Assembly (NCBI GenBank): GCA_947626785.1
Contig: CANQTO010000012.1
Location: forward strand, 1-63,063
DNA: 63,063 nt
Origin: an uncultured Oscillospiraceae bacterium
GTDB lineage: Bacteria > Bacillota > Clostridia > Oscillospirales > Oscillospiraceae
Reading direction: 5' to 3'
The position numbers were made by a program, and so were the translations under genes. This document shows, piece by piece, positions 1 through 63,063 of this stretch. Under the pieces are notes generated by a model that was given only the letters and a program-made list of their open reading frames with translations, searched no databases and was not told the origin of the DNA. Numbering within the stretch: the first letter of the stretch is position 1; every line of letters starts with the position of its first letter.

Positions 1-666
1 AGCGACGAGTCCAAGTGCTTCGCCTTCCTGGCCGGCCACGAGTCCTTCGCCGCCGCCGAGGGCGCCATCGGCATCGTGAAGAACGCCAACAAGGCCCGCA
101 AGGAGCCCCTGCGCGTCATCCTCAACGGCCTGGGCAAGGACGCCGCTCAGATCATCTCCCGCATCAACGGCTTCACCTATGTGCAGACCCAGTTCGATTA
201 CTTCACCGGTGAGCTGAAGATAGTCCGCGAGATCCGCTACTCCGAGACCGAGCGGGCCGACGTGCGCTGCTACGGCGCTGACGACGTGCGCGAGGGCGTT
301 GCCATCATGCACTATGAGGGCGTGGACGTGTCCATCACCGGCAACTCCACCAACCCCACCCGCTTCCAGCACCCCGTGGCCGGCACTTACAAGAAAGAGT
401 GCATCGAGCAGGGCAAGAAGTATTTCTCCGTGGCCTCCGGCGGCGGCACAGGCCGTACGCTGCACCCGGACAACATGGCCGCCGGCCCCGCCTCCTACGG
501 CATGACCGACACCATGGGCCGCATGCACTCCGACGCCCAGTTCGCCGGCTCCTCCTCCGTGCCCGCCCACGTGGAAATGATGGGCTTCCTTGGCATGGGC
601 AACAACCCCATGGTCGGCGCGACCGTGGCTGTGGCCGTGGCCACCGCCGAGGCGCTGAAAGCCTGA
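1..666 (+). CDS. GGGtGRT family protein, 3' part (5' end outside window)
   Basis: The open frame runs in from base 1 and stops at TGA 664-666, leaving about 221 C-terminal residues. The motif GGGTGRT, which names the family, is visible (ASGGGTGRTLHPDN), and a Gly/Met-rich tail (FLGMGNNPMVGA) follows. The family is conserved in anaerobic Firmicutes but its biochemical role is not established; from memory it often sits next to an Fe-S scaffold-like gene, which would lie outside the window. Codon use is strongly GC-rich, unlike the R-M genes that follow. A GTG at 76 is internal and not the start, since the reading frame and family-like sequence continue upstream to base 1. Confidence 0.85.
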   Translation, partial: SDESKCFAFLAGHESFAAAEGAIGIVKNANKARKEPLRVILNGLGKDAAQIISRINGFTYVQTQFDYFTGELKIVREIRYSETERADVRCYGADDVREGVAIMHYEGVDVSITGNSTNPTRFQHPVAGTYKKECIEQGKKYFSVASGGGTGRTLHPDNMAAGPASYGMTDTMGRMHSDAQFAGSSSVPAHVEMMGFLGMGNNPMVGATVAVAVATAEALKA

Positions 667-772
667 GACTTATAAGATCGCAGCAAAAAGCACACCGTTA
701 TTAGAGGGTTGAACTTAGGAATTTGCCAAAACAAGCAAATTTGAGCCGGCCTTCTTCAAACGGAACAACAGA

Positions 773-815
773 AGAACGACCAAGTAAGAGTAAAATGCTC
801 CTGCCTGGTCGTTCT
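773..815. terminator. Terminator between convergent genes
   Basis: A perfect 10-bp inverted repeat (AGAACGACCA at 773-782, TGGTCGTTCT at 806-815) with a 23-nt loop is followed by a T-rich stretch (CCTTTATTTATTTTA). It lies between the plus-strand GGGtGRT gene and the minus-strand specificity subunit and could end transcription of either. Confidence 0.6.
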
Positions 816-822
816 CCTTTAT

Positions 823-2235
823 TTATTTTACGAACTCAAGATATTCTATAGCTTTCGCCTCATCCTGTTCAATAGCGATTTCTACAGCATGCTTAGCAGC
901 TTCAAGTAAATCCATACTTTTTAGTCTTAACGCAAACGATTCTTTTACACTATCCCGAATCTTGTCCTGCAAGTCGCTGTCTATTTTCGGGATGGGAATC
1001 GATAACAGTCCATCTTTACTAAAGGCAGTAAGTATGGTACCAGTGCATTGCTGCTTCAGAAGCGCTTGAATTGGAGCGGATTTAAACAGTACCAACAAAG
1101 TCTCGCTGTTGATTTTATCAGAATCCAACACATAAAAACCCGTTGAGCATAATGCTCCGTCAAAGCTGTCTGGAATAAGAGCGCAGCTCTGTAGAGAGCC
1201 TTCAACCGATGGAATAATGATGTTCCCAGTATGAACGATTCTTCTTGCCCGCGTCGGTAATTCAGAGCCTAAATCCAGTGTAAACCCATTAATCTCGCCG
1301 GAATTTCCGATATTAGCCAGTTCAATGTATCTGTATTCAACAGACTTCTCTGGATTGAAATTCCTGTCATATAAATTGCATTCGGTTTCAACTGTACCTC
1401 CGCCTAACGCTTTAACTTTTGCAATCAGGTCGTCATACTTTGGCTGGTAATATTCCGCATCCATGCGCTCTGTGTTCAATATATGTTTAAAGCTACGAAC
1501 TGACAAGGGCTGCTGTGAAAGTATCCATGTATCAAAACCTAACCCTGATGATAGCTGAACGCTTGCTTCTTCATACTTATCGCGAGATTCTTTAAGCTTG
1601 TTATAAGCAAGTTCTACAGTTGAAGTAACTGCTTTTCTAAAATCCACTCCGAAAACAGGGATTTCAATCTGCCTGAATTTAGCGGGACTAAAATTAGTTT
1701 GATTACCAATCATTGCAAAGCGCTCTATCTCTGAACGGCCATATGTGGAGTTTAAAAATGCAACAAGAGTCGCTGGGTCTATGTATTTTTCATCCGGCCT
1801 AATTCGATAAAGATAAGATGCGAATGCATATTCGTAATCCTGTGGAACAAGAGCTGCTTTTCCTACATATTTAGGATTCCCATTGGTACGACAGATTAAC
1901 ACATCGTTCTTCTTTAGCTTTAATGACGCAAACGTTTCGCCATCAATAAGATTGCAGTATTTTGCCGGAGCATGAATGAAAAACGAATCGAATTCATTCA
2001 AGCGTAGAACTGGATATCCATAGCCATCTTCATTAAGTCCCTTTGATGTTCCGTATTGACTAAACGCTTCTATCACGCCACCTTTTACGCTGTTGAAATT
2101 TGTCCTTTTCACATTGTAGAATTCAGCTTCTATTCTAAGATCATTATTCTTAGAAACCCTAGACATAGGAACAATTTTTGCAGACAGCCTCTCCAACAAA
2201 TCCTTGTACACGTCATCATTGGAGAGGCCAATCAA
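823..2235 (-). CDS. Restriction-modification specificity subunit (HsdS-like)
   Basis: 470 residues with the two-fold organisation of type I-type S subunits: two target-recognition halves, each ending in a similar motif (FSPAKFRQIEIPVF near residue 190 and FSKDGLLSIPIPKI near residue 420) followed by a helical spacer. It should choose the DNA target for the modification-restriction subunit encoded just upstream. The start is TTG at 2235, whose bases overlap the TGA of the upstream gene (TTGA), implying translational coupling; no strong ribosome binding site precedes it, so a later ATG (MSRVSKNN) is possible. Base composition is clearly AT-richer than flanking genes, suggesting horizontal acquisition. 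Confidence 0.85.
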   Translation of the reverse strand: MIGLSNDDVYKDLLERLSAKIVPMSRVSKNNDLRIEAEFYNVKRTNFNSVKGGVIEAFSQYGTSKGLNEDGYGYPVLRLNEFDSFFIHAPAKYCNLIDGETFASLKLKKNDVLICRTNGNPKYVGKAALVPQDYEYAFASYLYRIRPDEKYIDPATLVAFLNSTYGRSEIERFAMIGNQTNFSPAKFRQIEIPVFGVDFRKAVTSTVELAYNKLKESRDKYEEASVQLSSGLGFDTWILSQQPLSVRSFKHILNTERMDAEYYQPKYDDLIAKVKALGGGTVETECNLYDRNFNPEKSVEYRYIELANIGNSGEINGFTLDLGSELPTRARRIVHTGNIIIPSVEGSLQSCALIPDSFDGALCSTGFYVLDSDKINSETLLVLFKSAPIQALLKQQCTGTILTAFSKDGLLSIPIPKIDSDLQDKIRDSVKESFALRLKSMDLLEAAKHAVEIAIEQDEAKAIEYLEFVK

Positions 2236-4928
2236 AAAGGGAGCTCGTTCTCCGGATGAAGGATATGTTGTAGTTCTTTTTCAGATGGCGCGAAGCTTAG
2301 GTGTTCGTCATATGCGAACTTGGCAAAAGCCTCGGCAATACCATTCTGGGCATAGATGTTGTGAGGATTTCTGTTTGGCAGCTGCGGATCTGGATTGAAC
2401 AAATCGTGCTTAACAAAGATATGGCCGTGTGTATCTTTCACACGCTCTGACCATTCTTTTACCTCCTCAGCGACAATGTAGTACTTCTTTTCCTCCGCTG
2501 GAATCGCATCATATTCGACCTTCGAAATAACAGGATTGTTGTTGTCTCCAAGGATAGGTGCTTCTTTATAAAGCTTTTGTACATCAGAATCAAGTGCAAA
2601 ATATTCATCAATTGTGATCTCAACAGCCAATGATGGATGCACTTTTTTGTTTTTCAGAACAAAGCATACATTTTTCCTGATCCACTTTTTGTGACTGTCA
2701 AGCTCACCATGCTCATCAACAAAAAGGTCTTTGATAAAAGTGGTGTTGCCGTCGGCATTTGTGTGCTCGGTCTTTTCAACCCGTGTTTCTATTTTTACCT
2801 TATAGGCCGATTTCTTTGCAGAGGAATCATATTCTGCCTTTGTAACCTCGACGTTATCGGCTTTTCGAATATAGACTTCTAATGTTGAATATGCATAGCT
2901 TGACCACGAAACATAGTTTTCAGTGACATAAATCTTATCGCCGGAATTATCCTTACTTGGTTCCTGCATGGTTGCGAAGAAAATAGGATAGTCAATATTT
3001 CCGTTCTCATCTGGAACTGGCTTCGGGCAGATATTCGGATAACCGCAGTTTTCATCAGTCCACTTTTGCACGAGTAAAACACTGGTTTTTGTTCCGGTGT
3101 GAGGTTTAAATACATTTCCGTGAAGTCCGACAACAGCAAGAAGCCTGCACTGGGCCAAAATATACTCGCGGATATATTTGTCGCTTGAATTGTTAAACCG
3201 TCCTTGAGGAAGTACGATAGCCATTCTTCCTCCCGGCTTTAAGAAATTCAAGTTACGTTCGATAAACAGAATATCCCTGCCAACTTTGTTTTGCTTTTTC
3301 CCCTTGGCATTGAGACTCAAATCATATTGTGAAAGCTGCTCCTGATTATCCAAATCTCCTGCAAAAGGCGGATTGGCCATAAGTACATCAAAATCGAAGA
3401 ATTTATAGGGTTCGTATTCTTTCTCTCCACGATCACCCTTATGCTCCATGGCTTCAAGTTTTTTGAAGCCATTGTGGTATTTATCGTCCCACTTTTTATC
3501 TTGGAGATAATCTTTTTCCCAATTTCGGTAATCAAGGGAATTAAGTTCTATAACATTCATATGCCCGTCACCGGCGATAATATTAAGCATCCTGCCGACA
3601 CGAACACTTTTTTCACTGAAATCAATTCCAAACACATTATTCTGCACATAATCAGTTTCAGCCTGAGTACGTTTATTTGTTGTGAAAAGATTAGGCGCAG
3701 TAGGATTCAGGCGCCGCCAAACATGAAACACGGTATGCATGGGAAAACCGCAGCTTCCGGCTGCCGAGTCGATCATTTTCTCATCTTGCGTCGGATTAAG
3801 CATTTGCACGCACATATCAATGACATAACGAGGAGTAAAGTATTGCCCCATTCCTTCCTTCTGGTTCTGGTTCACAAGATGTTCGAAAGCGTCATCTACT
3901 ACCTCAAGGTTGGAATTAAACATCTTGACATTCTGCAGTTCTTTTACGCAAGATTTGACAGTGGCCTTCTGCATATTAAGAACGGAATCTGCGGGAAATA
4001 CTCCCGGCCATTTACTCTTTGCTTTCTTAAACAGTTCGCTAATTTTCTTATATATATCATCCGGTGTCTCATTATCCTTTGCTCTGAACGCAAGAACGCG
4101 AAATGTGCTGTCATCGATTTCTGACAGCTTCTTCCCCGTATACTTTATCTGATTCGCTATTTCATCAGCGTCATCGCTGGACATTTTTTCATCGTAAAGC
4201 TTCGTGAAAATGAGTTTAAAAATTTCCTCAAAAGCTTTGTCGCTTGAATCGTTTGCGCCAAAGCGCTGTTCAACAGCAAGGATTATATCCTTGAGAGTTT
4301 CTGCTTGCAGCCTATCGGACAGCATAAGCTGCTTTAAAGTAAAACGGCGATTCTCTATCCATTCTTTGATATCTTCCCCTTGACGAGGAAAGCGATCAAT
4401 AACAAGAGCGTTATCAAAATCCGGAGCCGCATAGAACTTTAGGAGATTAGCACCGTTTGCAATAACACCTACCTGTGCTTTTTTCAAGAGACAGTACGAT
4501 TCCATCTGCTGTCTCGGCGTAGAGGATTCTCCTTCATACACAGCATTTTCATCTTTGACTTCGGGACGCTTAACTTCGATAACGACATCCAGTTTTTTCT
4601 TATCGGCAGCCGAATATATGGCTATATCAATACGCTTGTCCTTTACAACTTCGCGCCCCGCATATACAGCCTGCACTTCAAATTCAAGCTGTTCTTTAGA
4701 ATAACCATATTCCGCAATAAGCCTATGAGCATAAAGTTGACGGACAACTTCTTCTGGTTTCAATTCAAAATAATCACCAACAGAGTTCATACCACGAACT
4801 ACACATTCCACACCCGGTTTCCCATCTTTACGAGTATGTATACGCTTATTAAGCCACTCTTGCTCCTTTGCAGTAAACTGTGTTAAATCCCGAAGTTCTT
4901 CCGGCTTTAAAATATCCTTGATTTCCAC
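2232..4928 (-). CDS. Fused restriction nuclease / N6-adenine DNA methyltransferase
   Basis: 898 residues. The N-terminus carries a PD-(D/E)xK-type nuclease signature (D101 in RIDIAIY, then E118-V-K120), as in HsdR N-terminal domains. It is followed by an N-6 methylase with motif I-like DSAAGSCGF (387-395) and catalytic NPPF (519-522). There is no helicase/translocase domain and no separate HsdR gene nearby, so cutting and methylation appear to be in one chain, with a separate S subunit. That layout is known from BcgI-type (type IIB) enzymes. The C-terminal 200 residues are not assignable by eye. Start GTG 4928 has a good AGGAGG about 10 nt upstream. The region is AT-rich relative to its neighbours. 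Confidence 0.8.
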   Translation of the reverse strand: MEIKDILKPEELRDLTQFTAKEQEWLNKRIHTRKDGKPGVECVVRGMNSVGDYFELKPEEVVRQLYAHRLIAEYGYSKEQLEFEVQAVYAGREVVKDKRIDIAIYSAADKKKLDVVIEVKRPEVKDENAVYEGESSTPRQQMESYCLLKKAQVGVIANGANLLKFYAAPDFDNALVIDRFPRQGEDIKEWIENRRFTLKQLMLSDRLQAETLKDIILAVEQRFGANDSSDKAFEEIFKLIFTKLYDEKMSSDDADEIANQIKYTGKKLSEIDDSTFRVLAFRAKDNETPDDIYKKISELFKKAKSKWPGVFPADSVLNMQKATVKSCVKELQNVKMFNSNLEVVDDAFEHLVNQNQKEGMGQYFTPRYVIDMCVQMLNPTQDEKMIDSAAGSCGFPMHTVFHVWRRLNPTAPNLFTTNKRTQAETDYVQNNVFGIDFSEKSVRVGRMLNIIAGDGHMNVIELNSLDYRNWEKDYLQDKKWDDKYHNGFKKLEAMEHKGDRGEKEYEPYKFFDFDVLMANPPFAGDLDNQEQLSQYDLSLNAKGKKQNKVGRDILFIERNLNFLKPGGRMAIVLPQGRFNNSSDKYIREYILAQCRLLAVVGLHGNVFKPHTGTKTSVLLVQKWTDENCGYPNICPKPVPDENGNIDYPIFFATMQEPSKDNSGDKIYVTENYVSWSSYAYSTLEVYIRKADNVEVTKAEYDSSAKKSAYKVKIETRVEKTEHTNADGNTTFIKDLFVDEHGELDSHKKWIRKNVCFVLKNKKVHPSLAVEITIDEYFALDSDVQKLYKEAPILGDNNNPVISKVEYDAIPAEEKKYYIVAEEVKEWSERVKDTHGHIFVKHDLFNPDPQLPNRNPHNIYAQNGIAEAFAKFAYDEHLSFAPSEKELQHILHPENELPF

Positions 4929-4972
4929 CAGTTAATCCTCCTGCTGTGTTTTTTCCTCTGTCTGTGCTTTTT

Positions 4973-5029
4973 CTATAGCCCTGCGGCGCGGGAGAAAAGA
5001 TCAATGGCCGGGAATTTGCCGCCGCTCAT
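4973..5029 (-). pseudogene. N-terminal stub of a cytosine-5 DNA methyltransferase
   Basis: An 18-codon frame reads MSGGKFPAIDLFSRAAGL then TAG. The core AIDLFSRAAGL matches the motif I region of m5C methyltransferases (usually DLFSGAGGLSLG), with the SAM-binding GAGG altered to RAAG. Its ATG overlaps the stop of the Xre gene as ATGA, the usual arrangement for a regulator coupled to an m5C methyltransferase. No further methyltransferase sequence follows; about 40 bases later the fused nuclease-methylase gene starts. I infer that a cytosine methyltransferase was lost by deletion, leaving only its start. The match is short, so chance similarity cannot be excluded. Confidence 0.6.
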
Positions 5030-5241
5030 TTTCTCTCCTCCAATTCATGCCGGATATCAAAACTGATCCCTCGGAGCCTGCAAAAATCGTCGATCAATTT
5101 CATGGTTTTGTAGGTCGGCTTCGTTTTTCCGGATTCCCATCTGTTCACAGTAGCAAACGATACCCCCAATTCCTTTGCAAAAGCCTCTTGGGAAAGAAAA
5201 TATCTCTGGCAGATCTCCTTTAAATCGTCGCAAAAACCCAT
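5026..5241 (-). CDS. Xre-family HTH regulator of the R-M locus
   Basis: 71 residues with a single HTH_3 domain: LSQEAFAKELGVSFATVNRWESGKTKPTYKT is a canonical Xre helix-turn-helix. It sits first in the minus-strand R-M operon, directly behind a palindromic promoter, and its stop overlaps the methyltransferase stub. By position it resembles controller proteins that time expression of restriction genes; autoregulation through the palindrome at 5265-5283 is inferred. AAGGAG lies a suitable distance upstream of the ATG. Confidence 0.85.
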   Translation of the reverse strand: MGFCDDLKEICQRYFLSQEAFAKELGVSFATVNRWESGKTKPTYKTMKLIDDFCRLRGISFDIRHELEERK

Positions 5242-5264
5242 AAGGCAGCTCCTTTCTTTGCAAA

Positions 5265-5283
5265 GTTATAACAGTATTATAAC
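5265..5283 (-). promoter_or_regulatory. Palindromic operator overlapping the -10 of the R-M promoter
   Basis: GTTATAA (5265-5271), spacer CAGTA, TTATAAC (5277-5283) form a perfect 7-bp inverted repeat. Read on the minus strand it contains TATAAT (5281-5276), about 35 bp ahead of the Xre start codon. No good -35 is seen. A dimeric Xre protein bound here would cover the -10, so this is the likely autoregulatory operator. Confidence 0.6.
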
Positions 5284-5331
5284 AAGCTTCTGCGCATTTT
5301 TCTACCTTTTCCGAATCTTTTCTGAGAGCTC

Positions 5332-5364
5332 GCAAAAAAGCACGCCAACGGCGTGCTTTTTTGC
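5332..5364. terminator. Bidirectional terminator
   Basis: A perfect 15-bp stem (5332-5346 with 5350-5364) has a 3-nt loop, an A-run on one flank and a T-run on the other. It lies downstream of the minus-strand 5376-5702 gene and upstream of the R-M promoter, insulating the two. Confidence 0.85.
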
Positions 5365-5375
5365 TATGTGCGGTT

Positions 5376-5702
5376 TTATGCCGGCTCGTAGGATTTCCCC
5401 GTCTCCTTGCCCTGGGCGTCGTATTCGACGTTCTCCATCAGGGCAGGGTCCACACGGCTGCGCTTCTTGATGATCAGACCCTGGTTCTGCACATTGAACA
5501 CCCAGATCTTATAGTTCGGGAACTCCGGGTCCGACTTGCGGAAGACGCCGGTCTCGTTGAGGCGGCAGAATTTCTCCCGCCCCTCGGCGGTGTCCAGCAG
5601 GTCGCCGGGGCCGTCATAATACAGCTCGTCCTGGGCCGCGGCCTTTTTAAAGTCCTCCCAGTCCTTGTTCTCCACTTTCATCACGTCGTCCGGTCGTATC
5701 AT
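5376..5702 (-). CDS. Hypothetical protein, 108 aa
   Basis: A soluble, charged protein with no signal peptide or membrane segment, rich in Asp/Glu/Lys and aromatic residues (YKIWVFNVQNQGLII in the middle). I do not recognise the family. The gene is monocistronic, with its own promoter (TTGTAT-N17-TAAAAT at 5761-5733) and terminator. GC-rich codon use matches the core genome rather than the neighbouring R-M genes. Confidence 0.6.
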   Translation of the reverse strand: MIRPDDVMKVENKDWEDFKKAAAQDELYYDGPGDLLDTAEGREKFCRLNETGVFRKSDPEFPNYKIWVFNVQNQGLIIKKRSRVDPALMENVEYDAQGKETGKSYEPA

Positions 5703-5732
5703 AAGCTGCCTCCAGATCCATTTTCTGTTCCG

Positions 5733-5761
5733 ATTTTACCCTTTTCGGCGACCAAATACAA
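5733..5761 (-). promoter_or_regulatory. Promoter for the 108-aa gene
   Basis: On the minus strand TTGTAT (5761-5756), 17-bp spacer, TAAAAT (5738-5733), followed 30 bp later by the ATG with a GGAGG-like site between. Confidence 0.5.
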
Positions 5762-5771
5762 GCCGCTTTTC

Positions 5772-6040
5772 TTGACAATTCTGTAAACATGATGTACATT
5801 TTTGCATGGCGGTAAAGCCGCCATCCATCAAATGCGACCCACTTCGTTGGGCTCGCATTTGAAAAACTCGCGCTTATCGCAGGGGCTGCGCCCCGTTTGG
5901 TCGGCGCGAGAGCCCGCCCCAGGGCGGGCTTAGGGAGTTTTTGAGGCGGCAAAGCTGCCTCAAAAACAAATTTGATTCTTTTCCTTTTACAGCGAACTTT
6001 GTAAGATTTTATCTGTAGTCTGCGTTTGGAGGGGACCGGG
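5772..6040 (+). promoter_or_regulatory. Promoter and long structured leader of mntP; no gene seen
   Basis: TTGACA (5772-5777), 17-bp spacer and TACATT (5795-5800) make a credible promoter pointing at mntP, giving a leader of about 230 nt. The leader is dense in hairpins: 5806-5824 (ATGGCGG/CCGCCAT), 5827-5862 (long stem with TCAAATGCGA), a GC stem near 5910-5930 and 5937-5967 (GTTTTTGAGGC/GCCTCAAAAAC). The last could act as an attenuator. mntP genes are often under yybP-ykoY manganese riboswitches, but I could not match that motif here. Confidence 0.45.
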
Positions 6041-6604
6041 TTGGGCATCGGAGAGCTGCTGTTGATCGCCGTGGGCTTGAGCATGGACGCTTTCGCCGTG
6101 TCGGTCTGCAAGGGGCTGAGCGTGAAGCGGCTCCAGTGGAAGCACGCGCTGCTGGCCGGCCTGTATTTCGGCGGCTTCCAGTTTCTCATGCCGGTGCTGG
6201 GCTGGCTGCTGGGCTCCCGCTTTGAGCATCTGATCACCAGCGTGGACCACTGGATCGCCTTCATCCTGCTGTCCCTCATCGGCTTCGGGATGATCCGGGA
6301 GTCCTTTGACGAGACGGAAGAGCTGGACGACGATTTCGGCGTCAGGACCATGCTGACCATGGCCGTTGCCACCAGCATCGACGCCTTGGCGGTGGGCATC
6401 ACCTTCGCCTTCCTGGCGGTGGACATCCTTCCCGCCGCAGGGCTCATCGGCGTCACCACCTTCCTGCTCTCTGCCCTGGGCATCGCCGTGGGCGGCCACT
6501 TCGGCGAGCGCTACCGGAGCAAGGCGGAGCTGGCCGGGGGCCTGATTTTGATCCTGATCGGCCTGAAGATCCTGCTGGAGCATCTGGGCCTGCTGCCTTT
6601 CTAA
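6041..6604 (+). CDS. mntP: Manganese efflux pump MntP
   Basis: 187 residues with six hydrophobic segments in two repeats. Each repeat carries the conserved acidic motif: GLSMDAFAVSVCKGL near residue 15 and ATSIDALAVGITFAFLA near residue 115. MntP exports Mn(II) across the cytoplasmic membrane. I chose TTG 6041 because GGAGGGG (6028-6034) lies 6 nt upstream and the resulting N-terminus aligns with known MntP proteins; the longer frame from TTG 6026 would start inside that ribosome binding site. The gene is followed at 12 bp by vanY, so both may share the leader-controlled transcript. Confidence 0.9.
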   Translation: MGIGELLLIAVGLSMDAFAVSVCKGLSVKRLQWKHALLAGLYFGGFQFLMPVLGWLLGSRFEHLITSVDHWIAFILLSLIGFGMIRESFDETEELDDDFGVRTMLTMAVATSIDALAVGITFAFLAVDILPAAGLIGVTTFLLSALGIAVGGHFGERYRSKAELAGGLILILIGLKILLEHLGLLPF

Positions 6605-6616
6605 GGGAGAAAAAGC

Positions 6617-7450
6617 ATGGTTGTAAAAACAAAAAACCGCCTCGGCTTCAGCCTCCTTATGGCCCTGGCGGGCATCCTGCTGGGCCTGCTGATCCAGGTC
6701 TCGCTGGCGGTCTGGACCGAGTCTGCCGGTCAAGCGGCGGCGCGGCGGGAGCTTGCGCTGCTGGGCCGCCGGGCGGAGGAGGCCCTCCGCACCCGGGCGG
6801 CCTGGGAGGAGTCAGAGCGGCGCTGGGCGGCCGAGAGCGGCGGGCAGATCCTGGCGGACAAGTTTGCCGCCGTCCGGGAAGGGGACATCCTCCTGCTGGT
6901 CAACCCCTGGAACCCGCTGCCGGAGGGCTATGTGCCGGAACTGACAGAGGTGGGCACGGAGGGGCACCGGCTGGATGTGCGCTGCGCCGCCGCCTTTGAA
7001 CAGATGCTGGCCGACTGCAAGGCCGCCGGCTGCCGCCCGGTGCTGATCTCCTCCTACCGGACCCAAGAGATGCAGCAGGAGCTCTACGACAACAAGATCA
7101 AGCGCCTCCTGGACGCCGGGACCCCGGCGGCGGAGGCCCCGTCGGTGGCGGCCATGTCCGTAGCGGTGCCCGGCACCAGCGAACACCAGCTGGGCCTGGC
7201 GGCGGACGTGATCGACGAGAACTACACCAACCTGGACCAGGGGCAGGAGCGGACCGCCACCCAGCAGTGGCTGATGGCCAACTGCTGGAGCTACGGCTTC
7301 ATCCTCCGCTATCCCAACGGCACCACGGACCTGACCGGCATCATCTATGAGCCCTGGCACTACCGCTACATAGGCCTCCAGGCGGCGGAGGAGATCCACC
7401 GGCTGGGCCTCACCTTAGAGGAATATACCGCCCTGCGCGGGGGACACTAA
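6617..7450 (+). CDS. VanY-type D-alanyl-D-alanine carboxypeptidase (M15B), copy 1
   Basis: 277 residues: an N-terminal membrane anchor (about 10-32), a linker, then a peptidase M15B domain. Zn-ligand and catalytic motifs are intact: SSYRTQEMQQELY, GTSEHQLGLAADVID (His and Asp ligands) and GIIYEPWHYRYIG (Glu base and His ligand). It should trim the terminal D-Ala of peptidoglycan stem peptides outside the membrane. The ORF at 14448 is a close paralog with the same domain order, and the two bracket the two-component and sigma genes. SD AGGGAGAAAA precedes the ATG. Confidence 0.9.
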   Translation: MVVKTKNRLGFSLLMALAGILLGLLIQVSLAVWTESAGQAAARRELALLGRRAEEALRTRAAWEESERRWAAESGGQILADKFAAVREGDILLLVNPWNPLPEGYVPELTEVGTEGHRLDVRCAAAFEQMLADCKAAGCRPVLISSYRTQEMQQELYDNKIKRLLDAGTPAAEAPSVAAMSVAVPGTSEHQLGLAADVIDENYTNLDQGQERTATQQWLMANCWSYGFILRYPNGTTDLTGIIYEPWHYRYIGLQAAEEIHRLGLTLEEYTALRGGH

Positions 7451-7490
7451 ATTCTTAAATTTTCAAAACTACGCCATTTTTACCAGAAAT

Positions 7491-7532
7491 TACCAAAAAG
7501 TATACAAAAAAGATACAACTCCGAGGTATACT
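7491..7532 (+). promoter_or_regulatory. Promoter of the two-component operon with GTATAC and GATACAA boxes
   Basis: GTATAC (7500-7505) preceded by an A-run, then GATACAA (7512-7518), 8 nt, then the -10 TATACT (7527-7532). No consensus -35 exists, as expected for an activator-dependent promoter. The same elements, with GATACAA exactly 8 nt before the -10, precede the second vanY at 14364-14417. Likely sites for the response regulator encoded just downstream. Confidence 0.55.
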
Positions 7533-7622
7533 TGTTCTGTTGCGGAGAAGCCGGAAAGGCCCGCTCCCATCGGAAGGCTCCCGCGCCGGGGTGCGCGGGG
7601 GTGGATACGGAGGAAGCTTGCC

Positions 7623-8276
7623 ATGATACGAATCCTGATCGTTGAAGATGAAAAACCTATCTCAGATCTGATGAAGCTCAGCCTCAGCAAGGCTGGGTAC
7701 AGCTGCGTCTGCGCCTATGACGGGGCGGAGGCGGCCAACCTCCTGGAGGAGGACGGCTTTGACCTGGTGCTGCTGGACGTGATGCTGCCGGCGGTGTCGG
7801 GCTTTGAGCTGATGGAGTACATCCAGCCCATGGGGGTGCCGGTGATCTTCATCACCGCCAAGAACTCCCTGGACGACCGGGTGAAGGGCCTGCGCATGGG
7901 CGCGGAGGACTATATCGTCAAGCCCTTTGAGGTGATGGAGCTGCTGGCCCGGGTGGAGGTGGTCCTGCGGCGCTACAAGAAGACCGAGGACATCCTCCAG
8001 ATCGGGGACCTGACCATCGACCTGCGCTCCTTCCATGTGCAGCGGGGGGAGGAGCCCATCCCGCTGACCAAGAAGGAGTGGGACCTGATGCTGCTCTTCG
8101 TCCAGAACCCGGGGGCCGCCCTCTACCGGGAGACCATCTATGAGCGGGTCTGGGGAGGAGAGTACCCCATCGGCAGCCGGGTGGTGGACCTGCACATCCA
8201 GCGCCTGCGCAAGAAGCTGGGCTGGGAAGAGAGGCTCCAGACGGTGAACCGGGTAGGCTATCGCCTCGAAATTTAG
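7623..8276 (+). CDS. OmpR/PhoB-family response regulator
   Basis: 217 residues: an N-terminal receiver domain with acidic pocket E8/D9, phospho-acceptor D52 (LLDVMLP) and the conserved Lys in IVKPFEVMEL, then a C-terminal winged helix (PLTKKEWDLMLLFVQNPG ... RVVDLHIQRLRKKLG ... TVNRVGYRLEI). It pairs with the histidine kinase downstream. A GC hairpin (8291-8311) lies between the two genes and may adjust kinase expression. Placement between two VanY carboxypeptidase genes, one sharing its promoter boxes, suggests a cell-envelope stress system related in role to VanRS; the signal is unknown. Confidence 0.92.
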   Translation: MIRILIVEDEKPISDLMKLSLSKAGYSCVCAYDGAEAANLLEEDGFDLVLLDVMLPAVSGFELMEYIQPMGVPVIFITAKNSLDDRVKGLRMGAEDYIVKPFEVMELLARVEVVLRRYKKTEDILQIGDLTIDLRSFHVQRGEEPIPLTKKEWDLMLLFVQNPGAALYRETIYERVWGGEYPIGSRVVDLHIQRLRKKLGWEERLQTVNRVGYRLEI

Positions 8277-8290
8277 AAGAAACAATAAAC

Positions 8291-8311
8291 GCGCCGCCAA
8301 AATGGCGGCGC
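8291..8311 (+). other. GC-rich hairpin between regulator and kinase genes
   Basis: GCGCCGCC (8291-8298), 5-nt loop, GGCGGCGC (8304-8311), directly ahead of the kinase ribosome binding site (AAGGAG, 8327-8332). No T-run follows, so a role in mRNA stability or translation is likelier than termination. Confidence 0.45.
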
Positions 8312-8340
8312 ATTTGGTAAGAAAGCAAGGAGAAACGCGC

Positions 8341-9741
8341 GTGAAATTCCGGATGAAGATCACCATCTGCATGGTCTGGCTGCTGGCGCTGGCCTTCGGG
8401 GTCGGCGGCAGCCTGCTGGTCACGCTCAATTTCTCCGGAAACCTGGAGCGGGCCATGGAGTCCGCCGTCAGCTCCTACCGGATGGTGCTGGGCACCCTGC
8501 GCATCGTGGACGAGACGGACCCCCAGCCGGACCACTCCAACCTGGCCAACGCCCTGAGCCGGATGAGCGAGCAGGGCACCGCCGGCTGGTCCGCCCTGCG
8601 TTTAGGGGACGGCACCCGCGCCATCTACAGCGAGAACCCCCGGTCGGTGGACCTGAGCGGCGAGCCGGAGACCGAGGGCAGCAAGGGCAGCGCCACCGTG
8701 GTCCGGGACGGCCACGGGGGACGCCACATCCGCATCAGCGCCACGCTCCGGGCCGCCAACGACACCCTGCGCCTGGACCAGTGCACCGATATCAGCGCCC
8801 TGTACACCCAGCGGGACGGGCAGCTGCGGATCTACCGCTGGGTCTTTCTGGCGGTCATCACCGTGGGGGCCGCCCTCTGCTGGGTCCTGGCCTACTGGCT
8901 GACCCGGCCCCTCAGCGCCCTGTCCGACGCCTCCAAGCGCTTTGCCGCTGGGGAGCTGGATTACCGGGCCAAGCCCGCCGGGAACGACGAGGTGGGGATG
9001 CTCACCCGGGACTTCAACGCCATGGCCGCCAAGATCCAGGAGAACATCGACGCCATCCGGGACGCCGCCGCCCGGCAGGAGAATTTCATGGGCAACTTCG
9101 CCCACGAGATGAAAAACCCCATGACCGCCATCATCGGCTACGCGGAGCTGATCCGTTCCCAGACCCTCACGGAGGCCGAGCAGATGGACGCGGCCAACTA
9201 CATCTTCTCCGAGGGCAAGCGGCTGGAGAGCCTGTCGCTGAAGCTGCTGGATATCTTAGTCCTGAAAAAGAAGGAAGTGGAGCTGGAGCCCTGCCGCCCG
9301 GCCCAGATCGTGGGCAGCATGGTGCAGCATCTGGAGCGGGTCTACGCCGAACAGGGGATCGTGCTCCAGTGCCGCTGCGAGGAGGGGGAGTGCCTGCTGG
9401 AGCCGGATCTGGTCCGCTCCCTGCTGGTCAATCTCCTGGACAACGCCCGCAAGGCCATGGACCGGAGCGGGAATATCTACATTGTCTCCCAGATGACCCC
9501 CGAGGGCTGCGTCCTGCGTATCCTGGACACCGGCCGGGGCATCCCCGAGGCGGAGATCGCCCATATCACCGAGGCCTTCTACCGGGTGGACAAGTCCCGG
9601 TCCCGGGCCCAGGGGGGCGTGGGGCTGGGCCTGGCCCTGTGCAACGAGATCGTCCGGCTCCACAACGGCACCTTAAAGTTTGAAAGCCGCGTGGGCAACG
9701 GCACCTGCGTCACCGTGGAGCTGAAGGGAGGCCGGGTATGA
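8341..9741 (+). CDS. Sensor histidine kinase
   Basis: 466 residues from GTG 8341, which has AAGGAG 8 nt upstream; the longer frame from 8302 overlaps the hairpin and lacks a ribosome site. Order: TM1 (about 7-28), an extracytoplasmic sensor of about 130 residues, TM2 near 165-185, HAMP, HisKA with H255 in NFAHEMKNPMTAIIGYAEL, then HATPase_c with N box NLLDNARKA, G1 DTGRGIP and G2 GVGLGLALCNEI. The stop overlaps the next gene as ATGA, so the downstream membrane protein is translationally coupled and probably part of the signalling unit. Confidence 0.92.
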   Translation: MKFRMKITICMVWLLALAFGVGGSLLVTLNFSGNLERAMESAVSSYRMVLGTLRIVDETDPQPDHSNLANALSRMSEQGTAGWSALRLGDGTRAIYSENPRSVDLSGEPETEGSKGSATVVRDGHGGRHIRISATLRAANDTLRLDQCTDISALYTQRDGQLRIYRWVFLAVITVGAALCWVLAYWLTRPLSALSDASKRFAAGELDYRAKPAGNDEVGMLTRDFNAMAAKIQENIDAIRDAAARQENFMGNFAHEMKNPMTAIIGYAELIRSQTLTEAEQMDAANYIFSEGKRLESLSLKLLDILVLKKKEVELEPCRPAQIVGSMVQHLERVYAEQGIVLQCRCEEGECLLEPDLVRSLLVNLLDNARKAMDRSGNIYIVSQMTPEGCVLRILDTGRGIPEAEIAHITEAFYRVDKSRSRAQGGVGLGLALCNEIVRLHNGTLKFESRVGNGTCVTVELKGGRV

Positions 9742-10532
9742 GACAGCGGAGAAAGAACGCGCCCCGGCGCCCGGCGCTCCGGCCTATTGCCGTGGGGGCG
9801 CTGCTGCTGGGGGCGGTGGTCCTGGGTCTGCTGCTGCCGGGTCTCAGCGCGGCTGTCCAGGAACGCAGCACCGACCGGCTGAGCCGGACGGTGGACCTGG
9901 GGCAGGCCAGCCTGAGCCTCACCAGCGACGAAGCCAAGCTGGAGAAGCTGTCCATCCTGGGGGAGATCGCCGCCGGCAGCGGGAACTACGTGGAGCTGGA
10001 GACCGAGGGCCGCTTTATGACCGCCGCCGACGTGGCCGCCAAGTTCGACGCCCTGGCCGCCCTTTTAAACGGCACGGACCTGAGCCTGCACGGCCTGGAG
10101 CGCTCGGACGTGCTGGATGTGGAGCCGGTGCTGCTGGTGGCGGCCTCCGGACCCGTGTCCACCAGCCTGGTCTGGGTGGTGAACGGCGGAAAGGTGCTGG
10201 ACGCGGACAGCGGCTACCACTATGAGGGCCTCCAGTATGTGGTGGACGACGCCACGGGGCTCATCCTGGGGGCGGAGTTCCGCCGCTACCGGAGCGAGGA
10301 GCTGACCGCGTACCAGGAGAAGGACTGGAGCCGGGACGCCCAGCGCCTGGTGGAGAACCTGGCCGCCAGCTATGCCTTCAGCGACACGGTGATGGGCCTG
10401 GGCGGCAGCTCCGCCATCGACGTCAACACAGATTTGTATTATGTAAACTATACCACCGGCAGCGGCCGGGTCCTGGGCCTGCCCTTAGTGCTGGGGGAGG
10501 ACCGCTGGGCCATCAATCTATACAGCGATTAA
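9738..10532 (+). CDS. Membrane-anchored protein of unknown function coupled to the kinase
   Basis: 264 residues: a basic N-terminus, one membrane anchor (about 15-37), then an extracytoplasmic region with beta-strand-like alternation (VLDVEPVLLVAASGP, GYHYEGLQYVVDDATGLILGAEFR). I do not recognise the family. The ATGA overlap with the kinase stop argues for function in the same pathway, as with YycH/YycI-type proteins that modulate a sensor kinase, although no sequence likeness to those is claimed. Confidence 0.75.
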   Translation: MRQRRKNAPRRPALRPIAVGALLLGAVVLGLLLPGLSAAVQERSTDRLSRTVDLGQASLSLTSDEAKLEKLSILGEIAAGSGNYVELETEGRFMTAADVAAKFDALAALLNGTDLSLHGLERSDVLDVEPVLLVAASGPVSTSLVWVVNGGKVLDADSGYHYEGLQYVVDDATGLILGAEFRRYRSEELTAYQEKDWSRDAQRLVENLAASYAFSDTVMGLGGSSAIDVNTDLYYVNYTTGSGRVLGLPLVLGEDRWAINLYSD

Positions 10533-10553
10533 AGCGCAGGGGGCGGACAGCCG

Positions 10554-11042
10554 ATGGAGAGCGCAAAGGACAAGTTCATAGCGCGGCTCTACCGGGAGCA
10601 CTTCCAGGCCCTGTACCGCTATGCCCTGGCCGTGACCCGCGACCGGGAGCAGGCGGAGGACGCGGCCCAGCAGACCTTTGTCCGGCTCTGCGCCATGGAG
10701 GAGCTGCCGGAGCTGCTCCGGCCCCGGGCCTGGCTGCTGTCGGTGCTGAAAAACGTCCTGCGGAACGAGGGGCGAAAGCGGGCCGTCCGGCAGCGGCTGG
10801 CCGCTGAGCTGCCGGAGGGGGAGGAGCCCCCGGACCCCGGCCCGGGCCCGGAGGAGCATCCGGACTGGCTGCGGCCCAAGCAGGTGAGCGAGGAGGACTT
10901 CGCTCTCTTTAAGCTGGTGGCCCTGGAGGGCTGCACCTGCGCGGAGGCGGCCCGGCGCTTCGGCATCAGCGAGAGCGCCTGCCAGAAGCGCTTGCAGCGG
11001 ACCCGGCTCCGATTGCGGGAAGAGCTGCAAAAGGAAAAATAG
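10554..11042 (+). CDS. ECF-type RNA polymerase sigma factor
   Basis: 162 residues with region 2 (YREHFQALYRYALAVTRDREQAEDAAQQTFVRLC) and region 4 (FKLVALEGCTCAEAARRFGISESACQKRLQRTRLRL) joined by an acidic, Pro-rich linker, the usual size of a group 4 sigma factor. It lies 21 bp after the kinase-associated membrane protein and is followed by a single-pass membrane protein that looks like its anti-sigma. A 19-bp box found before that gene and again at 12210 is a candidate for its promoter. Confidence 0.88.
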   Translation: MESAKDKFIARLYREHFQALYRYALAVTRDREQAEDAAQQTFVRLCAMEELPELLRPRAWLLSVLKNVLRNEGRKRAVRQRLAAELPEGEEPPDPGPGPEEHPDWLRPKQVSEEDFALFKLVALEGCTCAEAARRFGISESACQKRLQRTRLRLREELQKEK

Positions 11043-11086
11043 ATTTTTCCGAAAAAAATTTTTCCCCCCTGTCCGGAAACCCGGAG

Positions 11087-11105
11087 CTGAAGACACTATA
11101 TAGGT
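11087..11105 (+). promoter_or_regulatory. Shared promoter box, copy 1 (candidate ECF sigma promoter)
   Basis: CTGAAGACACTATATAGGT lies 31 bp before the start of the putative anti-sigma gene. An almost identical box (one base changed) is at 12210-12228 before the large lipoprotein gene. A GGAAAC (11075-11080) sits upstream of this copy but not of the second. Confidence 0.5.
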
Positions 11106-11136
11106 AGAGGAATAAAAATCGTAAGGAGGTGCGGAG

Positions 11137-12108
11137 ATGGCTAACGATTTAGAAAAAATGAGTACCCAGGAATTGGAGGCGCTGCTCCGCGCCGATTTTG
11201 ACCGGGAGGAGGGGGAGGACCCGGCCCTGGTGGAGGCGGCTCTGGAGGAGCTGCTGCGCCGGGAGCGGGAGAGCCTGCCCGATGTGGGGGAGAGCTGGGA
11301 GCGCTTCTGCCGGGAGTACCGGCCGGAGGCGGAGGCCCCGGCGCGTCCCGCCCGGAAAAAGCTCCTGCGGGTCTGCCTGCTGGCCGCGGCCATCGCCTGC
11401 TTGATGTCTGTGACGGCCTTTGCCGCCGTCTATCAGATGTGGGTCCAGCCGGGCCCGGAGTCCCCGGAGGAGTACCGGATCTGGGATTCGGACGGACAGC
11501 AGCAGTGGGTCACCCGCCAGCCCAGCCTGGAGCTGGATTTCTCCACCGCCCCGGAGGGGAACGACTACTTCTTTGCCCCCGGCTGGCTGCCGGAAGAGCC
11601 CAGCCACAGCAGCAGCATGGAGGACGCGATCCTCTATGAGCAGAAGAAGACGGGAGCGGACTACGCCGATTACGGCGTGACGCCGGAGGAGGCGGAAGGG
11701 CTCTACGGCTATATGACCTACGAGGACGTGGACCGGGGCGTACTCTATCAGATCTCCCTCCAGTCCCCCTCCGAGCTGTACCAGCAGACCTATGTGCTGG
11801 GCTATGAAGGCGCCCAGGTGGAGATCGTCATGGACGAGACCCGGGACGGCCTGCGCCAGCTGCGCCTGAGCCTGGACAGCACCGGGACGGAGACAGGCCA
11901 GAGGGAGCCGGACAACTGGGCCCAGCGCACGAATTACGTCCTGCTCTATAACGAGCAGGAGGGCTGGCTGCTGCGGGTCCAGGGCACTCTGGACCTGGAG
12001 AGCCTGGCCCGCATCGCCGGAGACATCCGGGTATTCAGGAGCGAGCACATCAGCCGCTATGTGGACAACGGTCAGAGAATGGTGTCCATGGATGTCGGGC
12101 TTGGATAA
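11137..12108 (+). CDS. Putative anti-sigma factor / DUF4367-like membrane protein
   Basis: 323 residues: a cytoplasmic acidic helical region (1-70, with many Glu/Arg/Leu), one membrane segment (about 78-98, LLRVCLLAAAIACLMSVTAFAAV), then a large extracytoplasmic domain resembling DUF4367 (for example VLLYNEQEGWLLRVQGTLDLESLARIAGDIRV). This topology is standard for anti-sigma factors, and the gene follows the ECF sigma gene by 94 bp. Strong SD AAGGAGGTG. It ends at a clear terminator. Confidence 0.7.
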   Translation: MANDLEKMSTQELEALLRADFDREEGEDPALVEAALEELLRRERESLPDVGESWERFCREYRPEAEAPARPARKKLLRVCLLAAAIACLMSVTAFAAVYQMWVQPGPESPEEYRIWDSDGQQQWVTRQPSLELDFSTAPEGNDYFFAPGWLPEEPSHSSSMEDAILYEQKKTGADYADYGVTPEEAEGLYGYMTYEDVDRGVLYQISLQSPSELYQQTYVLGYEGAQVEIVMDETRDGLRQLRLSLDSTGTETGQREPDNWAQRTNYVLLYNEQEGWLLRVQGTLDLESLARIAGDIRVFRSEHISRYVDNGQRMVSMDVGLG

Positions 12109-12119
12109 TTGGATAAATC

Positions 12120-12154
12120 AAAAAAGAGTCTTAGGCGGCCTAAGGCTCTTTTTT
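12120..12154 (+). terminator. Terminator
   Basis: Inverted repeat from an A-run through GAGTCTTAGGC to GCCTAAGGCTC followed by TTTTTT; the stem is about 15 bp with one T-G pair. It ends the sigma/anti-sigma transcript. Confidence 0.85.
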
Positions 12155-12209
12155 GATCGTCCCGAGAATTCATAAAAAATTCATAATATTTTTGTCCGCT
12201 TTTTCCGCA

Positions 12210-12228
12210 CTGAAGACACTGTATAGGT
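12210..12228 (+). promoter_or_regulatory. Shared promoter box, copy 2
   Basis: CTGAAGACACTGTATAGGT differs from 11087-11105 at one base and lies 26 bp before the lipoprotein start. Its position right after a terminator supports it being a promoter. Confidence 0.5.
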
Positions 12229-12254
12229 GAGAGCAACTATACAGGAGGCAAGGA

Positions 12255-14324
12255 ATGAAGAGAGCGTTCGCTTACTTAATGATCCTGGCTCTGGCCCTGT
12301 CCCTCTGCGCCTGCGGCGGGAAGGACAAGGCAGAGGAGCCCGCCGCCGGACCGGCGGAGGAGGCCCTTCTGTCCGTGGACCCGGAGACCGGGGAGTGGAC
12401 CGGCCAGGGGGGCTGCTACCGCCTGGAGCCGGAGACCCAGATCCCCTCGGACGGAGCCATTTTCCAGGTCTTCCTCTGGGGCGGAGAGCTGAGCTATCTG
12501 TATCAGCCCGCCATAGACCGCTGCGAGCTGCGCCGGGGCGGGCGGACGGTGTTCACCTCGGAGAATATATTTCTCGGCGCTGCGGTGGACGGAGATACCG
12601 TGTGGCTCTGCGAGGACTCCTATGCAAACGGGCAGCATGAGTACGATTTTGTCCAGGTCTCCCCGGAGGGGGAAGAGCTGAACAGGCACCGGCTGAGGGA
12701 CATCTACAGCGAAGATACCTTCCCCTGGACCTTTTCGTTTTCCGAAGGGAAGCTGCTGCTCCAGACCCTGGACGGACAGCTGCTGATCCTGAGCGGGGAC
12801 TGGGAGCCGGTAAGCGCCTGCTCTCTGCCAACAAACGGCGGCCTGATCCGGGGAGGGGACGGCCTGCTCTATGTGACGGCGCCCACGGCGGAGGGAAATG
12901 AGCTCTACAGCATCGACAGCGATTCCGGAGAACTGACCGAGCTCTTCTCCTGCCCAAAGGGCACGCTCTGCTCCGGCGGCGAGGGCTATTTCCTGCTGCT
13001 GCTCTGCGACGAGGGCCTGTACGCGGTGGACGAGACGGGCGGCGCCAGCCCGATCGTCCTCTGGGCCGAGTGCAGCCTCTCCGGCGGCGGCCTGGGCAGC
13101 GTCCGGCCCATGCCGGACGGGAGCTTTCTGTGCAGCGCCCTGATCGGCTATCAGCGGCTTAGGGAAGCGGACCCGGCCCAGCTCCGCGCCAGGACCCGCC
13201 TGACCATGGCCAAGCTGACGAACATCGGCCCGGATCTGGAGGTGGCGGCCTTCAACGCGGCCAGCCCGGATCACTACATCGAGGTGATAGACTATTCCGA
13301 CGGCGGCGCTCTGGACTGGCAGGAGGCCCAGATGAAGCTGAACACGGAGCTGATCGCCGGCAAGGGGCCGGATCTGATCAAGTTCTACGGCTTTGAGCCC
13401 TCTCTCTACATTGCCAAGGGCCTGCTTCTGGACATGACGGAGCTCTTTGAAAACGACGGGGACATCGGGCTGGAGGATATCGCCGTTCCCCAGATCTTCA
13501 CGCGCAGCGGCGGGATCTATACCATGGGCAGCTCCTTTAATATCTCCACCATCCTGGTCAAACGCTCAGATTTCGGCGACCGCTACGGCTGGACCACCCA
13601 GGAGTACCTGGACATCGACCGGAGCCGGGGCGGCCGGGAGACGCTCTACAATCAGACCCGGGAGGGGTTTCTGAGCGCCATCGTCTGCCCCTACGCCGAG
13701 AAGGCTGTGGACTGGCAGAACGCCCGCTGCGCATTTGACACGCCGGACTTCATCACGCTGCTCCAGGCGGCGGCCGCCATGCGGGAGACCCCGGAGGACC
13801 CCAACAATATGAACTATACCCCCGGCCCTGTGCGCGTGGCGGAGGGGAGCCTGGTGGGCGACAGGCTCTTTATCACGAGCGTGACCGACCTGGCCGACGC
13901 GGAGGCCCAGGCGGGCTGCGAGCTCAGCCCCGTGGGCGAGCCAACTGCCGACGGCAGCTGCGGCAGCACCCTGACCCTCAACGCCGAGATCGGCATCCGG
14001 GCCGGCGGCAGCCATATCGAGGGCTGCTGGGACTTTATCAAATTCCATCTTCAGAACGCGGACACCTTTCATCTGCCGGTCTACCGCCCCGCGCTGGAGG
14101 ACAGGCTGGCAGAGGCCCGGCAGAGCGGCAAGCTCAGCGATAAGCAGGTGGAGGAGTTTGCGGACTTCCTGCAGGCGATAGAACGGACCGGCAGGGTCGA
14201 CCAGACGCTGCGGGATATCATCACGGAGGAGTGCCAGGCCTTCTTTGCCGGGGACCGGACGGCGGAGGAGGCCGCCCGGCTGATCCAGTCCCGGGCCAGC
14301 CTGTATGTGGCGGAACAGAGTTAA
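12255..14324 (+). CDS. Lipoprotein with extracellular solute-binding-like C-terminal half
   Basis: 689 residues. Lipoprotein signal peptide with lipobox LCAC (ALALSLCACGGKDK). Residues about 30-310 have repeating beta-strand segments (LLSVDPETGEW, LYYVTAPT-like, LYAVDETGG), suggesting a propeller-like fold. Residues about 320-680 resemble ABC sugar-binding proteins (VAAFNAASPDHYIEVIDY, GKGPDLIKFYG, YNQTREGFLSAIV). No permease genes are nearby, so a sensing or envelope role is as likely as transport. Its promoter shares a box with the anti-sigma gene, suggesting it belongs to that sigma regulon. SD AGGAGG precedes the ATG. Confidence 0.8.
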   Translation: MKRAFAYLMILALALSLCACGGKDKAEEPAAGPAEEALLSVDPETGEWTGQGGCYRLEPETQIPSDGAIFQVFLWGGELSYLYQPAIDRCELRRGGRTVFTSENIFLGAAVDGDTVWLCEDSYANGQHEYDFVQVSPEGEELNRHRLRDIYSEDTFPWTFSFSEGKLLLQTLDGQLLILSGDWEPVSACSLPTNGGLIRGGDGLLYVTAPTAEGNELYSIDSDSGELTELFSCPKGTLCSGGEGYFLLLLCDEGLYAVDETGGASPIVLWAECSLSGGGLGSVRPMPDGSFLCSALIGYQRLREADPAQLRARTRLTMAKLTNIGPDLEVAAFNAASPDHYIEVIDYSDGGALDWQEAQMKLNTELIAGKGPDLIKFYGFEPSLYIAKGLLLDMTELFENDGDIGLEDIAVPQIFTRSGGIYTMGSSFNISTILVKRSDFGDRYGWTTQEYLDIDRSRGGRETLYNQTREGFLSAIVCPYAEKAVDWQNARCAFDTPDFITLLQAAAAMRETPEDPNNMNYTPGPVRVAEGSLVGDRLFITSVTDLADAEAQAGCELSPVGEPTADGSCGSTLTLNAEIGIRAGGSHIEGCWDFIKFHLQNADTFHLPVYRPALEDRLAEARQSGKLSDKQVEEFADFLQAIERTGRVDQTLRDIITEECQAFFAGDRTAEEAARLIQSRASLYVAEQS

Positions 14325-14363
14325 ATGGAGTTTTTGAAAAATTTTTTGAAAAAATTTTAAAAT

Positions 14364-14417
14364 GATACAAAAAGTATACAAGAAATTGACCGAAACGATA
14401 CAAGTGGGGTGTATGAT
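14364..14417 (+). promoter_or_regulatory. Promoter of second vanY with GTATAC and GATACAA boxes
   Basis: GATACAA (14364-14370), GTATAC (14374-14379), a second GATACAA (14397-14403), 8 nt, then TATGAT (14412-14417). The same boxes precede the response regulator gene at 7500-7532. The gap from GTATAC to the proximal GATACAA is 17 nt here and 6 nt there, a difference of one DNA turn. A TTGACC (14386-14391) could serve as a weak -35. Confidence 0.55.
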
Positions 14418-14447
14418 GGGCCCATCAAAGGAAGGGAGGCACCGGTC

Positions 14448-15278
14448 ATGCTGCAAGCTCAGATCATGGACGCTGATTTCTATCCCATCGTAGTGGATAC
14501 GCACCCCGCCGCCAGACGCGCCGCCTCCAGGCGGCAGGCGGGCTCTCACAGGGCGGCCCCGGCCCGCGCCGCCGCCCGGTCCCGGGCGAAGCTCCTGTTT
14601 GGCCTGGGGGCCCTACTGCTGTGCCTGGCGCTGCTGGGCCTGCTGGGGGTCCGGGCCGCCCATTGGAATGAGCAGCGGCAGCAGACCCAGCTGCTGGCTC
14701 TGGTCAACCCCTGGAACAGTGTGGAGCACGCGGGCTTCACGCCGGAGCTGGTGGACATCGGCGGCGGCAAGCAGCTGGACAGCCGCTGCGCGGAGGCCCT
14801 GGGGCAGATGCTGGCCGACTGCGCCGCCGCGGGCAACGAGCCTGTGGTAGCTTCCGCCTACCGGACCCGGGAGACCCAGGAGCAGCTGTACCAGGACAAG
14901 GTCCGGCGGCTCATCGACGCCGGGCTCAGCCAGGAGGAGGCGCCCTCCATCGCGGCTATGGAGGTGGCCCGGCCCGGCACCAGCGAGCATGAGCTGGGGC
15001 TGGCGGTGGACCTGGTGGACGCGGCCAACCAGGCCCTGGACCAGAGCCAGGAGCGGACCTCCACCCAGCAGTGGCTGATGGCCAATTGCTGGCGCTACGG
15101 CTTTATCCTCCGCTACCCCAACGGCCGCTCGGGCATCACCGGCATCATCTACGAGCCCTGGCACTACCGCTACGTGGGCCCGGAGGCCGCCGGGCAGATC
15201 ACCCAGCTTGGCGTGACGCTGGAGGAGTACCTGAGCATGTTCTACAGCGAAGAGGCAAATGTGGTTTTCGAAGAATAA
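14448..15278 (+). CDS. VanY-type D-alanyl-D-alanine carboxypeptidase (M15B), copy 2
   Basis: 276 residues: a cytoplasmic Arg/Ala-rich N-terminus of about 45 residues, one membrane anchor (KLLFGLGALLLCLALLGLLGV), then an M15B domain with SAYRTRETQEQLY, GTSEHELGLAVDLVD and GIIYEPWHYRYVG intact. From LLALVNPWNSV on it is highly similar to the copy at 6617, so the pair arose by duplication. ATG 14448 is chosen because GGGAGG lies 8 nt upstream; an in-frame GTG at 14409 falls inside the promoter. Followed by a strong terminator. Confidence 0.9.
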   Translation: MLQAQIMDADFYPIVVDTHPAARRAASRRQAGSHRAAPARAAARSRAKLLFGLGALLLCLALLGLLGVRAAHWNEQRQQTQLLALVNPWNSVEHAGFTPELVDIGGGKQLDSRCAEALGQMLADCAAAGNEPVVASAYRTRETQEQLYQDKVRRLIDAGLSQEEAPSIAAMEVARPGTSEHELGLAVDLVDAANQALDQSQERTSTQQWLMANCWRYGFILRYPNGRSGITGIIYEPWHYRYVGPEAAGQITQLGVTLEEYLSMFYSEEANVVFEE

Positions 15279-15287
15279 AGACAGAAT

Positions 15288-15329
15288 ACATCAAAAAGGG
15301 ACTGTTTTGCTACAGTCCCTTTTTGATGT
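15288..15329 (+). terminator. Terminator
   Basis: A perfect 18-bp stem (15288-15305 with 15312-15329), 6-nt loop, with A-run and T-run inside the arms; ends vanY copy 2. Confidence 0.9.
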
Positions 15330-15440
15330 AAAGGTAAACAAGATTTAATTAGTAAGTACCAGCCCCTCATGCTTCCCCTTGCACAGGGGAGCCATGAGGT
15401 TGCGGCACTTAAAATAAGACTGTTGCTGAAAAATGTCTTT

Positions 15441-15791
15441 TTACAGCAGCCCCGCCAGATGCAGGCCCAACAGGAGCAGGGCCGCTGTCAGAAGGGCCGT
15501 GCAGAGGGCCGTGCGGAGAGGGGAGGGGCCCTGCCGCTTCGGCAGGGCAGCGCGCACGTAGTCCTTAGCCTGGAGCAGCAGCTCCTGCCGGTTCAGCTCC
15601 GGGTCCATCAGACAGTCCTCCTTGAGGACGAACACCACCTCCTTAAAGCAGGAATGGGCGGGCCTGACCAGAATGACGCTGCCCATGGTCCCCTTGACGC
15701 CGGGGACCTGGGCGGCCCGCTTTCTCCGCCTCAGCCGGGCGGCGGCGGAGGCCAGCAGGCGGCGGAGGCCGCCCTTGAGCCGGAGCCTCAT
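15441..15791 (-). CDS. Small membrane-anchored protein coupled to spoIIE
   Basis: 116 residues: a basic N-terminus (MRLRLKGGLRRLLASAAARLRRRKR), a middle part with VKGTMGSVILVRPAHSCFKEVVFVLKEDCL, and a C-terminal hydrophobic tail (about 95-115) likely to anchor in the membrane. I do not recognise a named family. Its ATG overlaps the spoIIE stop as ATGA, so it is translated with SpoIIE and may act during sporulation. A weak hairpin at 15420-15447 may end the operon. Confidence 0.65.
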   Translation of the reverse strand: MRLRLKGGLRRLLASAAARLRRRKRAAQVPGVKGTMGSVILVRPAHSCFKEVVFVLKEDCLMDPELNRQELLLQAKDYVRAALPKRQGPSPLRTALCTALLTAALLLLGLHLAGLL

Positions 15792-18115
15792 GCCCGCTCC
15801 TCCACCCGGACCGCAACCACGGTCATGTCGTCCCCCACACCGTAGAGCTGCTCCGCCTCCTGGATGACGGACTTGGCCAGGGCCTTCATGTCGTCCGTCC
15901 CCTTGTTCAGCAGGGCCTTGAGCCACTCGTCCTCCGCGTCCACCAGTACCCCGTCCGAGGCGATCACCGCCGTGGAGCCGGGGCGCAGCTTCATCCGGAC
16001 CACGTCGGGGCTGATCCCGTCCCCGGCGCTGAGTCCGGCGGCCAGGGTCTCGCCCTTGATGCGGCGGATGCCCTTGCCGCTCTTCACGTAGGAGGGGGCC
16101 GCGCCGTACTTATAAAAGCAGGTCTCCCCGGTGAACAGGTCCACGCACATCAGGTCCACCGTGGCAAAGCCCCAGCTGTCCCCGCCCCGGAGGAGCAGCA
16201 CGGAATTCAAAATCTTCATGGCCACCGCCGGGTCCACCCCGGAGCGCAGGAACTTCTCCAGAATGGCGATCACCTGGCCGCTGTCCCGGGCAGCCTCGTC
16301 CCCGCAGCCCATGCCGTCGGAGAGGAGCACGCACAGCACGCCGGAGTCGGTCTTGAAGTAGCTGCCCTTGTCGCCGCTGACCCGCTCGCCCCGCTTCTTC
16401 ATGGCGGCGATGCCCACGGACACGGCCAGGGGCTCCGATTCCAGCAGCGTCATCCGGGAGCCACCCTCCGTCAACTCCGCCGGCTGGCACAGCCGCACGC
16501 CCACCACCGAGGACAGCTTCTCCAGATAGTCCTCCTCCTTGGTGAGGGGGGCCAGGCGGCCGCTCTCGATGACCACCCGCATCCGGCCGCCTCCGTCCCG
16601 GTAGACGGCGGCCTCCCCGTCGATGTTCAGGCTCTTGAGATAGCGCAGCAGCCGCCGCTCGGCCAGGGGGTCGGAGCCGTTGACGCTGCCCAGCTCGTCG
16701 GCCACGTTCCCTAAGACCGCGGCGATGTCCGCGTACTGGCCCCAGGCCAGGCTCCGGTCCTCCGCCATGCGCAGGCGCAGCTGCCGCCGGTAGGACAGGC
16801 GGCGCAGCTCCCCGTTCACCGCCGTGACGAAGGCGGGCAGGTTCAGGCACTTCTCCCTAAAATGCCCCGGCAGATCGGCCATGGTCAGCCGCCCCCGCTC
16901 CGTCATGGCCTGGGTGGCGTCGTTCATGGCCGAGAGGGTGTCCACATAGTCCGTGTTCCAGCAGCGGTTCTTGTTCTTGCAGCGGACGCAGACCTGGTCC
17001 GCCGCCCGGTCGAAGACCTTGGCGATGTTCTCGTCGTTGCAGGGCTCGGTCATGCTCCGGTTGACGACCTCAAAGAGCTCCCCGTAGGCCTCGCTCAGGT
17101 CCTTCACCCGCCGGGCCACGAAGCGCCGCAGGCCCGACTCCCCGCTGCCCTTCTCCATGTACTGGAGCATCAGGCCGGCGTGGTTTAGAAGGGAGGAGGG
17201 CAGCAGCATGAACACCACCGAGGCGCAGAAGGTCTCGAACAGGGCGCTGATGTAGATCTCCGCGTTCCAGGCGCAGACCACCGCCAGGGCGCTGGAGAGG
17301 ATGAAGGACAGCACGAAGATCACCCGCCCGTGCTTGCCGAAGACCCCGGACAGCAGCCCGCAGAAGGAATAGGACATGGTGTAGAAGGGCACGCCCAGGT
17401 GGGTCACGTCCATGGCCAGGCCCAGCACCGTCCCCACGGCGGCGCCGGTGAGCATGCCGCCCTTCATGGCCGAGGTCATCACCAGCAGCAGGGCCACGAA
17501 GCGGCCCAGGGACACCGTGTCGAACAAAACCAGCCGGGAGAAGGCCATCAGGGCGCAGGCCGCCATGATCATGGCCGAGACGCTGTGCCGCAGCTCCGCC
17601 GTCTCCGTGGCCCGCAGGCCGTTGGACAGGGCCTCCCGGAAGAAGTAGGTCCCGCCGAAGGCCAGGGCCGTCTCCAGAAACAGCTCCGCCAGCAGGGGCA
17701 CCTCCCCGGCCCCGGCGCTGAAGCTGCCCAGAAAGCCCGTCAGCGCCATCACCAGCCCCGCGGCGGCGGGCATGAAATAGCTCTGCCGGTACAGGCTCAG
17801 TTCGTGGAACACGAAGGAGATGGTGTACACCAGCACCGCCGCGGCGATGTAGCGGATGCCCCAGTCTACCCCGCCGCTGATCAGGTAGCCCAGGGAGGCC
17901 CCCGCCAGGGCGAAGACCCCCGCCAGCCCGGGCCCCGAGCAGGCCACCATGGCCATGCCGAAGGGGGCCCCGTTCTCCAATATGCGGGCGCAGGCCATCA
18001 TGAAGCCCAGGCACAGATAGATCCCGCATCGCGCCGATATCAAAAATCTCCCATCGATCCTGCCTGCCGCCGCCGCTCCGGCCGCGGCCAGTTTTCTCTG
18101 TCCTCCCATGCGCAT
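15788..18115 (-). CDS. spoIIE: Stage II sporulation protein E, PP2C-type phosphatase
   Basis: 775 residues. The N-terminal 330 residues contain about ten membrane spans. A middle cytoplasmic regulatory region with a Cys-rich stretch (VCVRCKNKNRCWNT) follows, and the C-terminal 220 residues form a PP2C/SpoIIE phosphatase domain (LCVLLSDGMGCGDEAARDSGQV, STAVIASDGVLVDAEDEWL, GVGDDMTVVAVRV). SpoIIE dephosphorylates SpoIIAA to release sigma-F in the forespore and acts in polar septation. ATG 18115 has AGGAGG 7 nt upstream; the frame extends to 18472 but that part is low quality. About 800 residues is usual for the family. Confidence 0.95.
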   Translation of the reverse strand: MRMGGQRKLAAAGAAAAGRIDGRFLISARCGIYLCLGFMMACARILENGAPFGMAMVACSGPGLAGVFALAGASLGYLISGGVDWGIRYIAAAVLVYTISFVFHELSLYRQSYFMPAAAGLVMALTGFLGSFSAGAGEVPLLAELFLETALAFGGTYFFREALSNGLRATETAELRHSVSAMIMAACALMAFSRLVLFDTVSLGRFVALLLVMTSAMKGGMLTGAAVGTVLGLAMDVTHLGVPFYTMSYSFCGLLSGVFGKHGRVIFVLSFILSSALAVVCAWNAEIYISALFETFCASVVFMLLPSSLLNHAGLMLQYMEKGSGESGLRRFVARRVKDLSEAYGELFEVVNRSMTEPCNDENIAKVFDRAADQVCVRCKNKNRCWNTDYVDTLSAMNDATQAMTERGRLTMADLPGHFREKCLNLPAFVTAVNGELRRLSYRRQLRLRMAEDRSLAWGQYADIAAVLGNVADELGSVNGSDPLAERRLLRYLKSLNIDGEAAVYRDGGGRMRVVIESGRLAPLTKEEDYLEKLSSVVGVRLCQPAELTEGGSRMTLLESEPLAVSVGIAAMKKRGERVSGDKGSYFKTDSGVLCVLLSDGMGCGDEAARDSGQVIAILEKFLRSGVDPAVAMKILNSVLLLRGGDSWGFATVDLMCVDLFTGETCFYKYGAAPSYVKSGKGIRRIKGETLAAGLSAGDGISPDVVRMKLRPGSTAVIASDGVLVDAEDEWLKALLNKGTDDMKALAKSVIQEAEQLYGVGDDMTVVAVRVEERA

Positions 18116-18130
18116 AGCATCGCCTCCTAA

Positions 18131-18168
18131 GTTTACATAAGGTAAACATATTATAATTTTGTCACCGG
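18131..18168 (-). promoter_or_regulatory. spoIIE promoter region with inverted repeat
   Basis: On the minus strand a TATAAT (18155-18150) lies directly before an inverted repeat GTTTAC-N5-GTAAAC (18131-18147). Just upstream, TGACAAA resembles the Spo0A box TGNCGAA with one mismatch. No -35 at normal spacing is seen, consistent with an activated promoter. The Spo0A assignment is tentative. Confidence 0.4.
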
Positions 18169-18312
18169 AAAAAGCGCGTCGCACGGCGCTGTAGGATTTG
18201 AGCGTTTCCCTGTGAGAAATGGGCGGAAATACCGGGGACAGGGCAGGGGGAGAGCTTATGCCGGCGGAGCGGGATTTTTTTATCCGAGCTGAGTTTGCTT
18301 TACGACTTTGTA

Positions 18313-18341
18313 TTGAAAGTCCCGGGAAAAAGGAGTATAAT
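18313..18341 (+). promoter_or_regulatory. Promoter for ybaK-uvrA
   Basis: TTGAAA (18313-18318), 17-bp spacer, TATAAT (18336-18341), 54 bp before the ybaK start. Confidence 0.75.
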
Positions 18342-18394
18342 GATACGACTTGTAAGCGATCGAGAGAGCCGAAGACAAAAGGGGGAGAGATCAG

Positions 18395-18880
18395 ATGGCC
18401 GAACAGAAAACGAACGTGATGCGCCTTCTGGACCAGAAGAAGATCTGGTACGCCGCCCACGAGTATCCCCACGGGGACGAGGCGGTGGACGGGCGCACGG
18501 TGGCCGCCATGACGGGCCGGGACCCGGCCCAGGTGTTTAAGACCTTAGTCGCCAAAGGGGCCAGCGGGAAGCCCTACGTGTTCGTCATCCCGGTGGACGC
18601 GGAGCTGGAGCTGAAAAAGGCGGCCAAGGCGGTGCGGGAGAAATCCGTCGCCATGCTGCCGGTGAGCCAGCTTCTGGGCCTGACCGGCTATGTGCGGGGC
18701 GGCTGCTCCCCCATCGGCATGAAAAAGCGCTACCCCACGGTGCTCCATGAGAGCGCGGCGGAGCAGGAGACGATCCTGGTCAGCGCCGGGCGCATCGGCA
18801 GCCAGGTGGAGCTTAAGCCGGGGGACCTGCTGGCCCTCACCGGCGGCAGCACGGCGGATATCGCGGCAAAGGAAGATTAG
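18395..18880 (+). CDS. ybaK: YbaK/EbsC-family Cys-tRNA(Pro) deacylase
   Basis: 161 residues, the full length of a YbaK domain. Visible features are [13 protein letters not shown], the conserved Lys region ([16 protein letters not shown]) and the [20 protein letters not shown] segment typical of the family. It hydrolyses mischarged Cys-tRNA(Pro) in trans. The gene lies 8 bp before uvrA and shares its promoter. SD GGGGGAGA precedes the ATG. Confidence 0.92.
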
Positions 18881-18887
18881 ACTTTTT

Positions 18888-21719
<2,832 letters not shown>

Positions 21720-21732
21720 GATCGAAGAATAA

Positions 21733-21752
21733 GCCGGGGCGTCAGCCCCGGC
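21733..21752 (+). other. GC hairpin between uvrA and recD2
   Basis: GCCGGGGC, loop GTCA, GCCCCGGC, with no T-run. It may affect mRNA processing or weakly attenuate readthrough from uvrA into recD2. Confidence 0.4.
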
Positions 21753-21768
21753 GGAAGGGAAACAGCCC

Positions 21769-23988
21769 ATGGACCAGCAGGAATTGATCGAGCTGTCCGG
21801 CACGGTGGATTCGGTCATCTATAAAAATGAGGCCAACGGCTACACCGTCCTGCGCCTGCGGGACGGGGACGACCAGCGCGTCACCGTGGTGGGCTGCTTC
21901 CCCTATGCGGCCCCCGGGGAGACCATGCTCCTCACCGGCTTCTGGAGCACCCACAGCGTCCACGGGCGGCAGTTCAAGGCCGAGTTTGCCCAGCGGCTGA
22001 TGCCCTCCGGGGCCAAGGCCATCTATGAGTACCTGGCCGGAGGCGCGGTGCGGGGCATCGGCCCCGCCACCGCCGCCCTGCTGGTGGACCGCTTCGGGGA
22101 CAAGACCCTGGAGGTGCTGGAGCGCTCCCCGGAGCAGCTGGCCGCCATCAAGGGCATCAGTGCCGCCAAGGCCGAGCAGATGAGCAAGAGCTTCCGCAGC
22201 CAGGCGGGGGTGCGGCGGCTGATGGAGTATGTCTGCTCCTTCGGCCTGCGGCCCGTGCTGGCTATGCGGCTGTATAAATACTATGGGCCCGAGGCCCTGG
22301 AGCTGCTGAGGAACAACCCCTATATCCTGGCCGCCGCCCACATCGGCGGCAGTTTCGCCGAGGCGGATACCCTGGCTATGGCCGAGGGCGTGGACAGCCG
22401 CAGCCGGGACCGGATCGACGCCGCGGTGGTGTTCGAGCTGGCCCACAACTCCGGCAACGGCCACTGCTTCATCCCCCGGGACAAGCTGGCCGCCGCCACC
22501 TGCCAGCTCATCGGCGTGGAGGCGGAGGACGCGGAGGAGAGCATCGACCGGCTGGCGGAGAACGGGCGGCTGGTGCAGGAGGAGGCCGCCGGCGTTCTGG
22601 CCTGCTACCTGCCGGAGCTCTACGAGGCGGAGAAGGACGCGGCCGAGCGTCTGGCCCGCATGTGCGGGAAAAAATCCCGGCAGCGGGCGGACCTGCCGAA
22701 GCTGATCGGGGAGCTGGAGTCCCGCCTGGGGATCCATTATGCTCAGCGGCAGAAGGAGACTTTGCGCCTGGCCCTGGAAAACCAGCTGCTGGTCATCACC
22801 GGCGGGCCGGGGACCGGCAAGACCACCTCCATCCGGGCCATCCTGGCCCTCTACGACCGGCTGGGCTACAAGACCCTGCTCACCGCCCCCACCGGCCGGG
22901 CCGCCAAGCGCATGACGGAGCTGACCGGCCGGGAGGCCGCCACCGTCCACCGGCTGCTGGAGGCCAAGTTCGACGAGGACGGGGAAAAGGTGGTCTTCAG
23001 CAAAAACGAGAAGGACCGGCTGGACTGCGACGCGGTGATCCTGGACGAGGCGTCAATGGTTGACATAACTTTGATGGACGCCCTGCTCCGGGCCATGCCG
23101 CCGGAGGCCCGGCTGCTGATGGTGGGGGACGCGGACCAGCTGCCCTCGGTGGGGCCGGGGAACGTGTTCTCGGCCATCATCCGCAGCGGCACGGTGCAGA
23201 CCGTGCGCCTGACGGAGATCTTCCGGCAGAACGAGGGCAGCCGCATCGTGCGCAACGCCCACATGATCAACCGGGGGGAGCACCCGGACCTGTCGGAGAA
23301 CGCGGGGGACTTCTTCCGCCTGCGCCGCCTGGAGGCGGCCGGCTCCGTGGAGACCATCGCGGAGCTCTGCGCCGTGCGCCTGCCGGGGAAGATGGGCATC
23401 CCGCCCCAGGACATCCAGGTGCTCACGCCCACCCGCCGGGGGGAGCTGGGCACCGCCAATCTGAACAAACGCCTTCAGGCGGCCCTGAACCCGCCGTCCA
23501 AGGAAAAGCGGGAGAAGGCTTTCGGGGAGGCTGTCTTCCGGGAGGGGGACCGGGTCATGCAGATCCGGAATAATTACGACATCCTCTGGCGCAACGCGGC
23601 CAACACCCTCACCGGCTCCGGCATCTACAACGGGGACATCGGCCGCATCCTGAGCATCGATCCGGACGCGGAGACCGTGACCGTGGACTTTGACGGGCGC
23701 ATCGCCTATTACGGCTTCGACGCCCTCATCGAGCTGGAGCACGCCTGGGCCATGACGGTCCATAAGGCCCAGGGCAGCGAGTATAGGGCGGTGATCCTGG
23801 CCCTGGGGCAGAGCTCCCAGATGCTGCTGACCCGGGACGTGCTGTACACGGCGGTGACCCGGGCCAAGGAGCTGCTGATCCTGGTGGGGGACGACCGGAC
23901 TGCCTACCAGATGATCGACAACTTCCGCCAGACCAAGCGCTACAACGCCCTGCGCTACCGGCTGCGAAAGCTGTGCGGCGCGTCATGA
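21769..23988 (+). CDS. recD2: RecD2-type SF1B DNA helicase
   Basis: 739 residues. An N-terminal OB-like region and helix-hairpin-helix repeats (GIGPATAALLVDRFGDKTLEVL, KGISAAKAEQMSK) precede the helicase core with Walker A GGPGTGKTTSI near residue 345, DEASMVD, the Q-GD motif VGDADQLPSVGPG and C-terminal motif VHKAQGSEYRAVIL. The HhH region and absence of RecB/RecC mark it as RecD2 rather than RecD. A 5'-3' helicase implicated in DNA repair. The stop overlaps comF as ATGA. Confidence 0.92.
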   Translation: MDQQELIELSGTVDSVIYKNEANGYTVLRLRDGDDQRVTVVGCFPYAAPGETMLLTGFWSTHSVHGRQFKAEFAQRLMPSGAKAIYEYLAGGAVRGIGPATAALLVDRFGDKTLEVLERSPEQLAAIKGISAAKAEQMSKSFRSQAGVRRLMEYVCSFGLRPVLAMRLYKYYGPEALELLRNNPYILAAAHIGGSFAEADTLAMAEGVDSRSRDRIDAAVVFELAHNSGNGHCFIPRDKLAAATCQLIGVEAEDAEESIDRLAENGRLVQEEAAGVLACYLPELYEAEKDAAERLARMCGKKSRQRADLPKLIGELESRLGIHYAQRQKETLRLALENQLLVITGGPGTGKTTSIRAILALYDRLGYKTLLTAPTGRAAKRMTELTGREAATVHRLLEAKFDEDGEKVVFSKNEKDRLDCDAVILDEASMVDITLMDALLRAMPPEARLLMVGDADQLPSVGPGNVFSAIIRSGTVQTVRLTEIFRQNEGSRIVRNAHMINRGEHPDLSENAGDFFRLRRLEAAGSVETIAELCAVRLPGKMGIPPQDIQVLTPTRRGELGTANLNKRLQAALNPPSKEKREKAFGEAVFREGDRVMQIRNNYDILWRNAANTLTGSGIYNGDIGRILSIDPDAETVTVDFDGRIAYYGFDALIELEHAWAMTVHKAQGSEYRAVILALGQSSQMLLTRDVLYTAVTRAKELLILVGDDRTAYQMIDNFRQTKRYNALRYRLRKLCGAS

Positions 23989-24635
23989 GGCTGCTCGACG
24001 CTCTGCTGGAGCTGGTCTATCCCAGCCGCTGCGCCTTCTGCCGCCGCCTGACCGGCGGCGGGCAGCTGTGCAAGAGCTGCGCGGCGGAGCTGCCCCGGAC
24101 CGAGGGCGCCCTCCAGCGGCAGAGCTTTCCCCATGTGGAGCTCTGCGTGGCCCCGCTGTACTACGAGGGGGACGTGCGCCGCTCCCTGCTGCGCTATAAA
24201 TTCGGCGGCATGCGGCACTATTGGAAGATTTACTGTGAATTTTTATCGAAATGTGTTGACGGGAACGAAATTTCCTGCGATATTATTACATGGACGCCCT
24301 TGAGCCGCCGCAGGCTCCGCCGGCGGGGCTATGACCAGGCCCGGTTGCTGGCGGAGGGCCTGGCCGCGAGGCTGGGCCTGGAGTGCGCGCCGCTGCTGAA
24401 AAAGGTCCGGGACAACCCGGCCCAGTCCTCCATGGGCGGCGCGGCCCGGAGAAGGGCCAACGTCTCCGGCGTCTACGCCGCCCTGGACCCGGAGCGGGCG
24501 CGGGGGAAGCGGGTGCTGCTGGTGGACGACATCGTCACCACCGGGGCCACCCTCTCCGAGTGCGCCGCCGTTCTGCGCCGGGCGGGGGCAAAGTCCGTGT
24601 CCGCCGCGGCCGTAGCCCGGCGGCGGGATCAATAA
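23985..24635 (+). CDS. comF: ComF-family phosphoribosyltransferase-like protein
   Basis: 216 residues: an N-terminal zinc finger (YPSRCAFC ... LCKSC) and a C-terminal phosphoribosyltransferase domain with the PRPP loop VLLVDDIVTTGATLSECAAVL. ComF proteins are needed for transformation in Bacillus and Haemophilus, though many species keep the gene without known competence. The start is the ATG of the ATGA overlap with recD2; a GTG 12 bp earlier is less likely. Confidence 0.92.
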   Translation: MRLLDALLELVYPSRCAFCRRLTGGGQLCKSCAAELPRTEGALQRQSFPHVELCVAPLYYEGDVRRSLLRYKFGGMRHYWKIYCEFLSKCVDGNEISCDIITWTPLSRRRLRRRGYDQARLLAEGLAARLGLECAPLLKKVRDNPAQSSMGGAARRRANVSGVYAALDPERARGKRVLLVDDIVTTGATLSECAAVLRRAGAKSVSAAAVARRRDQ

Positions 24636-24685
24636 CTTGACTTTTTCCGCGAAAAACGCGAATCATACAGATGAGGTGAGTCTCT

Positions 24686-25717
24686 ATGCTGATTTTTGAG
24701 AGAGATATAGCCGTCGATATGGGCACGGCTACCACGATGCTCTTCGAGCAGGGCCGGGGCGTGGTCTCCCGGGAGCCTACGGTCGTGGCGTTGGATAAAT
24801 ACACCCGCAAGATCGTGAAGGTGGGCCAGGAGGCCCAGAAGATGCTGGGCCGGACGCCGGCCAATATCGTCGCCATCCACCCGGTCAGCGCCGGCGTCAT
24901 CTCGGACTACGAGATGGCCGCCCAGATGCTCAAGCAGCTGGTCAGCGGTATCACCTCCTTCAGCCTCTTCAAGCCCTGCGTGCTGGCCTGCGTACCCAGT
25001 AGCATCACCGGCGTGGAGGAGCGGGCCATGATCGACGCCTGCATCGAGGCCGGAGCCCGGAAGGTCTACCTGCTGGAGACCGCCGTGGCTACCGCCGTGG
25101 GCGCCGGTGTGGACATCTCCAAGCCCGACGGACACATGATCATCGACATCGGCGGCGGCACCACCGAGATCGCCGTGGTCTCCAGCGGCGGCGTGGTGGA
25201 GTGCGAGTCCATCAAGGTAGCCGGGGCCAGCTTCGACGAGTCCATCGTCAAATTCGTCCGCCGGAAGCACGATATGCTCATCGGCCTGAGCGCGGCAGAG
25301 GAGCTCAAGCGCAGCATCGGCTGCGTGATCCAGCGGCCGGACGCCGCCCCGGAGGAGGTCAAGGGCCGGAACCTGGCCAACGGCCTGCCCAAGACCGTGA
25401 CCATCGCGCCGGGCGAGCTCATCGAGGCCTTTGTGGAGCCCATGAACCATATCCTGGACGCCATCCACACGGTGCTGGAGCGGACGCCGCCCCAGCTGGT
25501 AGGAGACCTGGACAGAAACGGCATCATCATGTCCGGCGGCGGCAGCCTGATCTACGGCATCGACCGGCTCATCGAGCGCAGCACCGGTATCCGCACCGCC
25601 GTGGTGGACGATGCTGTGTCCTGCGCCGCCTATGGCGCGGGCAAGATGCTCAAGCGCCTGGACGATATGAATGACGGCATGATGAATTTCTACCGCCGCC
25701 GGCAGCTGAAGGGCTGA
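24686..25717 (+). CDS. mreB: Rod-shape determining actin homolog MreB/Mbl
   Basis: 343 residues with actin-fold nucleotide motifs: phosphate 1 VDMGTATTML near residue 10, phosphate 2 IIDIGGGTTEIAVV near residue 152, adenosine motif IIMSGGGSLIYGIDRLI near residue 282. It forms membrane-associated filaments that guide cell wall synthesis. mreC and mreD do not follow, so this copy is detached from the usual mreBCD cluster and may be the Mbl/MreBH-like paralog. SD GATGAGGTGAG. Confidence 0.93.
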   Translation: MLIFERDIAVDMGTATTMLFEQGRGVVSREPTVVALDKYTRKIVKVGQEAQKMLGRTPANIVAIHPVSAGVISDYEMAAQMLKQLVSGITSFSLFKPCVLACVPSSITGVEERAMIDACIEAGARKVYLLETAVATAVGAGVDISKPDGHMIIDIGGGTTEIAVVSSGGVVECESIKVAGASFDESIVKFVRRKHDMLIGLSAAEELKRSIGCVIQRPDAAPEEVKGRNLANGLPKTVTIAPGELIEAFVEPMNHILDAIHTVLERTPPQLVGDLDRNGIIMSGGGSLIYGIDRLIERSTGIRTAVVDDAVSCAAYGAGKMLKRLDDMNDGMMNFYRRRQLKG

Positions 25718-25724
25718 GCTAGAG

Positions 25725-25750
25725 GTATACTGTGAAAATTCACAGTATAC
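25725..25750. repeat. 26-bp perfect palindrome, probable terminator
   Basis: GTATACTGTGAA and TTCACAGTATAC flank AA, so all 26 bases are palindromic; TTATAAAA follows. It sits 7 bp after mreB and can form a hairpin in either transcript direction. A related GTATACTGT lies in the hairpin after rsgA (near 42817). Confidence 0.55.
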
Positions 25751-25802
25751 TTATAAAACGGCGTACCGCTCGCCGCTAAAGCGGCAACCGCGGCACATGC
25801 CT

Positions 25803-25876
25803 AAAATCTCCATTCAGCCGCAGTTGGAGATTTTCATGGCTATTTGTGCTGCCGACACTGCGGCAGAATGGAGATT
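25803..25876 (+). promoter_or_regulatory. Two mutually exclusive stems ahead of ispD
   Basis: Stem A pairs AAAATCTCCA (25803-25812) with TGGAGATTTT (25825-25834). Stem B pairs 25805-25824 with 25857-25876, 20 bp with one mismatch. Both use AATCTCCA, so only one can form. The 3' arm of stem B contains the ispD ribosome binding site GGAGA (25870-25874), six bases before the ATG at 25880. This is the geometry of a translational switch. The ligand, if any, is unknown, and a repeat-derived origin is also possible. Confidence 0.5.
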
Positions 25877-25879
25877 GTT

Positions 25880-26611
25880 ATGGTTTTACGCAAGCTCTTT
25901 GGCGGCAAAAAGGAGACCCCGCCCCGCTGCTCAGCGGTGATCGTGGCGGGGGGCAGCTCCCTGCGCATGGGGACGGATAAGCTGGAGGCCGTGCTGGGCA
26001 AGGAGAGCGTCCTGCTGCGGACCCTGCGGGTCTTCCAGAACTCGGAGCTGGTGGAGGAGATCGTGCTGGTGACCCGGGAGGACAAGCTGGAGCAGACGGC
26101 CGCCCTGGTCCACGACAGCGGCCTGAGCAAGGTCAGCAAGGTGATCTGCGGCGGGAAGACCCGGGCAGAGTCCGCTCTGGCGGGGGTCAGCGAGGTGGAC
26201 CGGAAGGCGGAGCTGATCGCCATCCACGACGCGGCCCGGCCCCTGGTGACGGAGGATGTGATCCTCCGGGCGGTGTACGCGGCCCGGGACTACGGCGCCG
26301 CCGTGCCCGTGGTGAAGAGCCCGGACACCCTCAAGAGCGTGGACAGCAAGGGCTTTGTCACCGGCACCGTGGACCGGGAGAGCACCGTCCGGGTGCAGAC
26401 GCCCCAGGTCTTTAAGGCGGAGCTCATCAAGGGCGCGCTGACCAAGGCGGTCAGGGAGGGCCTGCCCATCACGGACGACTGCGCCGCCGTGGAGCTGCTG
26501 GGCGTCAAATGCCGGACCGTGCTGGGGGACGAGGACAACCTGAAGCTGACAAGCCCCCGGGACATGCTCCTGGCCCAGGCCATTTTGAAGGACAGGGGGG
26601 ACTGGCTTTGA
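25880..26611 (+). CDS. ispD: 2-C-methyl-D-erythritol 4-phosphate cytidylyltransferase
   Basis: 243 residues. The nucleotidyltransferase motif [26 protein letters not shown] near residue 15, IHDAARPLV, and [11 protein letters not shown] near the C-terminus are diagnostic. It makes CDP-ME in the non-mevalonate isoprenoid pathway. ATG 25880 is chosen because GGAGA lies 5 nt upstream; an in-frame ATG (25868) precedes that site. The stop overlaps ispF as TTGA, coupling two steps of the pathway. Confidence 0.93.
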
Positions 26612-27078
26612 GGATCGGCCACGGCTATGACGTGCACCGGCTGACGGAGGGCCGCCGCCTGATCCTGGGCGGGGTGGAGATCCCCTGGGAGAAGGGCCTG
26701 CTGGGCCATTCGGACGCGGATGTGCTGACCCACGCGCTGATGGACGCCCTGCTGGGCGCCGCCGCCCTGGGGGACATCGGCCATCTCTTTCCGGATAATG
26801 ACGGGCGCTACCTGGGCGCGGACAGCGTGGAGCTGCTGCGGCAGGTGATGGCGCTGCTTGGAGAGAAGGGCTTTTCGGTCTCCAATGTGGACTGCACCGT
26901 CATCGCCCAGCGGCCGAAGCTTGCGCCCCATATCCCTCAGATGCGCCGCATCCTGGCCCAGGCTATGGGCCTGGACCCAAGCCGCGTCAGCGTCAAGGCC
27001 ACCACCGAGGAGGGCCTGGGCTTTTCCGGCGAGGGCCTGGGCATCGCCGCCCACGCGGTGGCGCTGCTGAACGAATAA
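26608..27078 (+). CDS. ispF: 2-C-methyl-D-erythritol 2,4-cyclodiphosphate synthase
   Basis: 156 residues. The TTG start at 26608 overlaps the ispD stop and gives the canonical N-terminus [11 protein letters not shown] with metal ligands D and [32 protein letters not shown] carries the third ligand, and [22 protein letters not shown] ends the protein. It forms the cyclic diphosphate MEcPP from CDP-ME 2-phosphate. Longer upstream reading frame lies wholly within ispD. Confidence 0.95.
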
Positions 27079-27130
27079 CATATCGACCGCTCCCGCATAG
27101 GATAGTATATCCGTGCGTGCGGCTGCCTGC

Positions 27131-27160
27131 GGGCCCCCGGCATGGTCGTGCCGGGGGCCC
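27131..27160. other. Strong GC hairpin after ispF
   Basis: GGGCCCCCGGCA (27131-27142), loop TGGTCG, TGCCGGGGGCCC (27149-27160): 12 perfect GC-rich pairs with no T-run. It lies between ispF and the DUF3343 gene and may stop or slow transcription, or protect the ispF 3' end. A small palindrome GGATAGTATATCC (near 27101) lies just before it. Confidence 0.5.
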
Positions 27161-27240
27161 CGCCGCGTGTGCGGGTCACTATGCCTTATACCCGCCGGAG
27201 GCTCTTTGCGGAGCTGCCCGGCGGCTGATTGGAGCGAACT

Positions 27241-27492
27241 ATGACGCAGTATTATATCATGTGCCGCTCGCTCACCGCCGCCCAGAGATCGGCGCGGCTG
27301 CTGGAGCGTTCCGGCATCACGGCGGTGGTCGTCAAAGCGCCCCAGGGACTGAGCAGCAGCGGCTGCGGTTACGCCGTGCTGCTGCGCCGGCGCTTTGACG
27401 AGGCCGTGGCACTGCTGAAGAGAAACGAGCTGCTGCGGGGAAAGCTGTTCAGCCGTTCCGACGAGGGAGAGTTTACGGAGGTGCGGCCGTGA
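27241..27492 (+). CDS. DUF3343 protein, putative Se/S carrier
   Basis: 83 residues. The sequence MCRSLTAAQRSARLLERSGITAVVVKAPQGLSSSGCGYAV matches the DUF3343 layout with a conserved Cys in a Gly-rich turn (SSSGCGYAV). The family is annotated as a possible selenium/sulfur carrier because of its neighbours. Here the next gene is a cysteine desulfurase-like enzyme whose GTG start overlaps this stop. ATG 27241 has GGAG 6 nt upstream. Confidence 0.82.
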   Translation: MTQYYIMCRSLTAAQRSARLLERSGITAVVVKAPQGLSSSGCGYAVLLRRRFDEAVALLKRNELLRGKLFSRSDEGEFTEVRP

Positions 27493-28595
27493 TCTACCTG
27501 GACAATGCCGCTACCACCCTGATAAAGCCCGCGTCCGTCCAGAGGGCGGTCCTGGAGGCCCTGGGCTCCATGGCCAGCCCCGGCCGGGGCGGACATCCGC
27601 CCGCCATGAAGGCGGCGGAGACGGTGTTCAACTGCCGCCTGGCCGCGGCGGAGCTGTTCCGTGTGCCGGAGCCGGAGCAGGTGGTCTTCACCCTGAACGC
27701 CACCCACGCGCTGAACATCGCCATCCATTCCCTGGCAAAGAAGGGGACCCGGGTGCTCATCTCCGGCTTTGAGCACAACTCCGTCACCCGGCCGCTGAAC
27801 GCCCTGGGCGCGGACGTGACCGTGTTCGGGCAGGAGCTCTTTGACCGGGAGGCGGTGCTGGAGGACTTTAAGAAAAAGCTCCCCGGCGCGCAGCTGGCCG
27901 TCTGCACCCATGTGTCCAACGTCTTCGGCTTCGTGCTGCCGGTCTACGAGATCGCGGCCCTGTGCCGGCAGCGGGGCGTGCCGTTGATCGTGGACGCCTC
28001 CCAGTCCGCCGGGGTCCTGGAGCTGGATATGCGCCGGCTGGGGGCGGCCTTTATCGCCATGCCCGGCCACAAGGCCCTCTTTGGGCCCCAGGGCACGGGC
28101 ATCCTGCTCTGCGGCCAGAAGGGCCTGCCCCTGCTCCAGGGGGGCTCCGGCTCGGAGAGCATCCTCCAGCAGATGCCCGACTATCTGCCAGACCGGCTGG
28201 AGGCGGGCACCCACAACGTCTGCGGCATCGCCGGGCTCCTGGCCGGGCTGGAGTACGTCAGGGAGAAGGGGACGGAGGAGATCCTCCGCCATGAGCGGCG
28301 CCTGCTGGCCCAGGCCCGGGAGGAGCTGAAGGACAGCGGCCTGGAGCTCTTTACGGGGCCCGAGGGGAGCCAGTGCGGCGTCCTGTCCCTGCGAAGCCCC
28401 CGCCTGGACTGCGAGACCGCCGCGGCGCTGCTGGCGGAGCAGGGGATCTGCGTCCGGGCGGGACTCCACTGCGCCCCCATTGCCCACCGGAGCGCCGAGA
28501 CTTTGAAGACCGGGACCATCCGCCTGAGCTTCTCCCCCTTTGTGGCGGAGAGGCAGCTTTCGGCGGCCTGCGCCGCCCTGCGGAAGCTGGCCTGA
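27489..28595 (+). CDS. Cysteine desulfurase-family aminotransferase class V
   Basis: 368 residues. Start MIYLDNAATTLIKPASV, His in FEHNSVTRPL, Asp in VDASQSAGV, PLP-binding Lys in MPGHKALFGPQGTG, and C-terminal catalytic Cys in RAGLHCAPIAHRS. It resembles the EF2568-type branch often found with selenium-dependent hydroxylase accessory genes. A role in supplying S or Se to the DUF3343 carrier is inferred from the GTGA overlap. The selenium partners are not present in the window. Confidence 0.87.
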   Translation: MIYLDNAATTLIKPASVQRAVLEALGSMASPGRGGHPPAMKAAETVFNCRLAAAELFRVPEPEQVVFTLNATHALNIAIHSLAKKGTRVLISGFEHNSVTRPLNALGADVTVFGQELFDREAVLEDFKKKLPGAQLAVCTHVSNVFGFVLPVYEIAALCRQRGVPLIVDASQSAGVLELDMRRLGAAFIAMPGHKALFGPQGTGILLCGQKGLPLLQGGSGSESILQQMPDYLPDRLEAGTHNVCGIAGLLAGLEYVREKGTEEILRHERRLLAQAREELKDSGLELFTGPEGSQCGVLSLRSPRLDCETAAALLAEQGICVRAGLHCAPIAHRSAETLKTGTIRLSFSPFVAERQLSAACAALRKLA

Positions 28596-28633
28596 ACGGC
28601 GGACTGCGGAAGAGAAATATAAGCGGTTTCAGG

Positions 28634-28662
28634 TTGCAATTTTTTTACGCTTGCGCTATAAT
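28634..28662 (+). promoter_or_regulatory. Promoter for cdaA operon
   Basis: TTGCAA (28634-28639), 17-bp spacer, TATAAT (28657-28662), 80 bp ahead of cdaA. Confidence 0.7.
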
Positions 28663-28741
28663 ACAATATTAGCAAAATAGTGGCTGACATTCGGTCGAGA
28701 AGAGAAAGCTCCCGCCGCCGGCGGGATACGGAGAAGGATCT

Positions 28742-29629
28742 ATGGAAGTTATCGGCAGCGCGCTGAACGACTTTGCTACGCGCCTGATGTCGATCGGCGT
28801 GACAGACGTGATCGACATCGTGGTGGTGGCCTATCTGATATATAAGATCATCCAGTTTGTCCGCAGGACCAACACCTATAACCTGGCCAAGGGCATCATC
28901 CTGGTCTTCCTGGTGCTCTGGCTGTCGGAGCTGCTCCGGCTGACGATGATCAATTACCTGATCCGCAACCTGATGGAGCTGGGTCTGATCGCGCTGCTGA
29001 TCCTTTTTCAGCCGGAGCTGCGCCGCATCCTGGAGCGGATGGGCAGCAGCCTGACCTCCGGCCGGACCGGGTCCAGCCCGGTGATCGAACGGGCCATCGC
29101 CCAGACCGTCCAGGCCTGCACGGAGATGTCCGCCTCCCGGACCGGGGCCCTGATCATCTTCGAGCGGAACATCTCCCTGGCCAGCATCATGGGCACCGGC
29201 ACCATCATCAATTCCGATGTGACCGCCGAGCTCATCAAGAATATCTTTTTCAATAAGGCCCCTCTGCACGACGGGGCCCTGATCATCCAGAACGCCCGTA
29301 TCGCCGCGGCCGGCTGCGTCCTGCCCCTGACCAAGAGCACCAACCTGAGCAAGGACCTGGGCATGCGGCACCGGGCCGGCATCGGCATGAGCGAGAGCTC
29401 CGACGCGGTGGTGGTCATCGTCTCGGAGGAGACCGGCGCTATCTCGGTGGCTATCGAGGGCATGCTCAAGCGGCACCTGACCGCCGCCACGCTGGACAAG
29501 CTTTTGCACAGCGAGCTGGTGACCGAGGAGCAGGGAGACGACAGACGCGGCATACTGTTCGGCAGCTTGAAGAAGCTGTTCAAGGGGAAAAAGAATGAAC
29601 AAGACAAACCCGATGAAAAGGATCTATAA
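28742..29629 (+). CDS. cdaA: Diadenylate cyclase CdaA
   Basis: 295 residues: three N-terminal membrane helices (about 20-90), then a DisA_N domain with catalytic DGA (PLHDGALII) and RHR (LGMRHRAGIG). It makes c-di-AMP, which controls K+ and osmolyte transport and wall homeostasis. The 3' end overlaps cdaR by 35 bp, the usual cdaA-cdaR pairing. A common third partner, glmM, is not in the window. Confidence 0.95.
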   Translation: MEVIGSALNDFATRLMSIGVTDVIDIVVVAYLIYKIIQFVRRTNTYNLAKGIILVFLVLWLSELLRLTMINYLIRNLMELGLIALLILFQPELRRILERMGSSLTSGRTGSSPVIERAIAQTVQACTEMSASRTGALIIFERNISLASIMGTGTIINSDVTAELIKNIFFNKAPLHDGALIIQNARIAAAGCVLPLTKSTNLSKDLGMRHRAGIGMSESSDAVVVIVSEETGAISVAIEGMLKRHLTAATLDKLLHSELVTEEQGDDRRGILFGSLKKLFKGKKNEQDKPDEKDL

Positions 29630-30863
29630 CAGCCGTTTATTCTGGATCCTGGTGTCCCTGGCGGCGTCCTTTGCCCTGTGGATGTACGTCATCGGCGTGG
29701 ATACCGACGAGTACAGCGCCGTCTTCCGGGACGTGCCTGTCCAACTGGTGGGGGACGAGACCCTGCGGGAGTCCCGAAACCTGGTGATCACCGACCTGGA
29801 CACCAAAGCCGTCACCGTGACGGTGACCGGGCCACGGCGGCTGGTCACCTCCCTGACCTCGGCGGACCTGACGGCCCAGGTGGATGTGAGCCGCCTGACC
29901 CGGGCCTCCTATACCTCCCAGCAGGTGAACATCGTCTTCCCCAGCAGCGTGTCCGGCAGCGTCCAGGCCACCCGCCGGACGCCGGAGGCGGTGAGCTTCA
30001 TGGTGGCGAACCTGACCAAGAAGGACGTGCCAGTCCGGGGCGGCTTTGCCGGGACCCTGGAGGAGGGCTATACCGCCGAGTCGCCGGTGTTCAGCCCCTC
30101 CGTCATCACGGTCTACGGCTCCGAGGCCTATCTGCAAAATATCGACTACGCCTGGGTCACCTTCGGGCAGGACATGGTGGTCTCCAGCACCTACAGCGTG
30201 GACACGGGCTTTACCCTCATGGACACCAATGGCGAGCCCTGCACCTATGAGAACCTGACCTTCTCCGACGACACGGTCGAGGCGGCGCTGCCGGTGCTCC
30301 AGGTCAAGCAGGTGCCCCTGGATGTGGATCTGATCGAGGGGGCCGGGGCCACCCGGGCCACCACCAAGATCTCCATCGAGCCGGAGTTCGTGACCCTGGC
30401 CGGGGACTCCGCCATCCTGGGCGGGCTGAACAAGATCGTCCTGGGGACCATCGATCTGACGGACTTCTCCACCACCTACAGCGAGACCTACTCCATCACG
30501 GTGGACAACGAGCTGCGGAACCTGACCGGCGTCACGGAGGCCACGGTCAGTGTGGAGGTGGTGGGCCTGGAGACCCGGACCTACAGCGTCACGAACCTGT
30601 CCTATACCAACCTGCCCGAGGGCCTGGAGGCGGAGATCATGACCGAGACGGTGGACGTGGTGCTCCGGGGCACGGCAGAACAGCTGGACGCCGTCAAGAG
30701 TGAGAACATCCGGGCCGTGGCCGACCTGACCGATTATAAGGACTCCACCGGGACCTATATGGTGCCCGTCCGCTTCCGCATCGACGGGGACACGGCGGTG
30801 GGCGCCATCGGCGAGACCGGGGACTACACCGTCTCTATTGAGATAAGGAAGGCGAAAGCATGA
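29595..30863 (+). CDS. cdaR: CdaA regulatory protein CdaR (YbbR domains)
   Basis: 422 residues: one N-terminal membrane helix (LFWILVSLAASFALWMYVIG) and about four YbbR repeats outside the membrane, recognisable from recurring strands (VTVTGPRRLVTSLTSADLTAQVDVSRL, VTLAGDSAILGGLNKIVLGTIDL, VVLRGTAEQLDAVKSENIRAVADL). It modulates CdaA. ATG 29595 is preferred because AAGGGGAAAAAG lies upstream; the ATG at 29613 has none. The stop overlaps the next gene as ATGA. Confidence 0.92.
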   Translation: MNKTNPMKRIYNSRLFWILVSLAASFALWMYVIGVDTDEYSAVFRDVPVQLVGDETLRESRNLVITDLDTKAVTVTVTGPRRLVTSLTSADLTAQVDVSRLTRASYTSQQVNIVFPSSVSGSVQATRRTPEAVSFMVANLTKKDVPVRGGFAGTLEEGYTAESPVFSPSVITVYGSEAYLQNIDYAWVTFGQDMVVSSTYSVDTGFTLMDTNGEPCTYENLTFSDDTVEAALPVLQVKQVPLDVDLIEGAGATRATTKISIEPEFVTLAGDSAILGGLNKIVLGTIDLTDFSTTYSETYSITVDNELRNLTGVTEATVSVEVVGLETRTYSVTNLSYTNLPEGLEAEIMTETVDVVLRGTAEQLDAVKSENIRAVADLTDYKDSTGTYMVPVRFRIDGDTAVGAIGETGDYTVSIEIRKAKA

Positions 30864-31270
30864 CACAGGATGCCGTTGTGACCAAGCTCCTGCCCCAGGG
30901 CATGGCCGAGGTGGCCGTGGCCCGCTCCACCGCCTGCGGCGGCAGCTGCGGGCACTGCGAGAGCTGCGTGTTCCAGAGCGAGCTGAAGACCCCCGCCCGG
31001 AACCTGGTCCAGGCCCGGCCGGGACAGAAGGTGGTCATCGCCAGCCGCTCCTCCACGGTCTTCCGGGCCGCGGCCCTGGTGTACCTGGTGCCCATCCTGC
31101 TGCTGCTGGCGGGCTACGCCCTGGCCGCCCTGGCCGGAGCGGGAGAGGGGCTGTGCATCGCGTGCAGCTTTTTGGGCCTGCTGCTGGGGGCGGGGCTGGT
31201 GGTCCTGTCCCAGCGCCTGCGCAAGGGCGAGGCCCCCATCGAATTCGATATCGTCAGTATTGAGGAATGA
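30860..31270 (+). CDS. RseC/MucC-family SoxR-reducing-system-like protein
   Basis: 136 residues: an N-terminal Cys cluster (TACGGSCGHCESCVF), then two hydrophobic helices (about 72-92 and 98-118) separated by a short Gly-rich turn. This is the RseC_MucC pattern, a membrane protein likely to hold an Fe-S or redox centre and often tied to Rnf electron transport. ATGA overlap with cdaR. Confidence 0.85.
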   Translation: MTQDAVVTKLLPQGMAEVAVARSTACGGSCGHCESCVFQSELKTPARNLVQARPGQKVVIASRSSTVFRAAALVYLVPILLLLAGYALAALAGAGEGLCIACSFLGLLLGAGLVVLSQRLRKGEAPIEFDIVSIEE

Positions 31271-31274
31271 AGCT

Positions 31275-32153
31275 ATGATCAAGAGCATGACCGGCTACGG
31301 CAGCGCCAAGGGCGCGGCCGAGGGCCTGGAGATCAGCGTGGAGCTGAAAAGCGTCAACAACCGCTATCTGGATACCTCTGTGCGGATGCCCCGGGGCTTC
31401 CTCTTTGCCGAGGAGAAGGTCAAATCCGCCGTGCAGAGCCACATCAGCCGGGGCAAGGTGGACGTGTTCGTCACCATCAACTCCTCCGCCGCCGGGGATA
31501 TGGCGGTGCGGGTGAACGAGCCGCTGCTGAAGGGCTATCTGGAGGCGGTGGACCACATCGCCCAGGAGTACGGCCTGGCAAACGACCTGACCGCCCTCAG
31601 CGCCGCCCGCTTCCCAGAGGTCCTGTCCGTGGAGAAGAAGGAGCTGGACGCCGAGGCCATCTCGGCGGGCATTCTGGCCGTGACGGAGCAGGCCCTGGAG
31701 GACTTCGACGCCATGCGCCTGCGGGAGGGGGAGAAGCTCCGGGAGGACGTGCTTAACCGGCTGGACGCCATCGGCGCGCTGGTCTCCGCCGTGGAGGCCA
31801 AGGCCCCGGAGACCGTGGAGGCCTACCGCCGCCGCCTCCGCCAGAAGATGGAGGAGGTCCTGGGCACGGCGGGCGTGGAGGAGAGCCGCATTCTGGCCGA
31901 GGCCGCCATCTATGCCGACCATATCGCCGTGGATGAGGAGACCGTCCGGCTGCGCAGCCACATGGCCCAGCTGGAGGGCATGATCGACGGCGGCTCACCC
32001 ATCGGCCGGAAGCTGGACTTTCTGATCCAGGAGTTCAACCGGGAGGCCAACACCATCGGCTCCAAGTGCCAGAACTCCGAAATCGCCTACACGGTGGTGG
32101 AGCTGAAATCCGAGATCGAGAAGATCCGGGAGCAGATCCAGAACGTGGAATAG
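31275..32153 (+). CDS. yicC: YicC-family endoribonuclease
   Basis: 292 residues with N-terminal [40 protein letters not shown] and C-terminal EVNRE-type motif [49 protein letters not shown], both diagnostic. YicC-family proteins are stress-related RNases; yicC next to remA and gmk is standard in Firmicutes. ATG 31275 gives the family N-terminus; an upstream in-frame codon is not needed. Confidence 0.93.
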
Positions 32154-32161
32154 GAGGGACC

Positions 32162-32410
32162 ATGAAGCTGGTGGGAATTGGCTTCGGGAACCTGGTTTCC
32201 GCGGAGCGGGTGGTCTCTATCCTGAGCCCGGACTCGGCGCCCATCAAGCGCATGATCCAGGACCAGCGGGAGAAGGGCCTGCTGGTGGATGCCTCCTTTG
32301 GCCGGAGCACCCGGTCGGTCCTGCTGATGGACAGCGGGAATGTGATCTTATCGGCGCTGCCGCCGGAGACCCTGGCGGAGCGCTTCCAGGAAAAAACTCA
32401 GCAAGAGTGA
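32162..32410 (+). CDS. remA: RemA-family extracellular matrix regulator (DUF370)
   Basis: 82 residues: [32 protein letters not shown] and [33 protein letters not shown] match RemA throughout. In Bacillus it is a DNA-binding ring protein that activates matrix and osmoprotection genes. SD GGAGG 5 nt before the ATG; lies between yicC and gmk as usual. Confidence 0.95.
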
Positions 32411-32426
32411 CAGGAGGACAGAGCTT

Positions 32427-33032
32427 ATGAACAAAAGAGGCAGATTGATCGTGCTCTCCGGCCCCTCCGGGGCGGGCAAGAGCACCGTGGTCTTCAAGGC
32501 TGTCGAGGGGAGAGACGACGTGTGCTTTTCCACCTCGGTGACCACCCGCAAGCCCAGGCCCAGCGAGGTGGACGGGCGGGAGTACTTCTTCGTAGAGCCA
32601 GACCGCTTCAAGGAGATGGTGGCCAACGGCGAGCTGCTGGAGCACGCCGAGTACGTGGCCAACTCCTACGGCACCCCCCGGGCCTATGTGGAGAGCAAGT
32701 TGAACGAGGGGCTGAACGTGCTGCTGGACATCGAGGTCCAGGGCGCCCGTCAGGTCAACCAGAGCATGCCCGAGGCGGTGAAGATCTTCATCATCCCCCC
32801 CTCCATGGAGGAGCTGAAGCGCCGGCTCCAGGGCCGGGGCACCGACACGGAGCGGGCCATCGAGGCCCGGCTCATCCGGGCAAAACAGGAGTACGCCGAG
32901 GCGGACTTCTATGACTACATCCTCGTCAACGACGACGCGGACCGGGCCGCTGCGGAGCTCTCTGCCATCATCACCGCCGAGAACTGCCGGGCCTTCCTCC
33001 GCGAGAATCTGCTCAAGCAGGAGCAGGATTAA
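32427..33032 (+). CDS. gmk: Guanylate kinase
   Basis: 201 residues with P-loop LSGPSGAGKST near residue 10, the GMP-binding TSVTTRKPRPSEVDGREYFFV and the GTPRAYVESKLNEGLNVLLDIEVQGARQV segment. Converts GMP to GDP; essential, and also sensitive to (p)ppGpp in Firmicutes. SD AGGAGG upstream. Confidence 0.97.
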   Translation: MNKRGRLIVLSGPSGAGKSTVVFKAVEGRDDVCFSTSVTTRKPRPSEVDGREYFFVEPDRFKEMVANGELLEHAEYVANSYGTPRAYVESKLNEGLNVLLDIEVQGARQVNQSMPEAVKIFIIPPSMEELKRRLQGRGTDTERAIEARLIRAKQEYAEADFYDYILVNDDADRAAAELSAIITAENCRAFLRENLLKQEQD

Positions 33033-33088
33033 AAAGGTAAAAAACTCTTATAATTTTCTGTATATCATTTAAAAGGAGAAAAACCGCT

Positions 33089-33277
33089 ATGATGCTCTAT
33101 CCCCCGGTGGCAGAGCTGGTCGACAAGATCGGCAGCCGCTATCAGCTTGTGAACCTGGTGGCCCGCAGGGCCCGCGCCATCTCCGCCGAGGCGGAGGAAA
33201 ATCAGATCCCCCTGGAGAGAAAGCCCGTCTCCGCCGCCATCGACGAGGTGTACACCGGCAAGCTTTCCATCAAGTGA
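33089..33277 (+). CDS. rpoZ: RNA polymerase omega subunit
   Basis: 62 residues. PVAELVDKIGSRYQLVNLVARRARAI matches the omega helix region and KPVSAAIDEVYTGKLSI the C-terminal part. It stabilises the beta-prime subunit. SD AAAAGGAGAAAA precedes the ATG. Placed between gmk and priA as in most Firmicutes. Confidence 0.93.
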   Translation: MMLYPPVAELVDKIGSRYQLVNLVARRARAISAEAEENQIPLERKPVSAAIDEVYTGKLSIK

Positions 33278-33300
33278 TTTTTAAGGAGCTGTGATGCCGC

Positions 33301-35547
33301 GTGCCGCAACAGATCGCCAAAATCGCGGTGTCCGCCGCCACATACTGGATCGACCGGCCCTATGACTATCTGGTGCCGGAGGAGCTGGAGGGGAAAGCCC
33401 TCCCCGGCGCGAGGGTCTATGTGCCCTTCGCCAGAGGCAACCGCCGGAGCGAGGGGGTCATTCTGGCTCTCAGCCCCCGGAGCGAATACGAAAATCTGAA
33501 GAGTATCCTGGCCGTGCTGGACGACAGCCCGGTGCTGAGCCAGGAGCAGCTGAAGCTGGCCCTGTTCATGCGGGACCGCTTCTTCTGTACGGTCTATGAC
33601 GCGGTGAAGGCCATTCTCCCGGCGGGCCTCTGGTTTGCCGGGGACGGGAAGCGCCGCGTCAACGACAAGACGGTGGAGATGGCCCGCCTGGCCCTGCCCG
33701 GCGAGGACGCCGCCGCCATCGCCGACAGCAAGCGCCGCCGCAGTCCCATGCAGGCGGCGCTGCTGGATATGCTGTGCAGCTTCCAGGCCCTGCCTACGGC
33801 GGACCTGCTGCGGCACACGGGGGCCTCCCGGCAGTCCCTGAAGGCCCTGTGCGGCCAAAACCTGGTGGAGCTCTATCAGCGGGAGGTCTTTCGCCGCCCG
33901 GCTATCCACCTGGGGGAGACGGAGCCTCTGCCGGTGCTGAGCCCGGAGCAGCAAAAGGCCTATGAGGGCATCGCGGAGCTGGCCGCCTCCGGCAAGGCCG
34001 GGGCCGCCCTGCTGTTCGGCGTCACCGGCAGCGGAAAGACCAGCGTGTACATGCACCTGATCCGCGCCCAGCTGGACCGGGGCCGCTCGGCGATCCTGCT
34101 GGTGCCGGAGATCGCGCTGACGCCCCAAATGATCCAGACCTTTTCCGCCCGCTTCGGGGATCAGGTGGCCGTGATGCACTCCAGCCTCTCCCCCGGAGAG
34201 CGGACCGACGAGTGGAAGCGCATCAAAAGCGGCAAGGCCCGGGTGGTCATCGGCACCCGCAGCGCGGTGTTCGCCCCGGTAGTGGACCTGGGGCTCATCA
34301 TCATCGACGAGGAGCAGGAGGAGACCTATAAATCCGAAAACTCCCCCCGCTACAGCGCCCGGGACGTGGCCAAATACCGCTGCGCCAAGGCGAACTGCCT
34401 GCTGCTGCTGGGCTCGGCCACGCCGGATATCGTCAGCCGCTACAACGCCCAGACCGGGCGTTACGCCTATTTCAGCCTGCCCAGCCGCTACAGCGACGCA
34501 GGCCTGCCCACGGTGCGGATCGTGGACATGAAAAAGGAGCTGCGCCAGGGAAACGGCGGCAACATCAGCGCCCCTCTGCGCCAGGAGCTGGAGACGAACA
34601 TCGGGCGGGGGGAGCAGAGCATCCTCTTCCTCAACCGCCGGGGAGCCCACAAGCTGGTCAGCTGCGGGGAGTGCGGCTACACCTACCGCTGCCCCCGGTG
34701 CAGCGTGTCTCTGACCTACCACAGCTTCAACCGCCGCCTCATGTGCCACTACTGCGGCTACTCCCGCCGCCTGGACGACCAGTGCCCGGACTGCGGCGGC
34801 CTGCTGAAATTCATCGGCGCGGGGACCCAGCTGGTGGAGGAGGAGCTGAAGGAGCTCTTCCCGGACACCCCCATCCTCCGGGTGGACACGGACACCGTGA
34901 CTCCCGCCGGCTCCCACGAGCTGCTGTTCCGGCAGTTCCGGGAGGAGAATATCCCCATCATGGTGGGCACCCAGATGGTGACCAAGGGGCTGAATTTTGA
35001 AAACGTGACCCTGGTGGGCGTCATTTCCGCCGACCAGAGCCTTTACGCCGGGGATTACCGGGCGGGGGAGAGGACCTTCTCCCTGCTGACTCAGGTGGTG
35101 GGCCGCAGCGGCCGGGGCGATAAGCCGGGCCGGGCCCTCATCCAGACCTTTACCCCGGACAACGAGACCATCCGCCAGGCCGCCCGGCAGGATTACGAGG
35201 ACTTCTACCGCTCTGAGCTGGAGCTGCGCCGCCTCCAGGGGACGCCCCCCTTCCGGGACATCCTGGCCGTCACCGCCTCCGGGCAGGACGAGGACAATGT
35301 GCTCCGGGCCTGCCGCCAGTTCAAACGGCGGCTGGAGCAGTCGACCCTGCGCCGGGAGCTGACGGTGCTGGGCCCCACGCCGCTGCCGGTGGTGAAGGTC
35401 AACAACCGCTACCGCTACCGGATCAACATCAGCTGTACCGCTACCGGGGAGATCCGCTCCCTGATCGGGGCGCTGCTGGTGGAATTCGGCGGGGACAAGA
35501 GCTTCCGGGGCGTCTCCCTCTTCGCGGACAACGATCCGTGGGATTAG
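33301..35547 (+). CDS. priA: Primosomal protein N' (replication restart helicase)
   Basis: 748 residues: N-terminal 3'-DNA-binding domain (IDRPYDYLVPEELEGKALPGARVYVPF), helicase domain with Walker A GVTGSGKTSVY near residue 240, DEEQEETYKSENSPRY, and paired zinc motifs (CGECGYTYRCPRCSVSL ... CHYCGYSRRLDDQCPDCGG). C-terminal helicase motif QVVGRSGRGDKPG. GTG 33301 is forced: an in-frame TGA lies three codons upstream. AAGGAG is 12 nt away, longer than ideal. Confidence 0.96.
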   Translation: MPQQIAKIAVSAATYWIDRPYDYLVPEELEGKALPGARVYVPFARGNRRSEGVILALSPRSEYENLKSILAVLDDSPVLSQEQLKLALFMRDRFFCTVYDAVKAILPAGLWFAGDGKRRVNDKTVEMARLALPGEDAAAIADSKRRRSPMQAALLDMLCSFQALPTADLLRHTGASRQSLKALCGQNLVELYQREVFRRPAIHLGETEPLPVLSPEQQKAYEGIAELAASGKAGAALLFGVTGSGKTSVYMHLIRAQLDRGRSAILLVPEIALTPQMIQTFSARFGDQVAVMHSSLSPGERTDEWKRIKSGKARVVIGTRSAVFAPVVDLGLIIIDEEQEETYKSENSPRYSARDVAKYRCAKANCLLLLGSATPDIVSRYNAQTGRYAYFSLPSRYSDAGLPTVRIVDMKKELRQGNGGNISAPLRQELETNIGRGEQSILFLNRRGAHKLVSCGECGYTYRCPRCSVSLTYHSFNRRLMCHYCGYSRRLDDQCPDCGGLLKFIGAGTQLVEEELKELFPDTPILRVDTDTVTPAGSHELLFRQFREENIPIMVGTQMVTKGLNFENVTLVGVISADQSLYAGDYRAGERTFSLLTQVVGRSGRGDKPGRALIQTFTPDNETIRQAARQDYEDFYRSELELRRLQGTPPFRDILAVTASGQDEDNVLRACRQFKRRLEQSTLRRELTVLGPTPLPVVKVNNRYRYRINISCTATGEIRSLIGALLVEFGGDKSFRGVSLFADNDPWD

Positions 35548-35606
35548 CCGATTTGTATATTGTATATTAAGAAGCCGCCTCTGGCGGCGGAATGGAGATA
35601 AATGCT

Positions 35607-36104
35607 ATGGCGCTTCGCAATATTCTGACTCAGGACGAGCCCGCCCTGTACAAAAAATGCCGCCCCGTGACGGACTTTAACCCCCGGCTGCACCAGCTGC
35701 TGGACGATATGGCCGAGACCTTGACCAAGGCCAACGGCGTGGGCCTGGCCGCCCCCCAGGTGGGGGTGCTGCGCCGGGCGGTGCTGGTGCTGGAGACCAA
35801 TGTGCCCGAGGGGGAGCCGGAGCGGGTGATCGAGCTTGTGAACCCCGAGATCATCGAGAGCTCCGGAGAGCAGAACGGGGCCGAGGGCTGCCTCAGCGTC
35901 CCTGGCGAGTACGGCCTGGTCAAGCGCCCTATGAAGGTGAAGGTCCGGGCCCAGGACCGCTTCGGCAATTGGTTCGAGGCGGAGGGAGAGGGCCTGACCG
36001 CCCGCTGCTTCTGCCATGAGCTGGACCACCTGGAGGGCATCGTCTTTACCTCCAAGGCCGAGCGGATACTGAGCCAGGAAGAGCTGGACAGCGGAGAATA
36101 CTGA
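35607..36104 (+). CDS. def: Peptide deformylase
   Basis: 165 residues with all three deformylase motifs: GVGLAAPQVG, EGCLSVP and HELDHLEG (metal-binding Cys and two His, catalytic Glu). Removes formyl from nascent N-terminal Met; works with fmt, the next gene. ATG 35607 has GGAG 9 nt upstream; an in-frame ATG at 35592 lies before that site. Confidence 0.96.
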   Translation: MALRNILTQDEPALYKKCRPVTDFNPRLHQLLDDMAETLTKANGVGLAAPQVGVLRRAVLVLETNVPEGEPERVIELVNPEIIESSGEQNGAEGCLSVPGEYGLVKRPMKVKVRAQDRFGNWFEAEGEGLTARCFCHELDHLEGIVFTSKAERILSQEELDSGEY

Positions 36105-36130
36105 TCATTTAACAGCCGGAGGAACGGACA

Positions 36131-37051
36131 TTGCGCATCGTCTTTATGGGCACGCCGGATTTTGCCGCCGCGTCCCTGCAAACCCTGATCGAAAACGGCC
36201 GGGCGCCCCTGGCCGTGTTTACCCAGCCGGACCGGCCCCGGGGCCGGGGGATGGACCTGAGCTATTCCCCGGTGAAGGAGCTGGCGCTGGAGCATGACCT
36301 GCCTGTCTACCAGCCCGAGACCCTCCGGGACGGGGCGGCGCTGGAGCTGCTGAAGTCCCTGGAGCCGGACATCCTGGCGGTGGTGGCCTACGGGCGCATC
36401 CTGCCGGGGGAATTCCTGAGCCTGCCCCGTTACGGGGCGGTGAACGTCCACGGCTCCCTGCTGCCCAAGTACCGGGGCGCGGCGCCCATCCAGTGGGCGG
36501 TGCTCAACGGGGACAAGGTCACCGGCGTCAGCACCATGTACCTGGCTAAGGAGATGGACAGCGGGGACATCATCTACACGGAGGAGACAGAGATCGGGGA
36601 GTTCGAGACCTCCGGCCAGCTCTTTGACCGCTTGAAGGAGATGGGGGCCCGGCTGCTGCTGAAAACTCTGGAGGACATCGAGAGGGGCACAGCCCCCCGC
36701 CGCCCCCAGGACCCCAGCCAGGCAAGCTTTGCCTCGCCTCTGGACAAGTCCCTCTGCCCCATCCAATGGAACAAAACGCCGAGGGAGATCGTCAAGCAGA
36801 TATACGGCCTCCAGCCCTGGCCGGTGGCCACGATGGACCTGGAGGGGCTGAGCTGCAAGGTCTTTTCCGCCGCCTACACGGAAAACCGGACGGAGAAGGC
36901 GCCGGGGAGCCCGGTCAGCGCCGGGAAGAACGGCCTCGAGATAGCCTGCGCCGGCGGGGAGACCCTGCTCATCACCGAGCTCCAGGCCCCCGGCAAAAAG
37001 CGCATGGCCGCGGCGGATTTCCTCCGGGGACATCCGCTGAAGGGACTCTGA
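36131..37051 (+). CDS. fmt: Methionyl-tRNA formyltransferase
   Basis: 306 residues. N-terminus RIVFMGTPDFAAASLQTLIENG, 10-formyl-THF/catalytic motif VNVHGSLLPKYRGAAPIQWAVLNGDKVTGVSTMYL, C-terminal OB-like domain. Formylates initiator Met-tRNA. TTG start at 36131 with GGAGG 8 nt upstream. The codon before the next gene is only 3 bp from the rsmB start. Confidence 0.96.
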   Translation: MRIVFMGTPDFAAASLQTLIENGRAPLAVFTQPDRPRGRGMDLSYSPVKELALEHDLPVYQPETLRDGAALELLKSLEPDILAVVAYGRILPGEFLSLPRYGAVNVHGSLLPKYRGAAPIQWAVLNGDKVTGVSTMYLAKEMDSGDIIYTEETEIGEFETSGQLFDRLKEMGARLLLKTLEDIERGTAPRRPQDPSQASFASPLDKSLCPIQWNKTPREIVKQIYGLQPWPVATMDLEGLSCKVFSAAYTENRTEKAPGSPVSAGKNGLEIACAGGETLLITELQAPGKKRMAAADFLRGHPLKGL

Positions 37052-37054
37052 GCC

Positions 37055-38377
37055 ATGGGCAGCCCCGCCAGAGAGGCCGCCCTGGAGGCCCTGCGCCGCT
37101 GCCGGCGGGACGGGGCCTGGTCGGCTGCCGCCGTGGACAGCGCCATCAAGACCCGGGATTTGGACAGCCGGGACGCCGCCCTGGCCTCCCGCCTTTGCCT
37201 GGGCGTAATGCAAAATACCGACTACTGTGATTATTATGTAAACCTATTTTACCGGGGCTCTCCCGCCTCCCTGGAGCCGCTGCTGCGGGATATCCTGCGG
37301 CTGGGGGTCTATCAGCTGCTGTTGACGGATAAGATCCCGCCCCGGGCGGCGGTGAACGAGAGCGTGGCCCTCTGCAAGGCGGCGGGTCTGGGCCGGGCCG
37401 CCGGTCTGGTCAACGCCATCCTGCGCCGGACGGCGGAGGCCCGGGAAAATTTGCCGGAGATCCCCGGGAAGGGGACGCCGGCCTATCTGGCCGTCCGGTA
37501 CAGCCACCCCCTCTGGCTGGCGGAGGAGCTCTGCCGGGAGCGGGGCTACGCCTTTACGGAGGCCTTTTTTGCCGCCAATGACCGGCCTGCCGGCCTGACC
37601 ATCCAGGTCAACAGCCTGAAGGTGTCGGAGCGGGACTATGTCCGGGCCCTGGACCGGGCCGGGATCGGCTGGGAGCGTTTTGAGGGCGTGCCCGGCTGCC
37701 TGCGCCTGGCCGGCGGGAGCGTGACGGAGCTGCCCGGCTGGGAGGAGGGCCTGTTCTATGTGCAGGACAGGGCCGCCCGGATGGCCGTGCTGGCCGCGGG
37801 GCCCAGGCCCGGGGAGCGGGTGCTGGACGCCTGCGCCGCCCCCGGCGGCAAGTCCTTTGCCGCCGCGATGGCCATGGAGAACAAGGGCAGCATTTTAGCC
37901 TGTGATATCCATGAGAAAAAGCTGGCCCTGGTGGCCGCCGGGGCCCGGCGGCTGGGGATCGGCATCCTGTCCACCGCCCTGCGGGACGCCCGGCGGCCCT
38001 CAGGGGACCCGGGGGGCTACGACCGCATTTTATGCGACGCGCCCTGCTCCGGCTTCGGCGTCCTCGGCAAGCGGCCGGAGATCCGCCGCAAGAGCCGGGA
38101 GGACATCGCCGGCCTGCCCGCCGTCCAGGCGGACATCCTGCGGGGCCTGGCCCCGCTGCTGCGGCCCGGCGGGGTGCTGCTGTACTCCACCTGCACGGTG
38201 CTGCGGCAGGAGAATGAAGATGTCGTCAGGGCCTTTTTGGCGGAGCACCCGGACTACGAGCCGGAGGACTTTGCCGTGGGGGACTGCCGTTCGGAAAACG
38301 GCATGGTCACCTTCTGGCCCCACATCGACGGGACGGACGGCTTCTTTGCCGCCCGCTTGAGGAGGAGAGAGGCTTGA
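37055..38377 (+). CDS. rsmB: 16S rRNA m5C967 methyltransferase
   Basis: 440 residues: N-terminal NusB-like RNA-binding domain (1-145), then a SAM methyltransferase with motif I DACAAPGGKSFAAA, motif IV CDAPCSGFGVLGKRPEIRRKS (catalytic Cys) and motif VI LLYSTCTVLRQENEDVV (second Cys). Length and domain order are typical. The stop overlaps rlmN as TTGA. Confidence 0.95.
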   Translation: MGSPAREAALEALRRCRRDGAWSAAAVDSAIKTRDLDSRDAALASRLCLGVMQNTDYCDYYVNLFYRGSPASLEPLLRDILRLGVYQLLLTDKIPPRAAVNESVALCKAAGLGRAAGLVNAILRRTAEARENLPEIPGKGTPAYLAVRYSHPLWLAEELCRERGYAFTEAFFAANDRPAGLTIQVNSLKVSERDYVRALDRAGIGWERFEGVPGCLRLAGGSVTELPGWEEGLFYVQDRAARMAVLAAGPRPGERVLDACAAPGGKSFAAAMAMENKGSILACDIHEKKLALVAAGARRLGIGILSTALRDARRPSGDPGGYDRILCDAPCSGFGVLGKRPEIRRKSREDIAGLPAVQADILRGLAPLLRPGGVLLYSTCTVLRQENEDVVRAFLAEHPDYEPEDFAVGDCRSENGMVTFWPHIDGTDGFFAARLRRREA

Positions 38378-39399
38378 AAAAGGATATTCTCTCCCTGCTG
38401 CCGGAGGAGCTGGAGGAGGAACTGGCCGGGCTGGGGGAGCCCAGGTACCGGGCCAGGCAGATCTTCCGCTGGCTCAGCCGGGGCGTCCGGGACTTTGAGG
38501 AGATGAGCGATCAGCCCAAGGCCCTGCGGCAGAAGCTCCAGGAGAATTATACCCTCTACCGGCCAAAAGTGCTGACCAAGCAGGTCTCCCGGCTGGACGG
38601 GACCGTCAAGTACCTCTGGGAGCTGGCCGACGGCAACGCGGTGGAGACCGTGGTCATGAGCTATAAGCACGGCAACACCGTGTGCATCTCCTCCCAGGTG
38701 GGCTGCCGCCAGGGCTGCGCCTTCTGCGCCTCCACCATCGGGGGCCTGGTCCGGGGCCTGGAGCCCTCGGAGATGCTGGACGAGGTGCTCTTCTCCCAGC
38801 TGGACTCGGGCAAGCCCATCTCCAACATCGTGCTGATGGGCATCGGGGAGCCCCTGGACAACTACGACAATGTGCTGCGCTTCCTGCGCTTGGTCAACCG
38901 GCCGGAGGGGATGAACATCGGCATGCGCCACATCTCTCTGTCCACCTGCGGGCTGACGGAGCGCTTTGAGCAGCTGGCGGAGGAAAACTTGCAGCTGACC
39001 CTCTCCGTCTCCCTCCACGCGCCGGACGACGAGACCCGCTCCGCCCTCATGCCTGCCAACCGGGGCCGGGGGGTGGAGCAGCTGATGGACAGCTGCCGGC
39101 GCTATTATGAGAAGACGGGGCGGCGCATCTCCTTTGAGTACGCCATGATCGACGGCGTGAACGACACGCCCTACCACGCCCGGCTGCTGGCCCAGAGGGT
39201 CCGGGGGCTGGGGGCCCATGTGAACCTGATCCCCTTGAACCACGTGGAGGAGCGGCAGTTTAAGCCCTCCACCCCGGAGCACATGCGGCAGTTTATCCGG
39301 ATCTTGGAGGACGAGAAGGTCAATGTGACCGTGCGGCGGAAGCTGGGCGGGGACATCGACGCCTCCTGCGGCCAGCTTAGGCGCAGGAGGGAACAGTAA
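38374..39399 (+). CDS. rlmN: 23S rRNA m2A2503 / tRNA m2A37 methyltransferase (radical SAM)
   Basis: 341 residues. Radical SAM cluster motif CRQGCAFCAST near residue 112, GMGEPL-like segment MGIGEPLDNYDNV, and the catalytic Cys near the C-terminus (DIDASCGQLR). The TTG start overlaps the rsmB stop. The absence of Cfr-specific hallmarks and the operon position support RlmN rather than Cfr. Confidence 0.95.
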   Translation: MKKDILSLLPEELEEELAGLGEPRYRARQIFRWLSRGVRDFEEMSDQPKALRQKLQENYTLYRPKVLTKQVSRLDGTVKYLWELADGNAVETVVMSYKHGNTVCISSQVGCRQGCAFCASTIGGLVRGLEPSEMLDEVLFSQLDSGKPISNIVLMGIGEPLDNYDNVLRFLRLVNRPEGMNIGMRHISLSTCGLTERFEQLAEENLQLTLSVSLHAPDDETRSALMPANRGRGVEQLMDSCRRYYEKTGRRISFEYAMIDGVNDTPYHARLLAQRVRGLGAHVNLIPLNHVEERQFKPSTPEHMRQFIRILEDEKVNVTVRRKLGGDIDASCGQLRRRREQ

Positions 39400-39426
39400 A
39401 AAATAAGAAGGGCGGGATGCCGGCGG

Positions 39427-40173
39427 ATGAAAAGCTATGGACTGACCGACAAGGGCAGGATCCGGAAGGACAACCAGGACTGTTTCATTATAGAGAAATG
39501 CGAGGCGAAGGACTGTCTGGTGGTCGCCCTCTGCGACGGCATGGGCGGCGCCAAAGCCGGAGGTCTGGCAAGCCGCCTGTCCAACAAGGCCTTTATCAGC
39601 TATATCTTCTCCCGCCTGATCTCCCGGGTGAACCGGACGCCCAACTACCGGGAGATCCTCCAGGCCGCCTGCGCCGAGGCCAACGGCGTGGCCTATGAGT
39701 ACTCCCAGTTCGACGAGGAGTTCAGCGGCATGGGGACCACCATCGTGGGCGGTGTGATAAGAAACGGCGGCAACGGGTATATTATCAACGTGGGCGACAG
39801 CCGGGCCTACCACATCTCCCGCCGGGGCAATTTCATCAAGCAGATCACCAGAGACCACTCCCTGGTGGAGGAACTGCTGGAGTACGGGGCCATCACCCCG
39901 GAGCAGGCCAAGACCCACCCCCAGCGGAGCGTGATCACCCGGGCCTTGGGCTCGGACCCCAAGGTGGAGGCGGACTATTTCGAGTTCTTTCTCCTGAGCG
40001 GGGACTTTCTGCTGCTGTGCTCGGACGGGCTGTCCAACACCATCAGCGACCAGGAGATGCTGGACTTTGCCCGCATCAACCCGGACCCGGAGCGCCTGTG
40101 CCGGGCGCTGATGATCGAGGCCCTAGAGCGGGGCGCCAGGGACAACGTGACCGTTGTGGCGGTCATGCGCTGA
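39427..40173 (+). CDS. stp: PP2C-type Ser/Thr protein phosphatase Stp/PrpC
   Basis: 248 residues. PP2C metal-binding motifs TDKGRIRKDNQDCF, VALCDGMGGAKAG, INVGDSRAYHI, LLLCSDGLSNTI and GARDNVTVVAV are complete. It reverses phosphorylation by the PASTA kinase encoded 20 bp downstream. Confidence 0.95.
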   Translation: MKSYGLTDKGRIRKDNQDCFIIEKCEAKDCLVVALCDGMGGAKAGGLASRLSNKAFISYIFSRLISRVNRTPNYREILQAACAEANGVAYEYSQFDEEFSGMGTTIVGGVIRNGGNGYIINVGDSRAYHISRRGNFIKQITRDHSLVEELLEYGAITPEQAKTHPQRSVITRALGSDPKVEADYFEFFLLSGDFLLLCSDGLSNTISDQEMLDFARINPDPERLCRALMIEALERGARDNVTVVAVMR

Positions 40174-40193
40174 GGCACGGAATGGAGACAAAC

Positions 40194-41903
40194 ATGGACG
40201 CAAACATGGATACGAACGATAAACTGATCGGGCAGCTGCTGGACGAGCGGTATCAGATCGAGGCCGTGATCGGCGAGGGCGGGATGGCCAAGGTCTACCG
40301 GGCCATGGACAACCGGCTCAACCGCTACGTGGCGGTGAAGGTGATGCGGGAGGAACAGGCGGCCGACGAGGAGTTCCGCCGGCGCTTCTGCGCGGAGTCC
40401 CAGGCAGTCGCCATGCTGTCCCACCCCAATATCGTGGCCGTCTACGATGTCAGCCACAGCGACGCTATGGAATACATAGTCATGGAGCTGGTGGAGGGCA
40501 TCACACTCAAGCAGTATATGGAGAAGAAGGGCGCGCTGGCCTGGAAAGAGGCGCTGCATTTTTCCAAGCAGATCGTCAAGGCCCTGGCCCACGCCCATGA
40601 GCGGGGGATCGTCCACCGGGACATCAAGCCCCAGAACATCATGCTGCTCCAGGACGGCACCATCAAGGTGGGGGACTTCGGCATCGCCGCGCTGGAAAAT
40701 GAGATGAGCGAGGGCGGCCAGGGCCAGGCCATCGGCTCCATCCACTATATCGCCCCGGAGCAGGCCCGGGGGGAATACCCCGACGCCCGGAGCGACCTGT
40801 ACTCTTTGGGCGTGGTGCTCTATGAGATGCTGACCGGGACCAAGCCCTACACCGGGGACACCCTGGGTGAGATCGCCGTCAAGCATATGAACGCCGATCC
40901 CGTGCCCATCCTGGAGCTGGCCCCGGAGGTGCCCGAGGAGCTGGTGGACATCACCATGAAGGCCATGACCGCCGACATCGAGCAGCGCTACCAGTCCGCA
41001 AACGAGCTGCTGGAGGACCTGGACCGCTTTACCCAGAACCAGCTGAGCCTGGAGGCCGCTCAGGAGGAAGAGGAGGAGCCGGAGACCTTCGAGAACCCGG
41101 ACGTGGTGCCTATCCGCTCCGCCAGCGAGCTGTCCAAGGAGAAATACCGGCGGCGCCGCCGCCGGGCGGGCCGGGTGACCTATCTGGCCGGCAGCTTCTG
41201 CGTGATGGCGGCGGTGATCGGCCTGTTCGTGTTCCTGTGGAATTTCTGGCTGGGGGAGATCTTCGCCCCCGCCGAGCGGGTCCGCCTGCCCAACTTCGTG
41301 GGCACCCGCTACGACGCTTTGGTAAACACGCCGGATTTCGGCATGTATAATTTCGAAGTGGTCTTTGTGGTGGACACCGAGGCGGAGCCGGGGATCGTTC
41401 TGAGCCAGACGCCGGAGCCCGACCGGAGCATCATGCAGACCGAGGAGGGCATCAAGGTGGAGCTGACCGTCAGCAGCGGCGTGCGCCTCAGCCAGGTCCC
41501 CGAGGTGATCAACACCGACTACCGGGAGGCCGCGGGCCTGCTGCGTCAGGCGGGCTTCATCGTGGAGGTGCAGAACGCCCAGTCCGACAGCGTCACCAAG
41601 GACTATGTGATCGACGTGGACCCCGGCGTGGGGGAGGAGCTGAGCCCCAACACCACCGTGTATCTGACGGTGAGCACCGGGCCGGAGATCTCCTACGTGA
41701 CCATGCCCAACCTGATCGGCCTGACCGAGAGCGGGGCTATCTCCCAGCTGGAGAGTGGCCGCCTGAGCTACGGCGGATCTGACCGCCTGCCCAGCGGGCT
41801 CCAGGCCGGTACGGTCATCGGCCAGAGCATCGAGGCCTTCTCAGAGGTGGAGGAGCACAGCAAGGTGATCCTCCAGGTCTCCAGCGGACCGGAGGAAGGA
41901 TGA
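40194..41903 (+). CDS. prkC: Ser/Thr protein kinase with PASTA domains
   Basis: 569 residues: kinase domain with G-loop GEGGMAKVY (27-35), ATP Lys K49, catalytic HRDIKPQN near 140 and DFG; juxtamembrane acidic stretch; one membrane helix (about 328-350); three PASTA repeats outside (VRLPNFVGTRYDALV, RLSQVPEVINTDYREAAGLLRQAGF, VTMPNLIGLTESGAISQLESG). It senses muropeptides or lipid II. ATG 40194 has GGAG 6 nt upstream. The stop overlaps rsgA (ATGA). Confidence 0.95.
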   Translation: MDANMDTNDKLIGQLLDERYQIEAVIGEGGMAKVYRAMDNRLNRYVAVKVMREEQAADEEFRRRFCAESQAVAMLSHPNIVAVYDVSHSDAMEYIVMELVEGITLKQYMEKKGALAWKEALHFSKQIVKALAHAHERGIVHRDIKPQNIMLLQDGTIKVGDFGIAALENEMSEGGQGQAIGSIHYIAPEQARGEYPDARSDLYSLGVVLYEMLTGTKPYTGDTLGEIAVKHMNADPVPILELAPEVPEELVDITMKAMTADIEQRYQSANELLEDLDRFTQNQLSLEAAQEEEEEPETFENPDVVPIRSASELSKEKYRRRRRRAGRVTYLAGSFCVMAAVIGLFVFLWNFWLGEIFAPAERVRLPNFVGTRYDALVNTPDFGMYNFEVVFVVDTEAEPGIVLSQTPEPDRSIMQTEEGIKVELTVSSGVRLSQVPEVINTDYREAAGLLRQAGFIVEVQNAQSDSVTKDYVIDVDPGVGEELSPNTTVYLTVSTGPEISYVTMPNLIGLTESGAISQLESGRLSYGGSDRLPSGLQAGTVIGQSIEAFSEVEEHSKVILQVSSGPEEG

Positions 41904-42787
41904 GAGAGGGCGTTATCGTCAAGGCCCTCAGCGGCTTTTACACGGTGCAGACGGCCGAGGGGCCCCTCTCCTGCAAGGCCCGGGGCCGCTTCCGCCTGGA
42001 CGGCACCTCGCCCCTGGTGGGGGACCGGGTGCTGTGCAGCGTGGACGAGACCGGCCGGGGCCGGGTGGACCGGCTGCTACCCCGGCGAAACTTCTTCGTC
42101 CGGCCGGCGGTGGCCAATGTGGACGCACTGGTCTTCGTGGCGGCCAATGCCAACCCTGTGACGGACCCCTTCCTCATCGACCGGGTCTCCGCCATCGCCC
42201 GGGACAACGGCTGCCAGCTGATCGTCTGCCTGAACAAGGCGGATCTGGACCCGGCGGAGGAGCTCTGGGAGACCTATACCCTGGCGGGCTTCCCGGTGCT
42301 GCGCACCAGCGCCGAGACAGGCCAGGGCGTGGAGGAGCTCAGGTCCCTGCTGCGGGGAAAGATCAGCGCCTTCACCGGCAACTCCGGCGTGGGCAAATCC
42401 AGCCTCTTAAACCGGCTGCTGCCGGGGATCGACTTGAAGACGGCCCAGGTCAGCGAGAAGCTGGGCCGGGGCAAGCACACCACCCGGCACGTGGAGCTGT
42501 TCCGCCTGGAGGAGGGGAGCTATATCGCCGACACCCCGGGCTTTGCCTCCTTTGACGTGGAGCAGATGAAGCCCATCCCCAAGGAGCGGCTCCAATACGT
42601 CTTCCCGGATTTCGAGCCCTACATAGGCGCTTGCCGCTTCCAAGACTGCGCCCACCTGAAGGAGCCGGGCTGCGCCCTGCGGCAGGCCCTGGCCGAGGGA
42701 AAGATCGCCCCCAGCCGCTACCGCTCCTATGAGCGGCTCTACGAGATCAGCGCCCAGTACAAGGACTGGGAGCTGCCGGAATCATAA
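41900..42787 (+). CDS. rsgA: Ribosome small-subunit-dependent GTPase A
   Basis: 295 residues: OB fold (1-75), circularly permuted GTPase with G4 NKAD before G1 GNSGVGKSSLLN and G3 DTPGF, then a zinc domain (CRFQDCAHLKEPGCALRQAL). Assists late 30S assembly. Follows prkC as in Bacillus. Ends at a terminator. Confidence 0.95.
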   Translation: MREGVIVKALSGFYTVQTAEGPLSCKARGRFRLDGTSPLVGDRVLCSVDETGRGRVDRLLPRRNFFVRPAVANVDALVFVAANANPVTDPFLIDRVSAIARDNGCQLIVCLNKADLDPAEELWETYTLAGFPVLRTSAETGQGVEELRSLLRGKISAFTGNSGVGKSSLLNRLLPGIDLKTAQVSEKLGRGKHTTRHVELFRLEEGSYIADTPGFASFDVEQMKPIPKERLQYVFPDFEPYIGACRFQDCAHLKEPGCALRQALAEGKIAPSRYRSYERLYEISAQYKDWELPES

Positions 42788-42803
42788 AACCTTGTGATGA
42801 ATG

Positions 42804-42857
42804 ACCGCCCTCCCGCGTATACTGTAGAGAATACAGCAGGCGCAGGGGGGCGGTTTT
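42804..42857 (+). terminator. Terminator after rsgA
   Basis: ACCGCCCTCC (42804-42813) pairs with GGGGGGCGGT (42845-42854) followed by TTTT; an inner hairpin (CTGTAGAGAATACAG) extends the structure. The start codon of the next small gene lies immediately after. Confidence 0.65.
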
Positions 42858-42858
42858 T

Positions 42859-43011
42859 GTGCGCAGAGGACGGGGCGGCATCTGGGGCTGCGCTGCCATC
42901 GCGGCGGGGCTGATGATCATTCTGGCGCTGATCCTGCCGACGGAGTTCTGGTGGTTCCTGGCCGCCGCGGCGCTGATCGCCCTGGGGATCTGGTATATCC
43001 GCGGCTGTTAA
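42859..43011 (+). CDS. 50-aa membrane miniprotein upstream of spoVM
   Basis: GTG start, 50 residues: MRRGRGGIWGCAAIAAGLMI, a first hydrophobic helix, PTEFWW turn, and a second hydrophobic helix ending in WYIRGC. A two-helix membrane hairpin with a basic N-terminus and C-terminal Cys. I believe similar peptides occur in related Oscillospirales at this place but cannot verify it. In Bacillus this slot holds rpe-thiN. The ribosome site is weak; GGGGGG in the terminator stem may serve as one. Confidence 0.6.
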   Translation: MRRGRGGIWGCAAIAAGLMIILALILPTEFWWFLAAAALIALGIWYIRGC

Positions 43012-43033
43012 GCTGTTAAGGGGAGGGAAAGAG

Positions 43034-43105
43034 ATGAAAATTGTGGTTTTGAAGCTGCCGCGCTTCCTGTCGCGGCTGCTGGAGCGAATGAGGAAAAAGG
43101 AGTAG
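43034..43105 (+). CDS. spoVM: Stage V sporulation protein M (SpoVM), 23 aa
   Basis: MKIVVLKLPRFLSRLLERMRKKE. The Bacillus SpoVM starts MKFYTIKLPKFLGGIV, and the shared K-LP-FL core with an amphipathic basic helix is clear. SpoVM binds the convex forespore membrane and recruits SpoIVA for coat and cortex assembly. Its location after stp-prkC-rsgA matches the Bacillus order, and the following gene is SipL-like, another SpoIVA partner. GGGGAGGGAAAGAG gives a ribosome site. Confidence 0.85.
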   Translation: MKIVVLKLPRFLSRLLERMRKKE

Positions 43106-43119
43106 ACATACTCCTTTTT
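43094..43119 (+). terminator. Terminator overlapping the spoVM stop
   Basis: AAAAAGGAGTA, loop GACA, TACTCCTTTTT then more T. The 5' arm contains the last codons of spoVM. Confidence 0.8.
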
Positions 43120-43164
43120 TTCTTTGCATATCCTGTACAAACTGTGCAGCAAGGAGAGGCAGCT

Positions 43165-44667
43165 ATGGAAATCAATTTTGAACATAAAAGCACCGGGGCC
43201 TACCGGGAGGTCTCCCACCAGATCAAACGGGTACAGGAGAGCGCGGAGAGCGTAGTCCCCGACACCAACGACGATATCGGCCGCATCGCCTCCGTGCAGA
43301 GCTCCGTGCTCCTCAAGAGCAAGGACGTGACCGGCCGGGGCGTCACCGTGACCGGGGAGATCACCACGGCGCTGCTGTATATCACCGAGAGCGAGAGCGG
43401 CGTGGCCGCCCTGCGCCTGACCAAGGGCTTCGAGATGGAGTACGAGCTGGGGGAGGTGGACGCGGACACCGTCGCCCAGATCCATCTGGCCGTGACCAAC
43501 ACAGAGGCCCGGGTCCTGAACCCCCGGAAGGTCTCCGTCACCGTGGAGCTGACAGGTGAGCTCAGCTGCTACCGGCCGGAGAGCGTCCGGGTGGAGACCG
43601 CCCTGCCGCCGGAGGCGGAGCAAGAGCTGCACCTGAAGGTAGAGACGGCGGAGGCCGTGGTGGTCAAGGCTGTCTGCGAAAAGACCTTCGCCGTCAACGA
43701 GCAGTACGTCTTCCCCGGCGGCAAGCCGGTCCCCGCCCAGCTGGTGTTCCAGCGCCCGGAGTTCTGCGTGACGGATACGGAGAGCGTGGGCAGCCGGATG
43801 ATCCTGCGGGGGGAACTGCATTTGACGGTGGGCTACCTGTCCAACGAGGCCGCCTACCCCCTGACGGCGGAATTCAGCTCGCCCTTCTCCCAGATCGTAG
43901 ACCTGGGGGAGGAGGAACTGGACGGCTGCAGCGCCCTCATCGAGCTGACCTCCGCCTATTACGACCTGATCGAGACTATCAGCGGGGAGAAGGCTCTGGA
44001 CGCGGAGCTGCACGCGGTGGTGCAGCTGGCGGCCCGCCGCCGCCAGAGCCTGCGCTATGTGTCCGACGCCTACTCCAACCGGATGCCCGCCCAGTGCAGC
44101 GTCCAGGGGGGCCAGATCAGCACCGAGGCCCAGCTGCTGCGCGGCCGCCTCAGTGCCGCCGAGCGGCTGGAGATCTCCGAGGACTGCGAGGATGTGCTCT
44201 GTGTGTTCAGCGGCGTGAGCCAGGCGGCTGCCGCCCCCGGCAAGCTCAGCGCCTCGGTGGCTCTGGATATCGTCTACCGGAGCCGGGAGGGGAGCCTGTC
44301 CTGCGCCCGTCGCCTGGTGAACCTGGAGGGGGAGGGGCCCGCCGGACCCGCCCGGCTTCTCAGCGCCCGGCTCAGCGAAGCGGCGCTGCGGCCGGAGGGC
44401 GGCGCACTGGACTGCCGCCTGACGGTGGAGCTGAGCTGCCTGAGCGGCGCGTCGGCGGAGCTGGCAAGGGTGGAGAGCGTGAGCCTGGACGAGGAGGCGG
44501 CCTACGACCTGAGCCGTTTCCCCACGGTGACCCTGGTGCGCGCCGGGCAGGAGAGCCTATGGGAGCTGGCCAAACGCTACCACTCCAGCGTGGAGAGCAT
44601 CCAGGCCCTGAACGACCTGACCGAGGGTCTGGCCGGCCGTCTGCTGCTGGTCCCGAAAGAGCTATAA
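43165..44667 (+). CDS. SipL-like spore protein (DUF3794 repeats and LysM)
   Basis: 500 residues: three DUF3794-like segments (for example RIASVQSSVLLKSKDVTGRGVTVTGEITTALLYITE) and a C-terminal LysM domain (TLVRAGQESLWELAKRYHSSVESIQALNDL). Length and order match Clostridioides difficile SipL, which binds SpoIVA through LysM and localises the spore coat. Adjacency to spoVM supports the role. ATG 43165 has AAGGAG upstream. Ends at a strong terminator. Confidence 0.8.
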   Translation: MEINFEHKSTGAYREVSHQIKRVQESAESVVPDTNDDIGRIASVQSSVLLKSKDVTGRGVTVTGEITTALLYITESESGVAALRLTKGFEMEYELGEVDADTVAQIHLAVTNTEARVLNPRKVSVTVELTGELSCYRPESVRVETALPPEAEQELHLKVETAEAVVVKAVCEKTFAVNEQYVFPGGKPVPAQLVFQRPEFCVTDTESVGSRMILRGELHLTVGYLSNEAAYPLTAEFSSPFSQIVDLGEEELDGCSALIELTSAYYDLIETISGEKALDAELHAVVQLAARRRQSLRYVSDAYSNRMPAQCSVQGGQISTEAQLLRGRLSAAERLEISEDCEDVLCVFSGVSQAAAAPGKLSASVALDIVYRSREGSLSCARRLVNLEGEGPAGPARLLSARLSEAALRPEGGALDCRLTVELSCLSGASAELARVESVSLDEEAAYDLSRFPTVTLVRAGQESLWELAKRYHSSVESIQALNDLTEGLAGRLLLVPKEL

Positions 44668-44695
44668 AGTTATGTAAATCAAATTATGTTAATGT

Positions 44696-44731
44696 AGCTC
44701 CATCGCCAGGTGCTTTCCTGGCGGTGGAGCT
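44696..44731 (+). terminator. Terminator after the SipL-like gene
   Basis: AGCTCCATCGCCAGG, 6-nt loop, CCTGGCGGTGGAGCT then TTTTT: 15 bp with one T-G pair. Confidence 0.92.
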
Positions 44732-44765
44732 TTTTTGGCAGCTGTAGAAAAGGAATATTTGCCCC

Positions 44766-44794
44766 TTGAAAGGTGTGCCGGCTTGTGCTAAAAT
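44766..44794 (+). promoter_or_regulatory. Promoter for yebC
   Basis: TTGAAA (44766-44771), 17-bp spacer, TAAAAT (44789-44794), 40 bp before the ATG. Confidence 0.7.
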
Positions 44795-44833
44795 AAGTAA
44801 GAAATATACTTTGCATAAGAGGAGCTGTGGCAT

Positions 44834-45574
44834 ATGTCCGGACATTCCAAATGGCATAACATACAGAAGACCAAGGGCGCGGCCGACGCCAAGCGGGCCC
44901 AGGCCTTCACCAAGATCGCCCGCGAGATGATCGTGGCGGTGAAGGAGGGCGGCAGCGGCGACCCCCGGAGCAATTCCAAGCTGGCGGCTGTGGTGGCCAA
45001 GGCCAAGGCGGCCAACATGCCCAACGACAACATCAAGCGCACCATCGACAAAGCCCTGGGCGCGGGCAACACCGAAAACTACGAGAAGATCACCTATGAG
45101 GGCTACGGCCCCTGCGGCGTGGCCGTCATTGTGGAGACCATGACCGATAACCGCAACCGCACCGCCGGCGAGATGCGGCACTATTTCGACAAGTACGGCG
45201 GCAACATGGGCGCGGCCAACTGCGTGTCCTGGTCCTTCGACAAGAAGGGCGTCATCGTCATTGACAACGAAGACGAGGACCTGGACGAGGATACCGTGAT
45301 GATGGACGCGCTGGAGGCCGGCGCCGCCGACTTCGAGGCGGAGGACGACGTGATGACCGTCTACACCGGCGTGGACGAGGTGGCCGCCGTGGCCGACGCG
45401 CTGACCGCCGCCGGGTACAAGCTGCTCTCCGCCCAGGTGGAGATGCTGCCCCAGAACGGCTACATCAAGCTGACCAACGAGGACGACATCAAGAACATGC
45501 AGAAGATGCTGGATATGTTCGAGGACAACGAGGATGTCCAGAACGTCTGGCACAACTGGGAAGACGCGGAATAA
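44834..45574 (+). CDS. yebC: YebC/PmpR-family protein (TACO1-like)
   Basis: 246 residues. MSGHSKWHNIQKTKGAADAKRAQAFTKIAREMIVAVKEGG is the invariant family N-terminus, and NMPNDNIKRTIDKALG follows. Long described as a transcriptional regulator; recent work links the family to translation at proline stretches. Own promoter and terminator make it a single-gene unit. Confidence 0.95.
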   Translation: MSGHSKWHNIQKTKGAADAKRAQAFTKIAREMIVAVKEGGSGDPRSNSKLAAVVAKAKAANMPNDNIKRTIDKALGAGNTENYEKITYEGYGPCGVAVIVETMTDNRNRTAGEMRHYFDKYGGNMGAANCVSWSFDKKGVIVIDNEDEDLDEDTVMMDALEAGAADFEAEDDVMTVYTGVDEVAAVADALTAAGYKLLSAQVEMLPQNGYIKLTNEDDIKNMQKMLDMFEDNEDVQNVWHNWEDAE

Positions 45575-45592
45575 ACACGTACTTCACCCTCA

Positions 45593-45620
45593 AACAGCGG
45601 ATGTTTTCACATCCGCTGTT
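45593..45620 (+). terminator. Terminator after yebC
   Basis: AACAGCGGATG, loop TTTTCA, CATCCGCTGTT then TTT: 11 perfect pairs. Confidence 0.88.
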
Positions 45621-45641
45621 TTTCTGAAAGGCGGAGCTGTC

Positions 45642-46520
45642 ATGGACGAACAAAAGACTCCCGGCACTTTATATATCGTGGCGACCCCCATCGGCAACGC
45701 CGGGGATATGTCCCCGCGGGGAACTAAAATACTTGCGGAGGCGGACATCATCGCGGCGGAGGACACCCGCCGCTCCATGGTGCTGCTCAACAAGCTGGGC
45801 ATCCGCAACAAGCTGGTCTCCAACCACAAGTTCAACGAGCGGGGCCGGGCCAATGCCTTCATCGCGGAGCTCCTGGCGGGGAAGAGCGTGGCCGTCATTA
45901 CCGACGCGGGCACGCCCTGCGTCTCCGACCCGGGCAGCGAGCTTGTAAACGCCGCCGTGGACGCGGGCATCCGGGTGGTGGGCGTCCCCGGCTGCTGCGC
46001 GGCGGTGACGGCCCTGTCCGTCTCCGGTTTCGACCTGCGCTCCTTTACCTTCCTGGGCTTCTTCCCCCGGGAGAACCCGGAGCGGAAAAAGCTCCTGGAG
46101 CGCATGCGCCGGGGGGACAGCCGTACCTTTGCCCTCTACGAGTCCCCCAAGCGGATCATGGACCTGGTGGACTTCTTTATTCGGGAGGAGGCCCGCTGCC
46201 GGATGTGCCTTTGCAACGACCTGACCAAGCTCCATGAGACCAGCTTCCGGGGCCGCCCGGAAGAGGTGAAGGAGCAGCTGCTGGCCAAGGGCAATTACGA
46301 CAAGGGCGAGTACGCCGTGACCCTGGAGATCGATGCGGACTATGTCTTCAACCGGGAGGAGCATCTGGTCTCCGCCGAGGCCATGCTGGTGGACGCCATG
46401 GTGGCCGGGGAACTGCCCCTGCGGGAGGCCGTGGCGGCCGTGCTGGCGGACCCCAACAATTCCTACAGCAAGAACGAGCTGAAGGCCGCCTCCCTGCGGC
46501 TGAAGAAGCTCTTCGCGTGA
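45642..46520 (+). CDS. rsmI: 16S rRNA C1402 2'-O-methyltransferase
   Basis: 292 residues. LYIVATPIGNAGDMSPRGTKILAEADIIAAEDTR, the TDAGTPCVSDPGSELV motif and the FLGFFPRE segment are diagnostic of RsmI. ATG 45642 has GGAG 5-8 nt upstream. It precedes an unassigned methyltransferase by 10 bp, so the pair is likely one operon. Confidence 0.95.
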   Translation: MDEQKTPGTLYIVATPIGNAGDMSPRGTKILAEADIIAAEDTRRSMVLLNKLGIRNKLVSNHKFNERGRANAFIAELLAGKSVAVITDAGTPCVSDPGSELVNAAVDAGIRVVGVPGCCAAVTALSVSGFDLRSFTFLGFFPRENPERKKLLERMRRGDSRTFALYESPKRIMDLVDFFIREEARCRMCLCNDLTKLHETSFRGRPEEVKEQLLAKGNYDKGEYAVTLEIDADYVFNREEHLVSAEAMLVDAMVAGELPLREAVAAVLADPNNSYSKNELKAASLRLKKLFA

Positions 46521-46530
46521 GGGCCGGGCC

Positions 46531-47703
46531 ATGGATTGCAGTCTGACAAGAGAACTGGAGGCCGCTCTGGGGAGCCTGAGCAAGGCGGTGCTGAGCCAGC
46601 CGCTGGATACGGGGCAGGACAGCCGGGTGGATATCCGGCCGCTGCTCATCAAAAACCGGCCTCTCTTCCAGATCGAGCGCTTCCGGGGCGGGAAGGCCTT
46701 CCGCCAGAACGTGGAGGCGGAGGAACTGCTGCAGATCTTCGCCGCAGAGCTGGATGGGCGCTACCGGCAGGCCCTGATCGTCAGCGGCGGGGAGAGCGCC
46801 CAGTACAGCCTCAAGCGCAGCGGCGCCTACAAGCGCAGCGGCCGGGCCGCCGTGCCCCGGCCGGCGGGGGAGCCCCTGAGCCACAACCGGGAGAAGGAGT
46901 ACATCCTCCGGGAGGGGGAGAACATCCCCGCCCTGGTGGACCTGGGCGTGTTCACGCCGGACTTTCGCATCGTCAAGGCCAAGTACGACAAGTACAAGCA
47001 GATCAACCGCTTTGTGGAGCTGGTAGATCAGGAGTACGCCCAGGCGGGCCGGGAGAAGATGACCATTCTGGACTTCGGCTGCGGCAAGTCCTACCTGACC
47101 TTTGTGCTGTACTACTATTTCGCCGTGAAGAAGGGCGTGGACGTGCAGATCATCGGCTACGACCTGAAGGCGGACGTGGTGGAAAACTGCAACCGCATCG
47201 CGGAAAAGTACGGCTATGACAAGCTCCGCTTCGTCTGCGCCGACGTGAGCCGGGACGCCCTGTACGGAGAGAAGGTGGACATGGTGGTCACCCTCCACGC
47301 CTGCGACACCGCCACGGACTACGCCCTGAACTACGCCATCGAGAAGGGGGCGGAGAGCATCTTCTCCGTGCCCTGCTGCCAGCACGAGATCAACAGCAGC
47401 ATCCGCAGAGGCGGGGAGCTGGACATCTTCCTGCGCCACGGCATCGTGAAGGAGCGCATGTCCGCCCTGCTGACCGACTCCATCCGGGCCGCCGTTTTAG
47501 AGGACATGGGCTACCGGGTGGATGTGATCGAGTTTACGGACTTTGAGCACTCGCCCAAGAACCTGATGCTCCGGGCCCGGTACACCGGAAAAAAGGGCAG
47601 CGCGGGCCGGAAGCAGGCTACCGCCCTGGCCGAGCGCTACGGCTTCGAGCAGACGCTTTTGAAGCTCCGGGAGGAGAAAACAGAAGAGAGCGGAGAGAAT
47701 TGA
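46531..47703 (+). CDS. Class I SAM-dependent methyltransferase (Methyltransf_32-like)
   Basis: 390 residues: N-terminal region of about 150 residues of unknown fold (possible RNA-binding), then a Rossmann methyltransferase with motif I ILDFGCGKSYLTFVLYYYF near residue 182, acidic loop IGYDLKADVVE, and TLHACDTATDYAL. The CCQHEI motif (SVPCCQHEINSS) is typical of this group. RNA substrate is plausible from the neighbouring rsmI but unproven. Confidence 0.85.
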   Translation: MDCSLTRELEAALGSLSKAVLSQPLDTGQDSRVDIRPLLIKNRPLFQIERFRGGKAFRQNVEAEELLQIFAAELDGRYRQALIVSGGESAQYSLKRSGAYKRSGRAAVPRPAGEPLSHNREKEYILREGENIPALVDLGVFTPDFRIVKAKYDKYKQINRFVELVDQEYAQAGREKMTILDFGCGKSYLTFVLYYYFAVKKGVDVQIIGYDLKADVVENCNRIAEKYGYDKLRFVCADVSRDALYGEKVDMVVTLHACDTATDYALNYAIEKGAESIFSVPCCQHEINSSIRRGGELDIFLRHGIVKERMSALLTDSIRAAVLEDMGYRVDVIEFTDFEHSPKNLMLRARYTGKKGSAGRKQATALAERYGFEQTLLKLREEKTEESGEN

Positions 47704-47716
47704 CTGTATAAAATGA

Positions 47717-47738
47717 CCGCCCGGCATGTGCCGGGCGG
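47717..47738. terminator. GC hairpin terminator
   Basis: CCGCCCGGCA and TGCCGGGCGG around TG, followed by CATTTGTT. It can end the methyltransferase transcript and faces a small minus-strand frame. Confidence 0.6.
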
Positions 47739-47748
47739 CATTTGTTAT

Positions 47749-47811
47749 CTACCGGCCGCTGGGGCCGGGGTCGTAGCCGTCGAAAATCAGGTCGTCGATG
47801 TCGTATTCCAT
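47749..47811 (-). CDS. Candidate 20-aa acidic peptide
   Basis: MEYDIDDLIFDGYDPGPSGR, preceded by GGGAGGGAAAAAGAG, an excellent ribosome site 1-8 nt before the ATG. Six Asp and one Glu; not a membrane peptide. No promoter of high quality was seen. It is too short for family recognition, and the call rests on the ribosome site and sensible codons. Confidence 0.35.
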   Translation of the reverse strand: MEYDIDDLIFDGYDPGPSGR

Positions 47812-48222
47812 CTCTTTTTCCCTCCCTCTGTTTAGCTGCATATCCTCAGTATATGCGCGGGGAGGATAAAACTTGCCTACAGCGTGTCAAAAAAGTCCAT
47901 TGGGACTTTTTTGCACGCTAAGCCGCCACTTTTTTCAGAAGGGCTTGCCCTTCTGAAAAAACTCGCTACGCTCGGCAAAAGCCCGGTAAGCCGTGCATTT
48001 TGCTGGCGGTGATCCAAACGCGAGAAGCAAGGCCTGCCGCTGCCGGTGGCAGATGCAGGCAGGGCTTGCTTTCCGCAGCCGCGCCTTTTACGGGCCGTCG
48101 TGAAGCAGGCCCGGAAAAGGCTTTGCGGCAAGGCGAGCAAGGGGCCTTGCCCCCCTCGCGCACCCCCGCTGCTCACTCACCTTCCTGCGCGGCTTGAAGT
48201 TTTTTGACAGTCTCAAACATGC
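47812..48222. other. Gene-free stretch with two large hairpins and possible MITE-like element
   Basis: 47881-47919 forms AGCGTG(T)CAAAAAAGTCC with GGACTTTTTTGCACGCT, and 47930-47961 pairs TTTTTTCAGAAGGG with CCCTTCTGAAAAAA: two terminator-like hairpins in tandem. About 250 bp without a convincing gene follow. The stretch 47885-48209 is bounded by TGTCAAAAAAGT and its near-inverse (11 of 12), and TGCCTAC occurs just outside both ends (47874-47880 and 48220-48226), as a target duplication might. Confidence 0.4.
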
Positions 48223-49068
48223 CTACCCGCTCCGCAAAACCAGGCTCACCAGCTCCGGCCGGTTGAAGAGCCGGGGGATGGGGACGGAGTTGCCCAGGCC
48301 CCGGGAGACCTCCATGCAGTAGCTCCCCGACCGGTAGAGCCCTGCCTCGTAGTCCGCCCCCAGCCGGTGCTCCACATTGAACAGCCCGCTGAGGCCGGGC
48401 AGGCGGACAAGGCCCCCGTGGGCGTGGCCGCTGAGGATCAGATCCACCGGCAGCGCCGGATAGCGCCGGACCCAGTAGTTCCGGTGCCCCAGCCAGAGGA
48501 CAAAATCCTCCGGCCTCTCCCGCCGCAGTTCCTCCGCCAGCGCCTTCGGCCGCTTCATGACCGCCCAGGCGTTAGGGTCCTCCACGCCCGCCACGGTGAT
48601 CCGGGCCCCGTTTTTCTCATAGGAGACATAGCTGTTTTCCAGACAGGTGACGCCGTAGCGGGCCATCAGGGCCTTCACCTTTTTGGCGACGCCTCCGGCC
48701 CACTCGTGGTTTCCGGTGACATAGTAGGCGGCGGCCCCCTCGGGCAGGCCCCGGAGCAGCTCCTCCACCGCTGCCAGCTGCCTCTCGTTTTCCGCCAAGT
48801 CCCCGGTCAGGGCGACGATGTCCGGCTCCTCCTGCCGCATGAGCTCGATCAGCTGCCGGTTCTCCCGGCCGAAGCGGGCTCCGTGCAGATCACTCAGGTG
48901 CACGATGCGCAGCCCGTCCAGCGCCTCCGGCAGCCGGGACAGGGTCAGCTCGTAGCCCGTCCGCTCCAGATGCCAGCGGCTGTCCGCCGCGGCCAGGCAC
49001 AGAAAGGCCAGCAGCGCCCCCAGCAGAGCGAAGCCTCTCGTATTCGATTTCCGTTGCGTTTTCTTCAT
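48223..49068 (-). CDS. Membrane-anchored metallophosphoesterase (YaeI-like)
   Basis: 281 residues: an N-terminal anchor (about 12-28), then calcineurin-like motifs LSDLHGARFG, ALTGDLAEN, GNHEWAGG and SGHAHGG. Family members act on UDP-diacylglucosamine or as broad phosphodiesterases at the outer membrane face. The usual histidine between motifs appears as LWLGHRNYW. The last codons adjoin the MITE-like stretch. Substrate unknown. Confidence 0.87.
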   Translation of the reverse strand: MKKTQRKSNTRGFALLGALLAFLCLAAADSRWHLERTGYELTLSRLPEALDGLRIVHLSDLHGARFGRENRQLIELMRQEEPDIVALTGDLAENERQLAAVEELLRGLPEGAAAYYVTGNHEWAGGVAKKVKALMARYGVTCLENSYVSYEKNGARITVAGVEDPNAWAVMKRPKALAEELRRERPEDFVLWLGHRNYWVRRYPALPVDLILSGHAHGGLVRLPGLSGLFNVEHRLGADYEAGLYRSGSYCMEVSRGLGNSVPIPRLFNRPELVSLVLRSG

Positions 49069-49159
49069 AGCTGCTCTATCATACCACAGCGAGCCCCTGA
49101 AAAAAACGGAAAATTGTGAAGATAATGATGAAGTTTTTTAAAAACTGTGCCGATTGTGC

Positions 49160-49188
49160 TTGAAACACCCGCCGGTTTGCGCTATAAT
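49160..49188 (+). promoter_or_regulatory. Promoter for the foldase gene
   Basis: TTGAAA (49160-49165), 17-bp spacer, TATAAT (49183-49188), 59 bp before the ATG. Confidence 0.8.
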
Positions 49189-49247
49189 GCCCATGTTGCC
49201 CGAAAATTTACGGGCATGCGCAAACAAGATGAAAAGGATGAAATGCC

Positions 49248-50822
49248 ATGAGCGCGTCTACTGAAAAGAAAAACCGCCGGTCCGCCCGGGAGGCCGGTAC
49301 CGACAAGAAGACCCTGGCCGCCCAGGAGGAGGCCAAAAAGAAGGCCAAGAGCCAGCTCCGCTGGACCCTGGGCACCATCGCCGTGGTGGTGCTGATCGTC
49401 GCGGTGATCTTCCTCAACTCCAGCCTGCTGTACACCATCACCCCCGCCGTCTCCGTGGCCGGGGAGAGCTACAGCGCGGCGGAGGTGAGCTACTATTTCG
49501 GCACCTCCTTCTATACCTGGGCCAACCAGTACGGCAGCTATGCCTCCATCTTCGGACTGGACACCAGCGGCGGTATCTATGGGCTGGACTCCCAGAGCTG
49601 CCCTATGCTGGAAAACGGCAGCTGGCGGGATTATTTCCTGGACTCCGCCCTGGCCCAGATCTCCCAGACCCAGGCCCTGTGCGCCTATGCCGCGGATAAC
49701 GGCATCGCCCTGACCGAGGACGAGCAGGCCGAGGTCCAGGAGCAGATCGCCTCCACCGAGGACTATGCCCGGTCTCTGGGCTACTCCGGGGCCGGCAAGT
49801 TCCTGGCCTCCAACTACGGCCGGGGCGTCACGCTGTCCATGGCGGAGGACTTCGCCCTCCGGGCCGAACTGGCCTCCAAGACGCTGAACACGGTGCAGGA
49901 CAGCCTCCAGTACAGCGATCAGGAGCTGGAGGACTACTATCAGAGCCTCAACGGCGAGAGCGACGTGTTTGATTTCATCTATTACTATGACGCCGCCGAT
50001 ACCGTGGAGACCCAGAACGAGGACGGGGAGACCGTCAACGAGGCCACCGAGGAGACCATCGCCGCCTCCAAGGCTCTGGCGGAGGACATCATGGCCTCCT
50101 ATGAGGAGCTGGTCGCCGCCTCTGAGGACGCCGAGCCCGACTACGCCGCCCTCTTTGAGGAGGCTGTTGCCGCCAACGTGGAGGACGGGACCGCTACCCA
50201 CCCCACCACCTACACCGGCTCCAGCCTGGGCGACTATAAGGACTTTCTGATGGATGCCCAGCGCAAGGCCGGCGACGTGACGGCGGTGGAGAACACCAAC
50301 GCCGACGGCTGGTACACCGTGGTCTTCCTGGGCCGGGACGACAACCACTATCCCACCGCCAAGGTCCGGCACATCCTGGTGATGGCCGAGGCCTCCGAGG
50401 ACGGGACCTATTCCGATGAGGCCAAGGAGGCCGCCAAGACCCGGGCCGAGGAGATCCTGGCCGAGTGGAAGGCCGGGGAGGCCACCGAGGAGAGCTTCGC
50501 GGCTCTGGCCGAGGAGTACTCCGAGGACACCGGCTCCAACACCAACGGCGGCCTGTATGAGGACATCTACAAGGGCCAGATGGTGGAGGAGTTTGACGAG
50601 TTCTGCTTTGCCGGGCATGAGCCGGGCGACACCGCTGTCGTCTACGGCGAGAGCAGCGGCTATGCCGGATACCATGTGATCTACTACGTGGGCGAGGGCC
50701 CCGATTACAGCGACGTGATCGCCCGCAACGACCTGGTCTCCCAGGATATGCAGAGCTGGCTCGACGAGCAGCTGGAGGGCTACGACGCCCAGCGGCGTTA
50801 CGGCCTGCGCCTGGTCGGCTGA
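49248..50822 (+). CDS. Parvulin-type peptidyl-prolyl isomerase / foldase
   Basis: 524 residues: a basic cytoplasmic N-terminus, one membrane helix (about 40-62), a SurA/PrsA-like chaperone region with many Gln, Tyr and Ser, and a parvulin domain near 365-480 (VRHILVMAEAS, EESFAALAEEYSEDTGSNTNGGLYEDIYKGQMVEEFDEFCF, AGYHVIYYVG). No lipobox, so it is held by the helix rather than lipid. It should fold secreted proteins. Own promoter and terminator. Confidence 0.88.
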   Translation: MSASTEKKNRRSAREAGTDKKTLAAQEEAKKKAKSQLRWTLGTIAVVVLIVAVIFLNSSLLYTITPAVSVAGESYSAAEVSYYFGTSFYTWANQYGSYASIFGLDTSGGIYGLDSQSCPMLENGSWRDYFLDSALAQISQTQALCAYAADNGIALTEDEQAEVQEQIASTEDYARSLGYSGAGKFLASNYGRGVTLSMAEDFALRAELASKTLNTVQDSLQYSDQELEDYYQSLNGESDVFDFIYYYDAADTVETQNEDGETVNEATEETIAASKALAEDIMASYEELVAASEDAEPDYAALFEEAVAANVEDGTATHPTTYTGSSLGDYKDFLMDAQRKAGDVTAVENTNADGWYTVVFLGRDDNHYPTAKVRHILVMAEASEDGTYSDEAKEAAKTRAEEILAEWKAGEATEESFAALAEEYSEDTGSNTNGGLYEDIYKGQMVEEFDEFCFAGHEPGDTAVVYGESSGYAGYHVIYYVGEGPDYSDVIARNDLVSQDMQSWLDEQLEGYDAQRRYGLRLVG

Positions 50823-50834
50823 GAAAAGTGAAAG

Positions 50835-50870
50835 AAAGTGGCACGGAATCTATTTCCGCGCCACTTTTTT
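50835..50870 (+). terminator. Terminator
   Basis: AAAGTGGC-A-CGGA with TCCG-C-GCCACTTT then T-run; two short stems separated by one mismatch. Confidence 0.8.
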
Positions 50871-50937
50871 GATGTGATGTGAAACTTTTTTCCAGGTATC
50901 GCGTCAGAAAGACATCACAGCTTACAGGAGGATGAAA

Positions 50938-51933
50938 ATGAAAAAGACACTTGCTCTGTTCCTTGCTCTGCTGATGCTGCTGTCCCTCTGCGCCTGCGGA
51001 GCCAGCGCCAAAGGAGGGGACTCCACCGCGCCCCAGGCGGCCTCCATGGACATGATGGTGGAGGCACCGGCCGCGGCCCCGGAGCCGGCCCCAGTGGAGG
51101 ATTCTGCCGCCCTGCCGGCCGGGGGCCTTGCCGGTGAGACGGCGCCCGCCGAGCCCTCCGCCGGAGACGCCGGCCAGATCGACCCGGACAAGATCATCTA
51201 CTCCGCCGACGTGACCGTGGAGACCACCGCCTTTGACGAGGCCGTGGCCGGGGTCGCTGCCCTGATCGGAGACTACGGCGGCTGGATCGAGTCCAGCAGC
51301 GTCAACGACGCCAACTACTACAGCCGCGCCCGGGGCTACGCCAGCAGCCGCAGCGCCAGCTACACCCTCCGGGTGCCCAGCGAAAAGTTTGCCCAGCTCA
51401 TGTCCGGCCTCTCCGAGCTGGGGAACGTCCCCTACACCCACACCTATACCGAGAACGTCACCGCCCAATATTACGATGTCCAGGCCCGGCTCACCGCCTA
51501 TCAGGCCCAGGAGACCCGGCTGCTGGAGATGCTGGAGAAGGCGCAGACCGTGGAGGACGTGATCTCCATCGAGGAGAAGCTCACCGAGCTGCGCTATCAG
51601 ATCGAGAGCCTCCAGTCCACTCTGACGAACTACGACCGGCAGGTCAACTACAGCACCGTGTATCTGAGTCTGGAGGAGGTCCAGGAGTACACTCCTCAGA
51701 CGGAGCAGCAGCTCTCCTACGGCCGCCAGCTGGTTCTGGCCCTTCAGCGGGGCCTGCGGGGCTTCCGGGACGGCCTGGGAGACCTGATCCTGGCCCTGGC
51801 CGCCGCGCTGCCCACGCTGATCGTCCTTGCGGTACTGATCGTGCTGGCTGTCCTCGGCCTAAAGAAGCGCCGGGCCCGCCGGAAGGCCAAAAAGGCCGCC
51901 GCTGTCCCGAAAGAGGACAAAAAAGAAGAATAA
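50938..51933 (+). CDS. DUF4349 lipoprotein
   Basis: 331 residues. Lipoprotein signal LLSLCACGAS; low-complexity Ala/Pro/Glu linker (25-85); DUF4349 domain (YSADVTVETTAFDEAVAGVAALIGDYGGWIESSSVNDANYY ... YTLRVPSEKFAQLM) with coiled-coil segment (VEDVISIEEKLTELRYQIESLQSTLTNYDRQVNY); C-terminal membrane helix (about 287-311) and basic tail. Function unknown. ATG 50938 is preferred: AGGAGG ends at 50931, leaving 6 nt, while ATG 50932 abuts it. Confidence 0.85.
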   Translation: MKKTLALFLALLMLLSLCACGASAKGGDSTAPQAASMDMMVEAPAAAPEPAPVEDSAALPAGGLAGETAPAEPSAGDAGQIDPDKIIYSADVTVETTAFDEAVAGVAALIGDYGGWIESSSVNDANYYSRARGYASSRSASYTLRVPSEKFAQLMSGLSELGNVPYTHTYTENVTAQYYDVQARLTAYQAQETRLLEMLEKAQTVEDVISIEEKLTELRYQIESLQSTLTNYDRQVNYSTVYLSLEEVQEYTPQTEQQLSYGRQLVLALQRGLRGFRDGLGDLILALAAALPTLIVLAVLIVLAVLGLKKRRARRKAKKAAAVPKEDKKEE

Positions 51934-51937
51934 GAAT

Positions 51938-51975
51938 AAAAAATCTACAGGGGAAGATTCCCTGTAGATTTTTTT
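51938..51975 (+). terminator. Terminator
   Basis: A-run CTACAGGG, 7-nt loop, CCCTGTAG T-run: 15 perfect pairs. Confidence 0.92.
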
Positions 51976-52060
51976 ACATGGGCTGTGGGAAGCAAAGCCG
52001 GAAAATGGTCCTCGGGTATCCGAATCGTTGTGCTTGCCGGTCTTGCCGCCCCTTGCGTTC
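51976..52060. other. Spacer with no gene seen
   Basis: Between the DUF4349 terminator and the inverted-repeat element; no credible frame, ribosome site or promoter was seen. Confidence 0.5.
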
Positions 52061-52439
52061 ATAGCTGACGGGAGTCGAACTATATCGCTTCACAGGGGCT
52101 CTTTCCGGCGCTTTTTGGCTTGTCGTCGTTGCCTTGCGTCAGCAAGGCTGCCTCCTCCGCACCTCGTCGGCAGAAGCTCCGAATCGTTCGCTTCCCGCTA
52201 AAGCGGAAAGCTCATTCTCTCCGCTCTGCCTCCTCTCCCATGAAAGTCCTTGGACTTTCATGGGGCCCAGAACTCGGAAATTTCTCCCTGTGAAGTGCGA
52301 AGCAGTTTCTGGCGAGCAGATTTTTTCTCAGGCAAGGAAAAGCCCGCAGAGAATACTTTGTGTATTGTCAAGGGCTTTGACACAGCATGGGGAAAAATCT
52401 GCCGTCAGAAACCGACAGAGTTCGACTCCCGTCAGCTAT
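52061..52439. mobile_element. 379-bp element with 21-bp perfect terminal inverted repeats (MITE-like)
   Basis: 52061-52081 is the exact reverse complement of 52419-52439; the core TGACGGGAGTCGAACT is visible in the left end. Inside are several stems: CCATGAAAGTCC/GGACTTTCATGG near 52240-52263, TTTCTG...CAGATTTTT near 52309 with AAAAATCTG...CAGAAA near 52393-52412, and AAAGCCC/GGGCTTT. It has no coding capacity. No target-site duplication is evident. Non-autonomous transposable element or structured RNA are both possible. Confidence 0.6.
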
Positions 52440-52460
52440 AATAGGCGGAACAGCTGTTCA

Positions 52461-52880
52461 CTAAATCGAGTAGGAGACTATCAGCAATACGGCGCCAAGA
52501 AGACATAAACCAATGCCGCAAATGAGAGGCAGAAGGATATTCCGCCTGCTGTTGACGATCGCTTTATCCGGCTTATCCTCGTACACCCTCAGCTCGACAA
52601 GGTCGTTTACCTTGTATGTCAGCTCAGGAGTGGGCGCCGAGATCCGGTGTTCTGTCGTATAAGTAAGGCCTCCGTATTGATATTCAATGATCGGTGTGTG
52701 CGTATATCTGCCGTATGAACGCGGACCAAAATATGGGCCGGGATGTTTCGGTACCTCCATGATCCTGCCCTGCACCAGTGTATATTCTTTCTTGCTTTCT
52801 TTGAAATAAACTCTCAACATCCAGATCCCTAATAGGATCGTGAATATGCCTATGAGCAATAAATGGATCTTCCAATTCAT
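52461..52880 (-). CDS. DUF3592-type membrane protein
   Basis: 139 residues: membrane helix 1 (about 5-24), a soluble beta-rich segment (YTLVQGRIMEV ... PIIEYQYGGLTYTTEHRIS ... YKVNDLVELRVYEDKPDKAIV) and membrane helix 2 (about 116-137). This is the DUF3592 layout; function unknown. ATG 52880 has AGAGGG upstream; the frame to 53012 includes dispersed-repeat sequence and is unlikely to be coding. Confidence 0.75.
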   Translation of the reverse strand: MNWKIHLLLIGIFTILLGIWMLRVYFKESKKEYTLVQGRIMEVPKHPGPYFGPRSYGRYTHTPIIEYQYGGLTYTTEHRISAPTPELTYKVNDLVELRVYEDKPDKAIVNSRRNILLPLICGIGLCLLGAVLLIVSYSI

Positions 52881-53017
52881 GCTTTTGCCCTCTCTTGAAG
52901 TGCCATTCATTTTACGGCAGGGCAAACCGCCCTCTATGGTCCCGGCGGAGGGAAGTGCGTTATCTTCGGTGAAACGCATTTCCGACAGGAAACACGCCGC
53001 GGTGAAACGCACGGTTT

Positions 53018-53440
53018 TTATTCATCGGGAGCGATCTTCTGGAGAAATTTGTCCGGGGTATAGACCGGGATGGGACAGCCGGCGAAATCCCGGATATTTC
53101 TTGTAACAATACAATCCAACTCCATGCGTATAGCCGACTCCACCATGACGGCATCTTCATAGTCCTGTATCTGGGAGAGGAGCGCTTTTCGGCAGTCCAG
53201 ACCGGCTGTGTCTAACAACTCAAAAAGCGTGAACAGATTGCCCAGGGCTTTTTTTATGTCCGCATTGTTGTGAAAAGCACGGTGCATCAGATAGTATATA
53301 TCTGTAACAGACTTCGCCGTGATGTAGGCGGTACAGCGCATATTGGCCGCAGCAAGGAAAAGCTTCTCCGCATCTTCCCGAAACGGTTCCCGGCCTTGCA
53401 GCGCGTCTATGATCACGCAAGTGTCGATCAGCGCGTTCAT
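53018..53440 (-). CDS. PIN-domain toxin (VapC-like)
   Basis: 140 residues. N-terminal MNALIDTCVIIDALQGREPF supplies the first acidic residue, TAKSVTDIYYLMHR the next, and DYEDAVMVESAIRMELDCIVTRNIRDF the last cluster: a full PIN active site. Expected to be an endoribonuclease toxin. The ATG overlaps the antitoxin stop (ATGA). Confidence 0.88.
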   Translation of the reverse strand: MNALIDTCVIIDALQGREPFREDAEKLFLAAANMRCTAYITAKSVTDIYYLMHRAFHNNADIKKALGNLFTLFELLDTAGLDCRKALLSQIQDYEDAVMVESAIRMELDCIVTRNIRDFAGCPIPVYTPDKFLQKIAPDE

Positions 53441-53652
53441 ATTTTGTGCAGCCGTTCCTCCCTTACTTTATCAAGGTCTACATCCGGGGGGAGCAGCCCA
53501 AACAGAGCTTTGGCCGCATCGACCCGGTTCTGATACGGATTGGTCAGTTTGGCAACGATCCGCCCGTTCCGGGAAATAAATACATCCTCAGTCTCTGCCA
53601 GCAGCAGATACTTTCCTAAGTTCTGTTTTAATTCTGTGGCGGTGATAGACAT
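53437..53652 (-). CDS. Phd/YefM-type antitoxin
   Basis: 71 residues. MSITATELKQNLGKYLLLAETEDVFISRNGRIVAKLTNP is a Phd/YefM DNA-binding domain; the C-terminal 35 residues would wrap the toxin. First gene of the pair. Two operator-like palindromes precede it. SD AAGGAGCT. Confidence 0.87.
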   Translation of the reverse strand: MSITATELKQNLGKYLLLAETEDVFISRNGRIVAKLTNPYQNRVDAAKALFGLLPPDVDLDKVREERLHKI

Positions 53653-53684
53653 GGGACCAGCTCCTTTCTTGTTTAGTCACCTCT

Positions 53685-53727
53685 ATTATACGCCAATCGT
53701 ACGATTTTAGCAAGTGCATCGTGCGAT
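53685..53727 (-). promoter_or_regulatory. Toxin-antitoxin promoter with two operator palindromes
   Basis: Minus strand: -35 TTGCTA (53713-53708), 17-bp spacer, -10 TATAAT (53690-53685). AATCGTACGATT (53695-53706) lies in the spacer and ATCGTGCGAT (53718-53727) just upstream of the -35; their starts are 22 bp apart, about two helical turns. Antitoxin binding to both would block the promoter. Confidence 0.75.
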
Positions 53728-53768
53728 ATTTTTTGCACACAGGAGGGGCATGCCGTGCAAAACAAAAA

Positions 53769-53790
53769 GGAGACCCGAAAACGGATCTCC
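53769..53790 (-). terminator. Repeat-type terminator, copy 1
   Basis: GGAGACCCG AAAA CGGATCTCC; on the minus strand it ends in CCTTTTTG. It terminates the gene at 53890-54324. A near-identical hairpin is at 57244-57265 and a decayed one at 60516-60538. Confidence 0.8.
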
Positions 53791-53889
53791 TTCGGTCCTT
53801 CGTATATTTATGCTCCACCTATCTCGACAGTGTTTTCCTTTTCACTGGCTACTATAGGGGAAGCATATCAGCCCTGCTACAGCTCCATT

Positions 53890-54324
53890 TTATAAATAGG
53901 GCCGAATGTCTACCGCCAGCTGCTCCTCCTGCTTGATGAGCCGCTTGGCGATGTCCTTGGAGACTTCGCTTGCGGCCTTGTACTGGTTGAGATAGCGGTT
54001 GAGGGATTTGACGCCCATGTTGCAGCCGTCGGTCATCAGGCCGGCCACGGTCTTGTCCGAGTCGTCGATGCCCAGCATCAGGTTGGTCTTGACCCAGGAC
54101 ATGCCCCGGGCCAGAGGGTCGATGGCCTTGCCCTCGTCGCAGAAGCCGGCCAGCTGGGTCCGGACCTCGCTTTTCAGCTTCTCGTGCTCCCGCTTGCAGT
54201 TGGTCAGCAGCTGCCGGAAGCTCTGGTCGCAGATCTTGTCTTCCACCTCGTCGATGGAAGCCACGCCCATCCGTATCCCCGCGTCGCACTCCCGCAGCAG
54301 CCTGACGGTATCCTGTTCGATCAT
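53890..54324 (-). CDS. Ferritin-like/four-helix conserved hypothetical protein
   Basis: 144 residues, all helical: MIEQDTVRLLRECDAGIRMGVASIDEVEDKI ... CKREHEKLKSEVRTQLAGF ... AIDPLARGMSWVKTNLMLGIDDSDKTVAGLMTDGCNMGVKSLNRYLNQYKAA. The pattern resembles DUF2383-like four-helix proteins common in Lachnospiraceae and Oscillospiraceae. Function unknown. ATG 54324 has AAGGAG 9 nt upstream. Confidence 0.7.
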   Translation of the reverse strand: MIEQDTVRLLRECDAGIRMGVASIDEVEDKICDQSFRQLLTNCKREHEKLKSEVRTQLAGFCDEGKAIDPLARGMSWVKTNLMLGIDDSDKTVAGLMTDGCNMGVKSLNRYLNQYKAASEVSKDIAKRLIKQEEQLAVDIRPYL

Positions 54325-54419
54325 GACAGAACGCTCCTTTTTCAGTATTCTGTCCTTAGTATGGCCGCTTTGGAGGCGGTTCTGTGTGGAAATCAAAGGA
54401 AAAAGAGTATTTTTGCAGA

Positions 54420-56450
54420 CTATGCCCGGGAGGTCAGCAGACGCCGGAAGGTCTCCCGCAGGGCGGCCATATCGATAGGCTTGGAGATGTGCTCGTTCAT
54501 GCCGCTGTCCAGGGCCCGCTGCACGTCCTCGGTGAAGGCGTTGGCGGTCATGGCCGCGATAGGCACGGTTTTGGCATCCGGGTGAGAGCTGGCGCGAATG
54601 GCCTTGGCGGCCTCGTAGCCGTTCATCCGGGGCATCTGGATGTCCATCAAAATCAGGTCGTAGGTGCCGGGAGGGGAGTTTACGAACAGCTCCACCGCCT
54701 CCTGCCCGTCCTGGGCCAGATCGAGGCGGACCCCCTCCAGCTTTAGGATCTCCATCAAAATCTCCGCGTTGAGCTCGTTGTCCTCCGCCGCCAGGATGCG
54801 CCGTCCCGCCAGGCAGTTCTCCGTCTCGTCCGGGACCTCCACCGGCCTGGGCTCCCCGGGCTCGTCCGGAAGGGCAAACTCCATATCCACCGTGAAGGTG
54901 CTGCCCTCGCCCTTGCGGCTCTTTACGGAGATGGTCCCGCCCATCAGGTCCACCAGGTTCTTGGTGATGGCCATGCCCAGGCCGGTGCCCGGGACCTTAT
55001 TGGTCAGGGAGCTGACCTCCCTGGTGAAGGGGTCGAAGATCGTTTTCTGATATTCCTCGCTCATGCCGATGCCGTTGTCCGAAACCACAAAGCGCAGATG
55101 GACATAGTTGGGCAGCCGCTGGCCGCAGTGGATGAGCTCCATCCGGATGCTCCCGCCCTCCGGCGTGTATTTGACGGCATTGGTCAGCAGATTGATGAGC
55201 ACCTGTTCCAGCCGCAGCTCGTCGCCCAGGATCCGGTCCGGGACCTTGCCCTCGGAGCGGATCTCAAAGTGCTGGCCCTTCTTCCGGGCCTGGGGGAGAA
55301 TGATGGAGTTGAGCTGTTCCAGAAGCTCCCGCAGATCCAGACAGGCCAGATTCAGGGCCATGTTCCCGCTCTCGATGCGGCTCATGTCCAGCACGTCGTT
55401 TATGAGGCCCAGCAGATGGCGGCTGGAGGCGCTGATCTTCCGGGCGTACTGGCGCACCTTCTCCGGATCCTGGGCCTCCCGCTCCAGCAGGCCGGAGAAG
55501 CCCACGATGGCGTTCATAGGCGTACGGATATCGTGGGACATGTTGGCCAGGAACATGTTCTTGGCCTCGTTGGCCTGGCGGGCCTGGAGCAGCGCGTCCT
55601 TGAGTATGGCGTTCTGCCGCTCCTCGTCGCGCACGATGTGCTCGATGCTGCGCACGCCCACGACCAGGGACACCGGGACCCCGTTCTGCCGCTCGTTGAC
55701 GGTAAAGGTGACCAGGCACCACTCCTCCCCGCCGCCGGGCATGTGCCGGATATAACGGTATTCCGCCACGTTCCGGCCGGTCAGAGTCTTCTGGAGCTCC
55801 TCCGGCTGGAGGCTCTTCAGGACCTCTTCCTGGCCCCCCTCCAAGGTCCGGACCGACACCACCCGCTTGGGCAGGACTGCCCGGTAGTCTCCCCGGGCGG
55901 TGACATCGTGGTTGTCCGGATAGATCATGCGGTAGTAGTTGTCCACCAGGTCCAGCATGTACACTTCCCGGTAGGAGTAGGCGGTGCTCTGCAGGGCCGT
56001 GCGCAGCAGCTCCTGGTCCCGCAGTTCGCTGAGCAGGTCGTTCTCCCGCTTGGCGTGGTGGATCTTCTTATCCGTCACATCGCTGATGAACACGTAAAAG
56101 ACGCCGCCGTACTCGTCGCTCTTGACAAAATGGCCGAAGTCCTCTACCCAGCGCACTTCGCCGTCCCGGCAGATGATCCGGTACTCCACATAGTCCAGGT
56201 TCCGCTGGCTCTTGATGATCTGGTCCTCGATGCTCTGCTCCACCTCGCCCAGGTCGTCCGGGTGCACCATGCCCCGGAAGCTGTTCCCGGTCAGCTGGCG
56301 GAACTGCTCCATCGTCTCGCATTTGTAGAGATAGAGGACCTCGTTATTGGCGTAGATGAGCTCCTCATTCCCGTCCGCATGGTAAATGAAAAACCCGCCG
56401 GGGATCCCGGACATGATGTCCTCTAATTTCATTTTCCCGCTCTGTTCCAT
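54420..56450 (-). CDS. Hybrid sensor histidine kinase / response regulator
   Basis: 676 residues, no membrane helix: PAS 1 (about 10-120, ending FYVFISDVTDKK), PAS-like 2 (about 140-270), HisKA with ANMSHDIRTPMNAIVGFSGLL, HATPase_c (LINLLTNAVKYTPEGG, SDNGIGM, GTGLGMAI), receiver domain with DLILMDIQMPRMNGYEAAKAIR. Cytoplasmic sensing is implied. No Hpt or output regulator lies nearby. ATG 56450 has GGGGGGAAA upstream. Frame to 56537 is probably not translated. Confidence 0.9.
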   Translation of the reverse strand: MEQSGKMKLEDIMSGIPGGFFIYHADGNEELIYANNEVLYLYKCETMEQFRQLTGNSFRGMVHPDDLGEVEQSIEDQIIKSQRNLDYVEYRIICRDGEVRWVEDFGHFVKSDEYGGVFYVFISDVTDKKIHHAKRENDLLSELRDQELLRTALQSTAYSYREVYMLDLVDNYYRMIYPDNHDVTARGDYRAVLPKRVVSVRTLEGGQEEVLKSLQPEELQKTLTGRNVAEYRYIRHMPGGGEEWCLVTFTVNERQNGVPVSLVVGVRSIEHIVRDEERQNAILKDALLQARQANEAKNMFLANMSHDIRTPMNAIVGFSGLLEREAQDPEKVRQYARKISASSRHLLGLINDVLDMSRIESGNMALNLACLDLRELLEQLNSIILPQARKKGQHFEIRSEGKVPDRILGDELRLEQVLINLLTNAVKYTPEGGSIRMELIHCGQRLPNYVHLRFVVSDNGIGMSEEYQKTIFDPFTREVSSLTNKVPGTGLGMAITKNLVDLMGGTISVKSRKGEGSTFTVDMEFALPDEPGEPRPVEVPDETENCLAGRRILAAEDNELNAEILMEILKLEGVRLDLAQDGQEAVELFVNSPPGTYDLILMDIQMPRMNGYEAAKAIRASSHPDAKTVPIAAMTANAFTEDVQRALDSGMNEHISKPIDMAALRETFRRLLTSRA

Positions 56451-56568
56451 CGTTTCCCCCCAAAGCTGCACGTTCACGGCCGCCTCAAAGTTTGTTGCTC
56501 TATTATCCAACTTTTTCGCGAAAATTGCAATGCCCAAATTAAAGATTTGGTCGTGCAGAATAGAACGC

Positions 56569-57084
56569 TCACTCTAAACTCAGCTTATAATAATGGGCGT
56601 CAAAATAGGTCTCTTCCCCCCATTTTTTGTAGCGCGTTTTTCTGTCCTCTGAAAACCCAAATTTGCGAAGAAGCGCGACTGACGCGAGATTGATATCTGC
56701 CACCTCTCCCGTGATGGACTTGCCGCCTTCCGCCTTGACCCAGCGAATGAGTGCATCGACCACTTCGGTTCCGAGGCCTTCTTTCCAATGGTCTTTTGAG
56801 ATGCAGTACCCGATATCATAATTCCCGTTTTCAGGGAATATGCAGCAGGTACCGACAGGTGTATGATCCTCTTTCCATTCGGCGACCAGATAATATCCCT
56901 CGGGGTCGTCTTCCATCTCGTCGACACATTGGAGATACGCTTCGTCCATGTTCTCACGGATAGGGTCGCTCATATACTTTCCGTTTTCTTTGTCTCCCCA
57001 TAGAGACAGCGTAAAGTCTTTATCGGACTTCTGCCAAGAACGGATCGTCAATCTTGGCGTTTCTAAGTTCTTGATAAAAAGCAT
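56569..57084 (-). CDS. GNAT acetyltransferase (RimJ/RimL type)
   Basis: 171 residues. LETPRLTIRSWQKSDKDFTLSLWGD at the start, YDIGYCISKDHWKEGLGTEVVDALIRW (acetyl-CoA loop) and INLASVALLRKFGF near the end. Substrate unknown. AT-richer codon use than the core genes, consistent with the accessory region. Confidence 0.88.
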   Translation of the reverse strand: MLFIKNLETPRLTIRSWQKSDKDFTLSLWGDKENGKYMSDPIRENMDEAYLQCVDEMEDDPEGYYLVAEWKEDHTPVGTCCIFPENGNYDIGYCISKDHWKEGLGTEVVDALIRWVKAEGGKSITGEVADINLASVALLRKFGFSEDRKTRYKKWGEETYFDAHYYKLSLE

Positions 57085-57214
57085 GGTGTTTTTTCTCTTT
57101 CAAGTCCCGAACTGTCACTCGGCTATTTATCCAACACCGGCATTGTACCATAAGCCTCCGGTTTTAGCAATTTCATGTTGTTCACTTCCAGAGCCGTTTT
57201 GCGCTCAGGCCAGG

Positions 57215-57265
57215 AAATGCGTTTCACCATGTGAAACAAAAATGGAGACCCGAAAACGGATCTCC
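57215..57265. repeat. GTTTCAC palindrome joined to repeat-type terminator, copy 2
   Basis: AAATGCGTTTCAC-CAT-GTGAAACA (57215-57238) is followed by GGAGACCCG AAAA CGGATCTCC (57244-57265). The second part ends the minus-strand gene 57323-57538, with CCATTTTTGTTT as its tail. The same combination appears in part at 60503-60538. Confidence 0.6.
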
Positions 57266-57322
57266 CGGTCCTGGTCGTAAAGGCTGTTTTGCTACCCCTG
57301 GACGATCTTTAGGTAGAAAGTT

Positions 57323-57538
57323 TTACCCGTGGACAAAACCGGCGCGATACGCCTCATTGATCTCCGCGATCTCCTTCTCGCCCTCGATATAGGGGCGGTA
57401 GAGCTCTTCGATCCGCCCGCCGCCCAGGTTGTCGCAGCCGTTGCAAAAATCACAGGCGCCGCCGCAGACAGCCAGGGAGCTGGCGACGATGCGCTCCCGC
57501 TCCTCGCGGGTGGTATCTTTGATAAGGATCGGTCTCAT
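57323..57538 (-). CDS. Small Cys-rich conserved protein
   Basis: 71 residues: RPILIKDTTREERERIVASSLAVCGGACDFCNGCDNLGGGRIEELYRPYIEGEKEI. Cys spacing CGGACDFCNGC suggests a metal or Fe-S site. I recall similar small proteins in Clostridia, sometimes mislabelled as purine biosynthesis, but no function is established. Single-gene unit with a repeat-type terminator. Confidence 0.7.
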   Translation of the reverse strand: MRPILIKDTTREERERIVASSLAVCGGACDFCNGCDNLGGGRIEELYRPYIEGEKEIAEINEAYRAGFVHG

Positions 57539-57672
57539 AGTCTCTTACTCCTTCTTTCCTACATTATTTTATCAGGCTCATGCAGCTCTCACTGTACCTA
57601 TTTTCATAGTATGTTGATATTATATCACGCTTTTGCCACACGTCAATTGCTTATTTTGTCAGCTTGCCCCAG

Positions 57673-57701
57673 TTGACAAACACCAATTTGCATGATAATA
57701 T
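57673..57701 (+). promoter_or_regulatory. Strong promoter for the nitrilase-family gene
   Basis: TTGACA (57673-57678), 17-bp spacer, TAATAT (57696-57701), with an AT-rich surrounding and a leader of about 120 nt. Confidence 0.65.
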
Positions 57702-57827
57702 TACCAATAAACATAGTATGAATATATATTTCCTGTGCGATCGCTTCACGGTGCGGGAAGGATAAGAAGTTCGGCATGGATGCGGCGCATGAGAAAAAAG
57801 TAATGTGTTGAACAGGAGGGACCGGGA

Positions 57828-58625
57828 GTGAAGATCGCCCTTGCGCAGATGCAGATGGATAGGGATATCGAAAAGAATTTTCAAAAGTCGCTGCGGCTGC
57901 TTCATGAGGCCGCGGAAAGGAAAGCGGATCTGATCTGCTTTCCGGAGATCCAGCTCTCTCCCTTCTTTCCCCAATTCCCGGACTGTGATGTGAGCGGATA
58001 TGTCACGACGGAGGACGGCGGCTATGTGAAGGGGATACGCAAAGCCTGCCGTGACGGGCATATATTTGCTTCTCCCAATTTTTATATCGAGGAAAACGGA
58101 CAGAGATACGATATGAGCTTTTTGATCGACGACCAGGGAGAGATCGTCGGAAGACAGAAAATGGTCCATATCGCTCAATGCGAAATGTTCTATGAGAAGA
58201 GCTATTATACGCCTTCGGAAGAGGGCTTTGCCGTTTTTGATACAAAGCTCGGAATGATCGGGATCGTCGTGTGCTTTGACCGGCATTACCCCGAGAGCAT
58301 CCGCACGGAAGCTCTGCGCGGCGCGGAGCTGATCATCATCCCAACGGCAAACACGAAGGCGGAGCCCTCTGAGCTGTTCCAATGGGAAGTGAAGGTCCAG
58401 GCATTTCAGAACAGCGTCAACATAGCGATGTGCAACAGAGTTGGAGCGGAAGGAAACATGGCGTTCTCCGGCGAATCCCTTGTTGCAGGATTTGACGGGG
58501 AGACGATCGCACTGGCGGGGGATCAGGAAGAGTTGATACTGGCGGAGGTGGATCTCGACGGAGCTGCCATAAAGCGTGACCAGCGGCCATATACCTCCCT
58601 CCGAAGGACAGATCTGTATGAGTGA
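57828..58625 (+). CDS. Carbon-nitrogen hydrolase (nitrilase superfamily)
   Basis: 265 residues with the Glu-Lys-Cys triad: E in LICFPEIQLSPF, K in GEIVGRQKMVHI, C in GIVVCFDRHYPESIR. Closest by eye to N-carbamoylputrescine amidase-like amidases; the substrate is not fixed. GTG start with AGGAGGG 8 nt upstream. Lower GC than the core. Confidence 0.88.
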   Translation: MKIALAQMQMDRDIEKNFQKSLRLLHEAAERKADLICFPEIQLSPFFPQFPDCDVSGYVTTEDGGYVKGIRKACRDGHIFASPNFYIEENGQRYDMSFLIDDQGEIVGRQKMVHIAQCEMFYEKSYYTPSEEGFAVFDTKLGMIGIVVCFDRHYPESIRTEALRGAELIIIPTANTKAEPSELFQWEVKVQAFQNSVNIAMCNRVGAEGNMAFSGESLVAGFDGETIALAGDQEELILAEVDLDGAAIKRDQRPYTSLRRTDLYE

Positions 58626-58735
58626 AGCTCACAGCAGAGGGCAGTGACCTTCAGTTTGCCGGGACATTGGCTCCTGGCGGGGCTTGACAGGCTAATAGAA
58701 TATTGCTATGGTAAAGCGGTAAAGGAGGCATTTAT

Positions 58736-59488
58736 ATGTATTCTCTCTGGAACGCCTTGGAAAAGGCAAAGAAGCTGCGGTGGATCGAGCTGTCCCACCC
58801 ACTGACCAATGACAGCCCCTATTGGAGCGGCATCCCTGACGGCTCTGTGGAACTGGGTAAAACCGTCTACGACTGGGGCAATCCCATGCTGGACTGCCTG
58901 ATCCAGACCTTTCAGTTTCCCGGTCAGTTCGGCACCCACATGGACTTCCCCGGCCACTTTATCAAGGGCGGGGCGCTGTCCGAGGCTTACGGGGTGAAGG
59001 ACATGGTCTTCCCCCTGTGCGTCGTTGACGTGACCGCCCAGGTGGCGGAGGATCCCCGCTACGCCGTGACGGTGGAGGATATCAAGGCCTATGAGGCCCA
59101 ATACGGCCCCATCCCCGACGGGGCTTTTGTGGCGCTGTACACCGGCTGGTCCAGCCGCTGGCCAGACATGGCCGCCCTCTCCGGCTCCGCCCCCGACGGC
59201 AGCGAGAACTTCCCCGGCTGGTCCCTGGAGGCGCTGAAGTATATCTATGAAGTGCGCAATGCCGCCGCCAACGGCCACGAGGCCCTGGATACCGACGCCG
59301 CCGCCGTGGCCGCCGCCGCGGGGGATCTGGTCTGCGAACGGTATGTGCTGGGCAAGGGCAAGCTCCAGATCGAGGTGCTGTGCAATCTGGATCAGGTACC
59401 TCCCGCCGGGGCGGTGCTGGTGGCCGCCTGCCCGAACATCGTGGGGGCCACGGGCCTTCCCGTCCGGGTCTGGGCCGTGACGGAATAA
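58736..59488 (+). CDS. Cyclase-family (kynurenine formamidase-like) hydrolase
   Basis: 250 residues. WIELSHPLTNDSPYW and the metal motif QFGTHMDFPGHF (HxDxPxH) mark the cyclase/KynB family. These are Mn- or Zn-dependent amidohydrolases with diverse substrates. GC-rich codon use differs from its neighbours on both sides, so it may have a separate origin. SD AAAGGAGG. Confidence 0.88.
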   Translation: MYSLWNALEKAKKLRWIELSHPLTNDSPYWSGIPDGSVELGKTVYDWGNPMLDCLIQTFQFPGQFGTHMDFPGHFIKGGALSEAYGVKDMVFPLCVVDVTAQVAEDPRYAVTVEDIKAYEAQYGPIPDGAFVALYTGWSSRWPDMAALSGSAPDGSENFPGWSLEALKYIYEVRNAAANGHEALDTDAAAVAAAAGDLVCERYVLGKGKLQIEVLCNLDQVPPAGAVLVAACPNIVGATGLPVRVWAVTE

Positions 59489-59513
59489 AGACCGCCCGAC
59501 GCCAAATTGATAT

Positions 59514-59548
59514 AGTCAAGGCCTCCGGCTAAGCCGGAGGTTTTGACT
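59514..59548 (+). terminator. Terminator
   Basis: AGTCAA-GCCTCCGGC ... GCCGGAGG-TT-TTGACT: GC core extended by a second arm, followed by TTTC. Confidence 0.8.
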
Positions 59549-59653
59549 TTTCTGACAGGCCATCATTTCCAAAAGAAAAAGGGGAAAGATAAAGAATCCA
59601 AAATATGGCCCGGCCCTTGACCGTCTTGATAGGCGGAACGGGCTAAATGCGGA

Positions 59654-59682
59654 TTGTTTTTCGTTAATGGATATGGTATCAT
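59654..59682 (+). promoter_or_regulatory. Promoter for GNAT gene
   Basis: TTGTTT (59654-59659), 17-bp spacer, TATCAT (59677-59682), 48 bp before the ATG. Confidence 0.55.
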
Positions 59683-59729
59683 TTTTGCTGGTACAGACTG
59701 ACAAATCTTTGCCGAAGGAGTTAGAATAT

Positions 59730-60197
59730 ATGGAAATCAGAAAACTGGCGGAATCTGATTATGATAAATTCATGGAACTGTATCAGGAATTGGACGAGCT
59801 TCATGTACAAGCACGGCCAGACTGCTTTATACATCGGAATAAAGATGAAATGTATCCCAAGGATGCTTTCATTCATAATTTGGCCTACCCCGGCGGGTTA
59901 GAACTGGGGGCCTTTGAGGATGAGCAGCTCGTGGGTTTTGTTGAGGCGACACTATGGGAAGAAAGCGGTATGGTAAAGGATGCAAAGACAGTTTGCCTGG
60001 ATAACATTTATGTTCTGCCCGCCTGCCGCCGAAGGGGAATTGCGGCAAAACTCTTTGCCGTGGTGGAGACTTGGGCAAAAGAGCAGGGAGCGATCCGTCT
60101 GGATCTGCACACCTGGGCCTTCAACAAGGGAGCCATCGCCATGTATCAGGCAATGGGAATGACGCCCCAAAAATATGTATTTGAAAAGAAGCTGTGA
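59730..60197 (+). CDS. GNAT acetyltransferase
   Basis: 155 residues. MEIRKLAESDYDKFMELYQELDELHVQARPDCF, then DNIYVLPACRRRGIAAKLFAVVETWAKEQG (acetyl-CoA binding R-x-x-G-I-A) and FNKGAIAMYQAMGM. ATG 59730 has AAGGAG 9 nt upstream; the frame to 59667 overlaps the -10 and is rejected. Substrate unknown. Confidence 0.9.
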   Translation: MEIRKLAESDYDKFMELYQELDELHVQARPDCFIHRNKDEMYPKDAFIHNLAYPGGLELGAFEDEQLVGFVEATLWEESGMVKDAKTVCLDNIYVLPACRRRGIAAKLFAVVETWAKEQGAIRLDLHTWAFNKGAIAMYQAMGMTPQKYVFEKKL

Positions 60198-60567
60198 TTC
60201 GGATATCAGCAAATCTATTCAGTTGACAAATTCCAGTTTGTGGTTCCGATGAAATGCCTATGATGTAAAACCGGCGGGCAGTTACTCTGTCCGCCGGTTT
60301 GCCATTTTACCGTGCCCTACGCGGGGCCTGTTCCCGCCGTTCCTGCTGCAAGATACCGTGGCAAAGGGCGGCCATGCGGCCGCCCTTCTTCTCGTTTTAT
60401 TCGCTTTTTATGTTCAAACCCCGCTTGATCGCCAGCTTGTAGTCTTTCTTTCATTTTTATCAAAGAATAGGTTTAGATGCGGAACGTTTAAATATATTTA
60501 CAGTGAAACACAAAAGGAGACCCAAAAAACGAATTTCCAGGGGCGGTGGGCAATGGTGCCGGTTCCA
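60198..60567. other. Gene-free stretch with terminators
   Basis: AAACCGGCGG...CCGCCGGTTT (60268-60300) ends the GNAT gene. AAGGGCGGCC-ATGC-GGCCGCCCTT (60363-60386) is a second strong hairpin, followed by CTTCTCGTTTT. 60503-60538 holds a decayed copy of the GTGAAACA/GGAGACCC repeat. No credible gene is seen on either strand. Confidence 0.6.
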
Positions 60568-60776
60568 GTGAAATCGTGCCTTTGGCACGGTGAAATCAAG
60601 GGCTGATGCCCTTGGTGAAATCGGCGCTTTGCACCGGTGAAATGAGATCCGTCTCCTCATCCTGCGAAGCAGGATTTCACCGCGAAGCGATTTCACCCCG
60701 CGTCAGCGGGATTTCACCCGTCCGAAGGACGGATTTCACGGTGAAGCCCCCGATGCTTTCGCATTGGGGGCTTCAC
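60568..60776. repeat. Array of mini-hairpins separated by GTGAAATC / GATTTCAC
   Basis: Left half: GTGAAATC at 60568, 60590 and 60615, and GTGAAATG at 60637, alternating with stems GTGCC-TTT-GGCAC, AAGGGC-TGAT-GCCCTT and an imperfect GGCGC-TTT-GCACC. Right half: stems CCTGC-GAA-GCAGG, CGC-GAA-GCG, CCCGC-GTCA-GCGGG and CCGTCC-GAA-GGACGG, each followed by GATTTCAC (60673, 60689, 60710, 60732). A final nested stem GTGAAGCCCCC...GGGGGCTTCAC (60741-60776) ends 1 bp before the tRNA fragment. Left and right separators are inverse, so the whole can fold as a branched cruciform. Every stem sequence differs. Not coding. Confidence 0.75.
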
Positions 60777-60777
60777 C

Positions 60778-60838
60778 TGGTGGACCTGAAGAGACTCGAA
60801 CTCTCGACCTCTCGGATGCGAACCGAACGCTCTACCAA
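60778..60838 (-). pseudogene. tRNA-Ala(CGC) 3' fragment, putative attachment site
   Basis: Minus strand reads TTGGTAGAGC, anticodon arm TTCGG-TTCGCAT-CCGAG with anticodon CGC, variable AGGTC, T arm GAGAG-TTCGAGT-CTCTT, acceptor 3' strand CAGGTCC, A, CCA. U70 in the acceptor fits the G3-U70 alanine identity pair. The 5' acceptor strand and D-stem are missing; the bases 5' of TTGGT do not pair. A 3' tRNA remnant with unrelated DNA on its 5' side is what integration into a tRNA gene leaves at the far end of an element. Confidence 0.75.
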
Positions 60839-60939
60839 CCGGAACAGTTATAACGGACTAAAAGAAAGGCAAAAAATGATGAAAAAAGGTCAAAAAGAAA
60901 GGAAAAAAGCGGAGAATGTTGTATGTTCTTGATTGAATA

Positions 60940-60961
60940 GGGACACTGAAAACGGTGTCCC
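60940..60961 (+). terminator. Hairpin terminator
   Basis: GGGACAC...GTGTCCC with an 8-nt loop, followed by TTCATTTATAT. Confidence 0.6.
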
Positions 60962-61022
60962 TTCATTTATATATTGATTTTTGGGGGTGCGAACCGCTTG
61001 CCTGTCAACCGGTTCGCAACAT

Positions 61023-61064
61023 AAAGGGTCGTTCTGAACTTGCCAAGTTTTTGAACGGCCCTTT
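61023..61064. terminator. Hairpin terminator
   Basis: AAAGGGTCGTTC pairs with GAACGGCCCTTT (one T-G pair), then TTTTG. A further stem TGCGAACCG/CGGTTCGCA (60988-61018) lies just before. Confidence 0.7.
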
Positions 61065-61082
61065 TTTGTTGCCCACGGCGGG

Positions 61083-61109
61083 AAATGTGTTTCATGCTGA
61101 AACACATTT
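61083..61109. repeat. GTTTCA palindrome, mobile-region copy 1
   Basis: AAATGTGTTTCA-TGC-TGAAACACATTT followed by TTT: a 12-bp stem usable as a terminator. Related copies are at 62330, 62451 and 62597. Confidence 0.7.
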
Positions 61110-61149
61110 TTTCGTATAGCCCAAAACTTAACGGAAAGGAGGAACAGCT

Positions 61150-61383
61150 ATGTTTTTCACAGATGGCGGCCACCGGGCCTTTGAGAGCCTTATGCGGGAA
61201 AAGCCCGGCGACCGCTATGACAGCGGCGCGAATGGGCCGCTCCAGGAGTGCCGGAACTGCCGGTTCCACCGGCCCCGGAACAAGGATCAGCCCTGCCGGT
61301 ATAAGGACTGCCCCTACTGCTCCGACCAAATGAACACCACGGCAAAAGGCGGTCCCCAGCGGGGAGGCGGCGCCGGACCCTAA
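61150..61383 (+). CDS. Small zinc-ribbon-like protein of the mobile element
   Basis: 77 residues: MFFTDGGHRAFESLMREKPGDRYDSG, then four Cys in CRNCRFHRP...CRYKDCPYC, fit for one metal site, and a Gly-rich tail. Similar short Cys-rich proteins are found in integrative elements of gut Clostridia, from memory. SD AAAGGAGGAACAGCT before the ATG. It precedes repA by 47 bp. Confidence 0.75.
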   Translation: MFFTDGGHRAFESLMREKPGDRYDSGANGPLQECRNCRFHRPRNKDQPCRYKDCPYCSDQMNTTAKGGPQRGGGAGP

Positions 61384-61430
61384 GTTTTTCCCCGGACACA
61401 TTCTGCAAAATTTTGAATGGAGAACAGTTT

Positions 61431-62329
61431 ATGAAAAACAAGAAATATTTTGATCCTCAGTCAGAGAACTTTTCGTTTTGTCGTGTCCCCCGGTCAATCT
61501 TAAAAGGCGAATCATGCCCCGGCCTGTCCATGCACACGAGGGTGCTGTACTGCCTGATGCTGGACCGCGTGGGCCTGTCTGCCAAAAACGGCTGGCGAGA
61601 TGAGGATGGCCGCGTGTTTATCTATTACCCGCTGGACGAGATCATGCAAGACCTGGCTTGTTCCCATACCAAGGCTTGCAGAGTGTTGGCAGAATTGGAA
61701 GAACGCAGAGGCTTCGGCCTGATCGAGCGCCGGAAACAGGGCCAGGGCAAGCCCGCCCGCATCTATGTAAAGCAGTTTGACGATCCCCAGCAGGAACAAA
61801 CTCCCACCGGCCATACAGAAGAAAGAAGTCAAGACTTCTCCGGGAGTGAAACCCGCAGCGCCCAAAATGAGAAGTCTGGACTTCCGGAAATGAGAAACGC
61901 AGACTTCCGGGAAAAAGCCGCAAGTAATAATTATAAAAACAAAACTGAAAAGAGTTATCTTGATCCATCTATCTATCCCCCGGAGGCGGATGGATGGATA
62001 GAGGACAAAGTGAAAGAGCAGATAGATTATCCGCTTTTGGCCGAGAGTTACCCCAATGACGACCCGGATGCCATTGTGGGGCTTATCTGCGATACCCTGT
62101 CCAGCCGGGCTGAAACCATCAAGATCGGCGGCGAGGCGATGCCCGCCCAAAAGGTAAAGGAGCGATTCAGAAAACTGGCTTTTGACCATGTAGCCTATGT
62201 GATCGATATGCTCAAGGAAACCGCCAGCAAGATCCGAAATATAAGGGCCTATCTGTTGACGGCGCTGTATAACGCGCCCTTGACGGTGGGTCCTTATTAC
62301 GCCGCCGCTGTGCGGCATGATTTTGGCTG

Positions 62330-62330
<1 letters not shown>
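61431..62330 (+). CDS. RepA_N-type replication initiator (DUF6017-like C-terminus)
   Basis: 299 residues. N-terminal winged-helix region YFDPQSENFSFCRVPRSILKGESCPGLSMHTRVLYCLMLDRVGLSAKNGWRDEDGRVFIYYPLDEIMQDLACSHTKACRVLAELEE is the RepA_N signature. A low-complexity linker (125-180) leads to a conserved C-terminal domain (AFDHVAYVIDMLKETASKIRNIRAYLLTALYNAP). Such proteins start replication of plasmids and of many integrative conjugative elements. ATG 61431 has GGAGAA 8 nt upstream. Confidence 0.85.

Positions 62331-63063
<733 letters not shown>

What the first reader, a model, noticed from the sequence alone, without database searches (positions are those of the whole stretch)
60568..60776. 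Hairpin array with GTGAAATC/GATTTCAC separators and inverted overall symmetry
Three or four GTGAAATC-type words lead hairpins on the left, and four GATTTCAC words follow hairpins on the right. Each stem is short (3-6 bp, GAA/TTT/4-nt loops) and different in sequence, so the separators are conserved while stems vary. The two halves are inverse and can fold into one branched structure. It ends 1 bp from a tRNA CCA end. It is not a CRISPR array (no spacers or cas genes) and not a known terminator form. It may be a protein- or recombinase-recognised multi-hairpin site. I have an impression that similar arrays occur in other gut Clostridia but cannot confirm it.
Basis: partly seen in the sequence, partly recalled or inferred. 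Interest (0 to 1): 0.85.

Follow-up and report, generated by a model that had tools for sequence, protein, structure and literature searches.

The report
Mobile fold-back hairpin repeat beside tRNA
This patch of small DNA hairpins beside a tRNA remnant belongs to a family of repeats that appear to jump around gut bacterial genomes, next to tRNA genes or inside the hairpins that end genes, and whose fuller copies carry one small protein also known from inserts in ribosomal RNA genes.

Summary
The array is real and far beyond chance. Both halves match Rfam's "Gut-1 RNA" (60.2 and 48.4 bits, opposite strands), so that "sRNA" is half of an inverted, fold-back DNA element. Matches occur in 33 of 99 genomes searched (own included; 27 over the cut-off), up to 39 in one. 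Stems differ but pair; the separator changes in concert on both halves (67 of 68 arrays). Near-identical copies have unrelated flanks. One family sits in loops of host intrinsic terminators (6 of 6 copies with a recognised right end; 0 of 88 controls); a sister species has an ordinary terminator at one such site. Fuller copies carry a PF05635 gene (four-helix bundle, 23S rRNA intervening-sequence protein). PF05635 genes have 7-nt repeats or hairpin arrays upstream in 52 of 70 (36 of 600 controls); in a second set, nearly all from other phyla, 22 of 32 have inverted-repeat flanks (3 of 306 controls). I read the window copy as a gene-less, tRNA-adjacent member of a mobile-element class that includes rRNA intervening sequences. 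Not shown: movement, the catalyst, protein binding, or how the window copy inserted. RVT_1 and Y1_Tnp each lacked a match in several array-bearing genomes.

The parts
60568..60643 (+). B-half (far half): three hairpins (60575-60589, 60597-60614, 60622-60636) between four separators GTGAAAT(C) at 60568, 60590, 60615, 60637
   Evidence: Rfam Gut-1 match 60566-60648 +, 48.4 bits, E 2.3e-8, just under the gathering score of 50
60644..60660 (.). middle segment; holds most of the closing strand of the A-half (60643-60653, pairs with 60728-60738)
   Evidence: inverted repeat I11; one search used such a strand to orient arrays (70 of 79 gave a clear orientation)
60661..60739 (-). A-half (tRNA-side half): four hairpins (60661-60673, 60681-60689, 60697-60710, 60718-60732) with separators GATTTCAC at 60673, 60689, 60710, 60732
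   Evidence: Rfam Gut-1 match 60669-60741 -, 60.2 bits, above the gathering score
60740..60777 (.). T1: 17-bp terminal hairpin between the array and the tRNA end; in other copies this slot holds a terminator-like or palindromic hairpin
   Evidence: I3, 94% complementary
60778..60841 (-). 3' part of a tRNA-Ala(CGC) with CCA, 5' end missing; 98% identical over 60 nt to an intact tRNA-Ala of G018, 92% over 63 nt to the own-genome tRNA-Ala on contig C9
60475..60528 (.). 54-bp far flank that recurs (85%) at the own-genome tRNA-Ala locus C9:1955-2008, where a different ~150-bp hairpin-rich stretch lies between it and the tRNA: brackets the far limit of the array module

Best explanation
The feature is a non-autonomous (PF05635-less) copy of a mobile fold-back repeat element. 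SHOWN: the Gut-1 family is an inverted element, T1 hairpin - A-half - closing strand - B-half, with near-identical copies that have unrelated flanks; one family is inserted in loops of host intrinsic terminators; many copies lie right behind tRNA genes, on the tRNA's strand; fuller copies carry a PF05635 four-helix-bundle gene directly after the B-half; and PF05635 genes sampled without regard to repeats mostly sit behind tandem 7-nt repeats or hairpin arrays, many of them between inverted repeats, in several phyla; the 7-nt separators of the hairpin arrays occupy the same place. INFERRED: the PF05635 protein recognises the repeated 7-nt word, held unpaired between hairpins in a folded single strand; it or a partner brings the ends together; and the element inserts at hairpin-forming targets (terminator loops, tRNA 3' ends, rRNA helices) through a single-stranded DNA or RNA stage. 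Copies without the gene, like the window's, would be moved in trans (one PF05635 match was found in the genome, on contig C77).
For: Repeat family: Gut-1 in 33 of 99 genomes (own included), up to 39 matches in one; the second own-genome copy (C20) matches the window over 203 aligned columns (187 identities, 92%) with different flanks. Near-identical copies with unrelated flanks: L067/L068/L070 94-99% over 310-343 bp in one genome; L038/L128 97% over 240 bp in two genomes. L003/L004, two families, 97% over 240 bp, but both behind tmRNA, so part of that is shared flank. Terminator loops: 6 of 6 copies of family S1 with a recognised right end, 0 of 88 mismatched flank pairs at the same score; empty site in sister species G141. 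tRNA side: 24 of 71 oriented arrays have a same-strand tRNA ending within 130 nt, 0 an opposite-strand one. PF05635: 14 of 16 such ORFs in array-selected loci have two or more separator-like 6-mers within 260 nt upstream (biased, no control); chosen by the gene alone, strict array detector 14 of 70 versus 1 of 247 control pieces, heptamer or array upstream 52 of 70 versus 36 of 600, flanking inverted repeats 31 of 67 versus 5 of 199; second set, nearly all other phyla, 22 of 32 versus 3 of 306. Pfam assigns PF05635 to 3 of 3 proteins scanned. Same T1+array with and without the gene: L376 and L042, 92% over 238 bp. Coxiella rRNA intervening sequence: two or three tandem heptamers before the S23 ORF and a 28-bp terminal stem (PMC4990558, passages).
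Against: No movement was observed. The window copy has no PF05635 gene beside it, and its far boundary is only bracketed. Terminator-loop insertion is demonstrated for one family plus single loci; a broad test over 76 array flanks gave 10 of 76 versus 14 of 451 at score 14, and an exact-match version over arrays without a tRNA gave 6 of 41 at 9 nt (controls 9%) and 3 of 41 at 12 nt (controls 0.8%), over tRNA-side arrays 4 of 28 at 9 nt (controls 8%) and 0 of 28 at 11 nt, so tRNA-side copies follow another rule or have decayed. The strict heptamer-or-array call found only 8 of 29 genes of the second set, where an 8-nt period is also raised (4 of 29). Upstream coding genes show no strand bias (21 against, 19 with). 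No catalytic partner is known. The array detector itself requires matching words on both halves, which favours the 67 of 68.
Confidence: 0.75

Rival explanations
1. It is a structured non-coding RNA gene (Rfam Gut-1, listed as sRNA) with a function of its own in the cell.
For: Rfam classes RF01706 as gene/sRNA; stems covary.
Against: Both halves match on opposite strands, copy number reaches 39 matches in one genome, copies have unrelated flanks, and one family sits inside terminator loops: behaviour of a repeat, not of a gene. Covariation is also expected for DNA hairpins.
Confidence: 0.08
2. It is the recombination site of an integron-like gene-cassette system: arrays anchored behind tRNAs, with promoter-gene-T1-array cassettes inserted between direct copies.
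For: L113, L095 and L417 show tRNA - repeat unit - gene - repeat unit in direct orientation, the two units 97% (218 bp), 95.5% (247 bp) and 89% (162 bp) identical; the longest downstream ORF points away from the array in 43 and towards it in 19.
Against: No integrase was identified (none was searched for); upstream genes show no strand bias; direct copies around PF05635 genes were found in 6 of 70 loci, some only 36-40 nt long; simple insertion of a palindromic repeat at two nearby sites gives the same picture.
Confidence: 0.15
3. REPIN-like: a hairpin repeat moved by a Y1 (RAYT/IS200-type) transposase.
For: Paired inverted hairpins, many copies per genome; Y1_Tnp has a match in 10 of 18 array-bearing genomes tested.
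Against: Y1_Tnp has no match in the other 8: G000 and G063, G071, G074, G078, G083, G086, G087.
Confidence: 0.03
4. Retroelement moved by a host reverse transcriptase, with PF05635 as the Avd-like RNA partner.
For: PF05635 resembles the DGR accessory protein Avd (PMC10053308, passages); targets are hairpins of transcribed genes; RVT_1 has a match in 8 of 18 array-bearing genomes tested.
Against: RVT_1 has no match in the other 10: G012, G063, G071, G074, G075, G078, G080, G083, G086, G093, 7 of them at least 95% complete.
Confidence: 0.12
5. A transcription-termination or attenuator structure kept for host regulation.
For: Terminator-like T1 hairpins next to tRNAs; alternative pairing between the closing strand and the first hairpin.
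Against: Presence is patchy between related species at what reads as the same tRNA locus: G012 has an array behind tRNA-Ala(CGC), G008 does not, and both show the same sequence on the tRNA's 5' side.
Confidence: 0.07

Closest known systems
Rfam RF01706 Gut-1 RNA
   Same: Sequence and structure match of both halves.
   Different: Rfam models one half only, as an sRNA; here it is half of an inverted DNA repeat element.
23S rRNA intervening sequences (IVS) with S23 / PF05635 ORF
   Same: As a class: terminal inverted repeat, heptamers before the ORF, same protein family, insertion in a hairpin of a transcribed gene (PMC4990558, passages).
   Different: The window copy lacks the ORF and lies behind a tRNA end, not in rRNA; its repeated words are separated by hairpins.
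MITEs / non-autonomous insertion elements
   Same: Short, multi-copy, inverted structure, no gene; partner copies with a gene exist (L376 versus L042).
   Different: Built of heptamer/hairpin arrays; no target-site duplication identified; no known transposase family.
REPINs with RAYT (recalled)
   Same: Paired inverted hairpins in extragenic space.
   Different: Separator conserved and stem variable; no Y1_Tnp match in the own genome.
Integron attC sites and cassettes (recalled)
   Same: Structured sites between genes in several loci.
   Different: Multi-hairpin architecture; integrase not tested.
TAACTGA heptamer direct repeats of Beggiatoaceae, Cyanobacteria and Bacteroidetes (PMC4679880: abstract, outline and passages)
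   Same: Tandem 7-nt repeats, patchy across distant phyla; the abstract says no mechanism of transmission is evident.
   Different: Its main text holds no 'S23' or 'four-helix'; any link is my suggestion and was not tested.

Membership tests
Rfam Gut-1 (RF01706) | covariance-model score at or above 50 bits | tested here: met
   A-half 60.2 bits; B-half 48.4 bits, just under
Rfam Gut-1 (RF01706) | is a transcribed small RNA | not testable with these tools
   no expression data held
PF05635 heptamer/hairpin elements (class described here) | inverted arrays built on one 7-nt word | tested here: met
PF05635 heptamer/hairpin elements (class described here) | PF05635 gene in the copy itself | tested here: not met
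   the only PF05635 match found in the genome is on contig C77; the window copy can be a gene-less member only
PF05635 heptamer/hairpin elements (class described here) | inserted in or directly behind a hairpin or RNA gene | tested here: inconclusive
   abuts a tRNA CCA end through the T1 hairpin, but the tRNA is truncated and no empty site is known
23S rRNA intervening sequence | located inside a 23S rRNA gene | tested here: not met
   the Rfam scan of the window lists no rRNA
REPIN/RAYT | Y1 transposase encoded by the genome | tested here: not met
   no Y1_Tnp match in G000 (draft genome, 99% complete)
Diversity-generating retroelement | reverse transcriptase next to the accessory protein | tested here: not met
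   G000 has two RVT_1 matches (contigs C6, C2), the PF05635 match is on C77; 10 of 18 array-bearing genomes have no RVT_1 match
Integron cassette array | IntI-type integrase | not tested
   no search made
CRISPR array | repeats of constant sequence with unique spacers and cas genes | tested here: not met
   intervening segments are hairpins, not spacers: 231 of 317 with stems of 4 bp or more, 10% after shuffling; cas genes not searched

The most novel reading that the evidence does not exclude
PF05635 four-helix-bundle genes outside diversity-generating retroelements, rRNA intervening sequences included, are the autonomous members of one unrecognised superfamily of hairpin-targeting mobile elements with ends built of inverted heptamer repeats and a single ~115-residue protein without a known catalytic domain; Gut-1 hairpin arrays are its elaboration in gut Clostridia, and many orphan heptamer repeats of bacterial genomes are its footprints.
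Probability: 0.5. Interest if true: 0.95.

Novelty: new variant of a known kind. Interest (0 to 1): 0.83.

Why it matters
The function and origin of rRNA intervening sequences were called unclear more than 25 years after their discovery (PMC4990558), Gut-1 has, as far as I know, no assigned function, and patchy heptamer repeats had no evident mechanism (PMC4679880). If one small protein family explains all three, each becomes testable: which word the protein binds, how terminator loops and tRNA ends are chosen, and what cuts and joins. It would also be an unusually small mobile element, moving into hairpins of transcribed genes, with copies seen in two (unverified) gut phage records.

Tried and rejected
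CRISPR, REPIN/RAYT and a DGR-type retroelement were considered and set aside. An integron-like reading was pursued through L113, L095 and L417 and kept as a rival. The displaced-tRNA idea (a T-arm-like GTTCGA motif beyond the far end of 15 of 71 arrays) was left unresolved. A first regex for PF05635 ORFs was wrong (1 hit) and was corrected (16). A first heptamer control used neighbours of PF05635 genes and was contaminated (24 of 151 at lag 7, against 25 of 70); it was replaced by 600 ORF starts from loci chosen by a GTGAAAT pattern, which may themselves hold arrays. In one search, 4 of 10 candidate S1 placements had weak right ends (alignment score 20-22, in the wrong orientation by my reading) and show no stem; the 6 of 6 refers to those at 49 or more, a cut chosen after seeing the table; the 88 control pairs use flanks of all 10. 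Five loci that repeat the window or C20 copy were left out; of the 79 arrays then listed, two (simple repeats) were dropped and six could not be oriented before the count of 71, which therefore does not contain the window copy. Rows include 38 spurious 5-nt spacings from overlapping words; only spacings of 12-40 were used. In one search two of the five measures (pairs with double changes, further pair types) do not exceed shuffles. Plasmid and phage DNA searches with the window matched only a stretch of about 60 nt at the tRNA. Nine paper searches listed no paper that, by title and abstract, joins Gut-1 or heptamer repeats to PF05635 elements other than the Coxiella one; the library lacks most subscription journals, and the original Gut-1 paper was not read.

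Full report
WHAT IS THERE. Reading 60568-60777: the left half has three hairpins between four GTGAAAT(C) words; the right half has four hairpins with four GATTTCAC words; then comes a 17-bp hairpin, T1, and without a gap the CCA of a 5'-truncated tRNA-Ala(CGC) on the minus strand. The right half is enclosed by a closing strand (60643-60653 with 60728-60738). GTGAAATC is found 7 times in the window, all inside the array, 1.36 expected. DNA fold z-score -9.0.

IT IS RFAM GUT-1, TWICE. Rfam RF01706 matches the right half at 60.2 bits on the minus strand and the left half at 48.4 bits on the plus strand. A search of 99 genomes of the same genus and order, the own one included, gave matches in 33 (27 over the cut-off), up to 39 in one genome (at most 42 candidates per genome were scored). 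In the printed part of that list matches often come as a + and a - neighbour: the catalogued RNA is half of an inverted unit. The one control genome that rang (E. coli) did so below the cut-off.

ANATOMY ACROSS COPIES. A detector that asks only for a repeated 6-mer followed by its reverse complement at hairpin-like spacing found 118 candidate arrays in 101 of the 347 loci then held (some of them overlapping views of one place), and 0 in 60 shuffled loci. After leaving out five repeat views, 79 bore separator-like words and 71 could be oriented. The order is T1 hairpin - A-half - closing strand - B-half. Separator words differ between families (TGAAAT, TGATAT, TGAAGT cores) but agree between the two halves in 67 of 68 arrays (the detector itself favours agreement, so the weight lies in the different words). 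Of 317 inter-separator segments, 253 are distinct and 231 form a stem of 4 bp or more (10% after shuffling); for 6 bp or more it is 33% against 0.2%. For the 39 distinct 13-nt segments, 96.4% of cells pair, with 79 double changes against 24.0 in shuffles (0 of 500 as high) and no comparable register when slid; two of the five measures of that tool do not exceed shuffles. These segments come from different positions of different arrays, so this shows kept pairing, not descent column by column.

IT IS MOBILE IN PATTERN. The own genome holds a second copy on contig C20, 187 of 203 aligned columns identical, with other flanks. L067, L068 and L070, three loci of one genome, share 310-343 bp at 94-99% and then diverge; L038 and L128, two genomes, share 240 bp at 97%; L003 and L004 (two families) share 240 bp at 97%, but both lie behind tmRNA. 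Two records listed as unverified phage carry a PF05635 gene behind a hairpin array (L448, L449).

WHERE IT INSERTS. Twenty-four of 71 oriented arrays have a same-strand tRNA ending within 130 nt before the first separator, none an opposite-strand one. One family, here called S1, has recognisable ends; all 6 copies with a true right end (341-354 bp; five in G083, one in G075) lie between two arms that form a locus-specific intrinsic-terminator stem, against 0 of 88 mismatched flank pairs (4 further weak placements were set aside). In sister genome G141 the orthologue of one host gene ends in an ordinary terminator with a GAAA loop at the place where G083 holds the 353-bp element. The terminator sequences of the two species have diverged, so the site is matched by gene and position. 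Loci L067, L070, L128, L043 and L041 show the same by inspection, but a blanket test over all arrays is weak (10 of 76 versus 14 of 451; arrays without a tRNA 6 of 41 at 9 nt with controls at 9%, 3 of 41 at 12 nt with controls at 0.8%; tRNA-side arrays 4 of 28 at 9 nt with controls at 8%, 0 of 28 at 11 nt). For the tRNA-side class, to which the window copy belongs, only presence and absence can be shown: behind tRNA-Ala(CGC), G012, G006 and the window have arrays, G008 has none, G018 has other sequence, and the intact tRNA-Ala of the own genome (C9) has a different hairpin-rich stretch before the same 54-bp flank.

THE PARTNER GENE. In array loci the first gene behind the B-half was repeatedly a PF05635 four-helix-bundle protein; 14 of 16 such ORFs had two or more separator-like 6-mers within 260 nt upstream, a biased sample without control. 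I therefore fetched 70 PF05635 loci by the gene alone: of the 106 matches, the 30 given as loci and 40 more that I picked from the list, mostly leaving out places already seen with arrays. A strict inverted-array detector rang upstream in 14 of 70, against 1 of 247 pieces of the same loci. Reading the other 56 by eye showed many arrays on other words (GCTAAAT, TGAATTG, GTGATGT) or tandem 7-nt repeats. Scored blindly, 52 of 70 have one or the other, against 36 of 600 control ORF starts; in this set only periods of 7 and 14 stand out. Upstream and downstream flanks are inverted copies in 31 of 67 (score 18 or more), 5 of 199 mismatched. Same-strand tRNA lies upstream in 18 of 66, opposite in none. 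A second set holds 30 loci from 42 genomes reached through pattern loci (33 of 42 had a match) and 3 plasmid loci; 32 were usable, nearly all from other phyla (L440 and L450 are Bacillota): 22 have inverted flanks at score 16 or more, against 3 of 306. There the strict upstream call is only 8 of 29; at a looser cut of the 7-nt period 11 of 29 against 16 of 600 controls, and a period of 8 is raised too (4 of 29). Pfam assigns 3 of 3 scanned proteins to PF05635; the only solved relative found by sequence is 2rld.

LINK TO KNOWN THINGS. In passages of PMC4990558 the Coxiella rRNA intervening sequence has a 28-bp terminal stem, two or three tandem heptamers before the S23 ORF, and an origin called unclear, with old proposals of mobility. 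PF05635 resembles Avd (PMC10053308, passages). So gene, heptamers, inverted ends and a hairpin target recur in a setting far from gut Clostridia. I found no paper that joins them (limited library, judged by listings).

HOW IT LIKELY WORKS. The separator is the most constant part of an array and lies between stems whose sequence is free but whose pairing is kept: what a protein that reads an unpaired or hairpin-framed 7-nt word in a folded strand would require. Targets are hairpins of transcribed genes. I infer that PF05635 protein binds the words, assembles the ends, and that insertion uses a folded single strand, DNA or RNA. RVT_1 has no match in 10 of 18 array-bearing genomes tested and Y1_Tnp none in 8 of 18, so neither looks required; drafts can miss genes. 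The catalyst is unknown.

THE WINDOW COPY. No PF05635 match lies in its contig; the genome's single match is on contig C77, behind tRNA-Pro, between two direct heptamer fold-back units. The tRNA piece resembles the tRNA-Ala of another species (98% over 60 nt) more than the own one (92% over 63 nt), so tRNA fragment and array may have arrived together. That is inference.

Noticed in passing
window 61413-63063: Right of the tRNA fragment lie a replication-initiator-like ORF (61413-62330) and the start of a serine-resolvase-like ORF (62753 to the contig end), so the tRNA piece may mark the end of an integrated element; gene identities are from reading the translation, not from a search.
   Followed up: no
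L417 (G000 contig C77, 4800-7140): The genome's only PF05635 match sits behind tRNA-Pro between two heptamer fold-back units (89% identical over 162 bp); the second is preceded by a sequence like the tRNA 3' end (CCACTCGGACCA).
   Followed up: partly
L034 and L035 (G000 contigs C59, C27): Heptamer-type (GTGAATA/GTGAAGA) inverted repeats, one just after a tRNA 3' end, lie next to weak Gut-1-like hairpins: both repeat styles side by side.
   Followed up: no
L348-L351, L353, L355, L357, L358; L368, L374, L384: A second PF05635 class sits right after the same host genes in several same-genus genomes (C-terminal sequences look like dGTPase and MiaB, recalled), with TAGTTTT- or GGAATTC-type heptamers: possibly fixed copies.
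   Followed up: no
L058, L072, L201: Arrays lie near terminase-like genes (by reading the translations); phages may carry the repeat between species.
   Followed up: no
L001, L002, L004, L006, L012, L347 and others: A T-arm-like motif GAGTTCGAATTCATACG and, in several, an ATAGACAA motif recur beyond the far end of tRNA-side arrays (T-arm motif in 15 of 71 by a loose pattern); origin unexplained.
   Followed up: partly
L445, L078 (Akkermansia and Akkermansiaceae records): PF05635 genes flanked by hairpin-like arrays on other words (TTTCACG; GGTTATATC), so such arrays may not be confined to Clostridia.
   Followed up: partly
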